In this document: in pieces, positions 1-64,000 of the stretch
Layout: each line of letters starts with the position of its first letter
How positions within the stretch are numbered: the first letter of the stretch is position 1
NCBI RefSeq assembly: GCF_014203425.1
Contig: NZ_JACHJC010000001.1
Coordinates: forward strand, 6,713,501-6,777,500
Origin: Micromonospora echinospora
GTDB taxonomy: Bacteria > Actinomycetota > Actinomycetes > Mycobacteriales > Micromonosporaceae
Length of the DNA: 64,000 bases
Direction of reading: 5' to 3'
Made by a program: the position numbers and the translations under genes
The notes under the pieces: model-generated
The model's input: the letters and a program-made list of their open reading frames with translations, nothing else
What the model was told of the DNA's origin: nothing
Database searches by the model: none

Positions 1-1
1 G

Positions 2-190
2 GCCCTGGACGCGAACCTGCCGCTCGTGGTGCGCTGCGCGGCCGACGGCGGCCCGCCCCGGGTGGAGGACCCGCGCCGGCTCCGCGCCCGGATCCGGCGG
101 GCGGTCCGGCGGATCCGGGATCGCACGCTCGGCCGGACGGCGCGCGCCGGGAGCCGTTCGCACGATCGACCGGCGGCGGCCCGCCGGTAA
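2..190 (+). CDS. C-terminal fragment of an unidentified protein
   Basis: An open frame enters from the left edge and ends at a TAA at 188-190, giving the last 62 residues of a protein whose start lies outside the window. Almost every codon ends in G or C until the tail, which supports real coding. The fragment is strongly basic (many Arg, including RARIRRAVRRIRDR) and has no motif I recognise. The next gene, an APS kinase, starts 130 bp later on the same strand. That may hint at a sulfur-related neighbour, but the sequence does not show it. Confidence 0.55.
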   Translation, partial: ALDANLPLVVRCAADGGPPRVEDPRRLRARIRRAVRRIRDRTLGRTARAGSRSHDRPAAARR

Positions 191-320
191 GGATTCGATG
201 ACCCCGGTTCGTCCTCGGCGCTCTCGCCGGAACGCGCGATTACCGGGAGGCCGGGTGGCGCTCTCGACCGATCGCCGGTGGGCTGCGAAACTGTGTGCCG
301 GCCGGCGAGTTGGGGGTTCG

Positions 321-1850
321 ATGAGCAACGGGTGGCTGCTGCCCGAGGACGTTCTGCGGGATGCGCCGTCGTACGCGCCCAGGCCCGCTGAGCTGGCCGA
401 TCTCCAGTTGTTGCTGAGTGGGGCGTACGCGCCGCTCACCGGTTTCATGAGCCGGGCCGACCTGACCTCGCTGAGCCGGCGCGGCCGGCTGGCCGACGGC
501 ACGCCGTGGCCGGTGCCGGTGACGCTCCAGGTGCCGGCCGCGCTGGCCGACGGGCTCGACCCGGCGGACCCGGCCCGCCGGGCGGTGGTGCTCACCGACG
601 GCGAGGGTGCGCCGGTGGCGGCGATGGACGTGACAGACGTCTGGCCGGGCCGTGAGGGCATGGTGGGCGTCGGTGGCACCGTACGCCGCCTGGGCGACGG
701 CGGCCACGGACCGTTCCAGCGCCTGCGGCGCGGCCCGGAGGAGGTACGCGGCCTGCTGCCGCCGGGCCGGGTGCTCGGGGTCTTCGCCGACCGTCCGCTG
801 CACCGCCCGCAACTGGCGCAGATCGCGCACGCGGCCCGCACGCTCGGCGCGCACCTGCTGGTGCTGATCCCGGTGGGCGAGGGGTCGAGCGGTGGTCTGC
901 CGTCCGAGGCGCTGGTGCGTACCGTGTTCGCCGCCCGCGACCGGATGCCCCCGGCGACGCTGGTGGCGGTGCCGCTGGCCCGTCGGCGCGACGAGATCAG
1001 CGACGCGCTGCTGCGGGCGCGGGTCGCCGCCGCGTACGGCGTGACCCACCTGCTCTCCACCGAGGGCATGCTCTCCGGCGCCGGCCTGCGCGTGCTGGTG
1101 CCCCGCGAGCTGGCCTACGACAACCGGGACGGGCAGTGGCGCTGGCGCGAGGACATCCCGCCGCGCAACCGCCGGCTGGCGCTGAGCGCGGAGGAGATCG
1201 ACGACCTGCTGGACCGGGGCTTCCCGCTGCCCGAGTGGCACACCCCGCCGGCGGTGGCGAAGGAACTGGTCCGGGCCCGCCCGCCGCGGCGGTACCGGGG
1301 TCTGGTGATCTTCCTGACCGGGCTGTCCGGCTCGGGCAAGTCGACCATCGCCCGGGGCCTGGCCGACGTGCTCCGCGAGCAGGGCGACCGCACTGTGACG
1401 CTGCTCGACGGCGACGTGGTGCGGCGGGAGCTCTCCGCCGGGCTCGGGTTCAGCAAGGCCGACCGGGATCTCAACGTGCGCCGGATCGGCTGGGTGGCCG
1501 CCGAGATCGCCCGGCACCGCGGGGTCGGCATCTGCTGCCCGATCGCGCCGTACGCGGCGGCCCGCGCCAACGCGCGGGAGATGGCCGAGGCGGCCGGCGC
1601 GGGCTTCCTGCTGGTCCACGTGGCGACGCCGCTCGAAGTCTGTGAGCAGCGCGACCGCAAGGGCCTGTACGCCCGCGCCCGGGCCGGCCTGCTCACCGGG
1701 ATGACCGGCATCGACGACCCGTACGAGGAGCCGACCGACGCCGATCTCGTGGTGGACACCTCCGACCTGTCCGTCGAGGAGGCCATCGGCCGGGTGATGG
1801 AACACCTCACCGAGACTGGCTGGGTGGAGCCCCGCCTCCAACCCGCCTGA
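321..1850 (+). CDS. Adenylyl-sulfate kinase with degenerate N-terminal ATP-sulfurylase domain
   Basis: The C-terminal part (from about residue 325 of 509) is a complete APS kinase, which phosphorylates adenylyl sulfate to PAPS. It has a P-loop at residues 334-342 (GLSGSGKST), then LDGDVVRREL and a GFSKADRDLNVRRIG stretch. The N-terminal part has the fold signature of ATP sulfurylase (LSGAYAPLTGFM), but the ATP-binding QxRNPxHxxH motif is replaced by DRPLHRPQLAQIAH and the GRDHAG motif by GVTHLLSTEG. The kinase is therefore probably active and the sulfurylase probably not. I chose ATG 321 because the domain begins there; upstream in-frame starts add about 40 low-complexity residues. The next gene is an unrelated regulator. 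Confidence 0.85.
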   Translation: MSNGWLLPEDVLRDAPSYAPRPAELADLQLLLSGAYAPLTGFMSRADLTSLSRRGRLADGTPWPVPVTLQVPAALADGLDPADPARRAVVLTDGEGAPVAAMDVTDVWPGREGMVGVGGTVRRLGDGGHGPFQRLRRGPEEVRGLLPPGRVLGVFADRPLHRPQLAQIAHAARTLGAHLLVLIPVGEGSSGGLPSEALVRTVFAARDRMPPATLVAVPLARRRDEISDALLRARVAAAYGVTHLLSTEGMLSGAGLRVLVPRELAYDNRDGQWRWREDIPPRNRRLALSAEEIDDLLDRGFPLPEWHTPPAVAKELVRARPPRRYRGLVIFLTGLSGSGKSTIARGLADVLREQGDRTVTLLDGDVVRRELSAGLGFSKADRDLNVRRIGWVAAEIARHRGVGICCPIAPYAAARANAREMAEAAGAGFLLVHVATPLEVCEQRDRKGLYARARAGLLTGMTGIDDPYEEPTDADLVVDTSDLSVEEAIGRVMEHLTETGWVEPRLQPA

Positions 1851-1941
1851 CCGCCGGCCGCGTACCGGCACGTCAGCACCGACCGCCGTCGTCCAGCCTC
1901 TGGACGGCGGCGGTCTCGCGTCGTCCCTCATTGCGCGGTAG

Positions 1942-1961
1942 TGTTCGTCTTTGTTGGAACA
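1942..1961 (+). promoter_or_regulatory. Possible DeoR-family operator
   Basis: A perfect inverted repeat, TGTTC and GAACA with 10 bases between, lies about 55 bp upstream of the DeoR-family gene start. DeoR-family repressors often bind such repeats in their own promoters, so autoregulation is plausible. The evidence is the repeat and its position only. Confidence 0.3.
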
Positions 1962-2013
1962 CGTTCGACCACGTGACATCGCGCGGTCGGTGACGCTCGG
2001 AGGTGTGCCCGGG

Positions 2014-2802
2014 ATGCTGGCGCGGCAGCGGCAGACGGCGATCCTGGAACGACTGCGTCTCGCCGGTGGCGTCCGGGTCACCGAGCTGGCCGCCGAGTTC
2101 GGCGTGTCCGACATGACCATCCGCCGCGACCTGGACACGCTGCACGAGCAGGGCCTGCTCGCCAAGGTGCACGGCGGCGCGACGCCGGCCGGCCCCGGTT
2201 CGACAGACGAGCCCGGCTTCCGCGCCAAGGCCGACCGCCAGGCCGCCGAGAAGGCAGCGATCGCCGACCACGCCGCCCGGCTGGTCCGGCCCGGCGCCGC
2301 CATCGCGCTCTCCGCCGGCACCACCACCGCCGAGCTGGCCCGGCGGCTGGTCGACGTGCCCGGCCTCACAGTGGTCACCAACTCGCTGCCGGTGGCGGAG
2401 GCGCTGCACGTCGGCGGCCGGCCCGACCAGACAGTGGTGCTCACCGGCGGGGTACGCACGCCGTCGGACGCGCTCGTCGGTCCGCTCGCCGTGGCCGCGA
2501 TCGCCGCGCTCCACCTGGACGTGCTCTTTCTCGGCGTGCACGGGATCAGCGAACGGGCCGGGTTCACCACGCCCAATCTGATGGAGGCGGACACGAACCG
2601 GGCGCTCGTGGCCGCCGCGGACCGGCTCGTGGTGCTGGCCGACCACACCAAGTGGGGCACCGTCGGCATCTCGTCGATCGTGCCGCTGGACGCGGCAGAC
2701 GTGCTGGTCACCGACGGCCGGTTGGCACCCGAGGCACGACGGGTACTCGAGGACAGGGTGGGCGAGCTGGTGACGGTGCCCGCGAAGAGGGGGGCGGAGT
2801 GA
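2014..2802 (+). CDS. DeoR/GlpR-family transcriptional repressor
   Basis: This is a 262-residue regulator with an N-terminal winged helix-turn-helix (ELAAEFGVSDMTIRRDLDTL, about residues 24-43) and a C-terminal DeoR sensor domain that in this family binds a phosphorylated sugar. ATG 2014 is preceded by GGAGG at 1999-2003 and starts the conserved MLARQRQ; an upstream TTG at 1951 is less likely. The stop overlaps the galT start by 4 nt (GTGA), so the two are translationally coupled. A role as galactose or sugar-phosphate responsive repressor of galT is inferred from this coupling alone. Confidence 0.88.
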   Translation: MLARQRQTAILERLRLAGGVRVTELAAEFGVSDMTIRRDLDTLHEQGLLAKVHGGATPAGPGSTDEPGFRAKADRQAAEKAAIADHAARLVRPGAAIALSAGTTTAELARRLVDVPGLTVVTNSLPVAEALHVGGRPDQTVVLTGGVRTPSDALVGPLAVAAIAALHLDVLFLGVHGISERAGFTTPNLMEADTNRALVAAADRLVVLADHTKWGTVGISSIVPLDAADVLVTDGRLAPEARRVLEDRVGELVTVPAKRGAE

Positions 2803-3872
2803 AGCGTACGCAGATCGCGCTGGCCGACGGCCGCGAGCTGATCTACTTCGACGAGCGGGACGACGCAGTCCGGGACCAGCCGGACCGGCGGGACCTGCCC
2901 CCTCCCCCGCCCGCCTCGCAGCTGCGGTACGACCCGCTGACCGACGAGTGGGTGGCGGTGGCGGTGCACCGGCAGACCCGCACGTTCCTGCCCCCCGCCG
3001 ACCAGTGCCCGCTGTGCCCGTCCCGGGGCGACCGGCACAGCGAGATCCCGGCGCCGAACTACGACGTGGTCGTGTTCGAGAACCGGTTCCCGTCGCTGAG
3101 CCAGCGGGTGGCCGACGAACCGGCCGAGATCACGCCGTTCACCCCGGTACGGCCCGGGCGCGGCAAGTGCGAGGTGGTCTGCTTCACCGACGACCACAAC
3201 GCCTCGTTCGCCCGGCTCTCCCCGAGCCGGGTGCGCACGGTGCTGGACGCGCTCGCCGACCGCACCACAGCGCTGAGCGCGCTGCCCGGCGTGGAGCAGG
3301 TCTTCCCGTTCGAGAACCGGGGCGTGGAGATCGGCGTGACGCTGCATCACCCGCACGGCCAGATCTACGCGTACCCGTTCGTCACGCCGCGCACCCGCGA
3401 CATGCTGGCCGCCGCCCGGCGGCACGCCGAACGCACCGGGGGCAACCTGTACGCCGACGTGCTGGCCGCCGAGCGCGCCGCCGGGGAGCGGGTGGTGACG
3501 AGCAACGAGCACTGGACCGCGTACGTCCCGGCGGCGGCGCGCTGGCCGTTCGAGGTGCACGTGGCGCCGCACCGGCCGGTGCCCGACATCCCGGCGCTCG
3601 ACGACGCCGAGCGGGACGCGTTCGGGCCGCTCTACCTGGACCTGCTGCGCCGCTTCGACGGGCTGTTCGACCTGCCCATGCCGTACATCGCGGCCTGGCA
3701 CCAGGCGCCGGTACGGATCGACCGGGAGCTGGGCCACCTGCACCTGCAGCTGTTCAGCATCCGGCGCGCCAAGGACAAGCTGAAGTACCTGGCCGGGTCG
3801 GAGTCCGGCATGGGCGTGTTCATCAACGACATCGCCCCCGAGCGAGCCGCCGAACTGCTCCGCGCCGCGTGA
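2799..3872 (+). CDS. galT: Galactose-1-phosphate uridylyltransferase
   Basis: This Leloir-pathway enzyme exchanges UMP between UDP-glucose and galactose 1-phosphate. The 357-residue protein carries the active-site motif HPHGQ at residues 184-188 (His186 is the expected uridylylated residue) and an N-terminal CPLCP of the zinc site. The start is GTG 2799, overlapping the DeoR gene stop. No galK follows; the gene ends in a palindromic repeat whose first bases supply the TGA. Codon use matches the neighbours. Confidence 0.92.
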   Translation: MKRTQIALADGRELIYFDERDDAVRDQPDRRDLPPPPPASQLRYDPLTDEWVAVAVHRQTRTFLPPADQCPLCPSRGDRHSEIPAPNYDVVVFENRFPSLSQRVADEPAEITPFTPVRPGRGKCEVVCFTDDHNASFARLSPSRVRTVLDALADRTTALSALPGVEQVFPFENRGVEIGVTLHHPHGQIYAYPFVTPRTRDMLAAARRHAERTGGNLYADVLAAERAAGERVVTSNEHWTAYVPAAARWPFEVHVAPHRPVPDIPALDDAERDAFGPLYLDLLRRFDGLFDLPMPYIAAWHQAPVRIDRELGHLHLQLFSIRRAKDKLKYLAGSESGMGVFINDIAPERAAELLRAA

Positions 3873-3924
3873 AAGGAAGGGCCCCCTGTTAACGCCTGCG
3901 GTAGAGGAAGGGCCCCTTGTTAAC
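3869..3924 (+). repeat. Palindromic repeat element, copy A
   Basis: This is a roughly 56-bp element with near-complementary arms built on GGGCCCC/GGGGCCC, ending in GTTAAC. It matches, with few changes, the reverse complements of 4127-4184 and 46336-46393 and the direct sequence 62088-62144. The galT stop codon lies in its first four bases (GTGA). It could fold as a hairpin at the end of the galT mRNA. Confidence 0.85.
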
Positions 3925-4185
3925 AACCGCGGCCCGCGCATGGGGGCGCGGGGGGCCCGGGACAGGACCCCCCGCAGGGAAGGGACGGCTGGCTGCGCTC
4001 AGCAGCCACGAAGGTCGGCCGGCCGGCGCGCGACCGTGACCCACCTTCCTGGACGCGACTGGCATCTCGTCCACCCTGTCAACGAGAGCGCACCGAGCGA
4101 GGTCACGCCGCCCCGACGGCCCTGAGGTGTTAAAAAGGGCCCCTTCTACAACGCGAGGCGTTAAGAAGGGGCCCTTCCTTGCACG
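3873..4185. other. Intergenic region between convergent galT and icd
   Basis: No gene is supported in these 313 bases. The two ends are copies A and B of the palindromic repeat in opposite orientation, and they enclose about 200 bp (3925-4126) of unassigned sequence. Open frames crossing it have no ribosome-binding site and no recognisable product. Confidence 0.6.
4127..4184 (-). repeat. Palindromic repeat element, copy B
   Basis: This is the reverse-oriented copy of the element, lying two bases after the icd stop codon on the icd-coding strand. Its first half is near identical to the other copies, while the second half is slightly diverged (GCGTTGTAG in place of CCGGTAGAG). It may act as the 3' hairpin of the icd transcript. 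Confidence 0.85.
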
Positions 4186-5403
4186 TCAGGCGGCGAGCCG
4201 GCGGGCCAGGTTCTCGTCGAGCGCGTTCATGAACTCGTCGGTGGTCAGCCACGGGGCGTCCCGCGAGATGAGCAGCGCGAGGTCCTTGGTCATCTGGCCG
4301 CCCTCGACGGTGTCCACGATGACCTTCTCCAGCGTGTCGGCGAACTCGGTGACCGCCGGGGTGCCGTCCAGCTTGCCCCGGTGGGCCAGGCCCCGGGTCC
4401 AGGCGTAGATCGAGGCGATCGGGTTGGTCGAGGTCTTCTCGCCCTTCTGGTACTGCCGGTAGTGCCGGGTGACGGTGCCGTGGGCGGCCTCGGCCTCGAC
4501 GGTGCGGCCGTCCGGGGAGAGCAGCACCGAGGTCATCAGGCCGAGCGAGCCGAAGCCCTGCGCCACGGTGTCGGACTGCACGTCACCGTCGTAGTTCTTG
4601 CAGGCCCAGACGTACCCGCCCTCCCACTTGAGCGCGGCGGCGACCATGTCGTCGATCAGCCGGTGCTCGTAGGTGAGGCCGGCGGCGTCGAACTCGGCCT
4701 TGAACTCGCTCTCGAACACCTCGGCGAAGATGTCCTTGAACCGGCCGTCGTACGCCTTGAGGATGGTGTTCTTGGTGGACATGTAGACCGGGTAGTTGCG
4801 GTCCAGGCCGTACCGGAACGAGGCGCGGGCGAAGTCCCGGATCGACTCGTCGTAGTTGTACATGCCCATGGCGATGCCGCCGCCGGGGAATTTGGCGACC
4901 TCCATCTCCATCGGGGTGCCGCCGTCGGCCGGGGTGTAGGTGATGGTCACCGTGCCCGGGCCGGGGACGACGAAGTCGGTGGCCTTGTACTGGTCGCCGT
5001 GCGCGTGCCGGCCGATGATGATCGGCTTGGTCCAGCCCGGGACGAGCCGCGGCACGTTCGACATGATGATCGGCTCGCGGAAGACCACGCCGCCGAGGAT
5101 GTTGCGGATGGTGCCGTTCGGCGACCGCCACATCTTCTTCAGGCCGAACTCCTCCACCCGGGCCTCGTCCGGGGTGATGGTGGCGCACTTGACGCCGACG
5201 CCGTGCTCCTTGATGGCGTTCGCGGCGTCGACCGTGACCTGGTCGTCGGTGGCGTCACGGTGCTGGATCGACAGGTCGTAGTAGTGCAGGTCGACGTCGA
5301 GGTAGGGCAGGATCAGCTGCTCCCGGATCTGCTTCCAGATGATCCGGGTCATCTCGTCGCCGTCGATTTCCACGACCGGGTTGTTTACCTTGATCTTCGC
5401 CAT
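4186..5403 (-). CDS. icd: NADP-dependent isocitrate dehydrogenase
   Basis: The enzyme oxidatively decarboxylates isocitrate to 2-oxoglutarate in the TCA cycle. The 405-residue length and the start [20 protein letters not shown], followed by [10 protein letters not shown] and [10 protein letters not shown], place it in the homodimeric, eukaryote-like NADP-IDH subfamily rather than the E. coli Icd type. ATG 5403 is preceded on the minus strand by GAGAGGAG about 10 bases upstream. It stands alone, convergent with galT and divergent from an MBL-fold gene. Confidence 0.95.
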
Positions 5404-5543
5404 CGGCCGGCGCTCCTCTCGGGGGACACGTGCTCAAGCAGTACGAGCGTACTGGAAACTGGTCGGCAGTCCCCAGGCGGCCCGGGGTGGACCGCCGGAA
5501 AGCGGGCTGCGCCGCACCGCGACCCGCTGGCATCATCGTCCGG

Positions 5544-6335
5544 ATGCCGCGCAGCCGCACTCTCGGGTCTATCACGGTCACCGCGCTCTCCGACGGCGAG
5601 GGGCCCTTCTTCCAGCCCCGCGGCGAGGCGTTTCCCGGCGCCACGGAGGCGCACTGGCGGGCGGCCGACCGGCTCGACCCGGGCGCGGTGACCGCCGACG
5701 GCCGGTGGTGGCTGCGGTTCCGCGCCTTCGCCGTGCGGTCCGGCGACGGTCCGGTCACCCTTGTCGACGCCGGGATCGGCCCGGCCGACTCGCTCGCCGC
5801 GAGCTGGGCGCCGGTCCCGGGCCGGCTGCCCGCGGAGCTGGCGGCCGCCGGCATCGACCCGGCCGACGTCCGCACGGTGGTCCTCACCCATCTGCACACC
5901 GACCACGTGGGCTGGGCCGGCCCGCTCTTCCCGAACGCGGATCACCTGGTCCAGCGCGCGGAGCTGGACGCGCTGGAGCTGTTCCACCCGGAACTGCCGG
6001 CCCGGCTGCTGGGGCCGTTGCGCGCCGCCGGCCGGCTGCGGGTGGTCGACGGCGAGACCACCCTCACCCCGGGGGTACGGCTGCTGCACACGCCCGGGCA
6101 CACGCCGGGCCACCAGTCGGTGCTCATCGAGGCGGACGACGATCGTCTCCTGGTCACCGGCGACCTGCTGGTGCACGCGATCCAACTGGTCGCCCCGGAG
6201 CTGGCATACGCCCACGAGGAGGACCCGGACACGGCCCGCCATTCCCGTCAGCACCTGCTGGCAACCCTCTCCCCCGCCGTCCTTGCCACCCCTCACCTGA
6301 CCGCCCCCTTCACCCCCCACCCACCCCCCGATTGA
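5544..6335 (+). CDS. Metallo-beta-lactamase-fold hydrolase
   Basis: This 263-residue protein has the MBL metal-binding signature HLHTDH (about residues 117-122), a second ligand region in TPGHTPGHQSV and a later LLVTGDLL. These indicate a two-metal hydrolase, and the broad family includes lactonases and thioester hydrolases. The substrate cannot be told. I chose ATG 5544 because the domain starts there; the longer frame from 5430 would run through the icd promoter region. The coding end is Pro-rich and the stop codon directly abuts a palindromic repeat. Confidence 0.8.
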   Translation: MPRSRTLGSITVTALSDGEGPFFQPRGEAFPGATEAHWRAADRLDPGAVTADGRWWLRFRAFAVRSGDGPVTLVDAGIGPADSLAASWAPVPGRLPAELAAAGIDPADVRTVVLTHLHTDHVGWAGPLFPNADHLVQRAELDALELFHPELPARLLGPLRAAGRLRVVDGETTLTPGVRLLHTPGHTPGHQSVLIEADDDRLLVTGDLLVHAIQLVAPELAYAHEEDPDTARHSRQHLLATLSPAVLATPHLTAPFTPHPPPD

Positions 6336-6388
6336 TCATGAGGTTGGCGGCCGAGTTGATCTCCATTTCCGCCGTCAACTTCATGATC
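6334..6388. repeat. GATCATGA-type palindromic repeat, copy E
   Basis: The left arm begins GATCATGAGGTTGGCGGC and the right arm ends GCCGTCAACTTCATGATC; the arms are complementary at 16 of 18 positions. A second copy with the same core (CATTTC next to GCCGTCAACTTCATGATCG) lies at 43109-43163. It sits between the convergent MBL-fold gene and mdh. Confidence 0.75.
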
Positions 6389-6416
6389 GACGGGGAGAAC
6401 CGCGGGCAGGACAGCA

Positions 6417-6447
6417 GAAGGCCCGCCGCGGAAGCCGGCGGGCCTTC
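6417..6447 (-). terminator. Terminator of mdh
   Basis: A perfect 12-bp stem (GAAGGCCCGCCG with CGGCGGGCCTTC) and a 7-base loop lie 19 bases beyond the mdh stop. It lacks a U-run, as many actinobacterial terminators do, and could also serve the convergent MBL-fold gene. Confidence 0.75.
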
Positions 6448-6465
6448 GACGCGGTGGTACGGGCG

Positions 6466-7416
6466 TCACATGCTGGCGACGTCGCCCTGCTTGGCGCGGA
6501 CCGCCTCGGCGGCCTCCTTCAGCGCGGCCAGCTCGTCGGCGTCCAGGTCGGTCTCGACGACCCGCTTCACGCCCTCGGCGCCGATCTCGGCCTCGACGCC
6601 CAGGTAGACGCCGGCGATGCCGTACTCGCCGTCGACCCAGGCGCAGACCGGCATGACCTCGCCGGAGTCCTCGGCCACGGCCTTCGCCATCCGGGCCGCG
6701 GCGGCGGACGGGGCGTAGTACGCGGAACCGGTCTTGAGCAGCGCGACGACCTCGGCGCCACCGTTGCGGGTCTTGACGACCAGCTCCTCGATCTGCTCGG
6801 CCGGCATGACGTCACGCAGCGGCTTGCCGTTCACAGTGCTCTTGGACGGCACCGGGACCATGGTGTCGCCGTGCGAGCCGAGCGTCAGGGTCCGTACCGA
6901 CTTCACCGGTACGCTCAGCGCCTCGGCGACGAAGTTGGTGAAGCGGGCGGTGTCGAGCATGCCGGCCTGGCCGAGCACCCGGTTCTTGGGGAACTGGGTG
7001 GCGAGCTGGGCCAGCGCGGTCATCTCGTCGAGCGGGTTGGACACCACGATGACGACGGCGTTCGGGGCGTACTTGGCGACGTTCTCGGAGACCTGCCGGA
7101 CGATCTTGGCGTTGGTCTCCAGCAGGTCCATCCGGCTCATGCCCGGCTTGCGCGGCAGGCCGGCGGTGATGACGACCACGTCCGAGCCCTCGATGGCGTC
7201 GTAGCCCTCGCCGTTCGGGCCGGTGGTGACGCCGACGACCTTGGTCTCGAAGCCCTCGACCGCGCGGGACTGGTTGAGGTCGAGCGCGAGACCCGCCGGC
7301 TTGCCCTCCACGATGTCGGTGATCACGACGGTGTCGAAGACGTCGTACTCGGCCAGGCGCTGTGCGGTGGTCGAGCCGTAGAAACCGGCGCCGACGACAG
7401 TGACCTTCTTACCCAT
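6466..7416 (-). CDS. mdh: Malate dehydrogenase
   Basis: The enzyme interconverts malate and oxaloacetate with NAD. The 316-residue protein starts with a dinucleotide-binding glycine motif (VVGAGFYGSTTAQRL), has the substrate arginine loop GLPRKPGMSRMDLL and the catalytic histidine in GSHGDTMVP. The sequence is of the LDH-like MDH type. ATG 7416 follows GGGAGTGGGACG on the minus strand. It lies 98 bp downstream of folD on the same strand, without a clear terminator between them. Confidence 0.95.
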   Translation of the reverse strand: MGKKVTVVGAGFYGSTTAQRLAEYDVFDTVVITDIVEGKPAGLALDLNQSRAVEGFETKVVGVTTGPNGEGYDAIEGSDVVVITAGLPRKPGMSRMDLLETNAKIVRQVSENVAKYAPNAVVIVVSNPLDEMTALAQLATQFPKNRVLGQAGMLDTARFTNFVAEALSVPVKSVRTLTLGSHGDTMVPVPSKSTVNGKPLRDVMPAEQIEELVVKTRNGGAEVVALLKTGSAYYAPSAAAARMAKAVAEDSGEVMPVCAWVDGEYGIAGVYLGVEAEIGAEGVKRVVETDLDADELAALKEAAEAVRAKQGDVASM

Positions 7417-7514
7417 GGTCGTCCCACTCCCTGATACCAGTCGGTTTTCCGGACCGTATCAGCCATCCTGGCACCGATCGGGCCAGGGGCAGACGGTTAT
7501 GACCTGGCTGAGTG

Positions 7515-8378
7515 TCAGCCCGCCCGCTCGGCCCGTTCGACCACGTTGGTCAGGAGCATCGCGCGGGTCATCGGGCCGACGCCGCCGGGCATCGGCACCA
7601 CCTTGCCGGCGACCTCGGTCACCTCCGGGTCGACGTCGCCGGTGTAGCGCCCCTTGCCGTCTTCGCCGATCACGCGGGTGATGCCGACGTCGACCACTGT
7701 CGCGCCCGGGTTGACCATGTCGGCGGTGAGCAGGCCCGGCACCCCGGCGGCGACGATGACGACGTCCGCGGCGCGGGTGTGCGCGGCGAGGTCGAGCGTG
7801 CCGGTGTGGCAGAGCGTCACTGTGGCGTTCTCGCTGCGCCGGGTCAGCAGCAGGCCCAGCGGGCGGCCGACGGTGTTGCCCCGGCCGACGACGGCCACGT
7901 TCGCGCCGCTCAGCGGCACGTCGTGCCGGCGCAGCAGCTCCACGATGCCGCGCGGGGTGCAGGGCAGCGGCGCGTCGTACCCGAGGACGAGCCGGCCCAG
8001 GTTGACCGGGTGCAGCCCGTCGGCGTCCTTGTCCGGGTCGATCGACTCCAGCGCGCGCTGGGTGTCGAGGTGCCCGGGGAGCGGGAGCTGGACGATGTAG
8101 CCGTGGCAGGCCGGGTCGGCGTTCAGCTCGGCGAGCGCCGTGTCGAGCTGCTCCTGGGTGGCGTCGGCCGGCAGCGTGACCCGCAGCGAGGCGATGCCGA
8201 CCTCGGCGCAGTCGCGGTGCTTGCCGTTGACGTACGCCTGGGAGCCGGGGTCCTCCCCGACCAGCACCGTGCCGAGGCCGGGGGTGATGCCGCGTTCCGC
8301 GAGCGCCTTGACCCGGGCTCGTAGCTCGTCCTTGATCTCCGCCGCGGTGGCCTTGCCGTCCAGGATCGTCGCCGTCAC
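7515..8378 (-). CDS. folD: Bifunctional methylenetetrahydrofolate dehydrogenase/cyclohydrolase
   Basis: FolD interconverts methylene-, methenyl- and 10-formyl-tetrahydrofolate, supplying formyl groups to PurN and PurH, which are also encoded in this window. The 287-residue protein shows [12 protein letters not shown] (with the catalytic lysine), the QLPLPGH segment, [11 protein letters not shown] and the NADP-loop [12 protein letters not shown]. Length is normal for the family. It is divergent from the ABC operon that starts at 8769. Confidence 0.95.
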
Positions 8379-8768
8379 GTCGTGATCGTCTCACGCCCGC
8401 GGGCGGGCCCGGACGACGACGGCCGACGATCACGCTGCGCAACGTGCCCTAAATCACGGAGAGTGACCAGTCACTGTGACGCAGCAGCCTGATCGCACCC
8501 TCGCAGGCAGGGACCGGACAGTGGTCACGGGCACCCCAGAACCTCCCGGGCACACCCGCACGGAACACCAACGGCCAAGGAAAGGCCAGGAAGGAGCGGG
8601 GTTTAGCACGCGTCAGCGGCAGCGACAAGGCGGGGCGAGCACGATCCGTCATCGATCCACCACGCGCCAGTTGTCGATGGGCCGGACCGCGACCTACCGT
8701 TACCGCTCGTTGCGCAGAGTCACCCAATGTCGGGACGACCGCGCAGCGTGAGGAGATGAGGAGACCAC
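8379..8768. other. Divergent regulatory region folD / oligopeptide ABC operon
   Basis: No gene is supported in these 390 bases. They hold a near-perfect palindrome at 8462-8475 (AGTGAC, CA, GTCACT), a possible operator. A possible promoter for the ABC operon lies at 8671-8700 (TTGTCG, 18 bases, TACCGT). The last bases before ATG 8769 are an AG-rich ribosome-binding site (GAGGAGATGAGGAG). Confidence 0.5.
8671..8700 (+). promoter_or_regulatory. Possible promoter of the first oligopeptide ABC operon
   Basis: A -35-like TTGTCG at 8671-8676 and a -10-like TACCGT at 8695-8700 are separated by 18 bases, about 70 bases before the substrate-binding protein start. Both boxes are only partial matches to the housekeeping consensus. 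Confidence 0.35.
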
Positions 8769-10367
8769 ATGCGTGTTCGTAGGCTCGCGGCCTGGGCCGC
8801 GCTCCCGCTCGCGGTGACGCTGGGTCTGACGGCCTGCGGCTCGGGCGGCGGCAGCGGCGGTGCCAGCAACCCCGACGCGGCCGTGCGGATCGAGATCGCC
8901 GAGCCGCAGCACCTGGTGCCCACAAACACCAACGAGACGAGCGGCTCCCAGGTCCTGTCGGCCCTGTTCAGCCCGCTCGTCGACTACGACGAGGCGAACA
9001 AGCCGCACGAGGTGGCGGCGGACTCGGTGACGACGTCGGACAACAAGGTCTGGACGATCAAGCTGAAGCCCGGCTACACGTTCCACAACGGCGAGAAGGT
9101 CACCGCCGACAACTACATCGACGCCTGGAACTACGGCGCGTACGCCCCGAACGGCCAGAACTCCAGCTACTTCTTCGAGAAGGTGGCCGGCTACGACGAC
9201 CTCCAGGGCGAGACGCCGAAGGCGAAGACGCTCAGCGGCCTGCAGAAGGTCGACGACCTGACCTTCACGGTGACGCTCGCCGAGCCGTACGTGGACTTCA
9301 AGTCCATGCTCGGCTACACCGCCTTCTACCCGCTGCCCGAGGCGGCCTTCTCCGCGCCGGGCGTGCTGGCCGAGGGCTACGAGCAGGCCCCGATCGGTCA
9401 GGGCCCGTTCAAGATGAAGGGCAGCTGGCAGCACGACGCCAAGGTCGAGGTGGAGCGCTACGACGCCTTCCCGGGCCAGCAGCCCAAGGTCGGCGGCGTC
9501 GAGTTCCGCATCTACCAGCAGCCGACCGCCGCGTACGCCGACGTGCTGTCGGACAACCTCGACGTGATCAAGACGATCCCGACCGAGAACCTGTCCACCG
9601 CCGCGACCGACCTGGGCGACCGCTACCAGCAGAGCCCGGCCTCGTCGCTGCAGGTGCTGGCCTTCCCGACGTTCCAGGAGGAGTTCAGCAAGCCCGAGGT
9701 GCGCAAGGCCATCTCGATGGCGATCGACCGGGACGAGATCACCAAGTCGATCTTCAAGGACTCGCAGCAGCCGGCCCGCTCGTTCGTCTCGCCGGTGGTC
9801 GCCGGCTACCGGGAGAACACCATCGGCACCGCCGGCGCGTTCGACCCGGTCAAGGCCAAGGCCGTGTACGAGGCCGCGGGCGGCCCGAAGAAGATCGAGC
9901 TGTCCTACAACGGCGACGGCGGTCACAAGGACTGGATCGACGCCACCTGCAACCAGCTCAAGGCCAACCTGGGCGTGGACTGCGTCGGCACCGCCGAGCC
10001 GAAGTTCGCGGACCTGCTGACCAAGCTCAAGCAGAAGCAGCCGGTCGGCCTGTTCCGGATGGGCTGGGTCATGGACTACCCGTCCATGGAGAACTACCTC
10101 GGCCCGCTGTACAGCAGCACCGGCTCGTCGAACTACTACGGCTACAGCAACCCGGAGTTCGACAAGCTGCTCGCCGAGGGCGCCCGGGCGGCGTCGGAGG
10201 ACGAGGCGATCAAGAAGTACCAGGCGGCGGAGGACCTGCTCGCGCAGGACATGCCGGTGATCCCGCTGCGGTACGGGCAGAACAACTTCGGCCACTCGAC
10301 CAAGGTCAAGAACGTCCACGTGGACCTCTTCGACCGGGTGGACCTGCTGAAGATCGAAATCGCCTGA
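8769..10367 (+). CDS. Oligopeptide-type ABC transporter substrate-binding lipoprotein
   Basis: This 532-residue solute-binding protein of the SBP_bac_5 (OppA/DppA) family has a lipoprotein signal with lipobox LTAC (Cys23), so it is anchored outside the membrane. The mature part has family features such as KLKPGYTFHNGEKVTADN and the ISMAIDRDEI block. A GAGGAGATGAGGAG ribosome site precedes ATG 8769. It heads a five-gene operon with two permeases and two ATPases. Peptides are the likely ligand by family, but other ligands occur. The protein encoded at 32849-34492 is a paralogue. Confidence 0.9.
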   Translation: MRVRRLAAWAALPLAVTLGLTACGSGGGSGGASNPDAAVRIEIAEPQHLVPTNTNETSGSQVLSALFSPLVDYDEANKPHEVAADSVTTSDNKVWTIKLKPGYTFHNGEKVTADNYIDAWNYGAYAPNGQNSSYFFEKVAGYDDLQGETPKAKTLSGLQKVDDLTFTVTLAEPYVDFKSMLGYTAFYPLPEAAFSAPGVLAEGYEQAPIGQGPFKMKGSWQHDAKVEVERYDAFPGQQPKVGGVEFRIYQQPTAAYADVLSDNLDVIKTIPTENLSTAATDLGDRYQQSPASSLQVLAFPTFQEEFSKPEVRKAISMAIDRDEITKSIFKDSQQPARSFVSPVVAGYRENTIGTAGAFDPVKAKAVYEAAGGPKKIELSYNGDGGHKDWIDATCNQLKANLGVDCVGTAEPKFADLLTKLKQKQPVGLFRMGWVMDYPSMENYLGPLYSSTGSSNYYGYSNPEFDKLLAEGARAASEDEAIKKYQAAEDLLAQDMPVIPLRYGQNNFGHSTKVKNVHVDLFDRVDLLKIEIA

Positions 10368-10379
10368 CACCCTGCTGAC

Positions 10380-10412
10380 GGGCCGGGCCACCCCCACCGG
10401 GTGGCCCGGCCC
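10380..10412 (+). terminator. Intra-operon hairpin after the substrate-binding protein gene
   Basis: A perfect 14-bp stem (GGGCCGGGCCACCC with GGGTGGCCCGGCCC) and a 5-base loop begin 12 bases after the SBP stop. Partial termination here would give more SBP than permease, a common arrangement in ABC operons. Confidence 0.7.
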
Positions 10413-10456
10413 TGGCATTGGCACGCATTTAACCCGTTTTCGGCAGACTTGCCAGC

Positions 10457-11395
10457 ATGCTCCGGTTCATCCTGCGGCGACTGCTCCAGATGGTCCTCGC
10501 CTTCTTCGGGACCACTCTGATCGTCTACGCGCTGATGTTCGCCGGGCAGGGCGACCCGATCCAGGCCCTCGCCGGGGAGCGGCCGGTGACCGCCGCGCAG
10601 CGGGCCTACCTGACCGAGAAGTACCACCTGGACGCGACGGGTGTCGGCGGCTTCTTCTACCGCTACTTCGACTACCTCGGCAGCCTGGTCCGGGGCGACC
10701 TCGGACAGTCGCTGACCGGGCGGCAGATCAGCGACATCCTCGCCGCCGCCTGGCCGGTCACCCTCAAGCTGGCAGTGATCGCGATGGCGGTCACCGTGAT
10801 CTTCGGGGTCACCGCCGGCGTGATCGCGGCCATCCGCCGCTCCGGCGTGTTCGACCACGCCACGCTCGTGGTCACGCTGCTGGTGCTCGGCATACCCACC
10901 ATCGTGCTCGCGCCGCTGGCGCAGTACTTCCTCGGCGTACGGTGGCCGATCTTCCCGCCCACCGCCGGCGCCCAGCCGTCCTTCTACGCGCTGCTGCTAC
11001 CAGGCATCGTGCTCGGCTCGCTGTCCCTGGCCACCGCGCTGCGGCTGACCCGGACGTCGGTGACCGAGAACCTGCGCGCCGACTACGTCCGCACCGCCCG
11101 CTCGAAGGGCCTGCGGCGACGCCGGATCGTCGGCGTGCACGTGCTGCGCAACTCGCTCATCCCGGTGATCACCTTCCTCGGCGTCGAGCTGGGCAACCTG
11201 ATGGGCGGCGCGATCATCACCGAGGGCGTTTTCAACGTTCCCGGCGTCGGCTTCAACCTGTTCCGCGGCATCCGCACCGAGGACGGCCCGCTCGTGGTCG
11301 GCATCGTCAGCGTGCTCGTCGTGGTCTACCTGCTCTCCAACCTGGTGGTGGACGTGCTCTACGCCGTCCTCGACCCGAGGATCCGCTATGAGTGA
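10457..11395 (+). CDS. Oligopeptide-type ABC transporter permease (DppB/OppB-like)
   Basis: This 312-residue inner-membrane permease has an N-terminal signal-anchor segment (LRRLLQMVLAFFGTTLIVYAL) and later hydrophobic helices. It carries the cytoplasmic EAA loop that contacts the ATPases (DYVRTARSKGLRRRRIVG). Its end has GGAIITEGVFNVPG, typical of DppB. It pairs with the next permease. The last codons and the stop overlap a 9-codon mini-ORF that leads into the permease C gene. Confidence 0.9.
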   Translation: MLRFILRRLLQMVLAFFGTTLIVYALMFAGQGDPIQALAGERPVTAAQRAYLTEKYHLDATGVGGFFYRYFDYLGSLVRGDLGQSLTGRQISDILAAAWPVTLKLAVIAMAVTVIFGVTAGVIAAIRRSGVFDHATLVVTLLVLGIPTIVLAPLAQYFLGVRWPIFPPTAGAQPSFYALLLPGIVLGSLSLATALRLTRTSVTENLRADYVRTARSKGLRRRRIVGVHVLRNSLIPVITFLGVELGNLMGGAIITEGVFNVPGVGFNLFRGIRTEDGPLVVGIVSVLVVVYLLSNLVVDVLYAVLDPRIRYE

Positions 11396-11417
11396 GCGCA
11401 GCGAGGTGCGGCCGTGA
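11388..11417 (+). CDS. Mini-ORF bridging permease B and permease C
   Basis: ATG 11388 overlaps the permease B stop (ATGAGTGA), and nine codons later the stop TGA at 11415 overlaps the GTG start of permease C (GTGA). The peptide, MSERSEVRP, ends in a motif that recurs at the same place in the second ABC operon (31697-31783). The GAGGT inside it may serve as ribosome-binding site for permease C. Translation is inferred from the exact overlaps. It is more likely a coupling device than a functional peptide. Confidence 0.4.
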   Translation: MSERSEVRP

Positions 11418-12370
11418 GTGACTTCGAGACGGTGGCGGCGACGGAGAACCAGGCGGCGCGGCGCGGCGTCTCCGGCGAACCGGGCACGCCCGGCCGGGCC
11501 GGGCGGCCGGACCGGGCCCGCAGCCTGGCCGGGGACGCCTGGCGGGACCTGCGCCGCAACCCGGTCTTCTGGATCAGCCTGCTCCTGGTGGTGCTGGTCG
11601 CCGCGATGGCGGTGGCCCCCGGGCTGTTCGCCGCGAACGACCCGCGCGACTGCGTGCTCTCCCGCCAGCACGCCGGGCCGTCCGGCGGGGCCATCTTCGG
11701 GTACGACTTCCAGGGCTGCGACACGTTCGCCCGCGCGGTCTACGGCGCCCGCGCCTCGCTGCTCGTGGGCGCGCTCTCCGCGCTGATCACCGGCGTGATC
11801 GCGCTCGTCGTCGGGATGCTCGCCGGCTACTTCGGCGGCTGGGTCGACGCGGTGCTCTCCCGGGTGATCGACATCGTGCTCGGCATTCCCCTGCTGCTGG
11901 CCGCGATCGTCCTGCTCAAGCGGGTCAGCACCAGCGGCGACACGGTACGGCTGTTCGCGGTGATCTTCGTGCTGGCGCTGCTCGGGTGGACCACTGCGGC
12001 CCGGGTGGTCCGCTCCTCGGTGATCACCGCCCGGGAGCAGGACTACGTGGCAGCCGCCCGGATGCTCGGGGCCGGCAACGGCCGGATCATGTGGCGGCAC
12101 ATCCTGCCGAACGCGCTCGCCCCGGCCATCGTGGTGCTCACCATCGCGCTCGGCTCGTTCATCGCGGCCGAGGCGACGCTGAGCTTCCTCGGCATCGGCC
12201 TGAAGGCGCCGACCATCTCCTGGGGCATCGACATCGACGCCGGACGGGTGCACATGCGCGAGTCGGCGACGCCCCTGATCGTGCCGTCGGCCTTCCTCGC
12301 CCTGACCGTCCTCGCCTTCATCATGCTCGGCGACGCGATCCGCGACGCCTTCGACCCGAAGCTCCGGTGA
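11414..12370 (+). CDS. Oligopeptide-type ABC transporter permease (DppC/OppC-like)
   Basis: The 318-residue partner permease has a long hydrophilic N-terminus (about 45 residues), a first helix near residues 55-75 and an EAA loop (QDYVAAARMLGAGNGRIM). It ends in FDPKLR, like the DppC family. The start is GTG 11414, inside the mini-ORF stop. An alternative downstream start is not supported. It forms the membrane channel with the upstream permease. Confidence 0.9.
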   Translation: MSDFETVAATENQAARRGVSGEPGTPGRAGRPDRARSLAGDAWRDLRRNPVFWISLLLVVLVAAMAVAPGLFAANDPRDCVLSRQHAGPSGGAIFGYDFQGCDTFARAVYGARASLLVGALSALITGVIALVVGMLAGYFGGWVDAVLSRVIDIVLGIPLLLAAIVLLKRVSTSGDTVRLFAVIFVLALLGWTTAARVVRSSVITAREQDYVAAARMLGAGNGRIMWRHILPNALAPAIVVLTIALGSFIAAEATLSFLGIGLKAPTISWGIDIDAGRVHMRESATPLIVPSAFLALTVLAFIMLGDAIRDAFDPKLR

Positions 12371-12376
12371 CCTCTC

Positions 12377-13414
12377 ATGACGCAGAACGCGGTCCGGCCG
12401 ACGCCGGCCTCACCCACCCCGCCGGGCGGGCACCTGCTGGAGGTACGGGACCTGCACGTGGAGTTCCGCACCCGCGAGGGCGTGGCCCGGGTGATCAACG
12501 GGGTGACGTACCACCTGGACGCCGGTGAGACGCTCGCCGTGCTCGGGGAGTCCGGCTCCGGCAAGTCCGTCACCGCGCAGGCGATCATGGGCATCCTGGA
12601 CACCCCGCCCGCGTACGTGCGCGGCGGGCAGATCCTCTACCAGGGGCGTGACCTGCTCACCCGCCCGGAGGAGGAACGCCGGCAGGTACGCGGCACCGAG
12701 ATCGCGATGATCTTCCAGGACGCGCTGTCGGCGCTGAACCCGGTCTTCCCGGTCGGCTGGCAGATCGGCGAGTCGCTGCGCGAGCGGGCCGGGATGTCCC
12801 GGGCCGACGCGCGCAAGCGCACTGTCGAGCTGATGGACCTGGTCCGGATCCCGGCGGCGGCGAAGCGGCTCGGCGACTACCCGCACCAGTTCTCCGGCGG
12901 CATGCGCCAGCGGGTCATGATCGCCATGGCGCTGGCGCTCGACCCGAAGGTGCTGATCGCCGACGAACCGACCACGGCGCTGGACGTCACCGTGCAGGCG
13001 CAGATCATGGACCTCCTGGCCGACCTGCGTCGCGACCTCGGCACGGCGCTCATCCTGATCACCCATGACCTGGGTGTGGTCGCCGGCGTGGCCGACCGGA
13101 TCGCGGTCATGTACGCGGGCCGCATCGTCGAGCACGCCGACGTGCACACGCTGTACCGGGCGCCCGCCCACCCGTACACGAAGGGGTTGCTGGAGTCGAT
13201 CCCGCGCCTGGACGTGCGCGGCCAGGCGTTGTCGAGCATCCGCGGGCTGCCGCCGAACCTGATGGCGATCCCGTCCGGCTGCCCGTTCCACCCCCGGTGC
13301 CCGTACGTCCAGCAGGTCTGTGTGGACGAGGTGCCGCACGACCTGGTGCTCGGCGACGGTCGGACCAGCGCGTGCCACTTCGCGCAGGAGGTGCACGATG
13401 ACAGCGCCGGCTGA
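12377..13414 (+). CDS. Oligopeptide ABC transporter ATP-binding protein (DppD/OppD-like)
   Basis: This 345-residue ATPase has Walker A GESGSGKS, signature FSGGMRQR, Walker [14 protein letters not shown] and the C-terminal oligopeptide-type extension with Cys-containing [14 protein letters not shown]. The extension holds an iron-sulfur or zinc-type cysteine cluster in some family members. The gene follows permease C by 6 bp and overlaps the next ATPase gene by 17 bp, so the operon is tight. Confidence 0.92.
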
Positions 13415-14426
13415 GCCCGCCAAGGTGCGCGGCGAGACCATCCTCGCCGTCGACGACCTGGTCAAACACTTCCCGATCAGCCAGGGCGTGCTGTTCAAGA
13501 AGACCATCGGCCAGGTCAAGGCGGTCGACGGCGTCTCGTTCGAACTGCGGCGCGGCGAGACGCTCGGCGTGGTCGGCGAGTCCGGCTGCGGCAAGTCCAC
13601 GCTGGCCCGGCTGCTCATGCGGCTGGAGACCCCGACCGCCGGGCGGGCCACGCTGGAGGGCCGGGACCTGTTCCGCGCCAAGGGCGCCGAGCTGCGCCGG
13701 CTGCGCCGCAACATGCAGATGGTGATGCAGGACCCGTACACCTCGCTGAACCCGCGGATGACAGTCGGCGACATCGTCGGCGAGCCGTTCGAGATCCACT
13801 CGGAGGTCGCGCCGAAGCGCAGCCGACGGCAGCGGGTGCAGGAGCTGCTGGACGTGGTCGGGCTCAACCCGGAACACGTCAACCGGTACCCGCACCAGTT
13901 CTCCGGCGGTCAGCGGCAGCGCATCGGCATCGCCCGGGCGCTCGCGCTGCGCCCCGAGATCATCGTCTGCGACGAGCCGGTGTCGGCCCTGGACGTCTCC
14001 ATCCAGGCCCAGGTGATCAACCTGTTGGAGCAGCTCCAGGACGAGTTCGGGCTGTCCTACGTCTTCATCGCCCACGACCTGTCGGTGGTGCGGCACATCT
14101 CCGACCGGGTCGCGGTGATGTACCTGGGCCGGATCGTCGAGATCGGCACCGAGGAGCAGATCTACGAGCGGGCCACCCATCCGTACACCCAGGCACTGCT
14201 GTCGGCGGTGCCGGTGCCCGACCCGGAGGCCCGCGACCGGCAGACCATCATCCGGCTGAGCGGCGACGTGCCCAGCCCGGCCGAGCCGCCGTCCGGCTGC
14301 CACTTCCGGACCCGCTGCTGGAAGGCCGAGGAGGTCTGCGCGGTCCAGGACCCGCAGACCGTGCTCCGGGCCGCCGACCCGCACCCCAGCGCCTGCCACT
14401 TCGCCGAGGTCCGCGCCGACGTCTGA
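13398..14426 (+). CDS. Oligopeptide ABC transporter ATP-binding protein (DppF/OppF-like)
   Basis: This 342-residue second ATPase has Walker A GESGCGKS, signature FSGGQRQR, Walker [13 protein letters not shown] and the family tail [18 protein letters not shown] 13398 is preceded by AGGAGG inside the end of the DppD-like gene; the longer frame from 13320 is not needed. It pairs with the DppD-like subunit to power uptake. It closely resembles the protein encoded at 28654-29670. Confidence 0.92.
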
Positions 14427-14435
14427 GCGCGACGA

Positions 14436-14471
14436 AGGCCCCGTCCCCCGGAGGAAGAGGGGGCGGGGCCT
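14436..14471 (+). terminator. Terminator of the first oligopeptide ABC operon
   Basis: A 13-bp stem (AGGCCCCGTCCCC with GGGGGCGGGGCCT, one wobble pair) with a 10-base loop begins 9 bases after the last stop codon. There is no U-run. Confidence 0.75.
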
Positions 14472-14652
14472 CCGCTGCGGGCACGCGTGCGGAAGGCGGA
14501 CCCGGAACGAACCCGAGGCGGACCCGGCGGCGTGAGGCGCGCCGCCGTACCGGTGGACGGGCAGCTCGCGGCGGAAACCGCCGGGTCGACGCGGCGGATT
14601 CCGGTGCGGCGCGAGTGCGGCGTCCCGGTGCGGACTGCGGGTTCGGTGCGGC

Positions 14653-15117
14653 TCAGGCGGCCGGCGGGGCGCGCGCGGCGAGCGGGCCGCGCGGCGGCAG
14701 CGGCACGACCGGCGGCCGGGGCGCGGGCACGACGGGCTCCGGGACGGCCGGACCGGCCACGCGCGGGAGCGCGGCCGGGGCCAGGTCGTCCGGTCCGTCG
14801 GCGTAACCGAGGCCGCCGCCGTGGTCGTGCCAGGGCCCGGCGGCAAGCTCCGACCAGGACCGTTCGGGGTACGCGGCACGCAGCGCGGCCGGGCTCGTTC
14901 CGCTCGCCGCGGCGGCGAGCGCTTCGGCGGGTGGCGCGGCGGCGAGGGCGGGCGGCGCGGCGGCGGGAGCGGGCGGCACGGCGGCGGATGCGCCGAGCGC
15001 TTCGACGGTCGCGGCGGCGGCCGGTGCGGTGACGGCGGGTGCGGCGGCCGATCCCAGTCCGGCCAGGACGAACGCCAGCGTGACGACGACGGCGGTCAAC
15101 CGGTCGCGAACGCGCAT
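14653..15117 (-). CDS. Small Ala/Pro-rich secreted protein, function unknown
   Basis: This 154-residue protein starts with a clear signal peptide (MRVRDRLTAVVVTLAFVLAG, then an Ala-rich cleavage region). A long Ala/Pro-rich stretch follows, then a short block containing YPERSWSELAAGPWHDHGGG and a Pro-rich end. I know no family for it. The start at 15117 fits the signal peptide; the frame upstream of it is a shadow of purH. Low complexity makes the gene call moderate. Confidence 0.5.
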   Translation of the reverse strand: MRVRDRLTAVVVTLAFVLAGLGSAAAPAVTAPAAAATVEALGASAAVPPAPAAAPPALAAAPPAEALAAAASGTSPAALRAAYPERSWSELAAGPWHDHGGGLGYADGPDDLAPAALPRVAGPAVPEPVVPAPRPPVVPLPPRGPLAARAPPAA

Positions 15118-15211
15118 GGCACACCTGCCGGTCTCACGGGCGGCGGAGACGGTCGATCGTCGCCGCGCACACGCTAGCAACCGGTTCCGGCGGCGGGCAA
15201 CGGCGCGACGT

Positions 15212-15249
15212 CCGGGTGCGTCCGCCGTGTGGACGACAGGCGCACCCGG
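15212..15249 (-). terminator. Terminator of purNH
   Basis: Nine-base arms CCGGGTGCG and CGCACCCGG flank 20 bases that themselves contain a short TCC/GGA pairing. The structure begins 20 bases after the purH stop on the minus strand. Confidence 0.55.
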
Positions 15250-15268
15250 ACGGGTCGGGCCGGACTCG

Positions 15269-16843
15269 TCAGTGGAAGAAGTGCCGCGTCCCGGTGAGGT
15301 ACATGGTGACGCCGGCCGCCTTGCAGGCCGCGATGGTCTCCTCGTCCCGGATCGAACCGCCCGGCTGGACGATCGCCCGCACCCCGGCGTCGATGAGGAT
15401 CTGCGGGCCGTCGGCGAACGGGAAGAACGCGTCCGAGGCGCAGACCGAGCCGCGGGCCCGCTCGTCACCGGCCCGGCTGACCGCCAGCCGCGCCGAGTCC
15501 ACCCGGTTGACCTGACCCATGCCGACGCCGACGGTGGCGCCGTCGCGGGCCAGCAGGATGGCGTTGCTCTTGACCGCGCGGACCGACCGCCAGGCGAACG
15601 CCAGGTCGCGCAGCGTCGCGGGGTCTGCCGGGTCACCGGTGGCGAGCGTCCACCCGGACGGGTCGTCGCCGGGCGCGTCGACAGCGTCCCGCATCTGCAC
15701 CAGCACGCCGCCGCTGACCTGCCGCCACTCCGCCGGCCGGGTGGCGAACGCGGGCGCCCGCAGCAGCCGGATGTTCTTCTTGGCCCGCAGCACCTCCAGC
15801 GCGCCCTCGTCGAAGCCCGGCGCCACGAGCACCTCGGTGAAGATCTCCGCGACCTGACCGGCCAGCTCCACGCTCACCGGCCGGTTCACCGCGATCACGC
15901 CGCCGAACGCGGAGACCGGGTCGCAGGCGTGCGCCTTGCGGTGCGCCTCGGCCACGTCCGCGCCCACAGCGATGCCGCACGGGTTGGCGTGCTTGATGAT
16001 CGCCACCGCCGGCTGGTCCGGGAAGTCGTTGGCGGCCCGCCAGGCGGCGTCCGCGTCGACGTAGTTGTTGTAGGACATCTCCTTGCCGTGCAGCTGCTCG
16101 GCCTGGGCCAGCCCGGCCGGCGCGCCCGGGTCGGTGTAGAGCGCGGCCGCCTGGTGCGGGTTCTCGCCGTACCGCAGCACGGCCTGGCGGCGCAGCGCCA
16201 GGCCGGCGAACTGCGGCCAGCCGTCCTCGGCCGGCGCCACAGTGGTGGCGAACCAGTCGGCCACCGCCACGTCGTAGTCGGCGATGTCGGCGAAGGCCCG
16301 GGCGGCGAGCGCCCGGCGCTGGGCGACAGTGAAACCGCCGTCGGCGAGCGCGGCCCGCACCGCCGGGTACGCAGCCGGGTCGGTCACCACCGCCACCGAG
16401 GCGTGGTTCTTCGCCGCGGCCCGCACCATCGCCGGACCGCCGATGTCGATCTGCTCCACGCACTCGTCGGTGTCGGCGCCGGAGGCGACTGTGGCCTGGA
16501 ACGGGTAGAGGTTGGACACCAGCAGGTCGATGCCGGCGATGCCGTGCTCGTCGAGCTGGGCGGCGTGCGCGTCCTTGCGCAGGTCGGCGAGGAGACCACC
16601 GTGGATCTTCGGGTGCAGCGTCTTGACCCGCCCGTCGAGGATCTCCGGGAAGCCGGTGACCTGCTCGACCGGCGTGACCGGCACGCCGGCGCCGGAGATC
16701 GTCGACGCGGTGCTCCCGGTCGACACGATCTCCACGCCGGCCTCGTGCAGGGCGCGGGCCAGCTCGGCCAGGCCGGTCTTGTCGTAGACGCTGACCAGCG
16801 CGCGCCGGATCGGGCGGCGGCCGGCGTCCTCAGTGGCGTTCAC
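15269..16843 (-). CDS. purH: Bifunctional AICAR formyltransferase/IMP cyclohydrolase
   Basis: PurH carries out the last two steps of IMP synthesis, formylation of AICAR and ring closure. The 524-residue protein shows the N-terminal IMP cyclohydrolase region ([19 protein letters not shown], then [11 protein letters not shown]) and C-terminal AICAR transformylase features ([22 protein letters not shown], and [15 protein letters not shown] near the end). GTG 16843 overlaps the purN stop by 4 nt, so the two form a coupled purNH operon. Downstream lies a candidate terminator. Confidence 0.95.
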
Positions 16844-17460
16844 GGGATGGTGACCTTTCTTCCGGTGATCGTCCAGCCTTCACGGACCAGCCGGCCGACC
16901 TGCTCGACGAGCTGGCGCCGCTCGGCGGACTTGATGCGCTCGGTGAGCGTGTCCTCGTCGTCGCCGTCGAGCACCGGCACGGCGACCTGGGCCACGATCG
17001 GCCCGGTGTCCATCCCGGCGTCGACGAAGAACAGCGTGGCCCCGGTGACCTTCACGCCGTACGCCAGCGCGTCACGGGGGCCGTGGATGCCGGGGAACGC
17101 CGGCAGCAGCGTGTTGTGCGTGTTGAGGTAGCGGTCGCCGAACGCGGCCAGGAACTCCGGCCCGACCAGCTTGAGGAACCCGGCGCTGATGACCAGATCG
17201 GGCCGGTGCTCGGCGACCCGCGCCGTGAGCGCCTTGTCCCAGTCGGCGCGGGTGGGGTGGTCCTTGAGTCGCTCGACGAAGGACGGCACGCCCGCGGCGG
17301 CGGCCCGGTCCAGGCCGGTGATCCCGTCCCGGTCGGCGCCGACGGCGACAACCCGGGCGCCGTAGCCGGGGTCGGCGGTGGCGTCCAGCAGCGCCTGGAG
17401 GTTGCTGCCGGAACCGGAGACGAGGACGACGAGGCGGGCGACGGACGCGGGCTCGGTCAC
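16840..17460 (-). CDS. purN: Phosphoribosylglycinamide formyltransferase
   Basis: PurN transfers a formyl group from 10-formyl-THF to GAR in purine synthesis. The 206-residue protein has the N-terminal [17 protein letters not shown] block, the catalytic region with [12 protein letters not shown] and the active-site aspartate loop [14 protein letters not shown]. The start is GTG 17460. It is the first gene of purNH and is divergent from the small dispanin-like gene. Confidence 0.95.
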
Positions 17461-17639
17461 GCGGCAACCCTATCGGGCAGGTCAGGCGCTCCGGCCACGG
17501 GGAGGCGGGCCGGTCGCGTCACCTCGGGGATGGCGTGCTCGCGGTACGCTGCCGGTCGCCCGGTGTCCGGTCTCTCCCCGGCCCGCACCCCCACGAAGAA
17601 AACCGGCACCCGCGTGCCGCCGGACCGAGGAGTACTCGC

Positions 17640-17936
17640 ATGCAGCCCGGATACCCCCCGCAGCAGCCGCAGCAGATCGACAACAACATGACGATGTCCA
17701 TCGTCGCGATCTTCCTGTTCTGGCCGCTCGCGATCCCGGCCATCATCAACGCGTCGAAGGTCAACCCGCTGATCCAGCAGGGTGACTACGCCGGCGCCCA
17801 GGCCGCCGCCGCCGAGTCCAAGAAGTGGTCCAAGTGGGCCCTCATCGCCGGCCTGGTCTGGCTCGGCATCATCGTGGTGATGTGTTGCCTCTTCGGCGGC
17901 CTGGCTGGCCTCGCCGGCAGCAGCGGCACCAACTGA
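17640..17936 (+). CDS. Small CD225/dispanin-like membrane protein
   Basis: This 98-residue protein has a short Pro/Gln-rich head (MQPGYPPQQPQQ), a first hydrophobic segment (IVAIFLFWPLAIPAIINA) and a cytoplasmic loop with repeated Ala/Lys. A second membrane helix follows (WALIAGLVWLGIIVVMCCLF). The layout and the P-A-I-I-N-A-S-K-V block resemble the CD225/dispanin family. ATG 17640 follows GAGGAG. The next gene, 34 bp on, starts with the same MQPGYP head. Function in bacteria is not established. Confidence 0.75.
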   Translation: MQPGYPPQQPQQIDNNMTMSIVAIFLFWPLAIPAIINASKVNPLIQQGDYAGAQAAAAESKKWSKWALIAGLVWLGIIVVMCCLFGGLAGLAGSSGTN

Positions 17937-17970
17937 CGCACAACCGAACCGAACTGAGGAGCACCCAGAC

Positions 17971-18516
17971 ATGCAGCCCGGTTACCCCGGACAGGACCCG
18001 TACGGCCAGCAGCCGAACCAGGACCCGACCGCTCAGCCGAACGACCCGTACGCCCAGCCGCCGCAGGCCCCGCAGTACGGCCAGCAGCCGCAGTACGGCC
18101 AGCAGCCGACCTCGGGCCAGCCGTACGGCCAGCCCACCTCGGGTCAGCCCGCCTACGGCCAGGACCCGTACGCCCAGCAGCAGCCGCCGTACGGCGCGGC
18201 GCCGCAGTACCCGGCCGCCGGCTACCCGACCGGCCCGGCCCAGGGCCAGGGCCAGAACAACACCATGGGCCTCGCCGGCATGATCGTCGGCATCGCCTCG
18301 GTCGTGCTGGGCCTGTGCTGCCCGCTGCTGGGTGTCCCGGCCGGCATCGTGGCGGTCGTCCTCGGCGTGCTCGGCCAGAAGAAGGTCCAGGCAGGCGAGG
18401 CCAACAACGCCGGCCAGGCGCGGGCCGCCCTGATCTGCGGCGCCGTCGGCGTGGTCGTCGGCATCATCAGCGCCATCGCCGGCGCTGCGATCAACATGAA
18501 CAACTTCGGCGCCTGA
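17971..18516 (+). CDS. DUF4190-type membrane protein with PYGQQ-rich head
   Basis: This 181-residue protein has about 95 N-terminal residues of repeated PYGQQ/QYGQQ/TSGQP units. Two hydrophobic helices follow (GLAGMIVGIASVVLGLCCPLLG and a C-terminal AALICGAVGVVVGIISAIAG), separated by a charged GQKKVQAGEANNAGQ loop, which is the DUF4190 pattern. ATG 17971 follows TGAGGAGC. Repetitive hydrophilic heads on such proteins are common in actinobacteria; the role is unknown. Confidence 0.8.
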   Translation: MQPGYPGQDPYGQQPNQDPTAQPNDPYAQPPQAPQYGQQPQYGQQPTSGQPYGQPTSGQPAYGQDPYAQQQPPYGAAPQYPAAGYPTGPAQGQGQNNTMGLAGMIVGIASVVLGLCCPLLGVPAGIVAVVLGVLGQKKVQAGEANNAGQARAALICGAVGVVVGIISAIAGAAINMNNFGA

Positions 18517-18528
18517 CCGTCGTTCGAA

Positions 18529-18562
18529 CGAGGGGCGTCCGGCGACCGCCGGGCGCCCCTCG
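18529..18562. terminator. Bidirectional terminator between DUF4190 and DUF6350 genes
   Basis: Sixteen-base arms starting CGAGGGGCG and ending CGCCCCTCG, with one wobble pair and a 2-base loop, lie between two convergent genes. The hairpin can end either transcript. Confidence 0.75.
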
Positions 18563-18594
18563 CGCGTCTCTCCCCCCGCGCAGCGCCGGACGGG

Positions 18595-19920
18595 TCAGCG
18601 GGGAGCCGGGGTGGCGCGAGGCGGGGGCGTCGGACGCGCCGGTCGGGTCAGGGTGCGGGTGGCGGCGGCGCCGAGTACCGCGCCCACCGCGATCACCAGG
18701 GTGGCCACCACTGCCACCGGCCAGGGCGACGGGCCGACCTCGGCCAGCCGCCCGCCGCCGAGCGACCCGCCGGAGGCCGCCGCGACCAGTCCCAGCAGCG
18801 CGCCGGCGACCGGTCCGGCAAGCGCGGCCGGCCCGAGCAGCGCCGGCCATCGCACATCGGCCCGTTCCTCGGCGGCGGCCCGGATCAGCCGCCGGGCCAG
18901 GAGCCAGCCGGCCGCCATCGCGGCCAGCACCGGCACCGCGAGCAGCGCGGCGCCGAGCCCGTCCATCGGGCCGCGCGGCAGGCCGGCCAACAGCGGTACG
19001 GCCGGCAGCGCGCCGACCGACACCTCACTCGTGCGGACGGCGGTGTCGGTGCCGACGGCGAACCCGGGACCGAGCAGGTAGCTGACCGACCAGGCGATGG
19101 CGTTCGGCGCGTACGCGAGGCTGACCAGGGTGATGCCGGCCTGACCGGCCACCCCGGTCCGGTAGGCGCCGATCATGTCGGCCGCGTCGCCGCCGCCGGT
19201 GGCCACCGCCAGTCCGGCCGCGCCCGCACCCGCGCCGAGCAGCAGCAGCGCCGCGACCAGCCCGGTACGCAGGCCGTCGCGCAGCGGCAGTGGGCAGCGG
19301 GCGGTCAGCAGCGCCCAGACGCCTGTGGTGCGCAGCGCCCCGACCAGGGCGGCCGGTACGCCGAACGCCGCGAACATGAGCGCGGCGGTGACCGGGGAGA
19401 CCTGCAGGCCGCCCGCGTCGACAGCGAACGCGGCGAGCGCGCCGATCAGCGCGTATCCGATCCCGACGGCGACCGCGACGGTGAGCGCCTGGCGGGGCGA
19501 GCCGGCCCCCCGCGCGCCGACGGCCCGGCTGACGTGCACCCCGGCGCGGGTGAGCCGCCAGACGGCGAGCGCGCTCAGCGCGAGCGGGATCAGGCCCAGC
19601 GGCCCGGCGGTGGTCTGCAGCGGCACGCCGTGCCCGAGCAGCCAGCCGGCCAGGCCGGCGCGCAGCGCCCCGCCGAGTGAGCCGGCGTCCTCGCTGAGCT
19701 GGGCCAGGCCCAGCACGACGGAGACCGGCAGCCACGAGGTCAGCGCGGCCCAGAGCGCCGCCACCCCGGCCGCGACGGGCAGTGGGGCCCGGCTGCGCGG
19801 CTCCTCGCCCGAGCGCGGCGCGGGCACCCGTGCGGCCGGACGGGCGCGGCCGGGTGGCCGGTCCCCGGCGCGGGGACCGGTGGCCGGGCGGCGTGGCTGG
19901 TCAGGGGTGACACGTGACAT
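18595..19920 (-). CDS. DUF6350-family polytopic membrane protein
   Basis: This 441-residue protein has a Pro/Arg-rich cytoplasmic head of about 50 residues, then about eight to ten hydrophobic segments (for example PVSVVLGLAQL, LTVAVAVGIGYALIGALAAF, VAVVATLVIAVGAVLGAAA). In other actinobacteria DUF6350 genes lie between sucCD and purNH, as here. That synteny supports the call. No enzymatic motif is visible. Start ATG 19920 has no strong ribosome site. Confidence 0.7.
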   Translation of the reverse strand: MSRVTPDQPRRPATGPRAGDRPPGRARPAARVPAPRSGEEPRSRAPLPVAAGVAALWAALTSWLPVSVVLGLAQLSEDAGSLGGALRAGLAGWLLGHGVPLQTTAGPLGLIPLALSALAVWRLTRAGVHVSRAVGARGAGSPRQALTVAVAVGIGYALIGALAAFAVDAGGLQVSPVTAALMFAAFGVPAALVGALRTTGVWALLTARCPLPLRDGLRTGLVAALLLLGAGAGAAGLAVATGGGDAADMIGAYRTGVAGQAGITLVSLAYAPNAIAWSVSYLLGPGFAVGTDTAVRTSEVSVGALPAVPLLAGLPRGPMDGLGAALLAVPVLAAMAAGWLLARRLIRAAAEERADVRWPALLGPAALAGPVAGALLGLVAAASGGSLGGGRLAEVGPSPWPVAVVATLVIAVGAVLGAAATRTLTRPARPTPPPRATPAPR

Positions 19921-20077
19921 CGCGTCTACTCTGGCACGCCGCGGGAAGGACGGCAGTCCGATACCGGGTCGGCAGCGTGGCGAGTTCGCCGAACCCCCGC
20001 TCAGCGGTGGTGATCCGGTCTAGCCTCGGCCTCAGACGCGACTTTCCCGTCGCGGCGCCTACCGCTCGGAGGAAGCC

Positions 20078-20347
20078 GTGCACGCTCCGTATCCGCCACC
20101 ACCGCCGCCACCGGCCGTCGGCCGGGACCGGACCACGCTCTGGGGCGTCCTCGGCATCGTCTTCGGCCTGTTCTGCTGCGGCATCCTGGGCATCGTCTTC
20201 GGCGCGCTGTCGATCCGCGACGCGCGGCGCAACGGCAGGTCGCAGCTGCTCGGCTGGCTGGGCATCGCGTTCGGCGTGATCAACATCGTCGCCAGCGCCA
20301 TCGTGCGGGCCCGGGGCAACTCGTACTACCCGTACTGGTACCGCTGA
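20078..20347 (+). CDS. Short DUF4190-type membrane protein
   Basis: This 89-residue protein has a Pro-rich head (HAPYPPPPPPP) and two hydrophobic helices (LWGVLGIVFGLFCCGILGIVFGA region and LGWLGIAFGVINIVASAIV) around a short Arg-rich loop. GTG 20078 is preceded by GGAGGAAGCC. It is a smaller relative of the product encoded at 17971, and DUF6350 lies between them on the other strand. Confidence 0.75.
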   Translation: MHAPYPPPPPPPAVGRDRTTLWGVLGIVFGLFCCGILGIVFGALSIRDARRNGRSQLLGWLGIAFGVINIVASAIVRARGNSYYPYWYR

Positions 20348-20350
20348 ACG

Positions 20351-20386
20351 CGAGGGGGCCGACCGGCTTCCCGGTCGACCCCCTCG
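20351..20386. terminator. Bidirectional terminator between DUF4190 and sucD
   Basis: Sixteen-base arms (CGAGGGGGCCGACCGG and CCGGTCGACCCCCTCG, one mismatch) with a CTTC tetraloop lie between convergent genes, 4 bases after one stop and 20 bases after the other. Confidence 0.8.
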
Positions 20387-20405
20387 GCGCGCGTCGTACG
20401 GCCGC

Positions 20406-21293
20406 TCAGCGGCCGGACATGAGTTCCCGCATCAGGTTGGCGGTCTCGGTCGGGGTCTTGCCGACCTTGACGCCCACCGCCTCCAGCGCCGCCTTCTTGG
20501 CGTCGGCGGTGCCCGCCGAGCCCGAGATGATCGCGCCGGCGTGACCCATGGTCTTGCCGGGCGGGGCGGTGAAGCCGGCGATGTAGCCGACCACCGGCTT
20601 GGTGACGTTGGCCTTGATGAACTCGGCCGCCCGCTCCTCGGCGTCGCCGCCGATCTCACCGATCATGACGATCGCGTCGGTCTCCGGGTCCGCCTCGAAG
20701 GCGGCCAGAGCGTCGATGTGGGTGGTGCCGATGATCGGGTCACCGCCGATGCCGACGCAGGTGGAGAAGCCGATGTCGCGCAGCTCGTACATCATCTGGT
20801 AGGTCAGCGTGCCGCTCTTGCTGACCAGGCCGATGCGGCCGGAGCCGGTGATGTCGGCCGGGATGATGCCGGCGTTGGACGCGCCCGGCGAGGCGATGCC
20901 CGGGCAGTTCGGGCCGATGATCCGGGTGCGCTCGCCCTTGGACTTGTTGTACGCCCAGAACGCGGCGGTGTCGTGCACCGGCACGCCCTCGGTGATGACC
21001 ACGGCCAGGTCGATGCCGGCGTCGATCGCCTCGACCACAGCGGCCTTGGTGAACTGCGGCGGCACGAAGATGACTGTGACGTCCGCCCCGGTGGACTTCA
21101 TCGCGTCCGCGACGGACGCGAAGACCGGTAGCTCGGTGCCGTCGAAGTCGACAGTGGTGCCGGCCTTGCGCGGGTTCACGCCGCCGACCACGTTGGTGCC
21201 GGCGGCGAGCATCCGCCGGGTGTGCTTGGAACCCTCGGAACCGGTCATCCCCTGCACGATGACCTTGGAGTCCTTGGTCAGCCAGATAGCCAT
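20406..21293 (-). CDS. sucD: Succinate-CoA ligase, alpha subunit
   Basis: SucD binds CoA and carries the phosphohistidine in the ADP/GDP-forming conversion of succinyl-CoA to succinate. The 295-residue protein shows the CoA-binding [31 protein letters not shown] and the catalytic-loop histidine in GHAGAI. ATG 21293 is two bases beyond the sucC stop. A much longer open frame upstream is a shadow of sucC. Confidence 0.95.
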
Positions 21294-21295
21294 TG

Positions 21296-22474
21296 TCAGA
21301 CCCCCGCAGCTGCCAGCTCGGCGGCCCGCTCGGCCGCGCCGTCCATGGTGTCGACCCGCTGGATCAGCGGGTTGGCCGCGCCGTCGAGGATCGCCCGACC
21401 GGCCTCGGCGTTGTTGCCGTCGAGGCGGACGACGAGCGGCTTGGTGGCCTTCTCGCCGCGCTGCTCCAGCAGAGCCAGCGCCTGCACGATGCCGTTGGCG
21501 ACCGCGTCGCAGGCGGTGATGCCGCCGAAGACGTTGACGAAGACGCTCTTGACCGACGGGTCGGACAGGACGATCTCCAGGCCGTTCGCCATCACCTCGG
21601 CGCTCGCGCCGCCGCCGATGTCGAGGAAGTTGGCCGGCTTGACGCCGCCGTGCCGCTCGCCCGCGTACGCGACCACGTCGAGCGTGGACATGACCAGGCC
21701 CGCGCCGTTGCCGATGATGCCGACCTCGCCGTCGAGCTTGACGTAGTTGAGGTCCTTGGCCTTGGCGGCCTGCTCCAGCGGGTCCACCGACGCCTGGTCG
21801 ACCAGGGCCTCGTGGTCCGGGTGCCGGAACGCGGCGTTCTCGTCCAGGGTGACCTTGGCGTCCAGGAGCAGCAGCTTGCCGTCCTTGGTGGTGGCCAGCG
21901 GGTTCACCTCGACGAGCGTGGCGTCCTCGGCGACGAACGCCTGCCACAGCTTCACCGCGACGTCGACGACCTGGTCGGCGATCTCGGCCGGGAAGTTGGC
22001 CGCGGTGACGATCTCCCGGGCCTTCGCCTCGTCGACGCCGGTGTTGGCGTCGATCGGGGCCTTGACGACCCGCTCCGGGGTCTCGGCCGCCACCTGCTCG
22101 ATGTCCATACCGCCGGCCACGCTGGCGATGCAGAGGAAGGTGCGGTTCGCCCGGTCGAGCAGGTAAGAGAAGTAGTACTCCTCGGCCACGTCCGCGGTCA
22201 CGGTGATCATGACCTTGTGGACGGTGTGACCCTTGATGTCCATGCCGAGGATGTCGGTGGCCCGGGCCACCGTCTCCTCCGCGCCCTCGGCCAGCTTCAC
22301 GCCGCCGGCCTTGCCGCGGCCACCGACCTTCACCTGCGCCTTGACGACCACCCGACCGCCGAGGCGTTCGGCGATCGCGCGGGCCTCCTCCGGGGTAGTG
22401 GCGACGCCGCCGGCGAGCACGGGCAAGCCGTGCCGCTCGAACAGGTCCCGCCCCTGGTACTCGTACAGGTCCAC
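21296..22474 (-). CDS. sucC: Succinate-CoA ligase, beta subunit
   Basis: SucC has the ATP-grasp domain of the complex and supplies the nucleotide site. The 392-residue protein starts [18 protein letters not shown], has the ATP-grasp [18 protein letters not shown] segment and the succinate-side [17 protein letters not shown] 22474 starts the family-typical sequence. It is the first gene of sucCD, with a 462-bp upstream region that holds an inverted repeat. Confidence 0.95.
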
Positions 22475-22544
22475 GTTTGCGCGTCCCGTCCCGTCTCCGC
22501 GGCGCGCCGTCGCGCCGCCACCAGCTTTGGAAAATCAGTTTGAC

Positions 22545-22567
22545 GCCTGTCATCAGAAGAGACAGGC
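22545..22567 (-). promoter_or_regulatory. Inverted repeat upstream of sucC
   Basis: Perfect 7-base arms GCCTGTC and GACAGGC flank 9 bases, about 70-95 bp before the sucC start and within a locally less GC-rich stretch. An operator or a leader hairpin are both possible. Confidence 0.35.
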
Positions 22568-22870
22568 CATTTGCCGCAGCCTAACGAGATGGGAACCGGC
22601 GGCAACCGAGCGGGTGCGGGGTGTGCGGTAATGCACAGCCGTCTCCGGCCGGCGCCGGTTCCGGGCGGGTCGCCGCCGGGGAGCCGCCGCGACGGGCGGG
22701 TGGCACGCGTCGACGACCGCCGACGTCAGCCGTCCGGGGGATGTGCCGGACCGGGCGTAACCGCCGGTCGGGGGCGTCGTTGAGTGTGATGTCGGAGCGC
22801 TGGTCAAGCGCGACGACGGGAGCGGCCGATGCCCTGTCGGTCGAGGGGTGGCGGCGGGGCATCGTGCATA

Positions 22871-22907
22871 GAGGGGCCGGGCGTGTGAGGGGTGCGTCCG
22901 GCCCCTC
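22871..22907 (-). terminator. Probable terminator of the B12-binding protein gene
   Basis: Perfect 10-base arms GAGGGGCCGG and CCGGCCCCTC, with a 17-base loop, lie about 30 bases after the stop on the minus strand. The long loop lowers confidence. Confidence 0.5.
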
Positions 22908-22936
22908 CCCCGTGCCCGGAGCCGCAATGCGGCGGG

Positions 22937-23341
22937 TCAGCCGACCGGCTGGGCGACGTTCTCCCGCACCCATTCGACGATCGACCCGGTGGTGGCGCCG
23001 GGGGTGAAGATCTTCGCGACGCCGAGCCGCTCCAGTTCCGGCAGATCGGCGTCGGGGATGATGCCGCCGCCGAACACCACGATGTCGGTGGCGTCGCGCT
23101 CGGCGAGCAGTTCGAGGACGCGCTTGAACAGCGTCATGTGCGCACCGGAGAGCACCGACAGGCCGACCGCGTCCGCGTCCTCCTGGATGGCCGTCTCCAC
23201 GATCTGCTCGGGCGTCTGGTGCAGGCCGGTGTAGATGACCTCCATGCCCGCGTCACGCAGGGCACGCGCGACGACCTTCGCGCCCCGGTCGTGGCCGTCC
23301 AGGCCGGGCTTCGCGACGACGACCCGGATACGAGAGCTCAT
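22937..23341 (-). CDS. Stand-alone cobalamin-binding domain protein
   Basis: This 134-residue protein is a single B12-binding Rossmann-like domain. It has the cobalamin lower-ligand motif DxHxxG (DGHDRG near residue 16), a central SVLSGAHM and a GGGIIPDAD segment. Such sequences correspond to the C-terminal domain of methylmalonyl-CoA-type mutases and to separate small mutase subunits. I chose ATG 23341, with AAAGG upstream; the longer frame reads through a promoter region. No mutase large subunit is in the window. Proximity to sucCD (succinyl-CoA) fits a mutase role, but that is inference. Confidence 0.85.
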
Positions 23342-23742
23342 CTGCGCACACCTTTCACCAGGACACTGACCTGAACGAACGGTAACCCGGCGGAGCGGAG
23401 GGCGGAAAGCGGGGCCCGGACCGTCCCACGCACGGGCCACTCCCCTACCGCTCATGCGCGTACGCGGAAAGCCGGACACCTCCGCCGATCGGTCACTATC
23501 CGCGACGAATGGACAGTCGGAGGCCCACCCGACCGGCGGTACGGGATATGACAAGACAGGATGGAAACGGACAAAAGAAACGCCAGTTCGGCGCTTCGGC
23601 TTGTGACAGGAGTGGCAGTTGGCTAACGTGTCCACGGTTGTCATCAGGTCCACGGACGGGTGACGACGCGACACCGGAAGTTCGACCGAGCTTCACCGAA
23701 CGGTCCGGAGTCGCATCGGATCCCCGACAACGGAGGGTGTGC
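23342..23742. other. Divergent leader region before the first M23 peptidase gene
   Basis: No gene is supported in these 401 bases. They hold a good promoter at 23601-23629 and a roughly 107-base untranslated leader with a direct repeat TCCACGG (near 23631 and 23651). I do not recognise a riboswitch in the leader. The region is visibly less GC-rich than the coding sequence. Confidence 0.5.
23601..23629 (+). promoter_or_regulatory. Promoter of the first M23 peptidase gene
   Basis: TTGTGA at 23601-23606 and TAACGT at 23624-23629, with an exact 17-base spacer, fit housekeeping-type boxes. The expected start of transcription is near 23636, which leaves a leader of about 107 bases. Confidence 0.5.
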
Positions 23743-24453
23743 GTGCGCCAGCGCCTGTCGTCTGAGCCCGACCGCTATCGCGGCCGCCGCCGCGTGCCCA
23801 CCCCCCCGCGGAGCCGCTACGCGGCGGTGGTCACCACCGCATTCGTCGGCGCCGGCATCGTCGCCATCGGCGCGAACGCCCTGCCCGACGCCAAGAGCGT
23901 CAACCCCTCGGTCCTCGACGAGCTCCGGCAGGCCTCGGTCGCCAGCCAGGACGCAGCGGCCCGTGCCGACAGCGCCGACCGCGCGTCCCGGTCCGACCGC
24001 ACCGACAGCAAGATCACCGAGCAGGACCCGTGGCTCCTGCCACTGCACGGCTACGACTTCAAGTCCCCCTACGGCGTGCGCTGGGGCAAGCTGCACACCG
24101 GCATCGACCTGGTCGCGCCGGAGGGCACGCCGTACAAGGCGGTCCACGCCGGGACGGTCACCAAGGCCGGCTGGTTCGGCGGCTACGGCTACGCGGTGAT
24201 CGTGGAGCACTCCGACGGCACCGAGGCCATCTACGGCCACTCCTCCGCCGTGTCGGTCAAGGAGGGCCAGGAGGTGAAGGCCGGCGACCAGCTCGGCCTG
24301 GTCGGCAACACCGGCCACTCCTACGGCTCCCACCTGCACCTGGAGATCCATGTCAAGGGCCAGCCGCAGGACCCGGTGGCGTTCCTCAAGGAGCGCGGAG
24401 TGGACATCCAGCTCGAAATCGAAGCGATTTACGGCGACGTAGCCGCCTCCTGA
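23743..24453 (+). CDS. M23-family peptidase, membrane-anchored or exported
   Basis: This 236-residue protein has a basic head, one hydrophobic segment (YAAVVTTAFVGAGIVAIGANA, about residues 26-46), an Ala/Ser/Asp-rich linker and a C-terminal LytM domain. Zinc ligands are visible in LHTGIDL (HxxxD) and HLHLE (HxH). Such enzymes cut peptidoglycan cross-bridges or act as binding or activating partners. GTG 23743 is placed 6 bases after GGAGG; the frame further upstream lies in the leader. A paralogue follows at 24713. Confidence 0.88.
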   Translation: MRQRLSSEPDRYRGRRRVPTPPRSRYAAVVTTAFVGAGIVAIGANALPDAKSVNPSVLDELRQASVASQDAAARADSADRASRSDRTDSKITEQDPWLLPLHGYDFKSPYGVRWGKLHTGIDLVAPEGTPYKAVHAGTVTKAGWFGGYGYAVIVEHSDGTEAIYGHSSAVSVKEGQEVKAGDQLGLVGNTGHSYGSHLHLEIHVKGQPQDPVAFLKERGVDIQLEIEAIYGDVAAS

Positions 24454-24472
24454 CGCTCAGTACGCCCCGTCA

Positions 24473-24505
24473 CCGCCCGGATCACACGATCCGGGCGGTT
24501 TCGTT
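24473..24505 (+). terminator. Intrinsic terminator of the first M23 peptidase gene
   Basis: Perfect 11-base arms (CCGCCCGGATC and GATCCGGGCGG), an ACAC loop and a T-rich tail (TTTCGTTT) make this a classical Rho-independent terminator. Confidence 0.9.
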
Positions 24506-24712
24506 TGGCCGAAGTCTGCCACGTCACACCCGCCGATGTGAGCGGGGCCACAGCCGTCGGTGATCGTCTTCGCCGCGGAACCGCCCGTCCGGTCGGGAAC
24601 CGGGCACGAGGCGACGGCCCGCGCCCCTTGCCCCGGCCACCCGATACCCGCAGCCACCTGCGCCGACACCAGTATTTCGTGGTCACGTGCCCCTCGACTG
24701 GTGAAGGATCCC

Positions 24713-25474
24713 GTGCAGCACAGCAGCCCCACCCCGTACAACGCTCCCGCCCGGCACCGGCGCCCCCGCCGCGCCCGGCGCACCGCATACGTGGTCACCG
24801 GCGCGGTCGCCCTGCTCGGCCTCGGCATCGGCGGCGTAGTCACCGTCGCCGACCGCTCCGCACCGACGCCCGCCGCCGTCGACCTCGGCGTACAGGCCCG
24901 CGTCGACGACGCGGCCCGCGCCGACCGTTCGGCCCGCGAGCCACTCACCCCGTCCGCCGTCCCGGCCAGCCCGTCGCCGAGCCCGAGCGCGACCACCCCG
25001 GCGCCGAAGAAGTCAGCGACCGCGAAACCCAAGCCCAAGCCCAAGCCCAAGAAGACGACAGTGGCGAAGAAGCCGGCCTGGGTCATCCCGATGAAGGGCG
25101 CCGGCATCACGTCCTGCTACGGACCCCGCTGGGGCACCCAGCACGCCGGCATCGACTTCGCCATGCCGGCCGGCACCCCGATCCACGCCGCCGCGGCGGG
25201 CACCGTGGTCAAGGCCGGCGACGTGGGCGACGGTTACGGCATCTCGGTCTTCATCGACCACCACAACGGCTACCTGACCCACTACGCCCACCAGAGCCGG
25301 CTCGCCGTCGCCGTGGGCGACAAGGTCAAGGCCGGTCAGGTCATCGGCTACGAGGGCTCCACCGGCGACTCCACCGGCCCGCACCTGCACTTCGAGGTGC
25401 ACCAGGGCGCCATGTGGAACCAGATCGACCCGGCGCCGTTCCTGCGCGCGCGGGGCATCAACGTGGCCTGCTGA
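24713..25474 (+). CDS. M23-family peptidase, second copy
   Basis: This 253-residue relative of the preceding gene product has a basic head (RHRRPRRARR), a hydrophobic segment (YVVTGAVALLGLGIGGVV), a linker with a Lys-Pro run (KPKPKPKPKK) and a C-terminal LytM domain. Zinc ligands lie in HAGIDF and HLHFE. The domain also contains two extra cysteines (SCYGPRW and the final residue). GTG 24713 follows AAGGA; GTG 24701 is the alternative. The terminator and separate leader suggest independent transcription from the first copy. Confidence 0.87.
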   Translation: MQHSSPTPYNAPARHRRPRRARRTAYVVTGAVALLGLGIGGVVTVADRSAPTPAAVDLGVQARVDDAARADRSAREPLTPSAVPASPSPSPSATTPAPKKSATAKPKPKPKPKKTTVAKKPAWVIPMKGAGITSCYGPRWGTQHAGIDFAMPAGTPIHAAAAGTVVKAGDVGDGYGISVFIDHHNGYLTHYAHQSRLAVAVGDKVKAGQVIGYEGSTGDSTGPHLHFEVHQGAMWNQIDPAPFLRARGINVAC

Positions 25475-25493
25475 CCGCGCCACGACAGGATGA

Positions 25494-25526
25494 GGGCCCG
25501 GTCCGGCCACAAGCCGGACCGGGCCC
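25494..25526. terminator. Bidirectional terminator between M23 peptidase and pcrA
   Basis: A perfect 14-bp stem (GGGCCCGGTCCGGC with GCCGGACCGGGCCC) and a CACAA loop lie between convergent genes, 20 bases after one stop and 8 bases after the other. Confidence 0.85.
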
Positions 25527-25534
25527 GCTCACGC

Positions 25535-27928
25535 TCAGAGCTTGTCGATGGGCGCGTGCCGCAGCACCAGCCACATGGTCTGGTCGCCGAAGTCGATCTG
25601 GGCCCGGGCGCCCGGACCGGCCCCCTCCACCGCCAGCACGCGGCCCAGGCCGTACCGCTGGTGGTTGACCCGGTCCCCGGCCGAGACCTTCGGGGCCTGC
25701 TTCAGCTCGCTCGCCGTGGACAGGCGGCTGGCGTCCACGCCCAGCCGCTTCGCCAGCTCGGTCGCCTTGGGCGTACCGCCGGCGAAGCCGCCGCGGCCCA
25801 GGCGGTCCGCCCGGCCGCCGACGCCGCCGCCCCCGCCACCCCACGAGGTGTACGACCCCTCGGTGCGCTCCCAGCGGACCAGCTCCGGTGGCAACTCCTC
25901 CAGGAACCGCGACGGCGGGTTGTACGCGGGCGCGCCCCACGCCGACCGGGTGACCGCGCGGGACAGGTAGAGGCGCTGGCGGGCCCGGGTGATGCCGACG
26001 TACGCCAGCCGCCGCTCCTCCTCCAGCTCGCGGGTGTCGCCGAGCGACCGCAGGTGCGGGAAGACGCCGTCCTCCAGGCCGGTCAGGAAGACCACCGGGA
26101 ACTCCAGGCCCTTCGCGGTGTGCAGCGTCATCAGCGTGACCACGCCCTGGTGGTCCGGGTCGTCGGAGGGGATCTGGTCGGCGTCGGCGACGAGCGCCAC
26201 CTGCTCCAGGAACCCGGCCAGGGTGGCCCGCTCGTCGTCGGCGCCCAGCGCCTCGATCCGTTCGGTGTACTCCCGGGCGACGCTCACCAGCTCCTGGAGG
26301 TTGTCCACCCGGCCGGCGTCCTGCGGATCGAGGCTCTCCTCCAGCTCGGCCAGGTAGCCCGAGCGGGTCAGCACCGCCTCCAGCACCTCCTCCGGCGTGC
26401 CGGTGTCGGCCAGGTCCCGCGCCGCGTCGAGCAGCGCCACGAACTCGGCGATGCCGTTCGCCGCCCGGGTGGAGATGCCGGGCGCGTCCTTGGCCCGGCG
26501 CAGCGCGGCCCCGAAGGAGATGCGGTCCCGCGCGGCCAGCGCCTCCACGCACGCCTCGGCCCGCTCGCCGATGCCCCGGCGCGGCGTGTTGAGGATCCGC
26601 CGCAGGCTGACCGTGTCGTCGTCGTTCACCACCGCGCGCAGGTACGCGAGCGCGTCGCGGACCTCCTTGCGCTCGTAGAAGCGCACCCCGCCGACCACCT
26701 TGTAGGGCAGGCCGACCCGGATGAACACCTCCTCGAACACGCGGGACATGGCGTTGGTGCGGTAGAAGACCGCCACGTCGCCCGGGCGGGTCTCGCCGTC
26801 GTCGACCAGCCGGTCGATCTCCCGGGCCACCCAGTCCGCCTCGGCGTGCTCGGTGTCGGCGACGTACCCGACGATCTGCTCGCCGGACCCGGCGTCGCTC
26901 CACAGCCGCTTCGGCTTGCGGGAGGTGTTGCGGTCGATGACCGCGTTCGCCGCGTTGAGGATGGTCTGGGTCGAGCGGTAGTTCTGCTCCAGCAGGATGG
27001 TGCGGGCGTCGGTGAAGTCCCGCTCGAACTCCAGGATGTTGCGGATGGTCGCGCCGCGGAAGGCGTAGATCGACTGGTCGGCGTCGCCGACCACGCAGAG
27101 TTCGGCCGGCGGGATCCCCTCGGTCCCGGAGACCAGCTCCTTGATCAGCACGTACTGGGCGTGGTTGGTGTCCTGGTATTCGTCGACGAGCACGTGCCGG
27201 AACCGCCGCCGGTAGCTCTCCGCCACGTGCGGGTGCGACTGGAGCAGGTGCACCGTGGTCATGATCAGGTCGTCGAAGTCCAGCGCGTGGGCCTCGCGCA
27301 GCCGCCGCTGGTAGAGCGTGTACGCCTCGGCCAGCGCCCGCTCGTTCGGCCCCTTGGCCCGGCCGGCGAACTCCTCCGGGTCGACCAGCTCGTTCTTCAG
27401 GTTCGACACCTGGGCGGCCAGGCCCCGGGCCGGGTAGCGCTTCGGGTCCAGGTCCAGCTCGCGGGCGACCATCTGCATCAGCCGGCGCGAGTCGTCCGCG
27501 TCGTAGATCGAGAACGTCGACTTCAGGCCGGCGTGCTCGTGCTCGGCCCGCAGGATGCGTACGCACGCCGAGTGGAACGTCGACACCCACATCATCCGGG
27601 CGCGCGGGCCGACCAGCGCGGCCACCCGCTCCTTCATCTCACCGGCGGCCTTGTTGGTGAAGGTGATCGCGATGATCTCGCCGGGGTGCACGTCCCGGGC
27701 GGCGAGCAGGTAGGCGATCCGGTTGGTCAGCACCCGGGTCTTGCCGGAGCCGGCGCCGGCCACGATGAGCAGCGGGGAGCCGGCGTGGGTCACCGCGTCC
27801 CGCTGGGGGCCGTTCAGGCCGTCGAGGAGGGCCTGCGGGTCCGACCCGGCGGCCCCGGGGCGGCGCGGCGGGGTCGGCCGGGACTCCGGCGCGGGCGGGG
27901 ACGCGGGGATGTCGAAGAGAGGATGCAT
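25535..27928 (-). CDS. pcrA: ATP-dependent DNA helicase PcrA/UvrD
   Basis: This 797-residue superfamily 1A 3'-5' helicase of repair and replication restart shows motif I (VAGAGSGKTRVLTNR), motif Ia (ITFTNKAA), motif II (VDEYQDTN), motif III (VVGDADQSIYAFRGA), motif IV (LEQNYRSTQTIL) and motif V/VI (TLHTAKGLEFPVVF, VGITRARQRLYLS). The C-terminal end (DRVNHQRYGLGRVLAVEG) has the KOW/Tudor-like fold that in PcrA contacts RNA polymerase. It stands alone, convergent with the M23 gene. Confidence 0.95.
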   Translation of the reverse strand: MHPLFDIPASPPAPESRPTPPRRPGAAGSDPQALLDGLNGPQRDAVTHAGSPLLIVAGAGSGKTRVLTNRIAYLLAARDVHPGEIIAITFTNKAAGEMKERVAALVGPRARMMWVSTFHSACVRILRAEHEHAGLKSTFSIYDADDSRRLMQMVARELDLDPKRYPARGLAAQVSNLKNELVDPEEFAGRAKGPNERALAEAYTLYQRRLREAHALDFDDLIMTTVHLLQSHPHVAESYRRRFRHVLVDEYQDTNHAQYVLIKELVSGTEGIPPAELCVVGDADQSIYAFRGATIRNILEFERDFTDARTILLEQNYRSTQTILNAANAVIDRNTSRKPKRLWSDAGSGEQIVGYVADTEHAEADWVAREIDRLVDDGETRPGDVAVFYRTNAMSRVFEEVFIRVGLPYKVVGGVRFYERKEVRDALAYLRAVVNDDDTVSLRRILNTPRRGIGERAEACVEALAARDRISFGAALRRAKDAPGISTRAANGIAEFVALLDAARDLADTGTPEEVLEAVLTRSGYLAELEESLDPQDAGRVDNLQELVSVAREYTERIEALGADDERATLAGFLEQVALVADADQIPSDDPDHQGVVTLMTLHTAKGLEFPVVFLTGLEDGVFPHLRSLGDTRELEEERRLAYVGITRARQRLYLSRAVTRSAWGAPAYNPPSRFLEELPPELVRWERTEGSYTSWGGGGGGVGGRADRLGRGGFAGGTPKATELAKRLGVDASRLSTASELKQAPKVSAGDRVNHQRYGLGRVLAVEGAGPGARAQIDFGDQTMWLVLRHAPIDKL

Positions 27929-28018
27929 CGCAGCCCGAGTCTATGCCGCCGGCCGGACACTTCCCCGCCCGCGGCCGGTCGGCGCGCGGCGGCACGTCTC
28001 ACCTGTTGGTGCGTCTTC

Positions 28019-28048
28019 TTGCGCGCCCGCCCGGGTGGTCGGCATACT
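28019..28048 (+). promoter_or_regulatory. Promoter of the chorismate mutase attenuator
   Basis: TTGCGC at 28019-28024 and CATACT at 28043-28048 are spaced by 18 bases. Transcription would start about 7 bases later, at or next to GTG 28056, so the leader peptide mRNA would be leaderless. Confidence 0.45.
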
Positions 28049-28055
28049 CGACGAC

Positions 28056-28121
28056 GTGTTCGATCAGCGCTTCTACTTTTACTACGGCACCGGGAGTCCG
28101 GCAGCCGTGGGTCGCGCCTGA
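28056..28121 (+). CDS. Phe/Tyr-rich attenuation leader peptide
   Basis: A 21-codon ORF (GTG 28056, TGA 28119) contains the run FDQRFYFYYG: three Phe and three Tyr within nine residues. It lies immediately upstream of a strong intrinsic terminator and then the chorismate mutase gene. This is the pattern of ribosome-mediated attenuation, with charged tRNA-Phe or tRNA-Tyr as the signal. It is too short for ordinary gene finders. The codon run, terminator and antiterminator pairing all point the same way. Confidence 0.75.
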   Translation: MFDQRFYFYYGTGSPAAVGRA

Positions 28122-28168
28122 TCACAGACCTACGAAACGCCCCGGGCTCCCCGAGCCCGGGGCGTTTT
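28092..28168 (+). promoter_or_regulatory. Attenuator: antiterminator and terminator of the chorismate mutase gene
   Basis: The terminator has 15-base arms at 28135-28149 and 28153-28167 with a 3-base loop, followed by TTTT. A competing pairing exists between 28092-28101 (GGGAGTCCGG, just after the Tyr codons) and 28142-28151 (CCGGGCTCCC). It has ten base pairs including one wobble and would open the terminator's left arm. Stalling of a ribosome on the Phe/Tyr codons should favour it. Confidence 0.75.
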
Positions 28169-28214
28169 CGTCCCGGGATCCGGGTACCGGGCCCGAGCCC
28201 CGAGAGGGACGACG

Positions 28215-28568
28215 ATGATGACTGACGTGGTGGAGTCCAGCGGCAGCCTGGCGCGCAACGGCCGGCCTGCCGGCGCCGACCCGACCGGCGCCGCGGCGGC
28301 CCGGACCGGCACCGACGACGCGGCGGCGGCCGAGCGGATCGGCGAGATCCGGCGGCGGATCGACGAGATCGACAGCACCCTCATCGCGCTCTGGCAGGAG
28401 CGGGCCGCGCTCTCCCAGGAGGTCGGCGCGACCCGGATGGCCTCCGGTGGGACCCGGCTCGTGCTCTCCCGCGAACGGGAGATCCTGGAGCGGTTCCGCG
28501 CCGAACTCGGCGCCGACGGCACCCAGCTCGCGCTCCTGCTGCTGCGCGCCGGCCGCGGCCCGCTGTGA
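28215..28568 (+). CDS. Chorismate mutase (AroQ type)
   Basis: The enzyme rearranges chorismate to prephenate, the branch point to Phe and Tyr. The 117-residue protein has a roughly 30-residue Ala-rich head, then the AroQ helix 1 RIGEIRRRIDEIDSTLIALWQERAALSQEVG (about residues 38-68) with conserved Arg and Glu. The later REREILERFR matches helix 2-3 of the family. ATG 28215 (or ATG 28218) follows AGAGGGAC. Control by the upstream Phe/Tyr leader is consistent with the reaction. Confidence 0.88.
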   Translation: MMTDVVESSGSLARNGRPAGADPTGAAAARTGTDDAAAAERIGEIRRRIDEIDSTLIALWQERAALSQEVGATRMASGGTRLVLSREREILERFRAELGADGTQLALLLLRAGRGPL

Positions 28569-28607
28569 CGTCCGCGGAGACGCCGTGACGCCCCCGGAGA
28601 CGACGAA

Positions 28608-28642
28608 CCGCCTGCCGGCGTCGAGCTGACGCCGGCAGGCGG
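28608..28642. terminator. Bidirectional terminator between chorismate mutase gene and second ABC operon
   Basis: A perfect 15-bp stem (CCGCCTGCCGGCGTC with GACGCCGGCAGGCGG) and a GAGCT loop lie between convergent transcripts. Confidence 0.85.
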
Positions 28643-28653
28643 TCCGGTTCGGG

Positions 28654-29670
28654 TCAGGCCGCGTCGTGGGTGACGACGATCTCCCGCTTCTCCGCGAAGT
28701 GGCAGGCGCTCGGGTGATCCGAGCCCGGCCGGATCTGGAGCAGCGGAACCTCCTGGGCGCAGACGTCCTGCGCCTTCCAGCACCGGGTCCGGAACCGGCA
28801 GCCCGAGGGCGGGCTGATCGGCGAGGGGACGTCGCCCTGGAGCCGGATGATCGCCTTCCTGTCGCGCACCGTCGGGTCGGGCACCGGCACCGCCGACAGC
28901 AGCGCCTGGGTGTACGGGTGGGTCGGCCGCTCGTAGATCTCGTCCTCGGTGCCGATCTCCACCATCTTGCCCAGGTACATCACCGCGACCCGGTCGGAGA
29001 GGTGACGCACCACCGACAGGTCGTGGGCGATGAAGACGTACGAGAGACCGAACTCGCCCTGGAGCTTCTCCAGCAGGTTCATCACCTGCGCCTGGATGGA
29101 GACGTCGAGCGCCGACACCGGCTCGTCGCAGACGATCACCTCGGGGCGCAGTGCCAGCGCCCGGGCGATGCCGATGCGCTGCCGCTGACCGCCGGAGAAC
29201 TGGTGCGGGTACCGGTTGATGTGCTCCGGGTTGAGGCCGACCAGGTCGAGCAGCTCCTTGACCTTGCTGCGCCGGCTGCCGCGCGGAGCCACCTCGGGGT
29301 GGATCTCGAACGGCTCGCCGATCAGGTCACCCACAGTCATCCGGGGGTTGAGCGAGGTGTACGGGTCCTGCATCACCAGCTGGATCTGCCGGCGCAGCCG
29401 CCGCAGCGCGCCACCGGAGAGCTTGGAGATGTCCTGGCCCTTGTAGAGCACCTGACCGGCGGTCGGCTTCTCCAGGTTCATCAGCACCCGGGCCAGCGTC
29501 GACTTGCCGCAGCCGGACTCGCCGACCACGCCGAGCGTCTCGCCGGCCTTGAGTTCGAAGGAGACGCCGTCGACCGCCTTGACCTGGCCGATGGTCTTCT
29601 TGAACACCACGCCCCGGGTCACGGGGTAGTGCTTGACCAGGTCACGAACCTCGATGATGTTCTCAGTCAC
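28654..29670 (-). CDS. Oligopeptide ABC transporter ATP-binding protein (DppF/OppF-like), second operon
   Basis: This 338-residue ATPase has Walker A GESGCGKS, signature FSGGQRQR and Walker [13 protein letters not shown], with the family tail [15 protein letters not shown]. It is the last gene of the minus-strand operon and overlaps the preceding ATPase gene by 8 bp. Long stretches are identical or near identical to the protein of 13398-14426 (for example [18 protein letters not shown]), so the two operons arose by duplication. Confidence 0.92.
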
Positions 29671-30706
29671 GGTTCACCAGTTCCTCGGCGAAGTGGCAGG
29701 CGCTGGCCCGGCCGTTGCCCAGTTGCAGCAGCGGCGGGACCTTCTCCCGGCACACCGGCTGCGCCATCGGGCAACGCGGGTTGAACGCGCAGCCCGGCGG
29801 GATGTTCATCAGGTTCGGCGGGAGGCCCTTGATCGTGCGGAGCTCCTGCCCCTTCTCGTCCATCCGCGGGATCGAGTTGAGCAGGCCGAGCGTGTACGGG
29901 TGTGCCGGCTTGCGGTACAGGTCGTAGACGTCGGCTTCCTCGACGATCCGGCCGGCGTACATGACCGCGATCCGGTCCGCGACGTCGGCGACCACGCCGA
30001 GGTCGTGGGTGATCAGGATCATGCCCATCTGCCGTTCCCGCTGGAGCTCACCGAGCAGGTCCATGATCTGGGCCTGCACTGTCACGTCCAGGGCGGTGGT
30101 CGGTTCGTCGGCGATCAGCACCTCGGGGTCCAGCGCCAGCGACATGGCGATCATGGCGCGCTGCCGCATACCGCCGGAGAACTGGTGCGGGTAGTTGCTG
30201 AACCGGCCCTTGGCGTTGGGGATCTTCACCTGGTCGAGCATCTCGATCGCGCGCTTCTTGGCGTCCGAGCGGCTCATGCCGCGCCGGATGCGGAACTGCT
30301 CGGCGATCTGGAAGCCGACCGTGAAAACCGGGTTGAGGGCCGAGAGCGAGTCCTGGAAGATCATGGCGATGCCCTCGCCCCGGATCCGCCGCCGCTGCTC
30401 GGGGGACATGGTGAGCATGTCCTTGCCGTGGAAGCGCACCTGGCCACCGGTGACGAACCCGGGCGGGGTGTCCAGGATGCCCATGATGGTCTGCGCGGTG
30501 ACGCTCTTGCCGGAGCCCGATTCGCCGAGCACGGCGAGGGTCTCCCCCGCCTCGACGTGGTACGTGACTCCGTTGATGACCTTGGCGACGCCGTCCCGGG
30601 TACGGAACTCCACCCGAAGGTCGTCGACCTCGAGCAGCCGGCCCGAGGGGCGGCCGGATCCGTCGGCGCCCGGCGAGGACTGCTCGGACACGAGAATGTC
30701 GGACAA
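29663..30706 (-). CDS. Oligopeptide ABC transporter ATP-binding protein (DppD/OppD-like), second operon
   Basis: This 347-residue ATPase has Walker A GESGSGKS, signature FSGGMRQR, Walker [14 protein letters not shown] and the Cys-containing end [12 protein letters not shown]. It lies 10 bp after permease C. The counterpart at 12377 has the same [21 protein letters not shown] opening (here [17 protein letters not shown]), which shows the paralogy. Confidence 0.92.
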
Positions 30707-30716
30707 CTCAGTTCCC

Positions 30717-31700
30717 CTATCGGAGCTTCGGGTCGAGGGCCTCGCGGACCGCCTCGCCGAGCATGACGAAGCTCAGCACGGCGGCGACGAGGAACGCGGC
30801 GGGGAAGAACAGCAGGAAGGGCGAGACCCGGATGTAGTTCTGCGCCTCGCTGATCATGATGCCCCAGGAGACGACCGGGCTCTTCAGGCCGATGCCCAGG
30901 AACGAGAGCGTGGCCTCCGCGCCGATGAACGAGCCGACCATGATCGTGCCGTAGACCAGAAGCGGGGCCAGGCAGTTCGGCAGCAGGTGCTTGAGGATGA
31001 TCCGGCCGGTGCTGGCGCCGAGCGCGCGGGCCGCGACGATGTAGTCGGCCTCCTTGGTGGAGAGCACCGAGGACCGCATCAGCCGCATCACCACCGGCCA
31101 GCTCAGCACGCTCAGGGACAGGATGACCAGACCCATGATCGTCCACTCGCCGTTGTCGCTGCCGGACCCGTTGAACGTGGTCAGGATGACGATCGAGCCG
31201 AGCACGAACGGCAGGCCGAAGAAGATGTCCGCGATACGGGACAGCAGCGCGTCCACCCAGCCGCCGCGGTAGCCGGCGATGATGCCCATCGTGCCGCCGA
31301 CGAGCAGCGTCAGGACGGTGGAGACCACTGCCACCACGATCGAGGCGCGGGCACCGTAGATGACCCGGGCGTAGACGTCGCGGCCCTGCACGTCGTAGCC
31401 GAACCAGGCGGCCGACGACGGCTCGACCCGGCTGCGGTCCAGCGAGCCGTTCACCGCGTCGCCGGAGGTGAACAGCCACGGGAAGGCCGCCATCACGAGG
31501 AACACCAGGATGATCGTCGCCGAGATCCAGAACAGCGGCTTGCGGCGCAGGTCGATCCAGGCGTCACCGAGCAGGCCACGCGGCTTGTTCTGCTTCGCGC
31601 TCTCCGGCAGGCCCGCGTTGGTGGGCGCGCCCGACCCCGCCTCGGTGGGCATGGTCGCGGGCGGCGTCGACACGATCGACGCGGTATTCGGGTCACTCAT
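30717..31700 (-). CDS. Oligopeptide ABC transporter permease (DppC/OppC-like), second operon
   Basis: This 327-residue permease has a hydrophilic head of about 50 residues, membrane helices beginning near WISATIILVFLVMAAFPWLF, an EAA loop (ADYIVAARALGASTGRIILK) and a FLGIGLKSP segment. It ends ALDPKLR, matching the first operon's permease C. ATG 31700 sits inside the stop of the upstream mini-ORF (ATGA). Confidence 0.9.
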   Translation of the reverse strand: MSDPNTASIVSTPPATMPTEAGSGAPTNAGLPESAKQNKPRGLLGDAWIDLRRKPLFWISATIILVFLVMAAFPWLFTSGDAVNGSLDRSRVEPSSAAWFGYDVQGRDVYARVIYGARASIVVAVVSTVLTLLVGGTMGIIAGYRGGWVDALLSRIADIFFGLPFVLGSIVILTTFNGSGSDNGEWTIMGLVILSLSVLSWPVVMRLMRSSVLSTKEADYIVAARALGASTGRIILKHLLPNCLAPLLVYGTIMVGSFIGAEATLSFLGIGLKSPVVSWGIMISEAQNYIRVSPFLLFFPAAFLVAAVLSFVMLGEAVREALDPKLR

Positions 31701-31783
31701 GCCCGTACCTCGCTGCGCTCGGCACGGGCGTGGTTGCCCGCGCAGACTGCTGGGACGTTTCGTACGCTGCGGCGGTCACTCAT
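31697..31783 (-). CDS. Mini-ORF bridging permease B and permease C, second operon
   Basis: An ATG overlapping the permease B stop (ATGAGTGA) opens a 28-codon ORF whose TGA overlaps the ATG of permease C (ATGA). It begins MSDRRSVRN and ends AERSEVRA, so it shares the last residues and the start overlap with the 9-codon mini-ORF at 11388-11417, but has an extra middle. The final codons contain GAGGT, a possible ribosome site for permease C. Confidence 0.45.
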   Translation of the reverse strand: MSDRRSVRNVPAVCAGNHARAERSEVRA

Positions 31784-32702
31784 AGCGGATCCTCGGGTCG
31801 AGGGCGGCGTAGAGCAGGTCCACCACCAGGTTCATGATGAGATAGACGAGCACCAACACCACGACGATGCCGACAACGGTAGCGCTCTCCTTGGTGACGA
31901 TCGAGCGGAGCACCTGCCGGCCGATGCCGTTGATGCCGAAGATGCCCTCCGTCACGATCGCGCCACCCATCAGCGCGCCGAGGTCGGTGCCGAGCAGGGT
32001 GACCACCGGGATGAGCGAGTTGCGCAGCAGGTGCACGCCGACCACGCGGCGCATCGGGAGGCCCTTGGCGATCGCGGTGCGGACGTAGTCGGCACGCCGG
32101 TTCTCGGCGATGCTCGTACGCGCCACGCGGGCGATGTACGCCATCGATGCGCTTCCGAGCACGAAGCCCGGCACGATCAGTTCACTGAACCGCATCTCGT
32201 TGGACACGGTCGGGTTGATGATGCCCCACTTAACACCGAGCAGCCACTGCAGCACGAAGCCGATGACGAAGACCGGGAGGGCGATCAGGAAGAGGGTGGA
32301 GACCAGGACCAGGTTGTCCAGGAAGCCGTTGCGCCGCAGGCCGGTCAGGATGCCCGCGCCGAGACCGATCACGGCCTCGATGGCGAGGGCGACCACCGCC
32401 AGCTTCAGGGTGTTCGGGTACGACGTGGCGATGATGTCGCTGATCTCGCGACCGCCGAACGTGATACCGAAGTCACCCTGCATAAGGTTCTTCATGTAGC
32501 TGGCGTACTGCACCCAGATCGACTCGTCGAGGTTGTACTTCTCGGTCATCATGGCGCGGTAGTTCGGCGGGCAACCGCGGTCGCCGCACTTGCCGGCGAA
32601 GGGGTCACCGGGCACTGACCAGACGAGCCAGTAGATCAGGAACGTCGTACCGATGAACACCGGGACGAGTTGCAGCAGCCGTCTCAAGAGATAACGGCCC
32701 AT
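31776..32702 (-). CDS. Oligopeptide ABC transporter permease (DppB/OppB-like), second operon
   Basis: This 308-residue permease has the opening MGRYLLRRLLQLVPVFIGTT, an EAA loop (ADYVRTAIAKGLPMRRVVG) and the ending LVVDLLYAALDPRIRYE, which matches the end of the first operon's permease B. It follows the SBP gene by 146 bp, in which hairpins occur. With permease C it makes the channel. Confidence 0.9.
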   Translation of the reverse strand: MGRYLLRRLLQLVPVFIGTTFLIYWLVWSVPGDPFAGKCGDRGCPPNYRAMMTEKYNLDESIWVQYASYMKNLMQGDFGITFGGREISDIIATSYPNTLKLAVVALAIEAVIGLGAGILTGLRRNGFLDNLVLVSTLFLIALPVFVIGFVLQWLLGVKWGIINPTVSNEMRFSELIVPGFVLGSASMAYIARVARTSIAENRRADYVRTAIAKGLPMRRVVGVHLLRNSLIPVVTLLGTDLGALMGGAIVTEGIFGINGIGRQVLRSIVTKESATVVGIVVVLVLVYLIMNLVVDLLYAALDPRIRYE

Positions 32703-32759
32703 GGGGTGGTCCTCCAGACAGGGAGCGCCGGGGCGGGCCGGCGCGACGGCGACAACGTT

Positions 32760-32787
32760 GCGAGGGGTTCGTTGTACACCCCCTCGC
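32760..32787 (-). terminator. Hairpin between SBP and permease genes, second operon
   Basis: Arms GCGAGGGG and CCCCTCGC flank 12 bases in the SBP-permease spacer. A second, looser CCCCGGG/CCCGGGG pairing lies at 32795-32834, nearer the SBP stop. Together they may reduce read-through, like the hairpin at 10380-10412 of the first operon. Confidence 0.45.
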
Positions 32788-32848
32788 GGAACGGCCCCGG
32801 GCCGGACTCACCGGTAGGCGAGCCCGACCCGGGGTCAGAGCGTTCGGA

Positions 32849-34492
32849 TCAGAGCTCGACCGAGGTGATGTCGAGCTCGCCGACGTTGGTCAGCTCCAGC
32901 TTCTTGATCTTCTCCGAGTGGCCGGACTGCTGGCCACCGAAGTAGATCGGCATGGTCGGAACGTCCTGGTCGATCAGCTTGACGGCCTCAGCGAACTTCT
33001 TGTGGGCCTCCTCGATGCTGGGGGCCGCGGTGGCCTCCTTCGAGAGGGCGTCCACCTGCGGGTTGCTGTACTTGCCGTCGTTCGAGGAACCACCGGTGAC
33101 GTAGAGCGGGTTGATCCAGTTCTCCACGTCCGGGTAGTCCTGCTGCCAGCCGGCCCGGTACGCGCCGGTCATCTTGTAGGCGTTGATGTTGGCGCGGAAG
33201 ACCGCGAAGGTCGGCACGCCGACGGCGACCGCGTCGATGCCCAGGTTGGTCTTGATCTGCTGGGCGACGGCCTCCATCCACTCCTTGTGGCTGGCGTCCG
33301 CGTTGTACGACAGGGTCAGCTTGCCCTTGAAGCCACCGGACTCGGCGTACAGCTGCTTGGCCTGGGCCACGTCGAACTTGCAGGCGGTGCAGTTGCCCGG
33401 CTCGGCGCCCGGGGTCAGCGGGTTGGCCCAGCTGTCGGCCGGCTTACGGGTACCGAAGAAGATCTTGTCGGTGATCGCCTGCCGGTCGATGGACAGCGAG
33501 ATCGCCTTGCGCAGCTTCGGGTCCTTGAAGCGGGCGTCGTAGATCGGGAAGGCGATGATGCCGGTCGACGGGGTGGTCGAGGCCATCGCCCGCTCGCCCA
33601 GGTCGGTCTTCCACTTCTCACCGGCCAGCGCGGAGACCGGAACCTGCTGCTGGAAGTCCAGGTTGCCGGCGAGCAGGTCGTTGTAGGCCGCCGTGTCGTC
33701 CTGGTAGATCTTGACGGTGACGTCCTTGACCTTCATCTTGTCGCGCAGGCTGTAGTCGTCGAAGCGGGTCAGCTTGATCTCGACGTCGTCCTGCCAGGAG
33801 ACGAGCTTGACCGGGCCGTTACCGATCGGCTTCTTGCCGAACTCCGCCGGAGTGGTGGAGAAGAAGGCGTCCGGCAGCGGCACGAAGGCGCTGTAGCCGA
33901 GCTTGGTCGGGAACACGGCGGTCGGCGCGTTCAGCGTGACCTCGAAGTTCCAGTCGTCGACGACCTTGAGGCCGGACATGTCCTTCTTGGCCGGCTCCGG
34001 AGCCTTCTGCGCGCCGTCCGGGCCGTCCGGGTCCTCGGTGTAGACCTCGTCGAAGCCCTGGATGTCGGAGAAGAAGGAGGCGTTCTGCGCGCCGTTCGGG
34101 CCGTACGCCGCCCAGTTCCAGGCCTTGACGAAGCTCTCGGCCTTGACGGTGGTGCCGTCGTGGAACTTGGTGTTCTGCTTGATCTTGATCTTGAAGACCT
34201 TCGAGTCGCTCGTCTCGATCGACTCGGCGAGCAGGTTCTGCGGCGCCCCACCGTTGTTGGGGTACTCGACCAGACCGCTCCACATCCAGTCGATGATCGC
34301 GCCGCCACCGGTCTCGGTGGTGTTCGCCGGAACCAGGGGGTTCTCCGGCTGGGTACCGTCGATGACGATCGCGCCGTCCGAGCTGGCGCCGGCGTCGCCA
34401 CCGTCGTTGTTCCCGCTGGAGCAGCCGGACGCGACGAGCGCGAATGCCGCGCCCACCGCGAGCGCGCCGCTCGCCCGCTTCGAGACTCTCAT
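32849..34492 (-). CDS. Oligopeptide-type ABC transporter substrate-binding lipoprotein, second operon
   Basis: This 547-residue SBP_bac_5 protein has a lipoprotein signal and lipobox VASGC (Cys24). It shares blocks with the first operon's SBP, for example the ISLSIDRQAI block and NADASHKEWMEA near residues 330-410. I chose ATG 34492, preceded by AGAGGAGG about 10 bases away; the upstream in-frame start adds a non-signal-like extension. It is the first gene of the operon, and the upstream region is long. Confidence 0.9.
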   Translation of the reverse strand: MRVSKRASGALAVGAAFALVASGCSSGNNDGGDAGASSDGAIVIDGTQPENPLVPANTTETGGGAIIDWMWSGLVEYPNNGGAPQNLLAESIETSDSKVFKIKIKQNTKFHDGTTVKAESFVKAWNWAAYGPNGAQNASFFSDIQGFDEVYTEDPDGPDGAQKAPEPAKKDMSGLKVVDDWNFEVTLNAPTAVFPTKLGYSAFVPLPDAFFSTTPAEFGKKPIGNGPVKLVSWQDDVEIKLTRFDDYSLRDKMKVKDVTVKIYQDDTAAYNDLLAGNLDFQQQVPVSALAGEKWKTDLGERAMASTTPSTGIIAFPIYDARFKDPKLRKAISLSIDRQAITDKIFFGTRKPADSWANPLTPGAEPGNCTACKFDVAQAKQLYAESGGFKGKLTLSYNADASHKEWMEAVAQQIKTNLGIDAVAVGVPTFAVFRANINAYKMTGAYRAGWQQDYPDVENWINPLYVTGGSSNDGKYSNPQVDALSKEATAAPSIEEAHKKFAEAVKLIDQDVPTMPIYFGGQQSGHSEKIKKLELTNVGELDITSVEL

Positions 34493-35073
34493 TCCGAGGG
34501 GCCTCCTCTTTCTTAACCTGGTTCCGTCGTGGGTTTCACGCACGTTTGGGGGTGACACCACCGGCGACCCGGACAGCGGGACGTCGGTTTACCGCAGAGG
34601 ATTTCGGGACACCCCAGGGGTACCGATCCGCCGGGCGCCACACCTTGGACGTGGGCACCGCGCAGGGTCGACAACCACGCGGCGGACGCTGGTGGCGGCG
34701 TCACGTGGTCGGCAGGCCCGACGAGATGCCTCACACCGGGGGGTGAGGTGCTGCAACTGTGACACCCACCGGGCCTTTCCGTGAAGGTGCCGTTATCAAG
34801 ACGTTAGTTGCCCGCCACGTTGCCGATACTTGAGAAAAGATCACAAAGCGTACGGACGATAGGGCCCTGAACAGGCAAGACGGGCAGGTAGGGGTTGACG
34901 GACGTCCCTGCCGCCCGCAAGCGCTGTGACGAGGACCGCGCCCGCTCCGGGCCCGTCGACAGGCGCACGACTGCGGCTTTTTTGTCCGTCCGGAGGATAC
35001 CGACGTCAACTTGCGGACACCAACAACCCCCGGGGGGACGATGTCTCCCAGGGGGTCACCGTGCGGCGCGGGC
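34493..35073. other. Intergenic region upstream of the second ABC operon
   Basis: No gene is supported in these 581 bases. They hold the 5' region of the SBP gene, a short inverted repeat at 34729-34748 (CCTCAC and GTGAGG), a T-run at about 34976-34983 and, near the other end, a candidate terminator for the response regulator. Composition is clearly less GC-rich than the coding regions around 34770-34870. I could not place a promoter with confidence. Confidence 0.5.
35026..35056 (-). terminator. Possible terminator of the PspC-kinase/regulator pair
   Basis: Ten-base arms (ACCCCCGGGG and CCCAGGGGGT, one mismatch) around an 11-base loop lie 17 bases after the response-regulator stop on the minus strand. 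Confidence 0.5.
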
Positions 35074-35751
35074 TCAGACCAGGCGGCGGTCCGCGGCCCA
35101 GCGGGACAGCTCGTACCGGTTCGACATCTGGAGCTTGCGCAGGACGTTGGAGACGTGCGTCTCAACCGTCTTGATCGAGATGTACAGCTCCTTGGCGATC
35201 TCCTTGTAGGCGTAGCCGCGGGCGAGCAGCCGGAGCACCTCGCGCTCCCGGTTGGTGAGCTGGTCCAGCTCGGGGTCGGCCACCGGCGCGTCCGGCCGGG
35301 ACGCGAACGCGTCCAGCACGAACCCGGCCAGCCGAGGGCTGAAAACGGCGTCACCCTCGGCCACCCGGCGGATCGCGTCGGTCAGCTCCTCCGGGGAGAT
35401 CGTCTTGGTGACGTACCCCCGCGCGCCGGCGCGGATCAGCCCGATGACGTCCTCGGCCGCGTCGGAGACGCTCAGCGCGAGGAACCGCACCTGCGGGTGG
35501 GTACGCCGCATCGCCTCCAGCACGGCACGGCCACCGCCGTCGGGCATGTGCACGTCGAGAAGCACCACGTCCGGCTGGGTGGCCGCGATCCGGGTCACCG
35601 CCTCGGCCACCGAGCTGGCCTCGCCGACCACCTCGACCCGCGCGCCCAGCTCGGCGCGGACGCCGGCCCGGAACATCGCGTGGTCGTCGACGAGGAAGAC
35701 CCGCAGCGGCCCTCGCGGCGCCGTGCCCTCGACCGGTTCCTGCTCGGACAT
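35074..35751 (-). CDS. LuxR-family response regulator
   Basis: This 225-residue regulator has a receiver domain (acidic pair D22-D23, phospho-acceptor D66 in LLDVHMPDGG, conserved Lys in YVTKTISPEEL). It ends in a LuxR helix-turn-helix (LTNREREVLRLLARGYAYKEIA and ISIKTVETHVSNVLRKL). ATG 35751 is one base beyond the stop of the PspC-domain kinase gene, so the two are a two-component pair. Targets may include the divergent PspC/LiaF-like gene, as in LiaSR-type systems; that is inference. Confidence 0.92.
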   Translation of the reverse strand: MSEQEPVEGTAPRGPLRVFLVDDHAMFRAGVRAELGARVEVVGEASSVAEAVTRIAATQPDVVLLDVHMPDGGGRAVLEAMRRTHPQVRFLALSVSDAAEDVIGLIRAGARGYVTKTISPEELTDAIRRVAEGDAVFSPRLAGFVLDAFASRPDAPVADPELDQLTNREREVLRLLARGYAYKEIAKELYISIKTVETHVSNVLRKLQMSNRYELSRWAADRRLV

Positions 35752-35752
35752 G

Positions 35753-36934
35753 TCACCTGTCCCTTTCCGCCGTGGAGCCGGAGCCGCTGATCGGCAGGAT
35801 CAGCCGGACCTCGGTCCCCTCTCCCGGCTCGGACCGGATCTCCGCCCGGCCGCCGTGCCGCTTCATCCGCCCGATGATCGATCCTCGGACGCCGTGCCGG
35901 TGATTCTCCACCGTATCCGGGTCGAAGCCCTTGCCCCGGTCCCGGACGAAGACGCTCACCTGTTCCGGCTCCACCTCGGCGAAGAGCGACACGGTCTGCA
36001 CACCGGCGTGCCGGGCCGCGTTCACAAGAGCCTCCCGGGCGGCGGCCACGAGGGCGCCCACCCGCTCGTCGGTCTCCCGGTCGCCGACGACCACCGCCTC
36101 GACAGTGATGGCGAACGTGTCCTCCACCTCGGCGGCGGCCTGCTCCAGCGCGGCCGCGAACCGCTCGGTCGGCGAGGCGGTCGGCTTGTAGAGCCAGTTG
36201 CGCAGCGAGCGCTCCTGGCCACGGGCCAGCCGCTGCACCGTCTTGACGTCGCTGGCGTTGCGCTGGATCAGGGCCAGCGTGTGCAGCACCTGGTCGTGGA
36301 CCATGGCGGCCAACTCGGCCCGCTCCTGCTCGCGGATGCGTCCCTCCCGCTCCGACCGGAGCTGGTTCCAGGTCCGCCAGAGGACCGGACCGGTCACCAC
36401 GCCGACGCCGGCCAGCCCGACCAGCGCGAAGATCACGCCGTTGAGCACCGCGTCGAAGTTCTGCGCCGGTGAGTAGACGGCCGCCACGCCGATGATGCCG
36501 ACCGCGACGAGCACGCCGCCGCCGATGAAGCGCAGCACGAACGCGCGCCGGTCGGTCTCCTCCACCACCGCGCCCAGCCAGGGCACCGCCGCGTCGCCCC
36601 ACTGCCGGCGCCGCTCCGGGCCGGACTGGTGCCAGATGACGCCCGCGCCGACCGCGATGATCGCTACCAGCCAGCCGGCGGTGCCGGCCGCGCCCACCGA
36701 GTTGAAGGCGAACACCTGCAACAGCAGTACGCCCAGCCCGATCGCCACGAACGGCAGCAGCTGGGCGAGGTCACGGCGCGGTGGGACGGCGGTGTCGCCG
36801 GGGCGGGGTGGCACCACCGCCCAGAAAGCGGCGTAGAGCAGCAGCCCGAGGCCGCTGAGCCCGAGCAGGACCATGAACGCCATCCGCACCCGCAGCACCG
36901 GGATGCCCAGGTGCTCGGCGATGCCCGCGGCCAC
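35753..36934 (-). CDS. PspC-domain sensor histidine kinase
   Basis: This is a 393-residue kinase from the GTG at 36934. It has the end of a PspC domain (VLRVRMAFMVLLGLSGLGLLLYAAFWAVVPPRPG) and further membrane segments to about residue 170. The HisKA_3 histidine is in MVHDQVLHTLALIQ, and the ATPase domain has REALVNAARHAG and DRGKGFD. The conserved start of PspC (LYRATEHRLAAG) is encoded in frame upstream of the GTG but has no ATG, GTG or TTG. An ATC at 37001-37003 with GGGAG 6 bases upstream may be the true start. It is coupled to the regulator gene. Confidence 0.85.
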   Translation of the reverse strand: MAAGIAEHLGIPVLRVRMAFMVLLGLSGLGLLLYAAFWAVVPPRPGDTAVPPRRDLAQLLPFVAIGLGVLLLQVFAFNSVGAAGTAGWLVAIIAVGAGVIWHQSGPERRRQWGDAAVPWLGAVVEETDRRAFVLRFIGGGVLVAVGIIGVAAVYSPAQNFDAVLNGVIFALVGLAGVGVVTGPVLWRTWNQLRSEREGRIREQERAELAAMVHDQVLHTLALIQRNASDVKTVQRLARGQERSLRNWLYKPTASPTERFAAALEQAAAEVEDTFAITVEAVVVGDRETDERVGALVAAAREALVNAARHAGVQTVSLFAEVEPEQVSVFVRDRGKGFDPDTVENHRHGVRGSIIGRMKRHGGRAEIRSEPGEGTEVRLILPISGSGSTAERDR

Positions 36935-37179
36935 CCCTGCGGCCAGCCGGTGCTCGGTGGCCCGGTAGAGGCGCGGGACGTGCGGGGCGGGGGTGCTGCT
37001 GATCGGAAACTCCCAGGTCGAGGTGGAGACGCCGGCGACGCCGACGCTCAGATCGTCACACGACGGCGACGTTCCGGACCACGGGGACGCCCCGGACTTT
37101 CGTCGCCGGCGGATCTCAGGGTGGGGTCAGGGTCGGGTCCTGAGGCAGTCCGGGCGGCCGGGGCAGCAGTATCGGAGGC

Positions 37180-39027
37180 ATGACCGAGGACGCTGCCCGT
37201 CCGCCCCGCCCCTGGGCGGCAGCACAGGACGCCCCGCCGCCGCCCCCACCGGGGTCGGCGCCCCCCACCGACCACGCGACCCCACCGCCCGGCGGCGCGC
37301 CGTTCACCGGCCCGCCACCCGGCGGGTACGCCCCGCCGCCCGGCGCTGCCGGCTTCACCACCCGGTACGGCCTGGTGCGCCCCCGCGAGGGCCGCTACCT
37401 GGCCGGGGTGTGCGCCGCCATCGGCCGGGCCACGAACACCGACCCGGTGCTGTGGCGCGTGCTGCTGGCCGTGCTCGGCTTCTTCGGCGGCATCGGCATC
37501 ATCGTGTACGTCGCCGGCTGGCTGATCATCCCGGGCGAGGGCGACACCGCGTCACCTGTGGAGGCCATGCTCGGCCGCGGCCGGTCCAGCATGTCGCCGA
37601 TCACAGTGATCGTGCTCGGCATCGTGGTGGCCCTCGGCTTCGCCTACGTCGTCACCGACGGCTTCCGGGCCATCCTGCTGGGCGCGGTGATCCTGATCGG
37701 CGGCGCGCTGCTGCTCAACCGCGAACAGCGCGGCCCGGGGCAGCGGCCGGCTCAGCCGACGCCGCAGCCCGGCCCGCCGCCGGGTCCGGTGCCACCGGTG
37801 GCCTGGCCCGCGCCGCCGGCCTCGGCGCCGGGCGCCTGGGCCGCAGGGCCCGCCGGGGCGCCGTGGACCGCCGCGCCGACGGTCCGCCCCGAAGCAGCGT
37901 CGTACGCCGAGCCCGGCTACCCGCCGGCCGGCCGCCCCGAGCCGGGCTACCCCCCGGCGACCACGTCCGAGCCGGGCTACCCACCCGCGTCCCCGTCCGA
38001 GCCGGGCCATCCGGCAACCTCCGAGCGCGAGCCGGGCCGTCCGGCGACGTCCGAGCGCGAGCCAGGGCTCGCGGGGTCCGGGACGAGCTACCCGACGCTG
38101 CCGGCGCCGGGCTGGCCCGCCGCGGCCGGCACCCGGCCGGGCTGGCCCGAGCCGACGACCGCAGCGCTGCCGCCGGTGAGTGGTCCGGTCGCTGACACCG
38201 CCACCTGGCCGGCCTACGGCGCGGCGCCCTCCTGGCCGGGTACCCGGAGCACCGACGCCCCGCTGGGTGGACCCGCAGCCGTGCCGCCCCCCGGGCCGGT
38301 GGGCGCGCCGCTGCCGCCCGGCGGCTACCGCCCGCCGTTCGCCCCGCACGGCCCGTACGCCGGGTCGCCGCCCCCGCGGCCGCCGGTCCGGGCGCCACGA
38401 CCGCCGAAGCGGCCGAAGGAGCGCTCCCCGCTCGGCGCGATCACGTTCTCGCTGATCTTCCTGGCGCTGGGCGTGGTGGCCATGCTCGACCTGCTCGACG
38501 TCTTCCCGGTCGGCGCGGCCGGCTACTTCGCCGCGGTGCTCGCCACCATCGGCCTCGGCCTGCTCGTGGGCACCTGGTTCGGCCGGGCCCGCTGGCTCAT
38601 CGCCCTCGGCCTGGTGACCGCGGCGGCGCTCGGCGTCGCCACCATCGCCGAGTCCTACGACCGGGTACGCGGCATCGACGGCAACGTCACCTGGGCGCCG
38701 ACCGACCTGCGCGACCTGGCCAACCGCTACGAGAACAACCTCGGTGACGCCGTGCTCGACCTGCGCGGGATCAACTTCGACAAGCAGGACGTGCAGGTGA
38801 CAGTCGACGTGAACCTCGGCAACGCGACTGTGGTCGTACCGCCGAACGTCGACGTGACCACAGTGGCCGACGTCAACGCCGGTGACGCCACGGTCTTCGG
38901 CCGGCGCAGCGGCGGGCTCGGCGGTCGCCAGTGGGAGACCACCGACGTCGGCGCCGACGGTCCCGGTGGCGGCAAACTGCGTCTCTTCGTCCACGTGAAC
39001 GCCGGCAAGCTGGAGGTGACCCGATGA
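37180..39027 (+). CDS. PspC-domain protein with LiaF-like C-terminus
   Basis: This 615-residue membrane protein has a Pro-rich head of about 60 residues and then a PspC domain (YGLVRPREGRYLAGVCAAIG to AGWLIIPGEGD). A long Pro/Ala-rich linker follows, with repeats of EPGYPP/EPGRPATSER (about residues 240-305), then further membrane helices. The C-terminal beta-rich domain (VTVDVNLGNATVVVPPNVDV) resembles the LiaF/cell-wall-active-antibiotics-response domain. In firmicutes LiaF inhibits LiaS; the divergent kinase suggests a similar sensor role here. The GGAGG lies only one base from ATG 37180, so the start may need revision. Confidence 0.8.
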   Translation: MTEDAARPPRPWAAAQDAPPPPPPGSAPPTDHATPPPGGAPFTGPPPGGYAPPPGAAGFTTRYGLVRPREGRYLAGVCAAIGRATNTDPVLWRVLLAVLGFFGGIGIIVYVAGWLIIPGEGDTASPVEAMLGRGRSSMSPITVIVLGIVVALGFAYVVTDGFRAILLGAVILIGGALLLNREQRGPGQRPAQPTPQPGPPPGPVPPVAWPAPPASAPGAWAAGPAGAPWTAAPTVRPEAASYAEPGYPPAGRPEPGYPPATTSEPGYPPASPSEPGHPATSEREPGRPATSEREPGLAGSGTSYPTLPAPGWPAAAGTRPGWPEPTTAALPPVSGPVADTATWPAYGAAPSWPGTRSTDAPLGGPAAVPPPGPVGAPLPPGGYRPPFAPHGPYAGSPPPRPPVRAPRPPKRPKERSPLGAITFSLIFLALGVVAMLDLLDVFPVGAAGYFAAVLATIGLGLLVGTWFGRARWLIALGLVTAAALGVATIAESYDRVRGIDGNVTWAPTDLRDLANRYENNLGDAVLDLRGINFDKQDVQVTVDVNLGNATVVVPPNVDVTTVADVNAGDATVFGRRSGGLGGRQWETTDVGADGPGGGKLRLFVHVNAGKLEVTR

Positions 39028-39425
39028 AGGCGCACCGCACCGACGTCGTGTCGTTCGCTTTCGGACTCGTCTTCCTCGGCCTGTCCGTCTGGTGGCTGCT
39101 GGCCCGGATCCTCGGGCTGTCCGTACCTCCGGTGGGCTGGTTCCTGGCCGGCGGGCTGGTCCTGATCGGGCTGCTCGGGCTGATCGGCGCGCTGCGCTCC
39201 GGGCAGGCTGCGGAGCAGCCCGCGCCACCGGAGGCGACGGTCTCCGCGCCGTACGGGGACGACAGCCCGGCCGGCGGCGGCGACGTGACGTCCGACGTGG
39301 CCGACGAGTGGGCCACCGAGGCGACGACCGACGTGTCGGAGCCCGCCACCCGCGAGATGCCGACGGTGGACCCGCCGGCGGACGAGACGCGCGAGGAGCG
39401 GCGTACGCCGGGCGACCCGGCCTGA
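39024..39425 (+). CDS. Small membrane protein coupled to the PspC/LiaF-like gene
   Basis: This 133-residue protein has two hydrophobic segments (VVSFAFGLVFLGLSVWWLLARI and VGWFLAGGLVLIGLLGLIGAL) followed by an acidic, Pro/Thr-rich tail. Its ATG overlaps the preceding stop (ATGA), so it is translated with the PspC/LiaF-like protein and may form part of the same sensor complex. I recognise no domain. Confidence 0.75.
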   Translation: MKAHRTDVVSFAFGLVFLGLSVWWLLARILGLSVPPVGWFLAGGLVLIGLLGLIGALRSGQAAEQPAPPEATVSAPYGDDSPAGGGDVTSDVADEWATEATTDVSEPATREMPTVDPPADETREERRTPGDPA

Positions 39426-39580
39426 CCGCGTCACTGCGGGGCCTTCGGAACGCGGCCTATGCTGGTCGGCGGAGATCTCGCCTCCGCCGGCCGGCCCGCG
39501 CACCCGACCACGCCGGAGCCGTGTCGGGTCGCCGGAGCCGCTGCCCGCCCGTCCGCTACCTCGTCAGGAGCCCGCCCGAC

Positions 39581-40828
39581 ATGACCCAGTCCCCCGCCGT
39601 GCGCGTCACCGGTCCCTCCGGTGCGGTCCGCATCGGCGAGCGCGCCGCCCGCACGCTCGTCAGCGAGTTCGCCCGGCGCAACGACCCGAAGGCCGGCCTG
39701 CTGGTCGGCGCGACCCCGGAGTCCGCGGTTCTGGCCGCGGCGATCGAGGCGCTGCTCCCCGGCGACCGGCTCACAGTGGTGCCGGCGGAGGGCAGCGCGA
39801 CAGCGGCGCTGCGGGAGCACGTGACCGCGCAGGGCCGCTGGGTCGCCGACCGGGTACGCGTGGTCGACACCCTCGCCGAGGCGGACACCGCCGCCGTGGT
39901 GGTCGTCGCCGAGCCGTTCACCGGCACCGCCGAGCAGGCGCGCGCCGCTGTCGACGGGCTGACGAAATACCTGGCCGACGGCGCGGTGCTGAGCGTCGCC
40001 GCGCCGCTGTTCCGCACCGAGGGCGCGGACGGCGAACTGGACCGGCAGGGCGTGCTGCACGGCGTGCGCACCGACCTGGTGCTGCGCAACACCCCGCCGG
40101 TACGCGTGCACCACCTGCGTTTCACCCCGGCGCCGGTCGCGCTCGCGGCCTCGCTGTCCCCGGCGTACCGGCCGTCGAGCGTGCCGCTGACCCGGGGCAT
40201 GCACATCGACTCCAACGGGGTGGCCGCCGCCGGCATCACGCTCGGCCTGGCCGCCCTGACCCGCGCCGCCCGGCCGAAGTCGAATCTCTGGCTGCTGCCG
40301 GCGCTGGCCGCCGCGCCGGTGGCCGCGTTCTTCCGGGACCCGGAGCGGGACGTGCCGGAGGACCCGTCGGCGGTGGTCGCCTCGGCGGACGGCCAGGTGC
40401 TCTCCGTGCAGCGCCTGCAGGACGAGCGCTTCGGCGACGGCGAGTGGCTGCGGATCGCGGTGTTCCTGTCGGTGCTGGACGTGCACGTCAACCGCGCCCC
40501 GGTGGCCGGCAAGGTGGTCGACTACTTCGTCGCCGACGGCGGGTTCGTCAACGCCATGAAGCCGGACGCCGAGCACAACGTGGCGGCGTACACGGTGCTG
40601 GACACCGACCACGGCACCGTGGTCGTGGCGCAGCGCACCGGGCTGATCGCCCGCCGGATCGTGCAGCGGGCGCCGGTCGGCTCGCTGCTGGCGCGGGGCG
40701 AGCGCTTCGGCCTGATCCGGTTCGGCTCGCGGACCGACGTCTACCTGCCGGCCGACGCGGCGGACCCGCTCGTCGGCCCGGGCGACAAGGTGGTCGGCGG
40801 CGCGACGGTCATCGCCCGCTGGCGCTGA
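39581..40828 (+). CDS. psd: Phosphatidylserine decarboxylase with extra N-terminal domain
   Basis: The C-terminal half (about residues 195-415) is a pyruvoyl-dependent PS decarboxylase. It has FFRDPERDVP, DGQVLSV, the histidine region DVHVNRAPV and the self-cleavage motif FGSR (Gly382-Ser383), the short archaeal-like type. The first 190 residues are not part of the usual enzyme and look like a Rossmann or degraded methyltransferase fold (GLLVGATPESAVLAAAIEAL). ATG 39581 follows CAGGAG by 10 bases. Its convergent neighbour is PS synthase, which makes the substrate. Confidence 0.88.
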   Translation: MTQSPAVRVTGPSGAVRIGERAARTLVSEFARRNDPKAGLLVGATPESAVLAAAIEALLPGDRLTVVPAEGSATAALREHVTAQGRWVADRVRVVDTLAEADTAAVVVVAEPFTGTAEQARAAVDGLTKYLADGAVLSVAAPLFRTEGADGELDRQGVLHGVRTDLVLRNTPPVRVHHLRFTPAPVALAASLSPAYRPSSVPLTRGMHIDSNGVAAAGITLGLAALTRAARPKSNLWLLPALAAAPVAAFFRDPERDVPEDPSAVVASADGQVLSVQRLQDERFGDGEWLRIAVFLSVLDVHVNRAPVAGKVVDYFVADGGFVNAMKPDAEHNVAAYTVLDTDHGTVVVAQRTGLIARRIVQRAPVGSLLARGERFGLIRFGSRTDVYLPADAADPLVGPGDKVVGGATVIARWR

Positions 40829-40841
40829 GCGCCGGACACGA

Positions 40842-40874
40842 AGAAGGGGCGCCGCTTCTCGCGGCGCCCCTTCT
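40842..40874. terminator. Bidirectional terminator between psd and pssA
   Basis: A perfect 14-bp stem (AGAAGGGGCGCCGC with GCGGCGCCCCTTCT), a TTCTC loop and some U-richness on the plus strand lie between convergent genes. Confidence 0.85.
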
Positions 40875-40888
40875 GTCGTTCTCGGGGA

Positions 40889-41878
40889 TCAGGCGGTACG
40901 GCGCTGGTGCAGCCAGAGCAGCGGCCCGCTGACCAGGTAGCCCACCACCACGAGGGCGAACGTGAGCCGGATGTCGACGAGCGCGCCGATCACCGGGGCC
41001 AGCCAGAGCCACGGCGGCAGCTTCAGCAGCCGGGCGAGCTTGGCGTACGGGAAGCTCGACACCATCGCGAAGGCGAGCAGCGCCACGGCGGCCACCATCA
41101 CCAGGCCGGGGACCGGCACGCCGATGGCCACGGTCAGGGCGAGCACTGCTGCCGCCATGGTGGTCGGCACGCCGCAGAAGAAGCGGCCGTCCTTCGGCGA
41201 GACGTTGAACCGGGCGAGCCGGACCGCCGCGCACGCGGCGACGAGCGCGCAGGAGACGGCGGCGGCCGCCGGGGGCGCGGAACCGGCGAGCGAGGCGTAG
41301 ACCACGACCGGCGCGGCGAGGCCGAAGGAGCACATGTCGGCGAGCGAGTCCATCTGCGCGCCGAACGGGCTGGCCACACCGAGCTTGCGGGCCAGCGCGC
41401 CGTCGAGGCCGTCGAAGGCCACGCAGGCGATCAGGAAGATCGCCGCGACCTGCACGTCACCGCGCATGGCCAGGAAGATGGCCAGCATGCCGAGCATGAG
41501 GCTGCTCAGCGTGCACGCGTTGACGAGCGCGAACTTGGCCCGGCGGGCGGCGGTGCGCTCACCCGGCAGGAGCGGGATCGACATCGCCGGGGACTCGTCG
41601 TCGACCGGAGCGGCCGGCGCGAGCGCCGGGCTGACCGGGCGTACCGCCTCGATGTCGGTGTCGAGCCGGCCGTAGCGGAGGCGCTGGCGGTCGGCGTAAC
41701 GGTGGTCGGGGGTGACCAGGTCGGTCCCCGGAACGGCCGCGCCGTCCCGGCGGCCCACCCGGACCAGTAGCACCTGGCGGGCGAACGTACTGCTGCGGCG
41801 CAACCTGCCCGCCCAGCGACGCCCTGCGGGGCGCGGACTGTCAGTCGTACGACGCCGGCGCCATGGGGCTCTCGGCAC
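40889..41878 (-). CDS. pssA: CDP-diacylglycerol-serine O-phosphatidyltransferase
   Basis: This membrane enzyme makes phosphatidylserine from CDP-diacylglycerol and serine. The CDP-alcohol transferase motif is intact (DGLDGALAR, eight residues, G, three, D, three, D). About six hydrophobic helices follow a 130-residue hydrophilic head, which is longer than in most relatives. GTG 41878 is preceded by GGAGG; the in-frame upstream region (to 41983) is probably untranslated. Subfamily choice (serine rather than inositol or glycerol) rests partly on the psd neighbour. Confidence 0.85.
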   Translation of the reverse strand: MPRAPWRRRRTTDSPRPAGRRWAGRLRRSSTFARQVLLVRVGRRDGAAVPGTDLVTPDHRYADRQRLRYGRLDTDIEAVRPVSPALAPAAPVDDESPAMSIPLLPGERTAARRAKFALVNACTLSSLMLGMLAIFLAMRGDVQVAAIFLIACVAFDGLDGALARKLGVASPFGAQMDSLADMCSFGLAAPVVVYASLAGSAPPAAAAVSCALVAACAAVRLARFNVSPKDGRFFCGVPTTMAAAVLALTVAIGVPVPGLVMVAAVALLAFAMVSSFPYAKLARLLKLPPWLWLAPVIGALVDIRLTFALVVVGYLVSGPLLWLHQRRTA

Positions 41879-41937
41879 GTTTCCTCCATCACCGGATCGG
41901 CTGGCCGCCCTCGACGGGGCGGGTGTCCGGCTGTCTC

Positions 41938-41961
41938 GTGCCGGACCTTTCGGGTCCGGCA
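41938..41961 (-). repeat. Hairpin in the pssA leader
   Basis: Nine-base arms (TGCCGGACC and GGTCCGGCA) with a 4-base loop lie about 60 bases upstream of the pssA start. On the minus strand it is a 5'-leader hairpin; on the plus strand it is followed by CTTTTG. Boundaries are good to a base or two. Confidence 0.45.
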
Positions 41962-42149
41962 GCCCTTTTGCGGAGTACACCATTGCACAGGGAACAGGGG
42001 CTTGGCGATAGCTGCCGGCGGTACTTATATCTCCCCTAACCGCGCGAACCGCTCAATCATTCCCATCTCGGGCTTCAACGTCCGTTTTCGTCGGCCAATC
42101 CCTACTTCCGACTGTACCGGAGCTCACCCAGGGCGGCTCGGCGAGCGAT

Positions 42150-43061
42150 TCACCTCACCCGTTGCCCGGTGGCGCGGGCCGCCACGTCGGTCATCGACAG
42201 GCCGCTGACCTGCTCCGGCGCGAACCAGGCCGCCCGTGCGGTGGAGCCTCCGGCCAGCTCGGTCACCACCGCCTCGGTCGGCGCGTCCACGCGTACCCGG
42301 TAGATCACCCGGATGCCGTGCCAGTCCAGCGGACGGCCCTCCGGGCCGAGCGCGGCCGGGTTGTGCAGGTTGTCCACCGCCATCAGGTCGACCACCCGGC
42401 CCAGCTGGCCGGCCTCCTCGACCAGCTCACGCAGCAGCCCGGTGGCCGGCTGCTCGCCGTGGTCGGTGCCGCCGCCGGGCAGGTGCCAGCGGCCCGCGCC
42501 CGGGTAGCCGTCGGCGATCATGGTGAGCAGCACCCGGTCGGCGGGGTCGGTGACCAGCCCGTACGCGGCGAAGCGCTGGCGGCGGTCGGCGGCGAGGTCG
42601 GCCGGTTCGACGGGCAGGCCCCGGGGCATGTCGGCCCGCAGCGGGGACACCGGCAGGCCGAGCAGCTCGGCGGTGAACACCATCAACGGGAGGCCGGCGG
42701 CCTCCTCCGGGGTGAACCAGCCCACCTCGTCGGTGCCACCGTCCGGCTCGGGTCGCAGCCGCCCGTCCCGCGCCTCGACCTCGAAGATCAACCGATCCGT
42801 GTGCATCGCGACGTCCTCGGCGCGGAACGCGGCCACGTCGGCGACGGCGGCCCGGATCGCGCCGGGCGCGACGGTCAGCCCGGTCTCCTCGGCGAACTCG
42901 CGGACCACCGCGTCGGCCGGGTGCTCCGCGTGCTCGACGCCGCCGCCGGGCAACTGCCACACCCCCGGGTACGGGCACCGCGCCGAGCCACGCGCCAGCA
43001 GCACCCGCCCGTCGGAGTCCCGCAGCATCCCGTACGCCCCGACCCGCCGCCGCTGCTCCAC
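42150..43061 (-). CDS. Double-Nudix hydrolase, first of two paralogues
   Basis: About 303 residues hold two Nudix boxes: GGGVEHAEHPADAVVREFAE followed by ETG, and GGGTDHGEQPATGLLRELVE followed by EAG. Each is the pyrophosphatase motif GX5EX7REUXEEXGU. Substrates are nucleoside-diphosphate-linked compounds by family; the actual one is unknown. I prefer GTG 43061, 8 bases after GGGAG, although starts up to 43091 are possible. A large inverted repeat lies just upstream, and a paralogue follows it. Confidence 0.82.
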   Translation of the reverse strand: MEQRRRVGAYGMLRDSDGRVLLARGSARCPYPGVWQLPGGGVEHAEHPADAVVREFAEETGLTVAPGAIRAAVADVAAFRAEDVAMHTDRLIFEVEARDGRLRPEPDGGTDEVGWFTPEEAAGLPLMVFTAELLGLPVSPLRADMPRGLPVEPADLAADRRQRFAAYGLVTDPADRVLLTMIADGYPGAGRWHLPGGGTDHGEQPATGLLRELVEEAGQLGRVVDLMAVDNLHNPAALGPEGRPLDWHGIRVIYRVRVDAPTEAVVTELAGGSTARAAWFAPEQVSGLSMTDVAARATGQRVR

Positions 43062-43080
43062 CCGCACCACTCCCCCGCGC

Positions 43081-43189
43081 CCCGCGCACACCCGCGCCCC
43101 ACTCCGTCGATCATGAGGTTAGCGGTACCGAGGCGGACATTTCCCGCCGTCAACTTCATGATCGCCGGAGTGGGGCGCGGGTGTGCGCG
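43081..43189. repeat. 109-bp inverted repeat with embedded GATCATGA element (copy F)
   Basis: Left arm 43081-43126 and right arm 43144-43189 are complementary over about 45 bases with only a few mismatches; the outer 26 bases pair perfectly. The inner 55 bases (43109-43163) are a second copy of the repeat at 6334-6388. The structure lies in the spacer between two minus-strand Nudix genes, so it may form a terminator or a processing site in the mRNA. Confidence 0.8.
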
Positions 43190-43197
43190 GGGTGGGT

Positions 43198-44145
43198 CTA
43201 GAGGAGGTGGGCGGCCTGGACCGCCTCGGCGGTCACCTCGGTGAGGCGATCGGTGGGCAGCGCGTCGAGCTCCTCGCGGCGGAACCAGCGGGCCTCGCAG
43301 GTGGAGCCGCCGACGTCGGCCACCGTGGGCGTCGCCGGCTGGTCCACGACCACGCGGTAGAAGGCGCGTACGCCGTGCCAGTCGATCGGGTAGCCCTCCG
43401 GGCCGAGCGAGGCCGCGTCCCGGTGGCTGGCCACGCCGAGCAGCTCGACCAGGCGGCCGGTCTGCCCGGTCTCCTCGACCAGCTCCCGGATCAGCGCGGC
43501 GCCCGGCTGCTCCCCGTAGTCGGTGCCGCCGCCGGGCAGGTGCCAGCAGCCGGCGCCCGGGTAGCCGTCGGACACCCGGGTCAGCAGTACGCGCTCCTCC
43601 GGGTCGGTCACCACCGCGTACGCGGCGAAGCGCTGCGCCCGGTGCAGCCCGTCCGGGCCGGGTACGGCGTAGAACGAGGGGAACTCGGGCACCTCCTCCG
43701 GCACGATGTCGTCGGTGGAGGTGGGCAGGCCCAGGGCACGCGCGGTGAACGACCGCAGCGGCAGTTCCCGCGCCTCGTCGAGGGTGAACCAGCGGGCCAG
43801 GTCGGTCGGGCGGTCGACCCGCTCGGTGAGCGTCCCGCCGCGTACCGAGACGGTGTAGAGGAGGCGGTCGGTGTGGATCGTGATGCGCCGCTCGGGCAGC
43901 GCCCGCATATCGGCGAGCACGTCCTGAAGGCCGGCGACCGCCACCGAGAGCCCGGTCTCGGCCGCGGTCTCCCGGACGACTGTGTGCTTGGGGTCCTCAC
44001 CGTGGTCGACCGCTCCTCCGGGGAGCGACCAGGTGCCGGGGGTGCCGGAGCGCTCCGATGCGCGGACCAGCAACACTCGGCCGTTCGAATCAGCACAAAC
44101 TGCGTATGCCGCGATCCTGCGGAGCGGCTCCAGCGAGGTGGTCAC
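43198..44145 (-). CDS. Double-Nudix hydrolase, second paralogue
   Basis: About 315 residues with two Nudix boxes (GGAVDHGEDPKHTVVRETAA plus ETG, and GGGTDYGEQPGAALIRELVE plus ETG). The second domains of the two paralogues are nearly collinear (SDGYPGAGCWHLPGGGTDYG here, ADGYPGAGRWHLPGGGTDHG in the other), which indicates tandem duplication. GTG 44145 begins the first domain; the frame upstream lies in the divergent promoter region. Role unknown beyond pyrophosphohydrolase. Confidence 0.82.
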   Translation of the reverse strand: MTTSLEPLRRIAAYAVCADSNGRVLLVRASERSGTPGTWSLPGGAVDHGEDPKHTVVRETAAETGLSVAVAGLQDVLADMRALPERRITIHTDRLLYTVSVRGGTLTERVDRPTDLARWFTLDEARELPLRSFTARALGLPTSTDDIVPEEVPEFPSFYAVPGPDGLHRAQRFAAYAVVTDPEERVLLTRVSDGYPGAGCWHLPGGGTDYGEQPGAALIRELVEETGQTGRLVELLGVASHRDAASLGPEGYPIDWHGVRAFYRVVVDQPATPTVADVGGSTCEARWFRREELDALPTDRLTEVTAEAVQAAHLL

Positions 44146-44289
44146 GGGGTCAAATTCTCCCCGCAGCGGGTTACCGGGATCGAAAAGAGTCAGATTCCTG
44201 ACTCTTCGCTGGCGTCTCAGGGATGCGTCAGGGTAGGGGTCCGGGCGGTCACCGAGGTCGCCCGCCGCGGCGCGCGGCACCGTTGAGAC

Positions 44290-44682
44290 ATGACCTCCCC
44301 GCATCCCTCCCACGCCCCGTACAAGCAGCTCCGCCGCCCGGTCAGCGACCGCATGATCGCCGGCGTGGCCAGCGGCCTCGGCCGCTACTTCGCCGCCGAC
44401 CCCACGCTCATCCGGGTGATCTTCGCGACCGCCACGGTGCTCACCGGCGGACTCGCCGCGCTCGCGTACCCGATCATGTGGTTCCTGATGCCCGAGGAGC
44501 CGACCGGCGCGCCCGCCTGGCCGCACCCGCCGGGCACCGCGCCCGGGTGGCCGCCGGTCCCGCCGACCGGGCCGACCTCGCCGACCACTGTCGTCCCGCC
44601 GACCGCCGTGGTGCCGCCGACCGCGCCGGCTACGCCGCGGACGCCGGCCGGGCCGGACGCCGGACCGCCGCCCGCGGCCTGA
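44290..44682 (+). CDS. Short PspC-domain protein
   Basis: This 130-residue protein has a PspC domain (KQLRRPVSDRMIAGVASGLG, then a membrane helix RVIFATATVLTGGLAALAYPIMWFLMP) and a Pro/Thr-rich tail with TVVPPTAVVPPTAP repeats. It is the third PspC-domain gene of the window. Its last 25 coding bases, including the stop, are duplicated immediately downstream. Confidence 0.85.
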   Translation: MTSPHPSHAPYKQLRRPVSDRMIAGVASGLGRYFAADPTLIRVIFATATVLTGGLAALAYPIMWFLMPEEPTGAPAWPHPPGTAPGWPPVPPTGPTSPTTVVPPTAVVPPTAPATPRTPAGPDAGPPPAA

Positions 44683-44707
44683 CGCCGGACCGCCGCCCGC
44701 GGCCTGA
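44658..44707. repeat. Perfect 25-bp tandem duplication at a stop codon
   Basis: Two identical 25-base units (44658-44682 and 44683-44707) each end in CCTGA. The first provides the stop of the PspC gene; the second lies between this stop and the end of guaA (44714). It looks like a recent slippage duplication. Confidence 0.9.
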
Positions 44708-44713
44708 GCCGCG

Positions 44714-46270
<1,557 letters not shown>

Positions 46271-46335
46271 GTGCGCAAAGCCTACCGACAGTCACCGGGC
46301 CGCCGGACGCGCCCCGGCGGTGTGGCGGGGTGAAT

Positions 46336-46393
46336 GTGTTAACAAGGGCCCCTTCCTCTACCGGAGGCGTTAAGAAGGGGCCCTTCCTTTCAC
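46336..46393 (-). repeat. Palindromic repeat element, copy C
   Basis: This reverse-oriented copy is nearly identical to copy A (3869-3924). On the minus strand it begins at the stop codon of the GMC oxidoreductase gene (GTGA) and ends GTTAACAC, 65 bases before guaA. The arms AGGGCCCCTTC and GAAGGGGCCCT can pair as an 11-bp hairpin. Confidence 0.88.
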
Positions 46394-48072
46394 CGCAGGG
46401 CGGCGGGGGCGTGGGCGGGGACGGCGGGGCGCCGCGGCGGCACCGGCCCCACCCGGGTGTACGGCGAGCCGGGCGCCGGGCGCGGGTCCGCCTCGCCCTT
46501 GTTCGGCCAGTACGACATCGCCCGCTCGGCCTGCGCGGTGATCGTCAGCGACGGGTTGACGCCCAGGTTCGCCGAGACCGCCGCGCCGTCGACCACGTGC
46601 AGCCCCGGGTGGCCGTACACCCGGTGCCACGGGTCGATCACCCCCTCGTCCGGGGTGGCGCCGATGACCGCGCCGCCGAGGATGTGCGCGGTCACCGGGA
46701 TGTTGAACGGCTCGGTGACCGCCCCGCCGGGGGTGCCGCCGATCTCCTCGGCGAGCAGCCGGGCCGCGGCGTTGCCGGCCGGGATCCACGTCGGGTTGGG
46801 CGCGCCGTGGCCGGGGCCGGAGACCAGCCGGCCCTTGCGGTACCGGGTGGTCAGCGAGTTGTCGACCGACTGCATGACGAGCGCTATCACGGTGCGCTCG
46901 GACCAGCGGCGCACGGACAGCATCCGTGCGGCCAGCACGGGCTGCCGGACGATGCTGCCCAGCCAGCGCCGGGCCCGGCGGGGACCGCCGTCGATTAGCA
47001 GCGACTGGAGCAGCCCCATCGCGTTGGAGCCCTTGCCGTAGCGGACCGGCTCGATGTGGGTCTGCGGGTCGGGGTGGAACGAGCTGGTGATCGCCACCCC
47101 CTCGGTGAAGTCGAGGCCGCGCCGCCGGGCCGCGCCGGGCGCCACCGAGGCGCCGAGGATGGCCTCGGAGTTGGTCCGGGTGAGCTCGCCGAGCCGGGGC
47201 GAGAGCGCCGGCAGCGCGCCGGTCGCCTTCATCTGGTGCAGCAGCCGCTGGGTGCCGAGCGCGCCGGCCGCGAAGACGACCTGGTCGGCGTGGATCACCT
47301 CGCGCCGCTTGCGCAGCCAGGCGCCGGTGCGTTCGGTGTGCACCGCGTACCCGCCGGCCGGGTCCGGGCGGACCGCGGTCACAGTGGTCAGCGGGTGCAC
47401 CTGCACGCCGAGCCGTTCGGCCAGCCAGAGGTAGTTCTTCACCAGCGTGTTCTTGGCGCCGTGCCGGCAGCCGGTCATGCACGACCCGCAGTGGCTGCAC
47501 CCGGTGCGGTCCGGCCCGGCTCCACCGAAGTACGGGTCGGCCACCCGCTCGCCGGGACGCCCGATGTGCACGCCGACCGGCGTCGGGTGGTAGGTGTGCG
47601 CCACCCCCATCCGCTCGGCCACTGCGCGAACGGCCTGGTCCGCCCGGGTGTCGATCGGGTACGTGGTGACGCCGAGCATCCGCTTCGCCTGGTCGTAGTG
47701 GCGGGCCAGCTCGTCGCGCCAGTCGGTGATGTCCCGCCACTGCGGGTCGGCGTAGAACGCGTCGAGCGGCTCGTAGAGCGTGTTCGCGTAGACCAGCGAG
47801 CCGCCGCCCACTCCGGCGCCGGAGAGCACGAGCACGCCACCGCCGGCCTTGCGGTCGGCCGAACGCAGCAGCGTGATCCGCTGGAGCCCGAAGCAGCCGA
47901 GCCGGGGCGCCCAGAGGAACCGCCGCGCCCGCCAGGACGTACGCGGGAACTCGTCGTCGGCGAAGCGCCGCCCCGCCTCCAGGACGCCTACCGAGTAACC
48001 CTTCTCGGCCAGCCGCAGCGCGGTGACGCTGCCGCCGAACCCGGACCCGATGACGACCACGTCGTAGCGCAT
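46390..48072 (-). CDS. GMC-family FAD oxidoreductase (ChoD-like)
   Basis: This 560-residue flavoprotein has the N-terminal dinucleotide motif VVIGSGFGGSVTALRLAEKG, the LSGAGVGGGSLVYAN segment and the C-terminal GMC region (HILGGAVIG, then VYGHPGLHVVDGAAVSANLG). A cysteine cluster CSHCGSCMTGC (CxxCxxCxxxC) near residue 190 suggests an iron-sulfur site. Neighbourhood with guaB/guaB3/guaA parallels the mycobacterial choD locus. Cholesterol oxidase activity should not be assumed; the substrate is unknown. Confidence 0.85.
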   Translation of the reverse strand: MRYDVVVIGSGFGGSVTALRLAEKGYSVGVLEAGRRFADDEFPRTSWRARRFLWAPRLGCFGLQRITLLRSADRKAGGGVLVLSGAGVGGGSLVYANTLYEPLDAFYADPQWRDITDWRDELARHYDQAKRMLGVTTYPIDTRADQAVRAVAERMGVAHTYHPTPVGVHIGRPGERVADPYFGGAGPDRTGCSHCGSCMTGCRHGAKNTLVKNYLWLAERLGVQVHPLTTVTAVRPDPAGGYAVHTERTGAWLRKRREVIHADQVVFAAGALGTQRLLHQMKATGALPALSPRLGELTRTNSEAILGASVAPGAARRRGLDFTEGVAITSSFHPDPQTHIEPVRYGKGSNAMGLLQSLLIDGGPRRARRWLGSIVRQPVLAARMLSVRRWSERTVIALVMQSVDNSLTTRYRKGRLVSGPGHGAPNPTWIPAGNAAARLLAEEIGGTPGGAVTEPFNIPVTAHILGGAVIGATPDEGVIDPWHRVYGHPGLHVVDGAAVSANLGVNPSLTITAQAERAMSYWPNKGEADPRPAPGSPYTRVGPVPPRRPAVPAHAPAALR

Positions 48073-48212
48073 GGACGCATCATTACCGACGAGTAGCTAT
48101 AGCGCCAACGAGGCTTTTTCGCACATCATGCAGAGCGCTCGATCGCCGGGATTCCCGCCGCTGCAACCTGTCGGCCACCCTGGCGCGTCGAATCACACGG
48201 GGAGGCACGAAC

Positions 48213-49313
48213 GTGACGAGACGACGCCTGCTGGGCCTGGCCGCGCTGGTGGCCGCGCTGCTGGTGGCCACCGCAGCGGTGGTGACCACCCGGCTGGTGG
48301 CCGACCGCCCGGCCGCCCCGTCCGCCGGACCGAGCACCACCCCGCCGGCCTCGCCGACGCCCGCCCCGACCACCGCCAGCCCGACGCCGCCGCCCGGCGC
48401 CGACCTGAAAGGCCCGCTCAACCTGCTGCTCGTCGGCGTCGACACCCGGGTCAGCATCCCCGGCTGGGAGCCGCACGCCGACGCCGTGCTGCTGCTGCAC
48501 GTACCCGCCGGGCTGGACCGGGCGTACCTGTTCTCGCTCCCCCGCGACCTGGTGGTGGACATCCCCGCCTACCCGAAGGCCCGCTACCCGGGCGGCCGGA
48601 CCAAGCTCACCCACGCGATGAGCTACGGCAGCCGGGTGCCGGGCGACAAGGCCAACCCCAGCACCGCCCAGGGGTACGAGCTGCTGCGCGCCACCGTCTC
48701 CCGCTACACCGGGCTGCGCATCGACGCCGGGGCGGTGATCACGTTCGGCGGCTTCGACAAGCTGGTGGACACGCTCGGCGGGGTGGACCTCTACGTGGAC
48801 CAGCGGGTCGCATCCCGGCACCGCCGCCCGGACGGCACCATGCGGACGCTGAGCGGCGGCGGCTACATCGGTCCGCAGATGGTCTACGAGAAGGGCACCC
48901 GGCACCTGACCGGCTGGCAGGCGCTGGACTACGCGCGGCAGCGCTACACCGCCGGTGGCGACTACACCCGGCAGCGGCACCAGCAGCAACTGCTCCGGGC
49001 GCTGGCCCGCAAGATCGTCGACGAGGGCACCGCCCGCGACCCGCAGCGGGTCGAGCAGGTCGTCGCCGCGCTCGGCAGGACCCTGGTGTACGCCGGAGGC
49101 GGCCGGCAGCTGATCGACTTCGCGTATGCCCTGGGTGGCGTGCCGGCGGACCGGCTCACGCTCGTCGTGCTGCCCGGCGCCGGGGTGAGCAGCGGCGGCG
49201 CGTACCGGGGCGAGCAGCTCAAGCCGCTCGGCCGCGACTTCCTCACCGCGCTGCGCGGTGGACGGGTCGACGCCTTCCTGACCGCCCACCCGTCGCTGCG
49301 CGTCAAGAACTGA
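48213..49313 (+). CDS. LytR-CpsA-Psr family protein
   Basis: This 366-residue protein has an N-terminal signal-anchor (RRRLLGLAALVAALLVATAAVV), a Pro/Thr/Ser linker and an LCP domain (LLLVGVDTR, then LFSLPRDLVVDIP with the conserved arginine, and GVDLYVDQRV). LCP enzymes attach teichoic acid, arabinogalactan or other glycopolymers to peptidoglycan. GTG 48213 follows GGGGAGG. It converges on the M1 peptidase gene with only a 6-bp gap. Confidence 0.9.
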   Translation: MTRRRLLGLAALVAALLVATAAVVTTRLVADRPAAPSAGPSTTPPASPTPAPTTASPTPPPGADLKGPLNLLLVGVDTRVSIPGWEPHADAVLLLHVPAGLDRAYLFSLPRDLVVDIPAYPKARYPGGRTKLTHAMSYGSRVPGDKANPSTAQGYELLRATVSRYTGLRIDAGAVITFGGFDKLVDTLGGVDLYVDQRVASRHRRPDGTMRTLSGGGYIGPQMVYEKGTRHLTGWQALDYARQRYTAGGDYTRQRHQQQLLRALARKIVDEGTARDPQRVEQVVAALGRTLVYAGGGRQLIDFAYALGGVPADRLTLVVLPGAGVSSGGAYRGEQLKPLGRDFLTALRGGRVDAFLTAHPSLRVKN

Positions 49314-49319
49314 CGCGAC

Positions 49320-50777
49320 CTACAGCGGCTTCGGGGTGGGCGGGCGTTCGGTGCCGTACAGCCACGGGTCGAAGACCTTCGCCAGCTTCTTGCCGGAGAC
49401 CCGCTCGGCCAGCGCCACGAAGTCGGCGGTGGTGGCGTTGCCGTTCTTCCGCTCCGCCGCCCAGGTACGCAGGACGGAGAAGAACGCGGTGTCGCCCACC
49501 GCCACCCGCAGCGCGTGCACTGTCATCCCGCCCCGCTCGTAGACCGAGCGGCTGAACAGGTTCTCCACCCCCGGCTTGCCCGGCGGCGTCCGCCACACCT
49601 GCGCGCCGGCGTTCGCGTACTTCTGGTCGAACGTGCGTTGCACGGTGGTCGAGCCGCTGTGCTCGGCCCACAGCCACTCCGCGTACGTGGCCAGCCCTTC
49701 GTTGAGCCAGATGTCCTGCCAGCGCTGGATCGACACGCTGTTGCCGTACCACTGGTGGGCCAGCTCGTGCGCGACCACGCCGGTGTTGTCGCCCTGCCGG
49801 AAGAAGCTGGCCGAGTAGACCGGACGGCTCTGCGTCTCCAACGCGTACCGGATCCGCTCGTCGGCGATCACCACCCCGCCGTACGAGTCGAACGGGTACG
49901 GCCCGAAGACGCTCTCCAGGTAGTCGGCGACCTCGACGGTGCGGGCGATCGACCGGTCCGGGGCGCCCTGGGGCAGCTGCGTAGTGACCGCGCTGTACAC
50001 CGGCCGTCCCTTGTGCTTGCCGGTGGTGACCCGGAACTTGCCGATCGCCACAGTGGTCAGGTAGCTGGCGGTCGGCGCGCCCTCCGACCACTTCCAGGTG
50101 GTCCAGTCGCCGCTTGTCGTCTTCCCCTTCGGCACGCCGTTGGAGACCGCCGTCAGTCCCTTCGGGACGGTCAGCTCGATGTCGTAGGTGGCCTTGTCCG
50201 ACGGGTGGTCGTTCACCGGGTACCAGGTGCTCGCCGACTCCGGTTGCCCGAGCGCGATCGCCCCGTCGGAGGTGTGCAGCCAGCCGCCCTCGCCCAGCGC
50301 CTCGGTCCGCAGCGCCTCCGGTCGCCCGTCGTACCGGACCTCGGCGGTGAACCCGTTGCCGGAGGTCAGCCCGGTGGCCGGGGTGATCACCAGCTCGTTC
50401 CCGGTGCGGCGGTGCCCGGCGGCGGCACCGTCCACGCTGACCGAGCGGACGGTCAGCCCGGCCAGGTCCAGGTTGAACGCGGACAGGTCGGCGGTCGCGG
50501 TGGCCCGAAGCGTGGTGGTGCCGTTGAGCCTGTCCGTCTCCGGGTCGTAGCGCACCTTCACCGTGTAGTGCGCGACGTCGTAGCCGCCGTTGCCGTAGCT
50601 CGGGAAATAGGGGTCTCCGGCGCCGGCCGCGCCCGCCGCGAAGCTGCGCGTGGCCGCCGGGGCGGCAGTGGTGGGAGCCGCCGGTCCCGGGTCCGGCTCG
50701 GCCGAGCCGCAGCCGGCCACCAGCAGCGTCGCGCAGGCCAGCAGCCCGAGCCGTCGTCGTCCGCCGCGCCGCGTCAT
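49320..50777 (-). CDS. M1-family metallopeptidase, lipoprotein (first copy)
   Basis: A 485-residue exported aminopeptidase-type enzyme. The lipobox is LVAGC (Cys23). Zinc ligands are HELAH at residues 337-341 and Glu360 in WLNEGLATYAEW, the M1 HExxH-x18-E pattern. The exopeptidase motif is not the classical GAMEN; the corresponding region reads DSYGGVVI. The length is short for M1 and lacks the C-terminal helical domain. ATG 50777 follows GGAGGGATCGAGG. A paralogue lies 89 bp upstream. Confidence 0.88.
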   Translation of the reverse strand: MTRRGGRRRLGLLACATLLVAGCGSAEPDPGPAAPTTAAPAATRSFAAGAAGAGDPYFPSYGNGGYDVAHYTVKVRYDPETDRLNGTTTLRATATADLSAFNLDLAGLTVRSVSVDGAAAGHRRTGNELVITPATGLTSGNGFTAEVRYDGRPEALRTEALGEGGWLHTSDGAIALGQPESASTWYPVNDHPSDKATYDIELTVPKGLTAVSNGVPKGKTTSGDWTTWKWSEGAPTASYLTTVAIGKFRVTTGKHKGRPVYSAVTTQLPQGAPDRSIARTVEVADYLESVFGPYPFDSYGGVVIADERIRYALETQSRPVYSASFFRQGDNTGVVAHELAHQWYGNSVSIQRWQDIWLNEGLATYAEWLWAEHSGSTTVQRTFDQKYANAGAQVWRTPPGKPGVENLFSRSVYERGGMTVHALRVAVGDTAFFSVLRTWAAERKNGNATTADFVALAERVSGKKLAKVFDPWLYGTERPPTPKPL

Positions 50778-50866
50778 CGCCTCGATCCCTCCGGGGTCCC
50801 GAACAGCGGCCCCGCCCACGGGCCGCTCCGCCCGCGGCAGCCTACCCAGCGGCGGTCACGCCCACG

Positions 50867-52261
50867 TCACGGCAGTCCCGGTGGCGTCGCGCCGACCAGC
50901 CAGGCGTCCAGCAGCGACCGCAGTGGCCGCCCGGACGTGCGTTCGGCGTACCCGACGAAGTCGGCGGTGGTGACGTTGCCGTTGCGGTGCTGCGCCAGCC
51001 AGCCGCGCAGGACGCGGTAGAACGTCTCGTCGCCCACCGCGCGGCGCAGCGCGTGCACCGCGAGCGCGCCCCGCTGGTAGACCGCGTCGCCGAACATCCC
51101 GGACCGGCCCGGGTCGACTGTGGGCTTCGACCAGTCCGTCACCGCGTACCGCTCGGCCGCGGTCTGCGCCACCGTCCGCCCACCGTCGTGCTCGGCCCAG
51201 AGCCATTCGGCGTACGTGGCGAAGCCCTCGTTGAGCCAGATGTCGCTCCACCGGGCCACCGAGACGCTGTCGCCGAACCACTGGTGGGCCAGCTCGTGCG
51301 CGACCACTTCGGTGTTCGGGCGGTCGTCCCGGAAGAAGCCCGGCCCGTAGACCGGCCGGCTCTGCGTCTCCAGCGCGTACCGGATGCGCTCGTCGGCCAC
51401 CACGATCCCGCCGTACGCCTCGAACGGGTACGGGCCGAAGCGCGCGGCCAGGAAGTCGGCGATCTCGCCGGTGCGGGCCACCGACGCGGCGGCCGGCCCG
51501 TCCGCGGGCAGCGCCGCGGCGACGGCGGTGACCAGCGGCTTGCCCGCGTGCGTGCCGGTTCTGACCCGGTAGTCGCCGATCACCAGCGTGCTCAGGTAGC
51601 TGGCCATCGGCGCGCGCTCCGACCAGCGCCAGGTGGTCCAGCCGCCGGCGCTGGTGCGGCTTTGCGGCACGCCGTTCGCGAGCGCGGCGAGCCCGTCCGG
51701 CACGGTGACCGCGAAGTCGTACGTGGCCTTGTCCGACGGGTGGTCGTTGACCGGGTACCAGGTGCTCGCCGACTCCGGCTGGCCGAGCGCTATCGCGCCG
51801 TCCGGTGTGGCGTGGAAGCCGCCGTCGCCGAGTTCGGCGTTCGGCAGCGGTTCCGGCACACCGCCGTACGTCACCTCGACGGTGAGCCGCTTCCCCGACG
51901 GCAGCCCGCGCGGCGGGGTGACGATCAGCTCGGCGCCGTCGTGGCGGTGTTTCGCCGCCTCCCCGCCCACCCGGACCCGCTCGACGTCCAGCCCGGCCAG
52001 GTCGAGCTGGAACCGGGACAGCGCACGGGTGGTGGTGACGGTCAGCGTGGCCGTTCCGGTGAGCTTGTCGCCGGCCGGGTCGTAGCGCACGTCCAGCGCG
52101 TAGTGGCCCACGTCGTAGCCGCCGTTGCCTGCTCCCGGCACGTACGGGTCACCGACGTCCGCCGCGCCCGCCCGGAACCCGTTGTCGTCGCCGCCCGTGC
52201 ACCCGCCGGCCGCGAGCGCCACCGCCACCAGCCCTGCCGCCCAGATCCGCCGCCGCCTCAC
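50867..52261 (-). CDS. M1-family metallopeptidase, lipoprotein (second copy)
   Basis: This 464-residue paralogue of the adjacent gene product has lipobox AAGGC (Cys21), HELAH at residues 322-326 and Glu345. The two share long identical stretches such as ALGQPESASTWYPVNDHPSD and KATYD. They form a tandem, same-strand duplication. Both are probably surface lipoproteins acting on exported peptides; the substrates are unknown. Confidence 0.88.
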   Translation of the reverse strand: MRRRRIWAAGLVAVALAAGGCTGGDDNGFRAGAADVGDPYVPGAGNGGYDVGHYALDVRYDPAGDKLTGTATLTVTTTRALSRFQLDLAGLDVERVRVGGEAAKHRHDGAELIVTPPRGLPSGKRLTVEVTYGGVPEPLPNAELGDGGFHATPDGAIALGQPESASTWYPVNDHPSDKATYDFAVTVPDGLAALANGVPQSRTSAGGWTTWRWSERAPMASYLSTLVIGDYRVRTGTHAGKPLVTAVAAALPADGPAAASVARTGEIADFLAARFGPYPFEAYGGIVVADERIRYALETQSRPVYGPGFFRDDRPNTEVVAHELAHQWFGDSVSVARWSDIWLNEGFATYAEWLWAEHDGGRTVAQTAAERYAVTDWSKPTVDPGRSGMFGDAVYQRGALAVHALRRAVGDETFYRVLRGWLAQHRNGNVTTADFVGYAERTSGRPLRSLLDAWLVGATPPGLP

Positions 52262-52331
52262 CCGGCGAGCCTAGACGCGCGACGGCGCGGGCGGGGCCGG
52301 AACACGTCCGGGCCGCCGCCCGCGCCGTCGT

Positions 52332-52366
52332 GCGGTGCTCAGCGGTGCTCAGCGGTGCTCAGCGGT
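52332..52366. repeat. 10-bp tandem repeat over the guaB3 stop codon
   Basis: GCGGTGCTCA is repeated three times and followed by GCGGT. The guaB3 stop codon (minus strand TGA, 52359-52361) is inside the last unit, so duplication units lie just beyond the coding end. Confidence 0.85.
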
Positions 52367-53477
52367 CGAGGACCAGCCCGACCTTCTGGAACTCCTTCAG
52401 GTCGCGGTAGCCGCACTTGGCCATCGCGCGGCGCAGGCCGCCGAAGAGGTTGAGCTGGCCGTCCGGCTCGTCGGCCGGGCCGAACAGCAGCTTCTCCATC
52501 GAGCCGAGCGGCTCGCCGGCCACCTCGAACGCGCCCCGGGGCAGCGACGGGTGGCTGGCCGCGGAGTGCCACCAGGCGCCGCCGGCCGGCGCCTCCGCGC
52601 AGAGCGAGAGCGGCTCGCCGAGCATCACCGCGTCCGCGCCGCAGCCGAGCGCCTTGGCGATGTCGCCGGAGGTCTGCATGTCGCCGTCGGCGATCAGGTG
52701 CACGTACCGGCCGCCGGTCTCGTCCAGGTAGTCGCGGCGGGCCGCGGCGGCGTCGGCGATCGCGGTGGCCATCGGCACCCGGATGCCGAGCACCGACTCG
52801 GTGGTCGACCAGTCGTCGCCGCCGATGCCCACGATCACGCCGGCCGCGCCGGTACGCATCAGGTGCAGCGCGGTCTTGTAGTCGGTGCAGCCGCCGACGA
52901 CGACCGGCAGGTCCAGGTCGGCGATGAACTCCTTGAGGTTCAGCGGCTCGTCGGTGGTGGAGACGTGCTCGGCCGAGACGAGCGTGCCCTGGATGACCAG
53001 GATGTCCACACCCGCGTCGAGGATCACCGGGGCCAGCGCCAGGGTGTGCTGCGGGGAGACCCGCACCGCCACCGTGCCGCCGCCGTCGCGCAGCTCGCGT
53101 ACCCGCTCGGCGATCAGGTCGGGCCGGATCGGCTCGGCGTAGACCTCCTGGAGGCGCTTGGTCGCCCGCGCGTCCTCGCCGAGACCGGCAAGCTCCTCCA
53201 GCACCTTGGCCGGGTTCTCGTACCGGGTCCAGAGGCCCTCGACGTTGAGCACCCCGAGGCCGCCGAGCTGACCCAGCCGGACCGCCGAGGCGGGGCTCAT
53301 GGTCGCGTCCGAGGGGTGGCCGACACAGGGGATGCCGAACTGGTACGCGTCGAGCTGCCACGCGGTGGAGACGTCGTCGACGTCCCGGGTGCGGCGGCTC
53401 GGCACGATGGCGATGTCGTCCAGGTGGTAGCCGCGCTGCGCGGTCTTGCCCAGCCCGATCTCGACCACGTCACGCAT
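52359..53477 (-). CDS. guaB3: GuaB3-family IMP dehydrogenase-related protein
   Basis: This 372-residue TIM-barrel protein of the IMPDH/GMPR superfamily has the N-terminal VEIGLGKTAQRGYHLDDIAIVPSRR and the phosphate-binding region with GCTDYKTALHLMRTGAAGV. It has no CBS domains. At the place of the IMPDH catalytic cysteine loop it has VIQGTLVSAEH rather than GAICTTR, so the usual thioimidate mechanism is not expected. It lies 30 bp after guaB on the same strand, as in other actinobacteria. Confidence 0.9.
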   Translation of the reverse strand: MRDVVEIGLGKTAQRGYHLDDIAIVPSRRTRDVDDVSTAWQLDAYQFGIPCVGHPSDATMSPASAVRLGQLGGLGVLNVEGLWTRYENPAKVLEELAGLGEDARATKRLQEVYAEPIRPDLIAERVRELRDGGGTVAVRVSPQHTLALAPVILDAGVDILVIQGTLVSAEHVSTTDEPLNLKEFIADLDLPVVVGGCTDYKTALHLMRTGAAGVIVGIGGDDWSTTESVLGIRVPMATAIADAAAARRDYLDETGGRYVHLIADGDMQTSGDIAKALGCGADAVMLGEPLSLCAEAPAGGAWWHSAASHPSLPRGAFEVAGEPLGSMEKLLFGPADEPDGQLNLFGGLRRAMAKCGYRDLKEFQKVGLVLDR

Positions 53478-53507
53478 GGGGGACTCCAGGTGGTTGGGGG
53501 TGGTGGG

Positions 53508-55154
<1,647 letters not shown>

Positions 55155-55267
55155 TCATCGTACCCACTGGCCCGTCCCCGCCCGGGCAGCGGCGGGCCCG
55201 GGGGTAGGCAGGGCCACAGCGCGGGCTGGGGCGGGCTTTCCGGCGGCCCGGGGTCTACGGTGAGGGG

Positions 55268-55672
55268 GTGCACGACGAGCCCATCGACCCGTTCAACGGC
55301 GATCCCGCCGATCCGGCTGCCGGTCTGCACGATCCCGGCGACGACGACGCGCTCGACCCGCTGACCGACGTCGAGCGCCAGGACGTGCTGGAGGATCTCG
55401 CCGACCTGGAGATCTACCAGGCGCTGCTCCAGCCGATCGGGGTGCGCGGCCTGGTGATCGAGTGCGAGGACTGCCGCGAGCCCCACTACTTCGACTGGGA
55501 CCTGCTGCGCGGCAATCTGCGCCACCTGCTCAACTCGGGGCGCCCCCGGGTGCACGAGCCGGCCTACGACCCGGACCCGGACCATTACGTGAGCTGGGAC
55601 TACGCCCGCGGCTACGCCGACGGCGTGCACGACACGCTCACCGAGGGCACCGACGAGTCCAGCGAGAGCTGA
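55268..55672 (+). CDS. DUF5319 protein
   Basis: This 134-residue acidic protein has DPFNGDPADPA near the start and a central region with a CEDC pair (VIECEDCREPHYFDWDLLRG), followed by SWDYARGYADG. It matches what I know of DUF5319, a conserved actinobacterial family often next to guaB and sigD/whiB genes. Function unknown. GTG 55268. It is divergent from guaB. Confidence 0.82.
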   Translation: MHDEPIDPFNGDPADPAAGLHDPGDDDALDPLTDVERQDVLEDLADLEIYQALLQPIGVRGLVIECEDCREPHYFDWDLLRGNLRHLLNSGRPRVHEPAYDPDPDHYVSWDYARGYADGVHDTLTEGTDESSES

Positions 55673-55690
55673 GCGCCGACGGCCTGGGCG

Positions 55691-56503
55691 TCAGGCCACC
55701 AGGCCGGCCCGGAACCCGGCCGCCACGGCGTGTGCCCGGTCCCGCGCGCCGAGCTTGCGGAACAACCGCCGGGCGTGCGTCTTGACCGTGTCCTCGGAGA
55801 CGAACAGCTCCCGCCCGATCTCCGCGTTGCTCTTGCCCTCGGCCATGCCGAGCAGCACCTGAAGCTCCCGCTCGGTCAGCCCGACCGCGCCGCGCGGCGT
55901 CCGCGCCGGGCGCTGGGCGGCACCCGGCCGGGGCGCCTCCGCCGCGTCCGCCGCCGCCGGGTCCTCCGCGTCCTCACCCCGTTGCACAGGCACCACGGTG
56001 GGCAGGCCCGCGGCATCCACCGGCACCGCCGCCGGCCAGCCGGGCCCACCCTGGGTACGCCCCGCCGACCGGGCCGGGCCGCCGACCGCGGCCGCGTCCC
56101 GGGCGGTGTCCGCCACCCGGTGCCGGTTGCTCCGCCCGGGGGCGGAGAGCAGCAGCAGCGCCTTGGCGACCGCGCTGGTCAGGTCGTGGTCGGCGTTCTG
56201 GATCAGTCCGCGAGCGCCGGCGCTGATGGTGGCCGCCGCCGACTCCGACTCCTCGGCGCCGAGCAGCAGCACCGCCGCCTGCGGCGCGCGGGCCAGCACC
56301 CGGCGCACGAAACCGACGCTGTCCGGCCGGGTCAGGGCGGTGTCGGCGAGCACCACGTCCACCGGACGCTCGGCGAGCCGCAACATCACCTCCGGATCGG
56401 AGACGGCCGTCCGGACGACGCCGGACAGCCCGAGCCGCGCCGCGGCGGAGGTCAGATGCTGGGCCGCCAATGGTGTCCGAACGCACACAAGAACACTACG
56501 CAC
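55691..56503 (-). CDS. BldM-like atypical response regulator
   Basis: This 270-residue protein has a LuxR helix-turn-helix very like Streptomyces BldM (LTERELQVLLGMAEGKSNAE, then DTVKTHARRLFRKLGA). The receiver retains an aspartate at position 54, but the acidic pair near the N-terminus is Val8-Arg9, so phosphorylation is unlikely. A 60-residue Ala/Pro-rich linker separates the domains. GTG 56503 follows GAGGAG. A role in sporulation or development is inferred from BldM. Confidence 0.8.
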   Translation of the reverse strand: MRSVLVCVRTPLAAQHLTSAAARLGLSGVVRTAVSDPEVMLRLAERPVDVVLADTALTRPDSVGFVRRVLARAPQAAVLLLGAEESESAAATISAGARGLIQNADHDLTSAVAKALLLLSAPGRSNRHRVADTARDAAAVGGPARSAGRTQGGPGWPAAVPVDAAGLPTVVPVQRGEDAEDPAAADAAEAPRPGAAQRPARTPRGAVGLTERELQVLLGMAEGKSNAEIGRELFVSEDTVKTHARRLFRKLGARDRAHAVAAGFRAGLVA

Positions 56504-56755
56504 AGTGGGCTCCTCTCCGACTCAGAGCAGACCATGCGGAGGTGGGCTCGGGAGGGGGTTCCGGGCAATCATCCGAACTTTTCCGACAGATGGGGCATAT
56601 GCCGCCGAGTGTCCGAGGTTTTCGATCACAGATGTGTGAGGCGGGGACGGCTCGGGTACCGAGGGGTTCATCCGGAACCGGCATCCCGCGCGGACCGCCG
56701 CCCGGTAGCTGGCCACGAACATTCTCCGCGGTGCCGCGCGGGAGGAGGGGTGCTG

Positions 56756-57139
56756 ATGTCGAACGTACGTAGGCTGCCTGGACCGATCGACGAGCTCTGG
56801 GACTGGCAGCGGCTCGGGGCCTGCCGTGGCCGCGACAGCGCGCAGTTCTTCCACCCGGACGGCGAGCGCGGCTCCTCCCGGCAGCGCCGTGAGATGGGTG
56901 CCAAGTCCGTCTGCCGCGCCTGCCCGGTACGCGCCGAGTGCGCAGCGCACGCGCTCTCCGTCCGCGAGCCGTACGGCGTCTGGGGCGGGTTCAGCGAGTC
57001 CGAGCGGCTGCGGCTGCTCGCGCTCGGCTGGGAGGACCTGGCCGACCGCCGGCAGACCCGAGTGGACATCGCCCGGCTGGAGACCCGCCTCGGCCGGCCG
57101 CACAACACCGCCGTGCCGGACCAGCGCAAGGTCGCCTGA
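56756..57139 (+). CDS. WhiB-family iron-sulfur regulator (WhiB3-like)
   Basis: This 127-residue Wbl protein has four cluster cysteines at residues 23, 53, 56 and 62, the FFHPDGERG segment and the GVWGG turn (residues 74-78), followed by a basic tail. Its opening (PGPxDELWDWQ) and context near guaB and groEL resemble mycobacterial whiB3. Wbl proteins bind [4Fe-4S] clusters and usually act with sigma factor region 4. ATG 56756 follows GGAGGAGGGG. It is divergent from the BldM-like gene. Confidence 0.9.
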   Translation: MSNVRRLPGPIDELWDWQRLGACRGRDSAQFFHPDGERGSSRQRREMGAKSVCRACPVRAECAAHALSVREPYGVWGGFSESERLRLLALGWEDLADRRQTRVDIARLETRLGRPHNTAVPDQRKVA

Positions 57140-57155
57140 CCGGCTTCACGACCCC

Positions 57156-57189
57156 CGACGCCGCGCCCCGATTCCGGGGCGCGGCGTCG
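57156..57189 (+). terminator. Terminator of the WhiB-family gene
   Basis: A perfect 15-bp stem (CGACGCCGCGCCCCG with CGGGGCGCGGCGTCG) and a 4-base loop lie 17 bases after the stop codon. Confidence 0.85.
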
Positions 57190-57217
57190 TCGCGTCGGGC
57201 CCGCTCGGCCCCCGCGT

Positions 57218-57292
57218 GATCAACACCAGCTCGGCGAAATGGTCATATCGCGGAGCCTCTGATGCCACCACTTCCGGGAACTGGTGTTGATC
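57218..57292. repeat. GATCAACACCAG palindromic element
   Basis: Terminal arms GATCAACACCAG and CTGGTGTTGATC are perfect; the pairing continues with mismatches to about 26 bases per arm around a short centre. It lies between the convergent WhiB and molybdopterin oxidoreductase genes. It has the same architecture as the GATCATGA repeats but a different sequence. Confidence 0.7.
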
Positions 57293-57314
57293 TTTCGAGG
57301 GTGGGCGGCGGTGG

Positions 57315-58907
57315 TCAGGTGACCGTGACTCGCACTGTGTGCCAGCCGGTTGCGCCGTCGGGGGCGACCGGGGCCCGCTGTTCCGTCTGGGTCTCGCCGG
57401 TCGCGTCCGTCGCCCGCACCTGAAGCGTGTGCTCGCCCGGCGTGGCGTCCCACCGCCAGGACCACTGCACCCAGGTGTCCGCCGACACCGCCGGGGCCAG
57501 CGTCGCCTCCTGCCACGGGCCGCCGTCGACACGTACCTCGACGCGCCGGACACCGCGGTGCTGCGCCCACGCCACACCGGCGACAGTCACCGGACCCGCG
57601 GCGGGACGGCTGCGAGGCCGGGGCGTGTCGATCCGGGACTGCGTCTTGATCGGCCCCTGCGCGGACCAGCCGCGCGGCACCCAGTACGCGTCGAAGTCGG
57701 CGAAGCTGGTCAGCTCCAGCTCGGTGAGCCACTTGCAGGCCGAGACGTACCCATAGAGGCCGGGCACCACCATCCGCACCGGGAAGCCGTGCCGGATCGG
57801 CAACGGCTCGCCGTTCATACCGACCGCGAGCAGCGCGTCCCGCCCGTCGCGCAGCACCGAGGTGGGCGTGCCGCAGGTCCAGCCGTCGACGGCCCGGCCG
57901 ACCACCTGGTCCGCGCCGTCCTCCGGGTCGGCCTCGTCGAGCAGTTCCTTGATCGGTACGCCGAGCCAGCGCGCGTTGCCGATCAGGTCGCCGCCCACCT
58001 CGTTGGAGACGCAGGCGAGCGTCACGTAGCGCTCGACCATCGGACGGGCGAGCAGGTCGTCGAAGCTCAGCTCGATCGGGTTGCGGACCCGCCCGTGGAT
58101 GCGCAGCCGCCAGGTGACCGGGTCCACCTGCGGCACCACCAGCGCGGTGTCGATCCGGTAGAACTCCCGGTTCGGCGTGACGTACGGCGCGAGCCGGGAC
58201 AGCGACAGGTCGGCTCCGGCCGGCAGCGGTGGGGCAGGCACGGCCGGGGCGGGCAGCGTCACCGCGTCCCGGGCCGTCGACACGCCGCGCCGGCCGGCCA
58301 GCCAGTGCCCGCCCAGCCCGGCCACCGCAGCCGCGCCGGTGAGCAGCCCGGCGCCACGCAGGAACCGTCGTCGCGACTCCGCGTCGTCGGGCCGGGCCGG
58401 CTCCCAGCCGCCCGGCGTCTCCCCCTCCCGGGCAAGCGCGGCGACCGCCGGAGGCGGCGCGGACGGCAAATCGGCGCCCAGCGGGCCGGCCACGAACGCC
58501 CAGAGCGTCAGCGCGCCGAGACCGCCGCCGACCAGTGCGGGCAGCGCGTCGAACGCGTCAGCGCCGGCCCGGCTCAGCGCGGCGGCGACACCGAGCGCGG
58601 CGAACGCGGCGATGCCGGCCAGGCCGATCGCCAGCCGCCGGACCGCCGCCAGACCGAGCAGCGCCCCGAAGGCGGCCAGCAGCAGCGCCGTCCCGATCAG
58701 CAGCGCGATCTTGTCGTACGTGCCGAAGACGCTGATGGCGAACTGTTTGAGCGGCTCGGGCACCAGGTCGACGACGAGTCCGCCGACGGCGACGAGCGGA
58801 GCCGACCGGGGGCCGGTCAGGACCGCCACGGGTTCGGCGGCGCCGAGCGCCACCACGGCGGCGACGACACCGGCCAGCGCCGCGCGGCGGCGGGAGAGGG
58901 TGCTCAC
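57315..58907 (-). CDS. Membrane-anchored molybdopterin-dependent oxidoreductase (sulfite-oxidase-like)
   Basis: This 530-residue protein has four N-terminal membrane helices (to about residue 140), a linker with RRRFLRGAG just before a hydrophobic stretch (Tat-like), and a molybdopterin domain. The Mo-ligating cysteine is in TLACVSNEVGG, and HGFPVRMVVPGLYGYVSACK is typical of the family. A dimerisation domain closes the protein. The donor or acceptor is unknown; sulfite or methionine-sulfoxide-type chemistry is possible by family. Confidence 0.85.
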   Translation of the reverse strand: MSTLSRRRAALAGVVAAVVALGAAEPVAVLTGPRSAPLVAVGGLVVDLVPEPLKQFAISVFGTYDKIALLIGTALLLAAFGALLGLAAVRRLAIGLAGIAAFAALGVAAALSRAGADAFDALPALVGGGLGALTLWAFVAGPLGADLPSAPPPAVAALAREGETPGGWEPARPDDAESRRRFLRGAGLLTGAAAVAGLGGHWLAGRRGVSTARDAVTLPAPAVPAPPLPAGADLSLSRLAPYVTPNREFYRIDTALVVPQVDPVTWRLRIHGRVRNPIELSFDDLLARPMVERYVTLACVSNEVGGDLIGNARWLGVPIKELLDEADPEDGADQVVGRAVDGWTCGTPTSVLRDGRDALLAVGMNGEPLPIRHGFPVRMVVPGLYGYVSACKWLTELELTSFADFDAYWVPRGWSAQGPIKTQSRIDTPRPRSRPAAGPVTVAGVAWAQHRGVRRVEVRVDGGPWQEATLAPAVSADTWVQWSWRWDATPGEHTLQVRATDATGETQTEQRAPVAPDGATGWHTVRVTVT

Positions 58908-58987
58908 GGCATCCAGTCTGGTCGACTCGCGGGGACGGCTGCCAATTCCGTCAGCGTTCCGTAAGGGGACCCGGCCCGGGAAAGCCG

Positions 58988-59021
58988 TCAGGGCACACCA
59001 CCGGTCGGCGGTGTGCCCTGA
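58988..59021. terminator. Terminator of groEL
   Basis: Twelve-base arms (TCAGGGCACACC and GGTGTGCCCTGA) with a 10-base loop begin 21 bases after the groEL stop on the minus strand. Confidence 0.75.
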
Positions 59022-59042
59022 CGTCGAGCCGTACTCCTCGGG

Positions 59043-61074
<2,032 letters not shown>

Positions 61075-61208
61075 ACCCTCCCGGGTACTTGGTGTCGTTG
61101 CCGGCCGGCGTGCCGACCAGCGTCAATCTGCCACATGCCACCGGGCGGGGCCGTCGTCGCGGGTGCCGGTCCGCCTGGCGCTCAACTCCCGGGCACCAGG
61201 CCCGGGCG

Positions 61209-61235
61209 TTGGCACCCTCAGGGTGAGAGTGCTAA
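61209..61235 (-). promoter_or_regulatory. CIRCE operator, downstream copy
   Basis: TTGGCACCC, nine bases (61218-61226), GAGTGCTAA: the right half is a perfect CIRCE half-site and the left half has two changes from TTAGCACTC. It lies just downstream of the -10 box relative to groES, so HrcA bound here would block transcription start. Confidence 0.8.
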
Positions 61236-61239
61236 TCGC

Positions 61240-61268
61240 AGGTTATTCCTCGGCTAGCACTCCGTCAA
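61240..61268 (-). promoter_or_regulatory. groESL promoter
   Basis: On the minus strand TTGACG (61268-61263) and TAACCT (61245-61240) are separated by exactly 17 bases. The -35 box lies in the 9-base spacer of the upstream CIRCE copy, and the downstream CIRCE follows the -10 box. Confidence 0.75.
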
Positions 61269-61280
61269 GGAGAGTGCCAA
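61254..61280 (-). promoter_or_regulatory. CIRCE operator, upstream copy
   Basis: CTAGCACTC, nine bases (61263-61271), GAGTGCCAA: two half-sites of the HrcA operator, each with one change from consensus. The promoter -35 box is in its spacer. Confidence 0.85.
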
Positions 61281-61328
61281 CGCGTCGCCCTCCGTGTCGC
61301 GCCGAAACCGGGCCGGGACAATGGGCGC

Positions 61329-62561
61329 GTGGATCTCGACCAGCTCGCCGCGCTGCGTACCCCCGAGGGGTCGGCCGCGCTCGCCGCGGCCGCTCGGGTG
61401 GCCGGCGGCGACCCGCTGGCGGCGGCCGCCGCGCTGCGCTCGGCCGGGATTCCGGGCGACCTCGCCGCCGCCGCGCTGACCCAGGCGGAGCTGCGCCGCC
61501 GCGCGGTCGGCAAGTTCGGCGCGGCCGCCGCCGGGATGTTCCTCACCCGGCCCGGGCTGGAGCAGGCCACCCGCGGGGTGGTCGCCGACCGGCGGGCCGC
61601 GCGGCTGCGCGCCGCGGGCGTGACCACCCTGGCCGACCTGGGCTGCGGCCTGGGCGCCGACGCGCTCGCTTCGGCCCGCGCCGGGATCCGGGTGTACGCG
61701 GTGGAGGCCGACCCGCTGACCGCCGCGATGGCCGCCGCGAACGCCGGGGCCGCCGGGCTGGCGGAACTGGTGACCGTCGAGTGCGGCGACGCCACGGCGT
61801 TCGACGTGAGCCGGGTCGACGGCGCGTTCTGCGATCCGGCGCGGCGGCGGGCCGGCACCGGGCGGCGCGTCTTCGACCCGAGGGCCTACTCACCGCCGTG
61901 GGACTTCGTCACCGGCCTGGCCGCGCGGGTGCCGCGCACCGTGGTGAAGGTGGCGCCGGGCCTGGACCACGCGCTGATCCCGGCGGGCGCCGAGGCGGAG
62001 TGGGTGAGCGTGGACGGCGACCTGGTGGAGGCGGCGCTGTGGTGCGGCGAGCTGGCCGGCGTCCCCCGCCGCGCCACAGTGCTGCGCGAGAAGGAAGGGC
62101 CCCTTCTTAACGCCTCCGGTAGTAAAAGGGTCCCTTCCTATCACCTCACCGGCACTGGGGCGGCCGAGGCGCCGGTGGGGCCGGTCCGGCGGTTCCTGTA
62201 CGACCCGGACCCGGCCGTGGTGCGCGCGCACCTGGTCGCCGAGCTGGCCACGGATCTCGACGCCACGCTCGCCGACCCGTCGATCGCCTACCTGTACGCC
62301 GACGAGGCCCGGCCCACCCCGTTCGCCCGCTGCCTGGAGATCACCGACGTGCTGCCGTTCTCGCTGAAGCGGCTGCGCGCCCTGCTGCGGGAGCGGCGGG
62401 TCGGCCGGGTCGAGATCCGCAAGCGCGGGTCGGCCCTGGAGCCGGAGAAGCTGCGCCGTGACCTGCGACTCTCCGGCAACGCGGCGGCGGACCTGGTGCT
62501 GACCCGGGTCGCGGGCGACCCCACGGTGCTCGTCTGCCGGCCGGTCCCGGCCGGCGGCTGA
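61329..62561 (+). CDS. THUMP-like class I SAM-dependent methyltransferase
   Basis: This 410-residue protein has an N-terminal helical part, a SAM-binding motif (LADLGCGLGADALA, about residues 96-109) and an acidic loop VEADPL. A CDPARR motif IV follows, then a C-terminal THUMP-like region (SLKRLRALLRERRVGRVEIRKRG). Substrate unknown. GTG 61329 begins the domain. Residues about 254-272 are encoded by a copy of the palindromic repeat, inserted in frame between two otherwise conserved regions. Confidence 0.85.
   Translation: MDLDQLAALRTPEGSAALAAAARVAGGDPLAAAAALRSAGIPGDLAAAALTQAELRRRAVGKFGAAAAGMFLTRPGLEQATRGVVADRRAARLRAAGVTTLADLGCGLGADALASARAGIRVYAVEADPLTAAMAAANAGAAGLAELVTVECGDATAFDVSRVDGAFCDPARRRAGTGRRVFDPRAYSPPWDFVTGLAARVPRTVVKVAPGLDHALIPAGAEAEWVSVDGDLVEAALWCGELAGVPRRATVLREKEGPLLNASGSKRVPSYHLTGTGAAEAPVGPVRRFLYDPDPAVVRAHLVAELATDLDATLADPSIAYLYADEARPTPFARCLEITDVLPFSLKRLRALLRERRVGRVEIRKRGSALEPEKLRRDLRLSGNAAADLVLTRVAGDPTVLVCRPVPAGG
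62088..62144 (+). repeat. Palindromic repeat element, copy D, inside a coding region
   Basis: The sequence GGAAGGGCCCCTTCTTAACG, followed by CCTCCGGTAG, is identical to part of copy C; the second half (AAAAGGGTCCCTTCC) is partly diverged. The frame stays open: the element adds about 18-19 residues (EGPLLNASGSKRVPS) to the THUMP-like methyltransferase. Confidence 0.85.
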
Positions 62562-62614
62562 CCCCGATGCGGTTTCGGCTCGCGACCGGCCGGCGACGGG
62601 GCTAACTTGATCCG

Positions 62615-63094
62615 GTGGCGGGCCCTGGCACTCCGGCGATCGCGTTGCTGAGCAAGCGGAAGATCGCCCACAGCACCCACACCTACGACGTCTCGCCGGA
62701 CGCGCCGAACTACGGCGCGCTGGTCGCCGCGGCGCTCGGCGTGGCGCCGGAGCGCGTGTTCAAGTCGCTCGTCACCGAGGTCGACGGCGGGTTGACAGTG
62801 GCGGTGGTGCCGGTGACCGGCGAGCTGGACCTGAAGGCGCTCGCCGCCGCGGTGGGCGGCAAGCGAGCGGCGATGGCGGATCGCGCGGTGGCGGAGCGGG
62901 CGACCGGGTACGTACGGGGCGGGATCAGCCCGCTGGGCCAGCGCAAGCGGCTACCGACAGTCGTCGACTCCTCGGCGATGGCGCACCCGACCGTGTACGT
63001 CTCGGCGGGCCGCCGGGGCCTGCAGGTGCAGCTCACGCCGACGGATCTGGTGACGCTCACCGGGGCGGCCACGGCATCGATCGCCGCCGTCTGA
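62615..63094 (+). CDS. ybaK: Cys-tRNA(Pro) deacylase YbaK
   Basis: This 159-residue editing enzyme removes cysteine misattached to tRNA-Pro. The family pattern is clear: KSLVTEVDGG with the conserved lysine, GGKRAAMADRAVAERATGYV, GGISPLGQRKRLPTVVD, and SAGRRGLQVQL. GTG 62615; the spacing from the upstream methyltransferase is 53 bp and the two may be co-transcribed. Confidence 0.93.
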   Translation: MAGPGTPAIALLSKRKIAHSTHTYDVSPDAPNYGALVAAALGVAPERVFKSLVTEVDGGLTVAVVPVTGELDLKALAAAVGGKRAAMADRAVAERATGYVRGGISPLGQRKRLPTVVDSSAMAHPTVYVSAGRRGLQVQLTPTDLVTLTGAATASIAAV

Positions 63095-63178
63095 CGGACC
63101 TCGTGACGGTACGTGTGGGAGCGTTCCCGGAACGCGCCCGCCCGGCGGTGTCTCGCGGGTGACAACCGCGTTGCTGAA

Positions 63179-63197
63179 TTGTTACCGCCGCCAACAA
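63179..63197 (+). promoter_or_regulatory. Possible operator of the sugar-binding protein gene
   Basis: TTGTT and AACAA, nine bases apart, form a small inverted repeat about 100 bases before the start of the sugar-binding lipoprotein gene. Repressors of the ROK and LacI families use similar sites. Evidence is weak. Confidence 0.25.
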
Positions 63198-63298
63198 ACT
63201 TCTGACCTCGGCAGTCTTGCGGCCCATGGGAGGTGAGGAATACGTTGCCGGACACAACAAAACATCACCACTCCCCCACCTCCGAAAGGACCCTGCAC

Positions 63299-64000
63299 AT
63301 GCGCAAGGGCTTCCTCACCTTCGCGGCCGTCGGTCTCCTCGCGACCGGCAGCATGGCCGCCTGTGGTGACAACGGCGGTTCTTCCGACGAGGCCGGCGGC
63401 TCCAACGCCAAGAAGCCGAAGATCGGCGTGATCCTGCCCGACAGCAAGTCCTCCGCCCGCTGGGAGGGCGCGGACCGCAAGTACCTCAAGGCGGCGTTCG
63501 ACGCGGCGGGCGTCGAGTCCGACATCCAGAACGCGCAGAACGACAAGACCGCGTTCCAGACCATCGCCGACCAGATGATCACCAGTGGCGTCAACGTCCT
63601 GATGATCGTCAACCTGGACTCCGGCACCGGCAAGGCCGTGCTCGACAAGGCCAAGTCGCAGGGCGTGGCGACCATCGACTACGACCGGCTGACCCTGGGC
63701 GGCTCCGCCCAGTACTACGTCAGCTTCGACAACGAGGCGGTCGGCAAGCTCCAGGGCGAGGGCCTGAGCAAGTGCCTGACCGACAAGGGCGTCAAGAACC
63801 CGTCGATCTCGTACCTCAACGGCTCGCCGACGGACAACAACGCCACCCTGTTCAAGAACGGGTACGACTCGGTGCTCAAGCCGAAGTTCGACTCGAAGGA
63901 GTACACCAAGGTCGCCGACGACCCGGTACCGGCGTGGGACAACGCGCAGGCCGCCACGATCTTCGAGCAGCAGATGACCAAGGCCGGCGGCAAGATCGAC
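63299..64000 (+). CDS. Sugar ABC transporter substrate-binding lipoprotein (partial, runs off the end)
   Basis: The first 234 residues of a periplasmic-binding-protein type I sugar receptor of the XylF/ChvE kind. It has lipobox MAAC (Cys22), KIGVILPDSKSSARWEGADR, a NLDSGTGKAVLDKAKSQGV segment and TIDYDRL. ATG 63299 follows GAAAGGA. The stop, and probably the ATPase and permease genes, lie beyond the window. Xylose is a candidate ligand by family resemblance only. Confidence 0.9.
   Translation, partial: MRKGFLTFAAVGLLATGSMAACGDNGGSSDEAGGSNAKKPKIGVILPDSKSSARWEGADRKYLKAAFDAAGVESDIQNAQNDKTAFQTIADQMITSGVNVLMIVNLDSGTGKAVLDKAKSQGVATIDYDRLTLGGSAQYYVSFDNEAVGKLQGEGLSKCLTDKGVKNPSISYLNGSPTDNNATLFKNGYDSVLKPKFDSKEYTKVADDPVPAWDNAQAATIFEQQMTKAGGKID

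Follow-up and report, generated by a model that had tools for sequence, protein, structure and literature searches.

According to the accessible part of PMC3733652, REP elements (GTAG and CGTC families, RAYT) are short palindromic units arranged in dimers and trimers that lie between convergent or tandem genes, often less than 20 bp from gene 3′ ends. In the same text, the ends of the elements supply stop codons, and some copies are in frame, with dimers encoding 20–30 residues; all three features, 3′-end placement included, were described in 2013. The term actinob* is absent from that text. The size of MITEs is given there as 70–300 bp. The RPEs of Rickettsia, as presented in the accessible part of PMC10969869, are about 150 bp long and nearly half of them lie in genes.

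Here we analysed a stretch of 64,000 nucleotides (the window), positions 6713501–6777500 of the 7.13-Mb single-contig genome of a Micromonospora near M. chalcea (7126 kb; the source genome, G000). One copy of a palindromic repeat, copy D, lies within a methyltransferase gene of the window (Table 1). That this copy is a real in-frame insertion is well supported; elements of its kind are known, and the setting is new. With a probability of about 0.78, we read it as a REP-like interspersed palindromic repeat, usually found at the 3′ end of genes, that inserted in frame long ago.

The repeat resembles REP elements in its short palindromic units, often in dimers, and in its many copies, as well as in the gene 3′-end placement and the supply of stop codons seen in the source genome. 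It differs from them in that its ends supply TAA and not TAG and in that no Y1 domain (PF01797) was detected in the source genome. Because no RAYT was found there, we do not file the repeat as REP, although REP elements are a closer known kind than RPEs. The earlier note had likened copy D to the Rickettsia elements. As regards behaviour the likeness is apt, since in-frame palindromic copies occur in five unrelated genes and a peptide recurs among proteins. It does not extend to membership: compared by description alone, the repeat is 54–60 bp long and not about 150 bp, only 5 of 87 copies lie in genes (82 are extragenic), and the phylum is different. MITEs share with the repeat small size, lack of coding capacity, terminal inverted repeats, many copies and occasional in-frame fusions (accessible parts of PMC10969869 and PMC3733652), whereas the repeat gave no target duplication signal and had no parent element in 955 kb of the source genome.

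In a literature search that covered subscription journals thinly, we found no earlier description of a Micromonospora or Micromonosporaceae palindromic repeat or of its core. As far as that search reaches, the repeat is a new actinomycete family, mostly head-to-tail and with no RAYT or Y1 detected in the source genome. With it, in-frame palindromic insertions, known from Rickettsia and REP-rich bacteria, reach into the high-GC actinomycetes, and it may illustrate one route by which short repeats contribute new stretches of peptide to conserved proteins.

Anatomy and copies of the repeat

The repeat consists of two palindromes, AAGGGNCCCTT, 30–31 bp apart. All four copies that the earlier note had placed in the window (at 3869, 4127 and 46336 and in the methyltransferase gene) were located there, each with paired cores (3877/3908, 4135/4166, 46344/46375 and 62095/62126) spaced by 31 bp. 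With up to one mismatch, the core pattern matched the window 9 times; 100 shuffles averaged 0.81 matches, and all of them stayed below 9. In the source genome there were 48 exact core pairs vs 0 for the reversed pattern.

Table 1. Coordinates in the window of the repeat copies and of the gene that hosts copy D
Feature	Position	Strand	Description
Methyltransferase gene	61329..62561	+	410 codons, open through the repeat; encodes a class I methyltransferase whose C-terminal domain is THUMP-like
Element copy A	3871..3924	+	overlaps the stop codon of a plus-strand gene (TGAAAGG...)
Element copy B	4129..4182	+	3′ end of a minus-strand gene
Element copy C	46338..46391	+	3′ end of a minus-strand gene
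Element copy D	62089..62142	+	54 bp, 18 codons, in frame; about residues 254–272 of the methyltransferase
Copy D core 1	62095..62105	+	AAGGGCCCCTT
Copy D core 2	62126..62136	+	AAGGGTCCCTT; 31 bp from core 1
Copy D right end	62137..62145	+	CCTATCACC; the usual TTAAC form would be a TAA stop in the methyltransferase frame

Allowing up to two core mismatches, we counted 87 copies in 955 kb of the source genome; these 955 kb are 70 pieces picked around known copies, and the genome total is at least 87. At least 5 weaker pairs occur in the same 955 kb, and the only exact core lacking a partner inside the mismatch limit (1129274) has a decayed one visible alongside. Copies were unevenly spread: between about 2.45 and 5.40 Mb (2.95 Mb), 7 of the 84 sites listed were found vs about 35 expected by length.

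Conservation stops about 7 bases outside the cores, at ends that read TGTAAGG or TGTTAAS, which gives 54–60 bp overall. Among the 87 copies, 58 combine an AAGG with a TTAAS end, 23 have AAGG twice, none has TTAAS twice and 6 have an unclear end; the repeat units are directional. Chains of three units are a minority. Spacers vary (GCCTCCGGTAGAGG, CAGACGTCTG, GCATTCTGCATAAG and others) at a constant pitch of 30–31 bp. At the unit foot, where REP elements of the RAYT type bear a GTAG or CGTC tag, the inner unit in the source genome is often GGTAGAGG and the outer ends are mostly GTAAGG or GTTAAS; other genera differ. RNA folding of three copies yielded −25.3, −32.8 and −53.2 kcal/mol.

The methyltransferase insert and other copies inside genes

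Copy D, which reads EKEGPLLNASGSKRVPSYH, had earlier been delimited as a 57-bp element at 62088..62144. The repeat is indeed there, with a unit of 54 bp (62089–62142), or about 60 bp including its weakly conserved ends. No stop interrupts the methyltransferase frame and the downstream domain stays in frame, as first noted: Pfam placed a methyltransferase domain at residues 103–168 and the THUMP-like domain PF18096 at 333–405, with the insert between both. The peptide at the insert includes KEGPLLNASGSKR. Codons ending in A or T make up 8 of the 22 in the insert stretch vs 2.5% in the flanks (source genome). The nearest named homologues of the protein are proteins named M. chalcea; within the source genome, the next-best BLAST match among the matches listed is 89% over query positions 5–66. 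The solved-structure matches listed stop by residue 188, short of the insert. In the AlphaFold model pLDDT averages 57 and is about 30 across the insert, and the model was set aside as evidence.

Copy D has CCTATC at its right end; in most head-to-tail copies this end reads TTAAC. A copy in a kinase-like gene lies in the same frame and ends in CTTATC. Among 174 outer ends in the source genome, GATAGG and GATAAG occur once each and are the sole two of that kind, a rarity to be read with the qualification that stop-bearing copies would not count as intragenic.

Alignment of homologues supports an insertion. A strict insert motif was matched by 82 of 120 close methyltransferase homologues, and 23 have RERD(D/E)AV in place of the insert. 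The other 15 fit neither form; two of these (P0009 and P0011) nevertheless have the insert, and partial deletion seems to have affected several of the rest. The roughly 18 residues claimed to have been added correspond to the 18-codon unit, but the net gain is 11 residues vs homologues of 399 aa and 39 bp vs one relative (G142). Thus, compared with the present loops of relatives, the insert does not amount to a clean gain of 54 bp.

At the copy D site, the windows of 10 relatives held 54 bp in 7 cases, 48 bp in G017 and a 15-bp short loop in G142; G006 had 96 bp of a variant element between the projected flanks. We also compared the loop in 14 genomes from 13 other genera. Seven of them (G178, G183, G165, G275, G200, G180 and G181) have loops of 6–10 residues, three (G155, G186 and G151) have 15–19 residues without likeness to the repeat, and two have a longer loop sequence whose origin is not apparent (G185 and G169). 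Recognisable decayed inserts were found in the remaining two genomes, which belong to two other genera (G157 and G159). These loops and decayed inserts indicate that the insertion predates Micromonospora or that several events took place at the same site; the repeat probably entered the methyltransferase before Micromonospora diversified, or did so repeatedly at the same place.

Among 17 of 30 loci, the share of A/T-ending insert codons correlated with the number of repeat copies (rank correlation 0.53, p 0.03); 3 loci without anchors, 4 without a known copy number and 6 with fewer than 18 codons were left out. Because the species are related, we regard this correlation only as a hint.

Among the 87 copies in 955 kb of the source genome, five are intragenic, copy D included, all in unrelated genes and each with a coding signal that continues in frame on both sides. 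The hosts are a biotin carboxylase subunit, a kinase-like protein (its named homologues are called serine/threonine kinases; no Pfam family matched), a CcdA-like membrane protein (CcdA slightly below the Pfam cut-off), a family 36 glycosidase and the methyltransferase. The peptide KEGPxxNASG is common to the methyltransferase insert and the unrelated kinase-like protein. In the latter, 4 of 120 homologues have the insert, while a simple insert motif was found in 84 of 120 CcdA homologues and another short sequence in 7. Inserts of the carboxylase and the glycosidase are visible in some of the 30 aligned loci each; the stretches that contain them are of variable length in any case. Further in-frame copies occur elsewhere, in a 541-aa protein of G006 and in a P-type ATPase of G275.

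An open-frame bias, as raised in the earlier note, can be computed: frames are open in 0.318 of cases among 76 two-core copies, which gives 0.003 for five of five. We rejected this test as circular: any copy that brought a stop into the frame would have escaped being called intragenic, and the five cases, which rest on our own gene calls, were selected for an open frame.

Gene ends and distribution among actinomycetes

By our own gene calls, 5 of the 87 copies lie inside genes and 82 outside. A gene 3′ end is within 20 nt of a core in 67 of the 82 extragenic copies, as against 6.6% in simulated random intergenic placement, and a gene 5′ end is nearby in 3 of the 82 vs 8.1% simulated. In the larger fetched pieces, convergent, tandem and divergent gaps held 19, 24 and 3 copies, at densities of 1.40, 0.39 and 0.08 per kb. 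Genes that abut a copy end in TAA in 30 of 77 cases vs 60 of 830 genes overall; the element often supplies the stop codon of its neighbour.

As in intrinsic terminators, a hairpin is predicted after the stop codon at gene-end copies. At the copy B site, the element is replaced by a plain GC-rich hairpin in three relatives (G142, G064 and G006). Judging from place and predicted folding, gene-end copies may act as bidirectional transcript ends or terminators. Given the gene-end bias, the repeat family offers candidate terminators in Micromonospora that can be put to the test.

A half-site pattern was present in 56 of 300 genomes of the family, with 0 to 113 matches in Micromonospora; a zero for one pattern does not equal absence of variant forms, as G006 has a different core at two old sites. 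In those windows (L097–L100) the core is like CAGGGGCCCCCTG and the spacer reads GCTTTYTGTATAG, unlike the same sites of other species. The core pair was found in 1 of 396 genomes of a thin phylum sample, the source genome itself, and in none of the viral contigs.

A scan of named genomes gave at least 120 stretches, and the 80 matches listed come from actinomycetes alone. The genera among the matches listed are Micromonospora, Catellatospora, Plantactinospora, Asanoa, Amycolatopsis, Kutzneria, Lentzea, Actinophytocola, Actinomycetospora, Prescottella and Rhodococcus, so that the core also occurs in Pseudonocardiaceae and Nocardiaceae.

Placement near 3′ ends was observed in other genera of the family (G200, 7 of 10 copies; G165, 8 of 15; G275, 8 of 10), with none at a 5′ end. 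For 79 copies on named contigs, with gene calls trained on the source genome, the counts near a 3′ end were 24/30 in Micromonospora, 6/10 in Catellatospora, 3/5 in Plantactinospora, 4/5 in Asanoa, 4/5 in Kutzneria, 5/13 in Amycolatopsis, 1/2 in Actinomycetospora, 1/3 in Lentzea, 1/1 in Rhodococcus, 0/3 in Actinophytocola and 0/2 in Prescottella. Outside Micromonosporaceae the bias is weaker or absent, though 4 of 5 copies follow it in Kutzneria.

Outer arms are genus-specific and mostly symmetric, as in the Kutzneria form AACGTCAGG-core-CCTGACGTT. A common core and pitch with very different symmetric arms were seen in Kutzneria (L268, L275, L322, L337 and L340) and Amycolatopsis (L271, L276 and others). 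In Actinophytocola algeriensis (L265, 3300–3450), several cores lie in tandem with an MKGPFV-like translation in a doubtful 80-aa frame.

Age, movement and competing explanations

Where copies of the source genome could be placed in one of three relatives (G020, G059 or G062), the site was filled in 26 of 27 comparisons (23 copies). This suggests that copies are mostly inherited and that recent movement is hardly visible. Copy C, empty in the close relative G062, is present in more distant species and was therefore probably lost in G062. In the reverse comparison, G020 has one copy absent from the source genome (L228, 7731), accompanied by about 30 bp of additional DNA; the other three "empty" sites are, by our reading, alignment artefacts. 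Across the copies compared with relatives, empty sites were all unclear and none was clean; element-free methyltransferase loops are 33–39 bp shorter and not 54, so the insertion event is deduced rather than caught.

No mobilising gene was found in the parts of the source genome covered (the 955 kb and a PF01797 search). Of 18 Micromonosporaceae genomes, 5 matched the RAYT/Y1 domain PF01797, irrespective of whether copies of the element were present; so did 3 of 11 others, one of which is apparently G200, already among the 18. A mobiliser of the RAYT or IS200 type was rejected, as the domain is absent from the source genome and bears no relation to copy number elsewhere. The lack of a detected RAYT raises the question of what moves the repeat, and a further one is why its DNA letters persist in old protein inserts. 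Between nine close pairs of neighbouring copies in the source genome we recognised no transposase; the genes there are presumably DedA-like, DUF559-like, an oxidoreductase and others.

In sum, the repeat comprises two, sometimes three, directional palindromic units at a pitch of 30–31 bp; it usually sits immediately at a gene 3′ end, often gives the stop codon there, and has a strong predicted hairpin. If copy D is an old insertion of this gene-end repeat, a putative mobilising enzyme would have spread the element in trans, and intragenic copies would survive only where 18 codons keep the frame, bring no stop and fall in tolerant loops or linkers. The methyltransferase insert, placed between two domains, would later have been kept, eroded or lost by lineage.

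A more specific mobile reading, which overlaps with the REP-like one, takes the repeat for a MITE, a deletion derivative of a DDE insertion sequence with TG...CA ends and terminal inverted repeats, moved by the transposase of that sequence. The ends TGTAAGG or TGTTAAS can be read as inverted repeats, and copy number within Micromonospora is patchy (0 to 113). Nevertheless, none of 42 combinations of register and length gave a target-site duplication above shuffled pairs (highest z 1.7), no full-length parent transposon and no single-ended copy bounding a gene were present in 955 of 7126 kb, and the repeat falls below the MITE size given in the accessible part of PMC3733652, which makes this origin unlikely. 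That the insert is an ordinary variable linker resembling the repeat by convergence is extremely improbable: loop length does vary among homologues, but the 54 bp correspond to a repeat that is present many more times in the source genome, and KEGPxxNASG recurs in the unrelated kinase-like protein.

It is possible, if rather doubtful, that the repeats are immobile, now or always, and represent selected gene-end signals (terminators or protein-binding dyads), with intragenic copies made by conversion or local duplication. The 3′-end placement, the convergent-gap bias and the stable sites between relatives agree with this, as does the pitch of 30–31 bp, about three helical turns. In 18 intergenic orthologous copies, the source genome and G020 differ at 7 of 382 core sites vs 173 of 2599 noncoding flank sites, but the difference between core and spacer is not significant (p 0.06), and core divergence is lowered because the copies were chosen by intact cores in the source genome. 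Moreover, similar copies in five unrelated genes are hard to obtain without spread, which would also be needed to explain why the pattern is missing from many Micromonospora species.

Returning to the reading of copy D as an old insertion of a REP-like repeat, we tentatively consider a wider version of it, for which the odds are low. The AAGGGNCCCTT pairs on a 30–31 bp pitch might be the core of actinomycete-wide gene-end palindromes that spread without RAYT, change their outer arms by genus and undergo homogenisation in each genome, coding genes included; an ancient insert would in this way keep the current letters of the repeat.

A separate observation concerns the neighbourhood of the methyltransferase gene. 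At about 61227–61263 of the window, GAGTGCTAA...TAGCACTC lies upstream of a minus-strand gene that is presumably groES-like, and we take its resemblance to be to the CIRCE operator.
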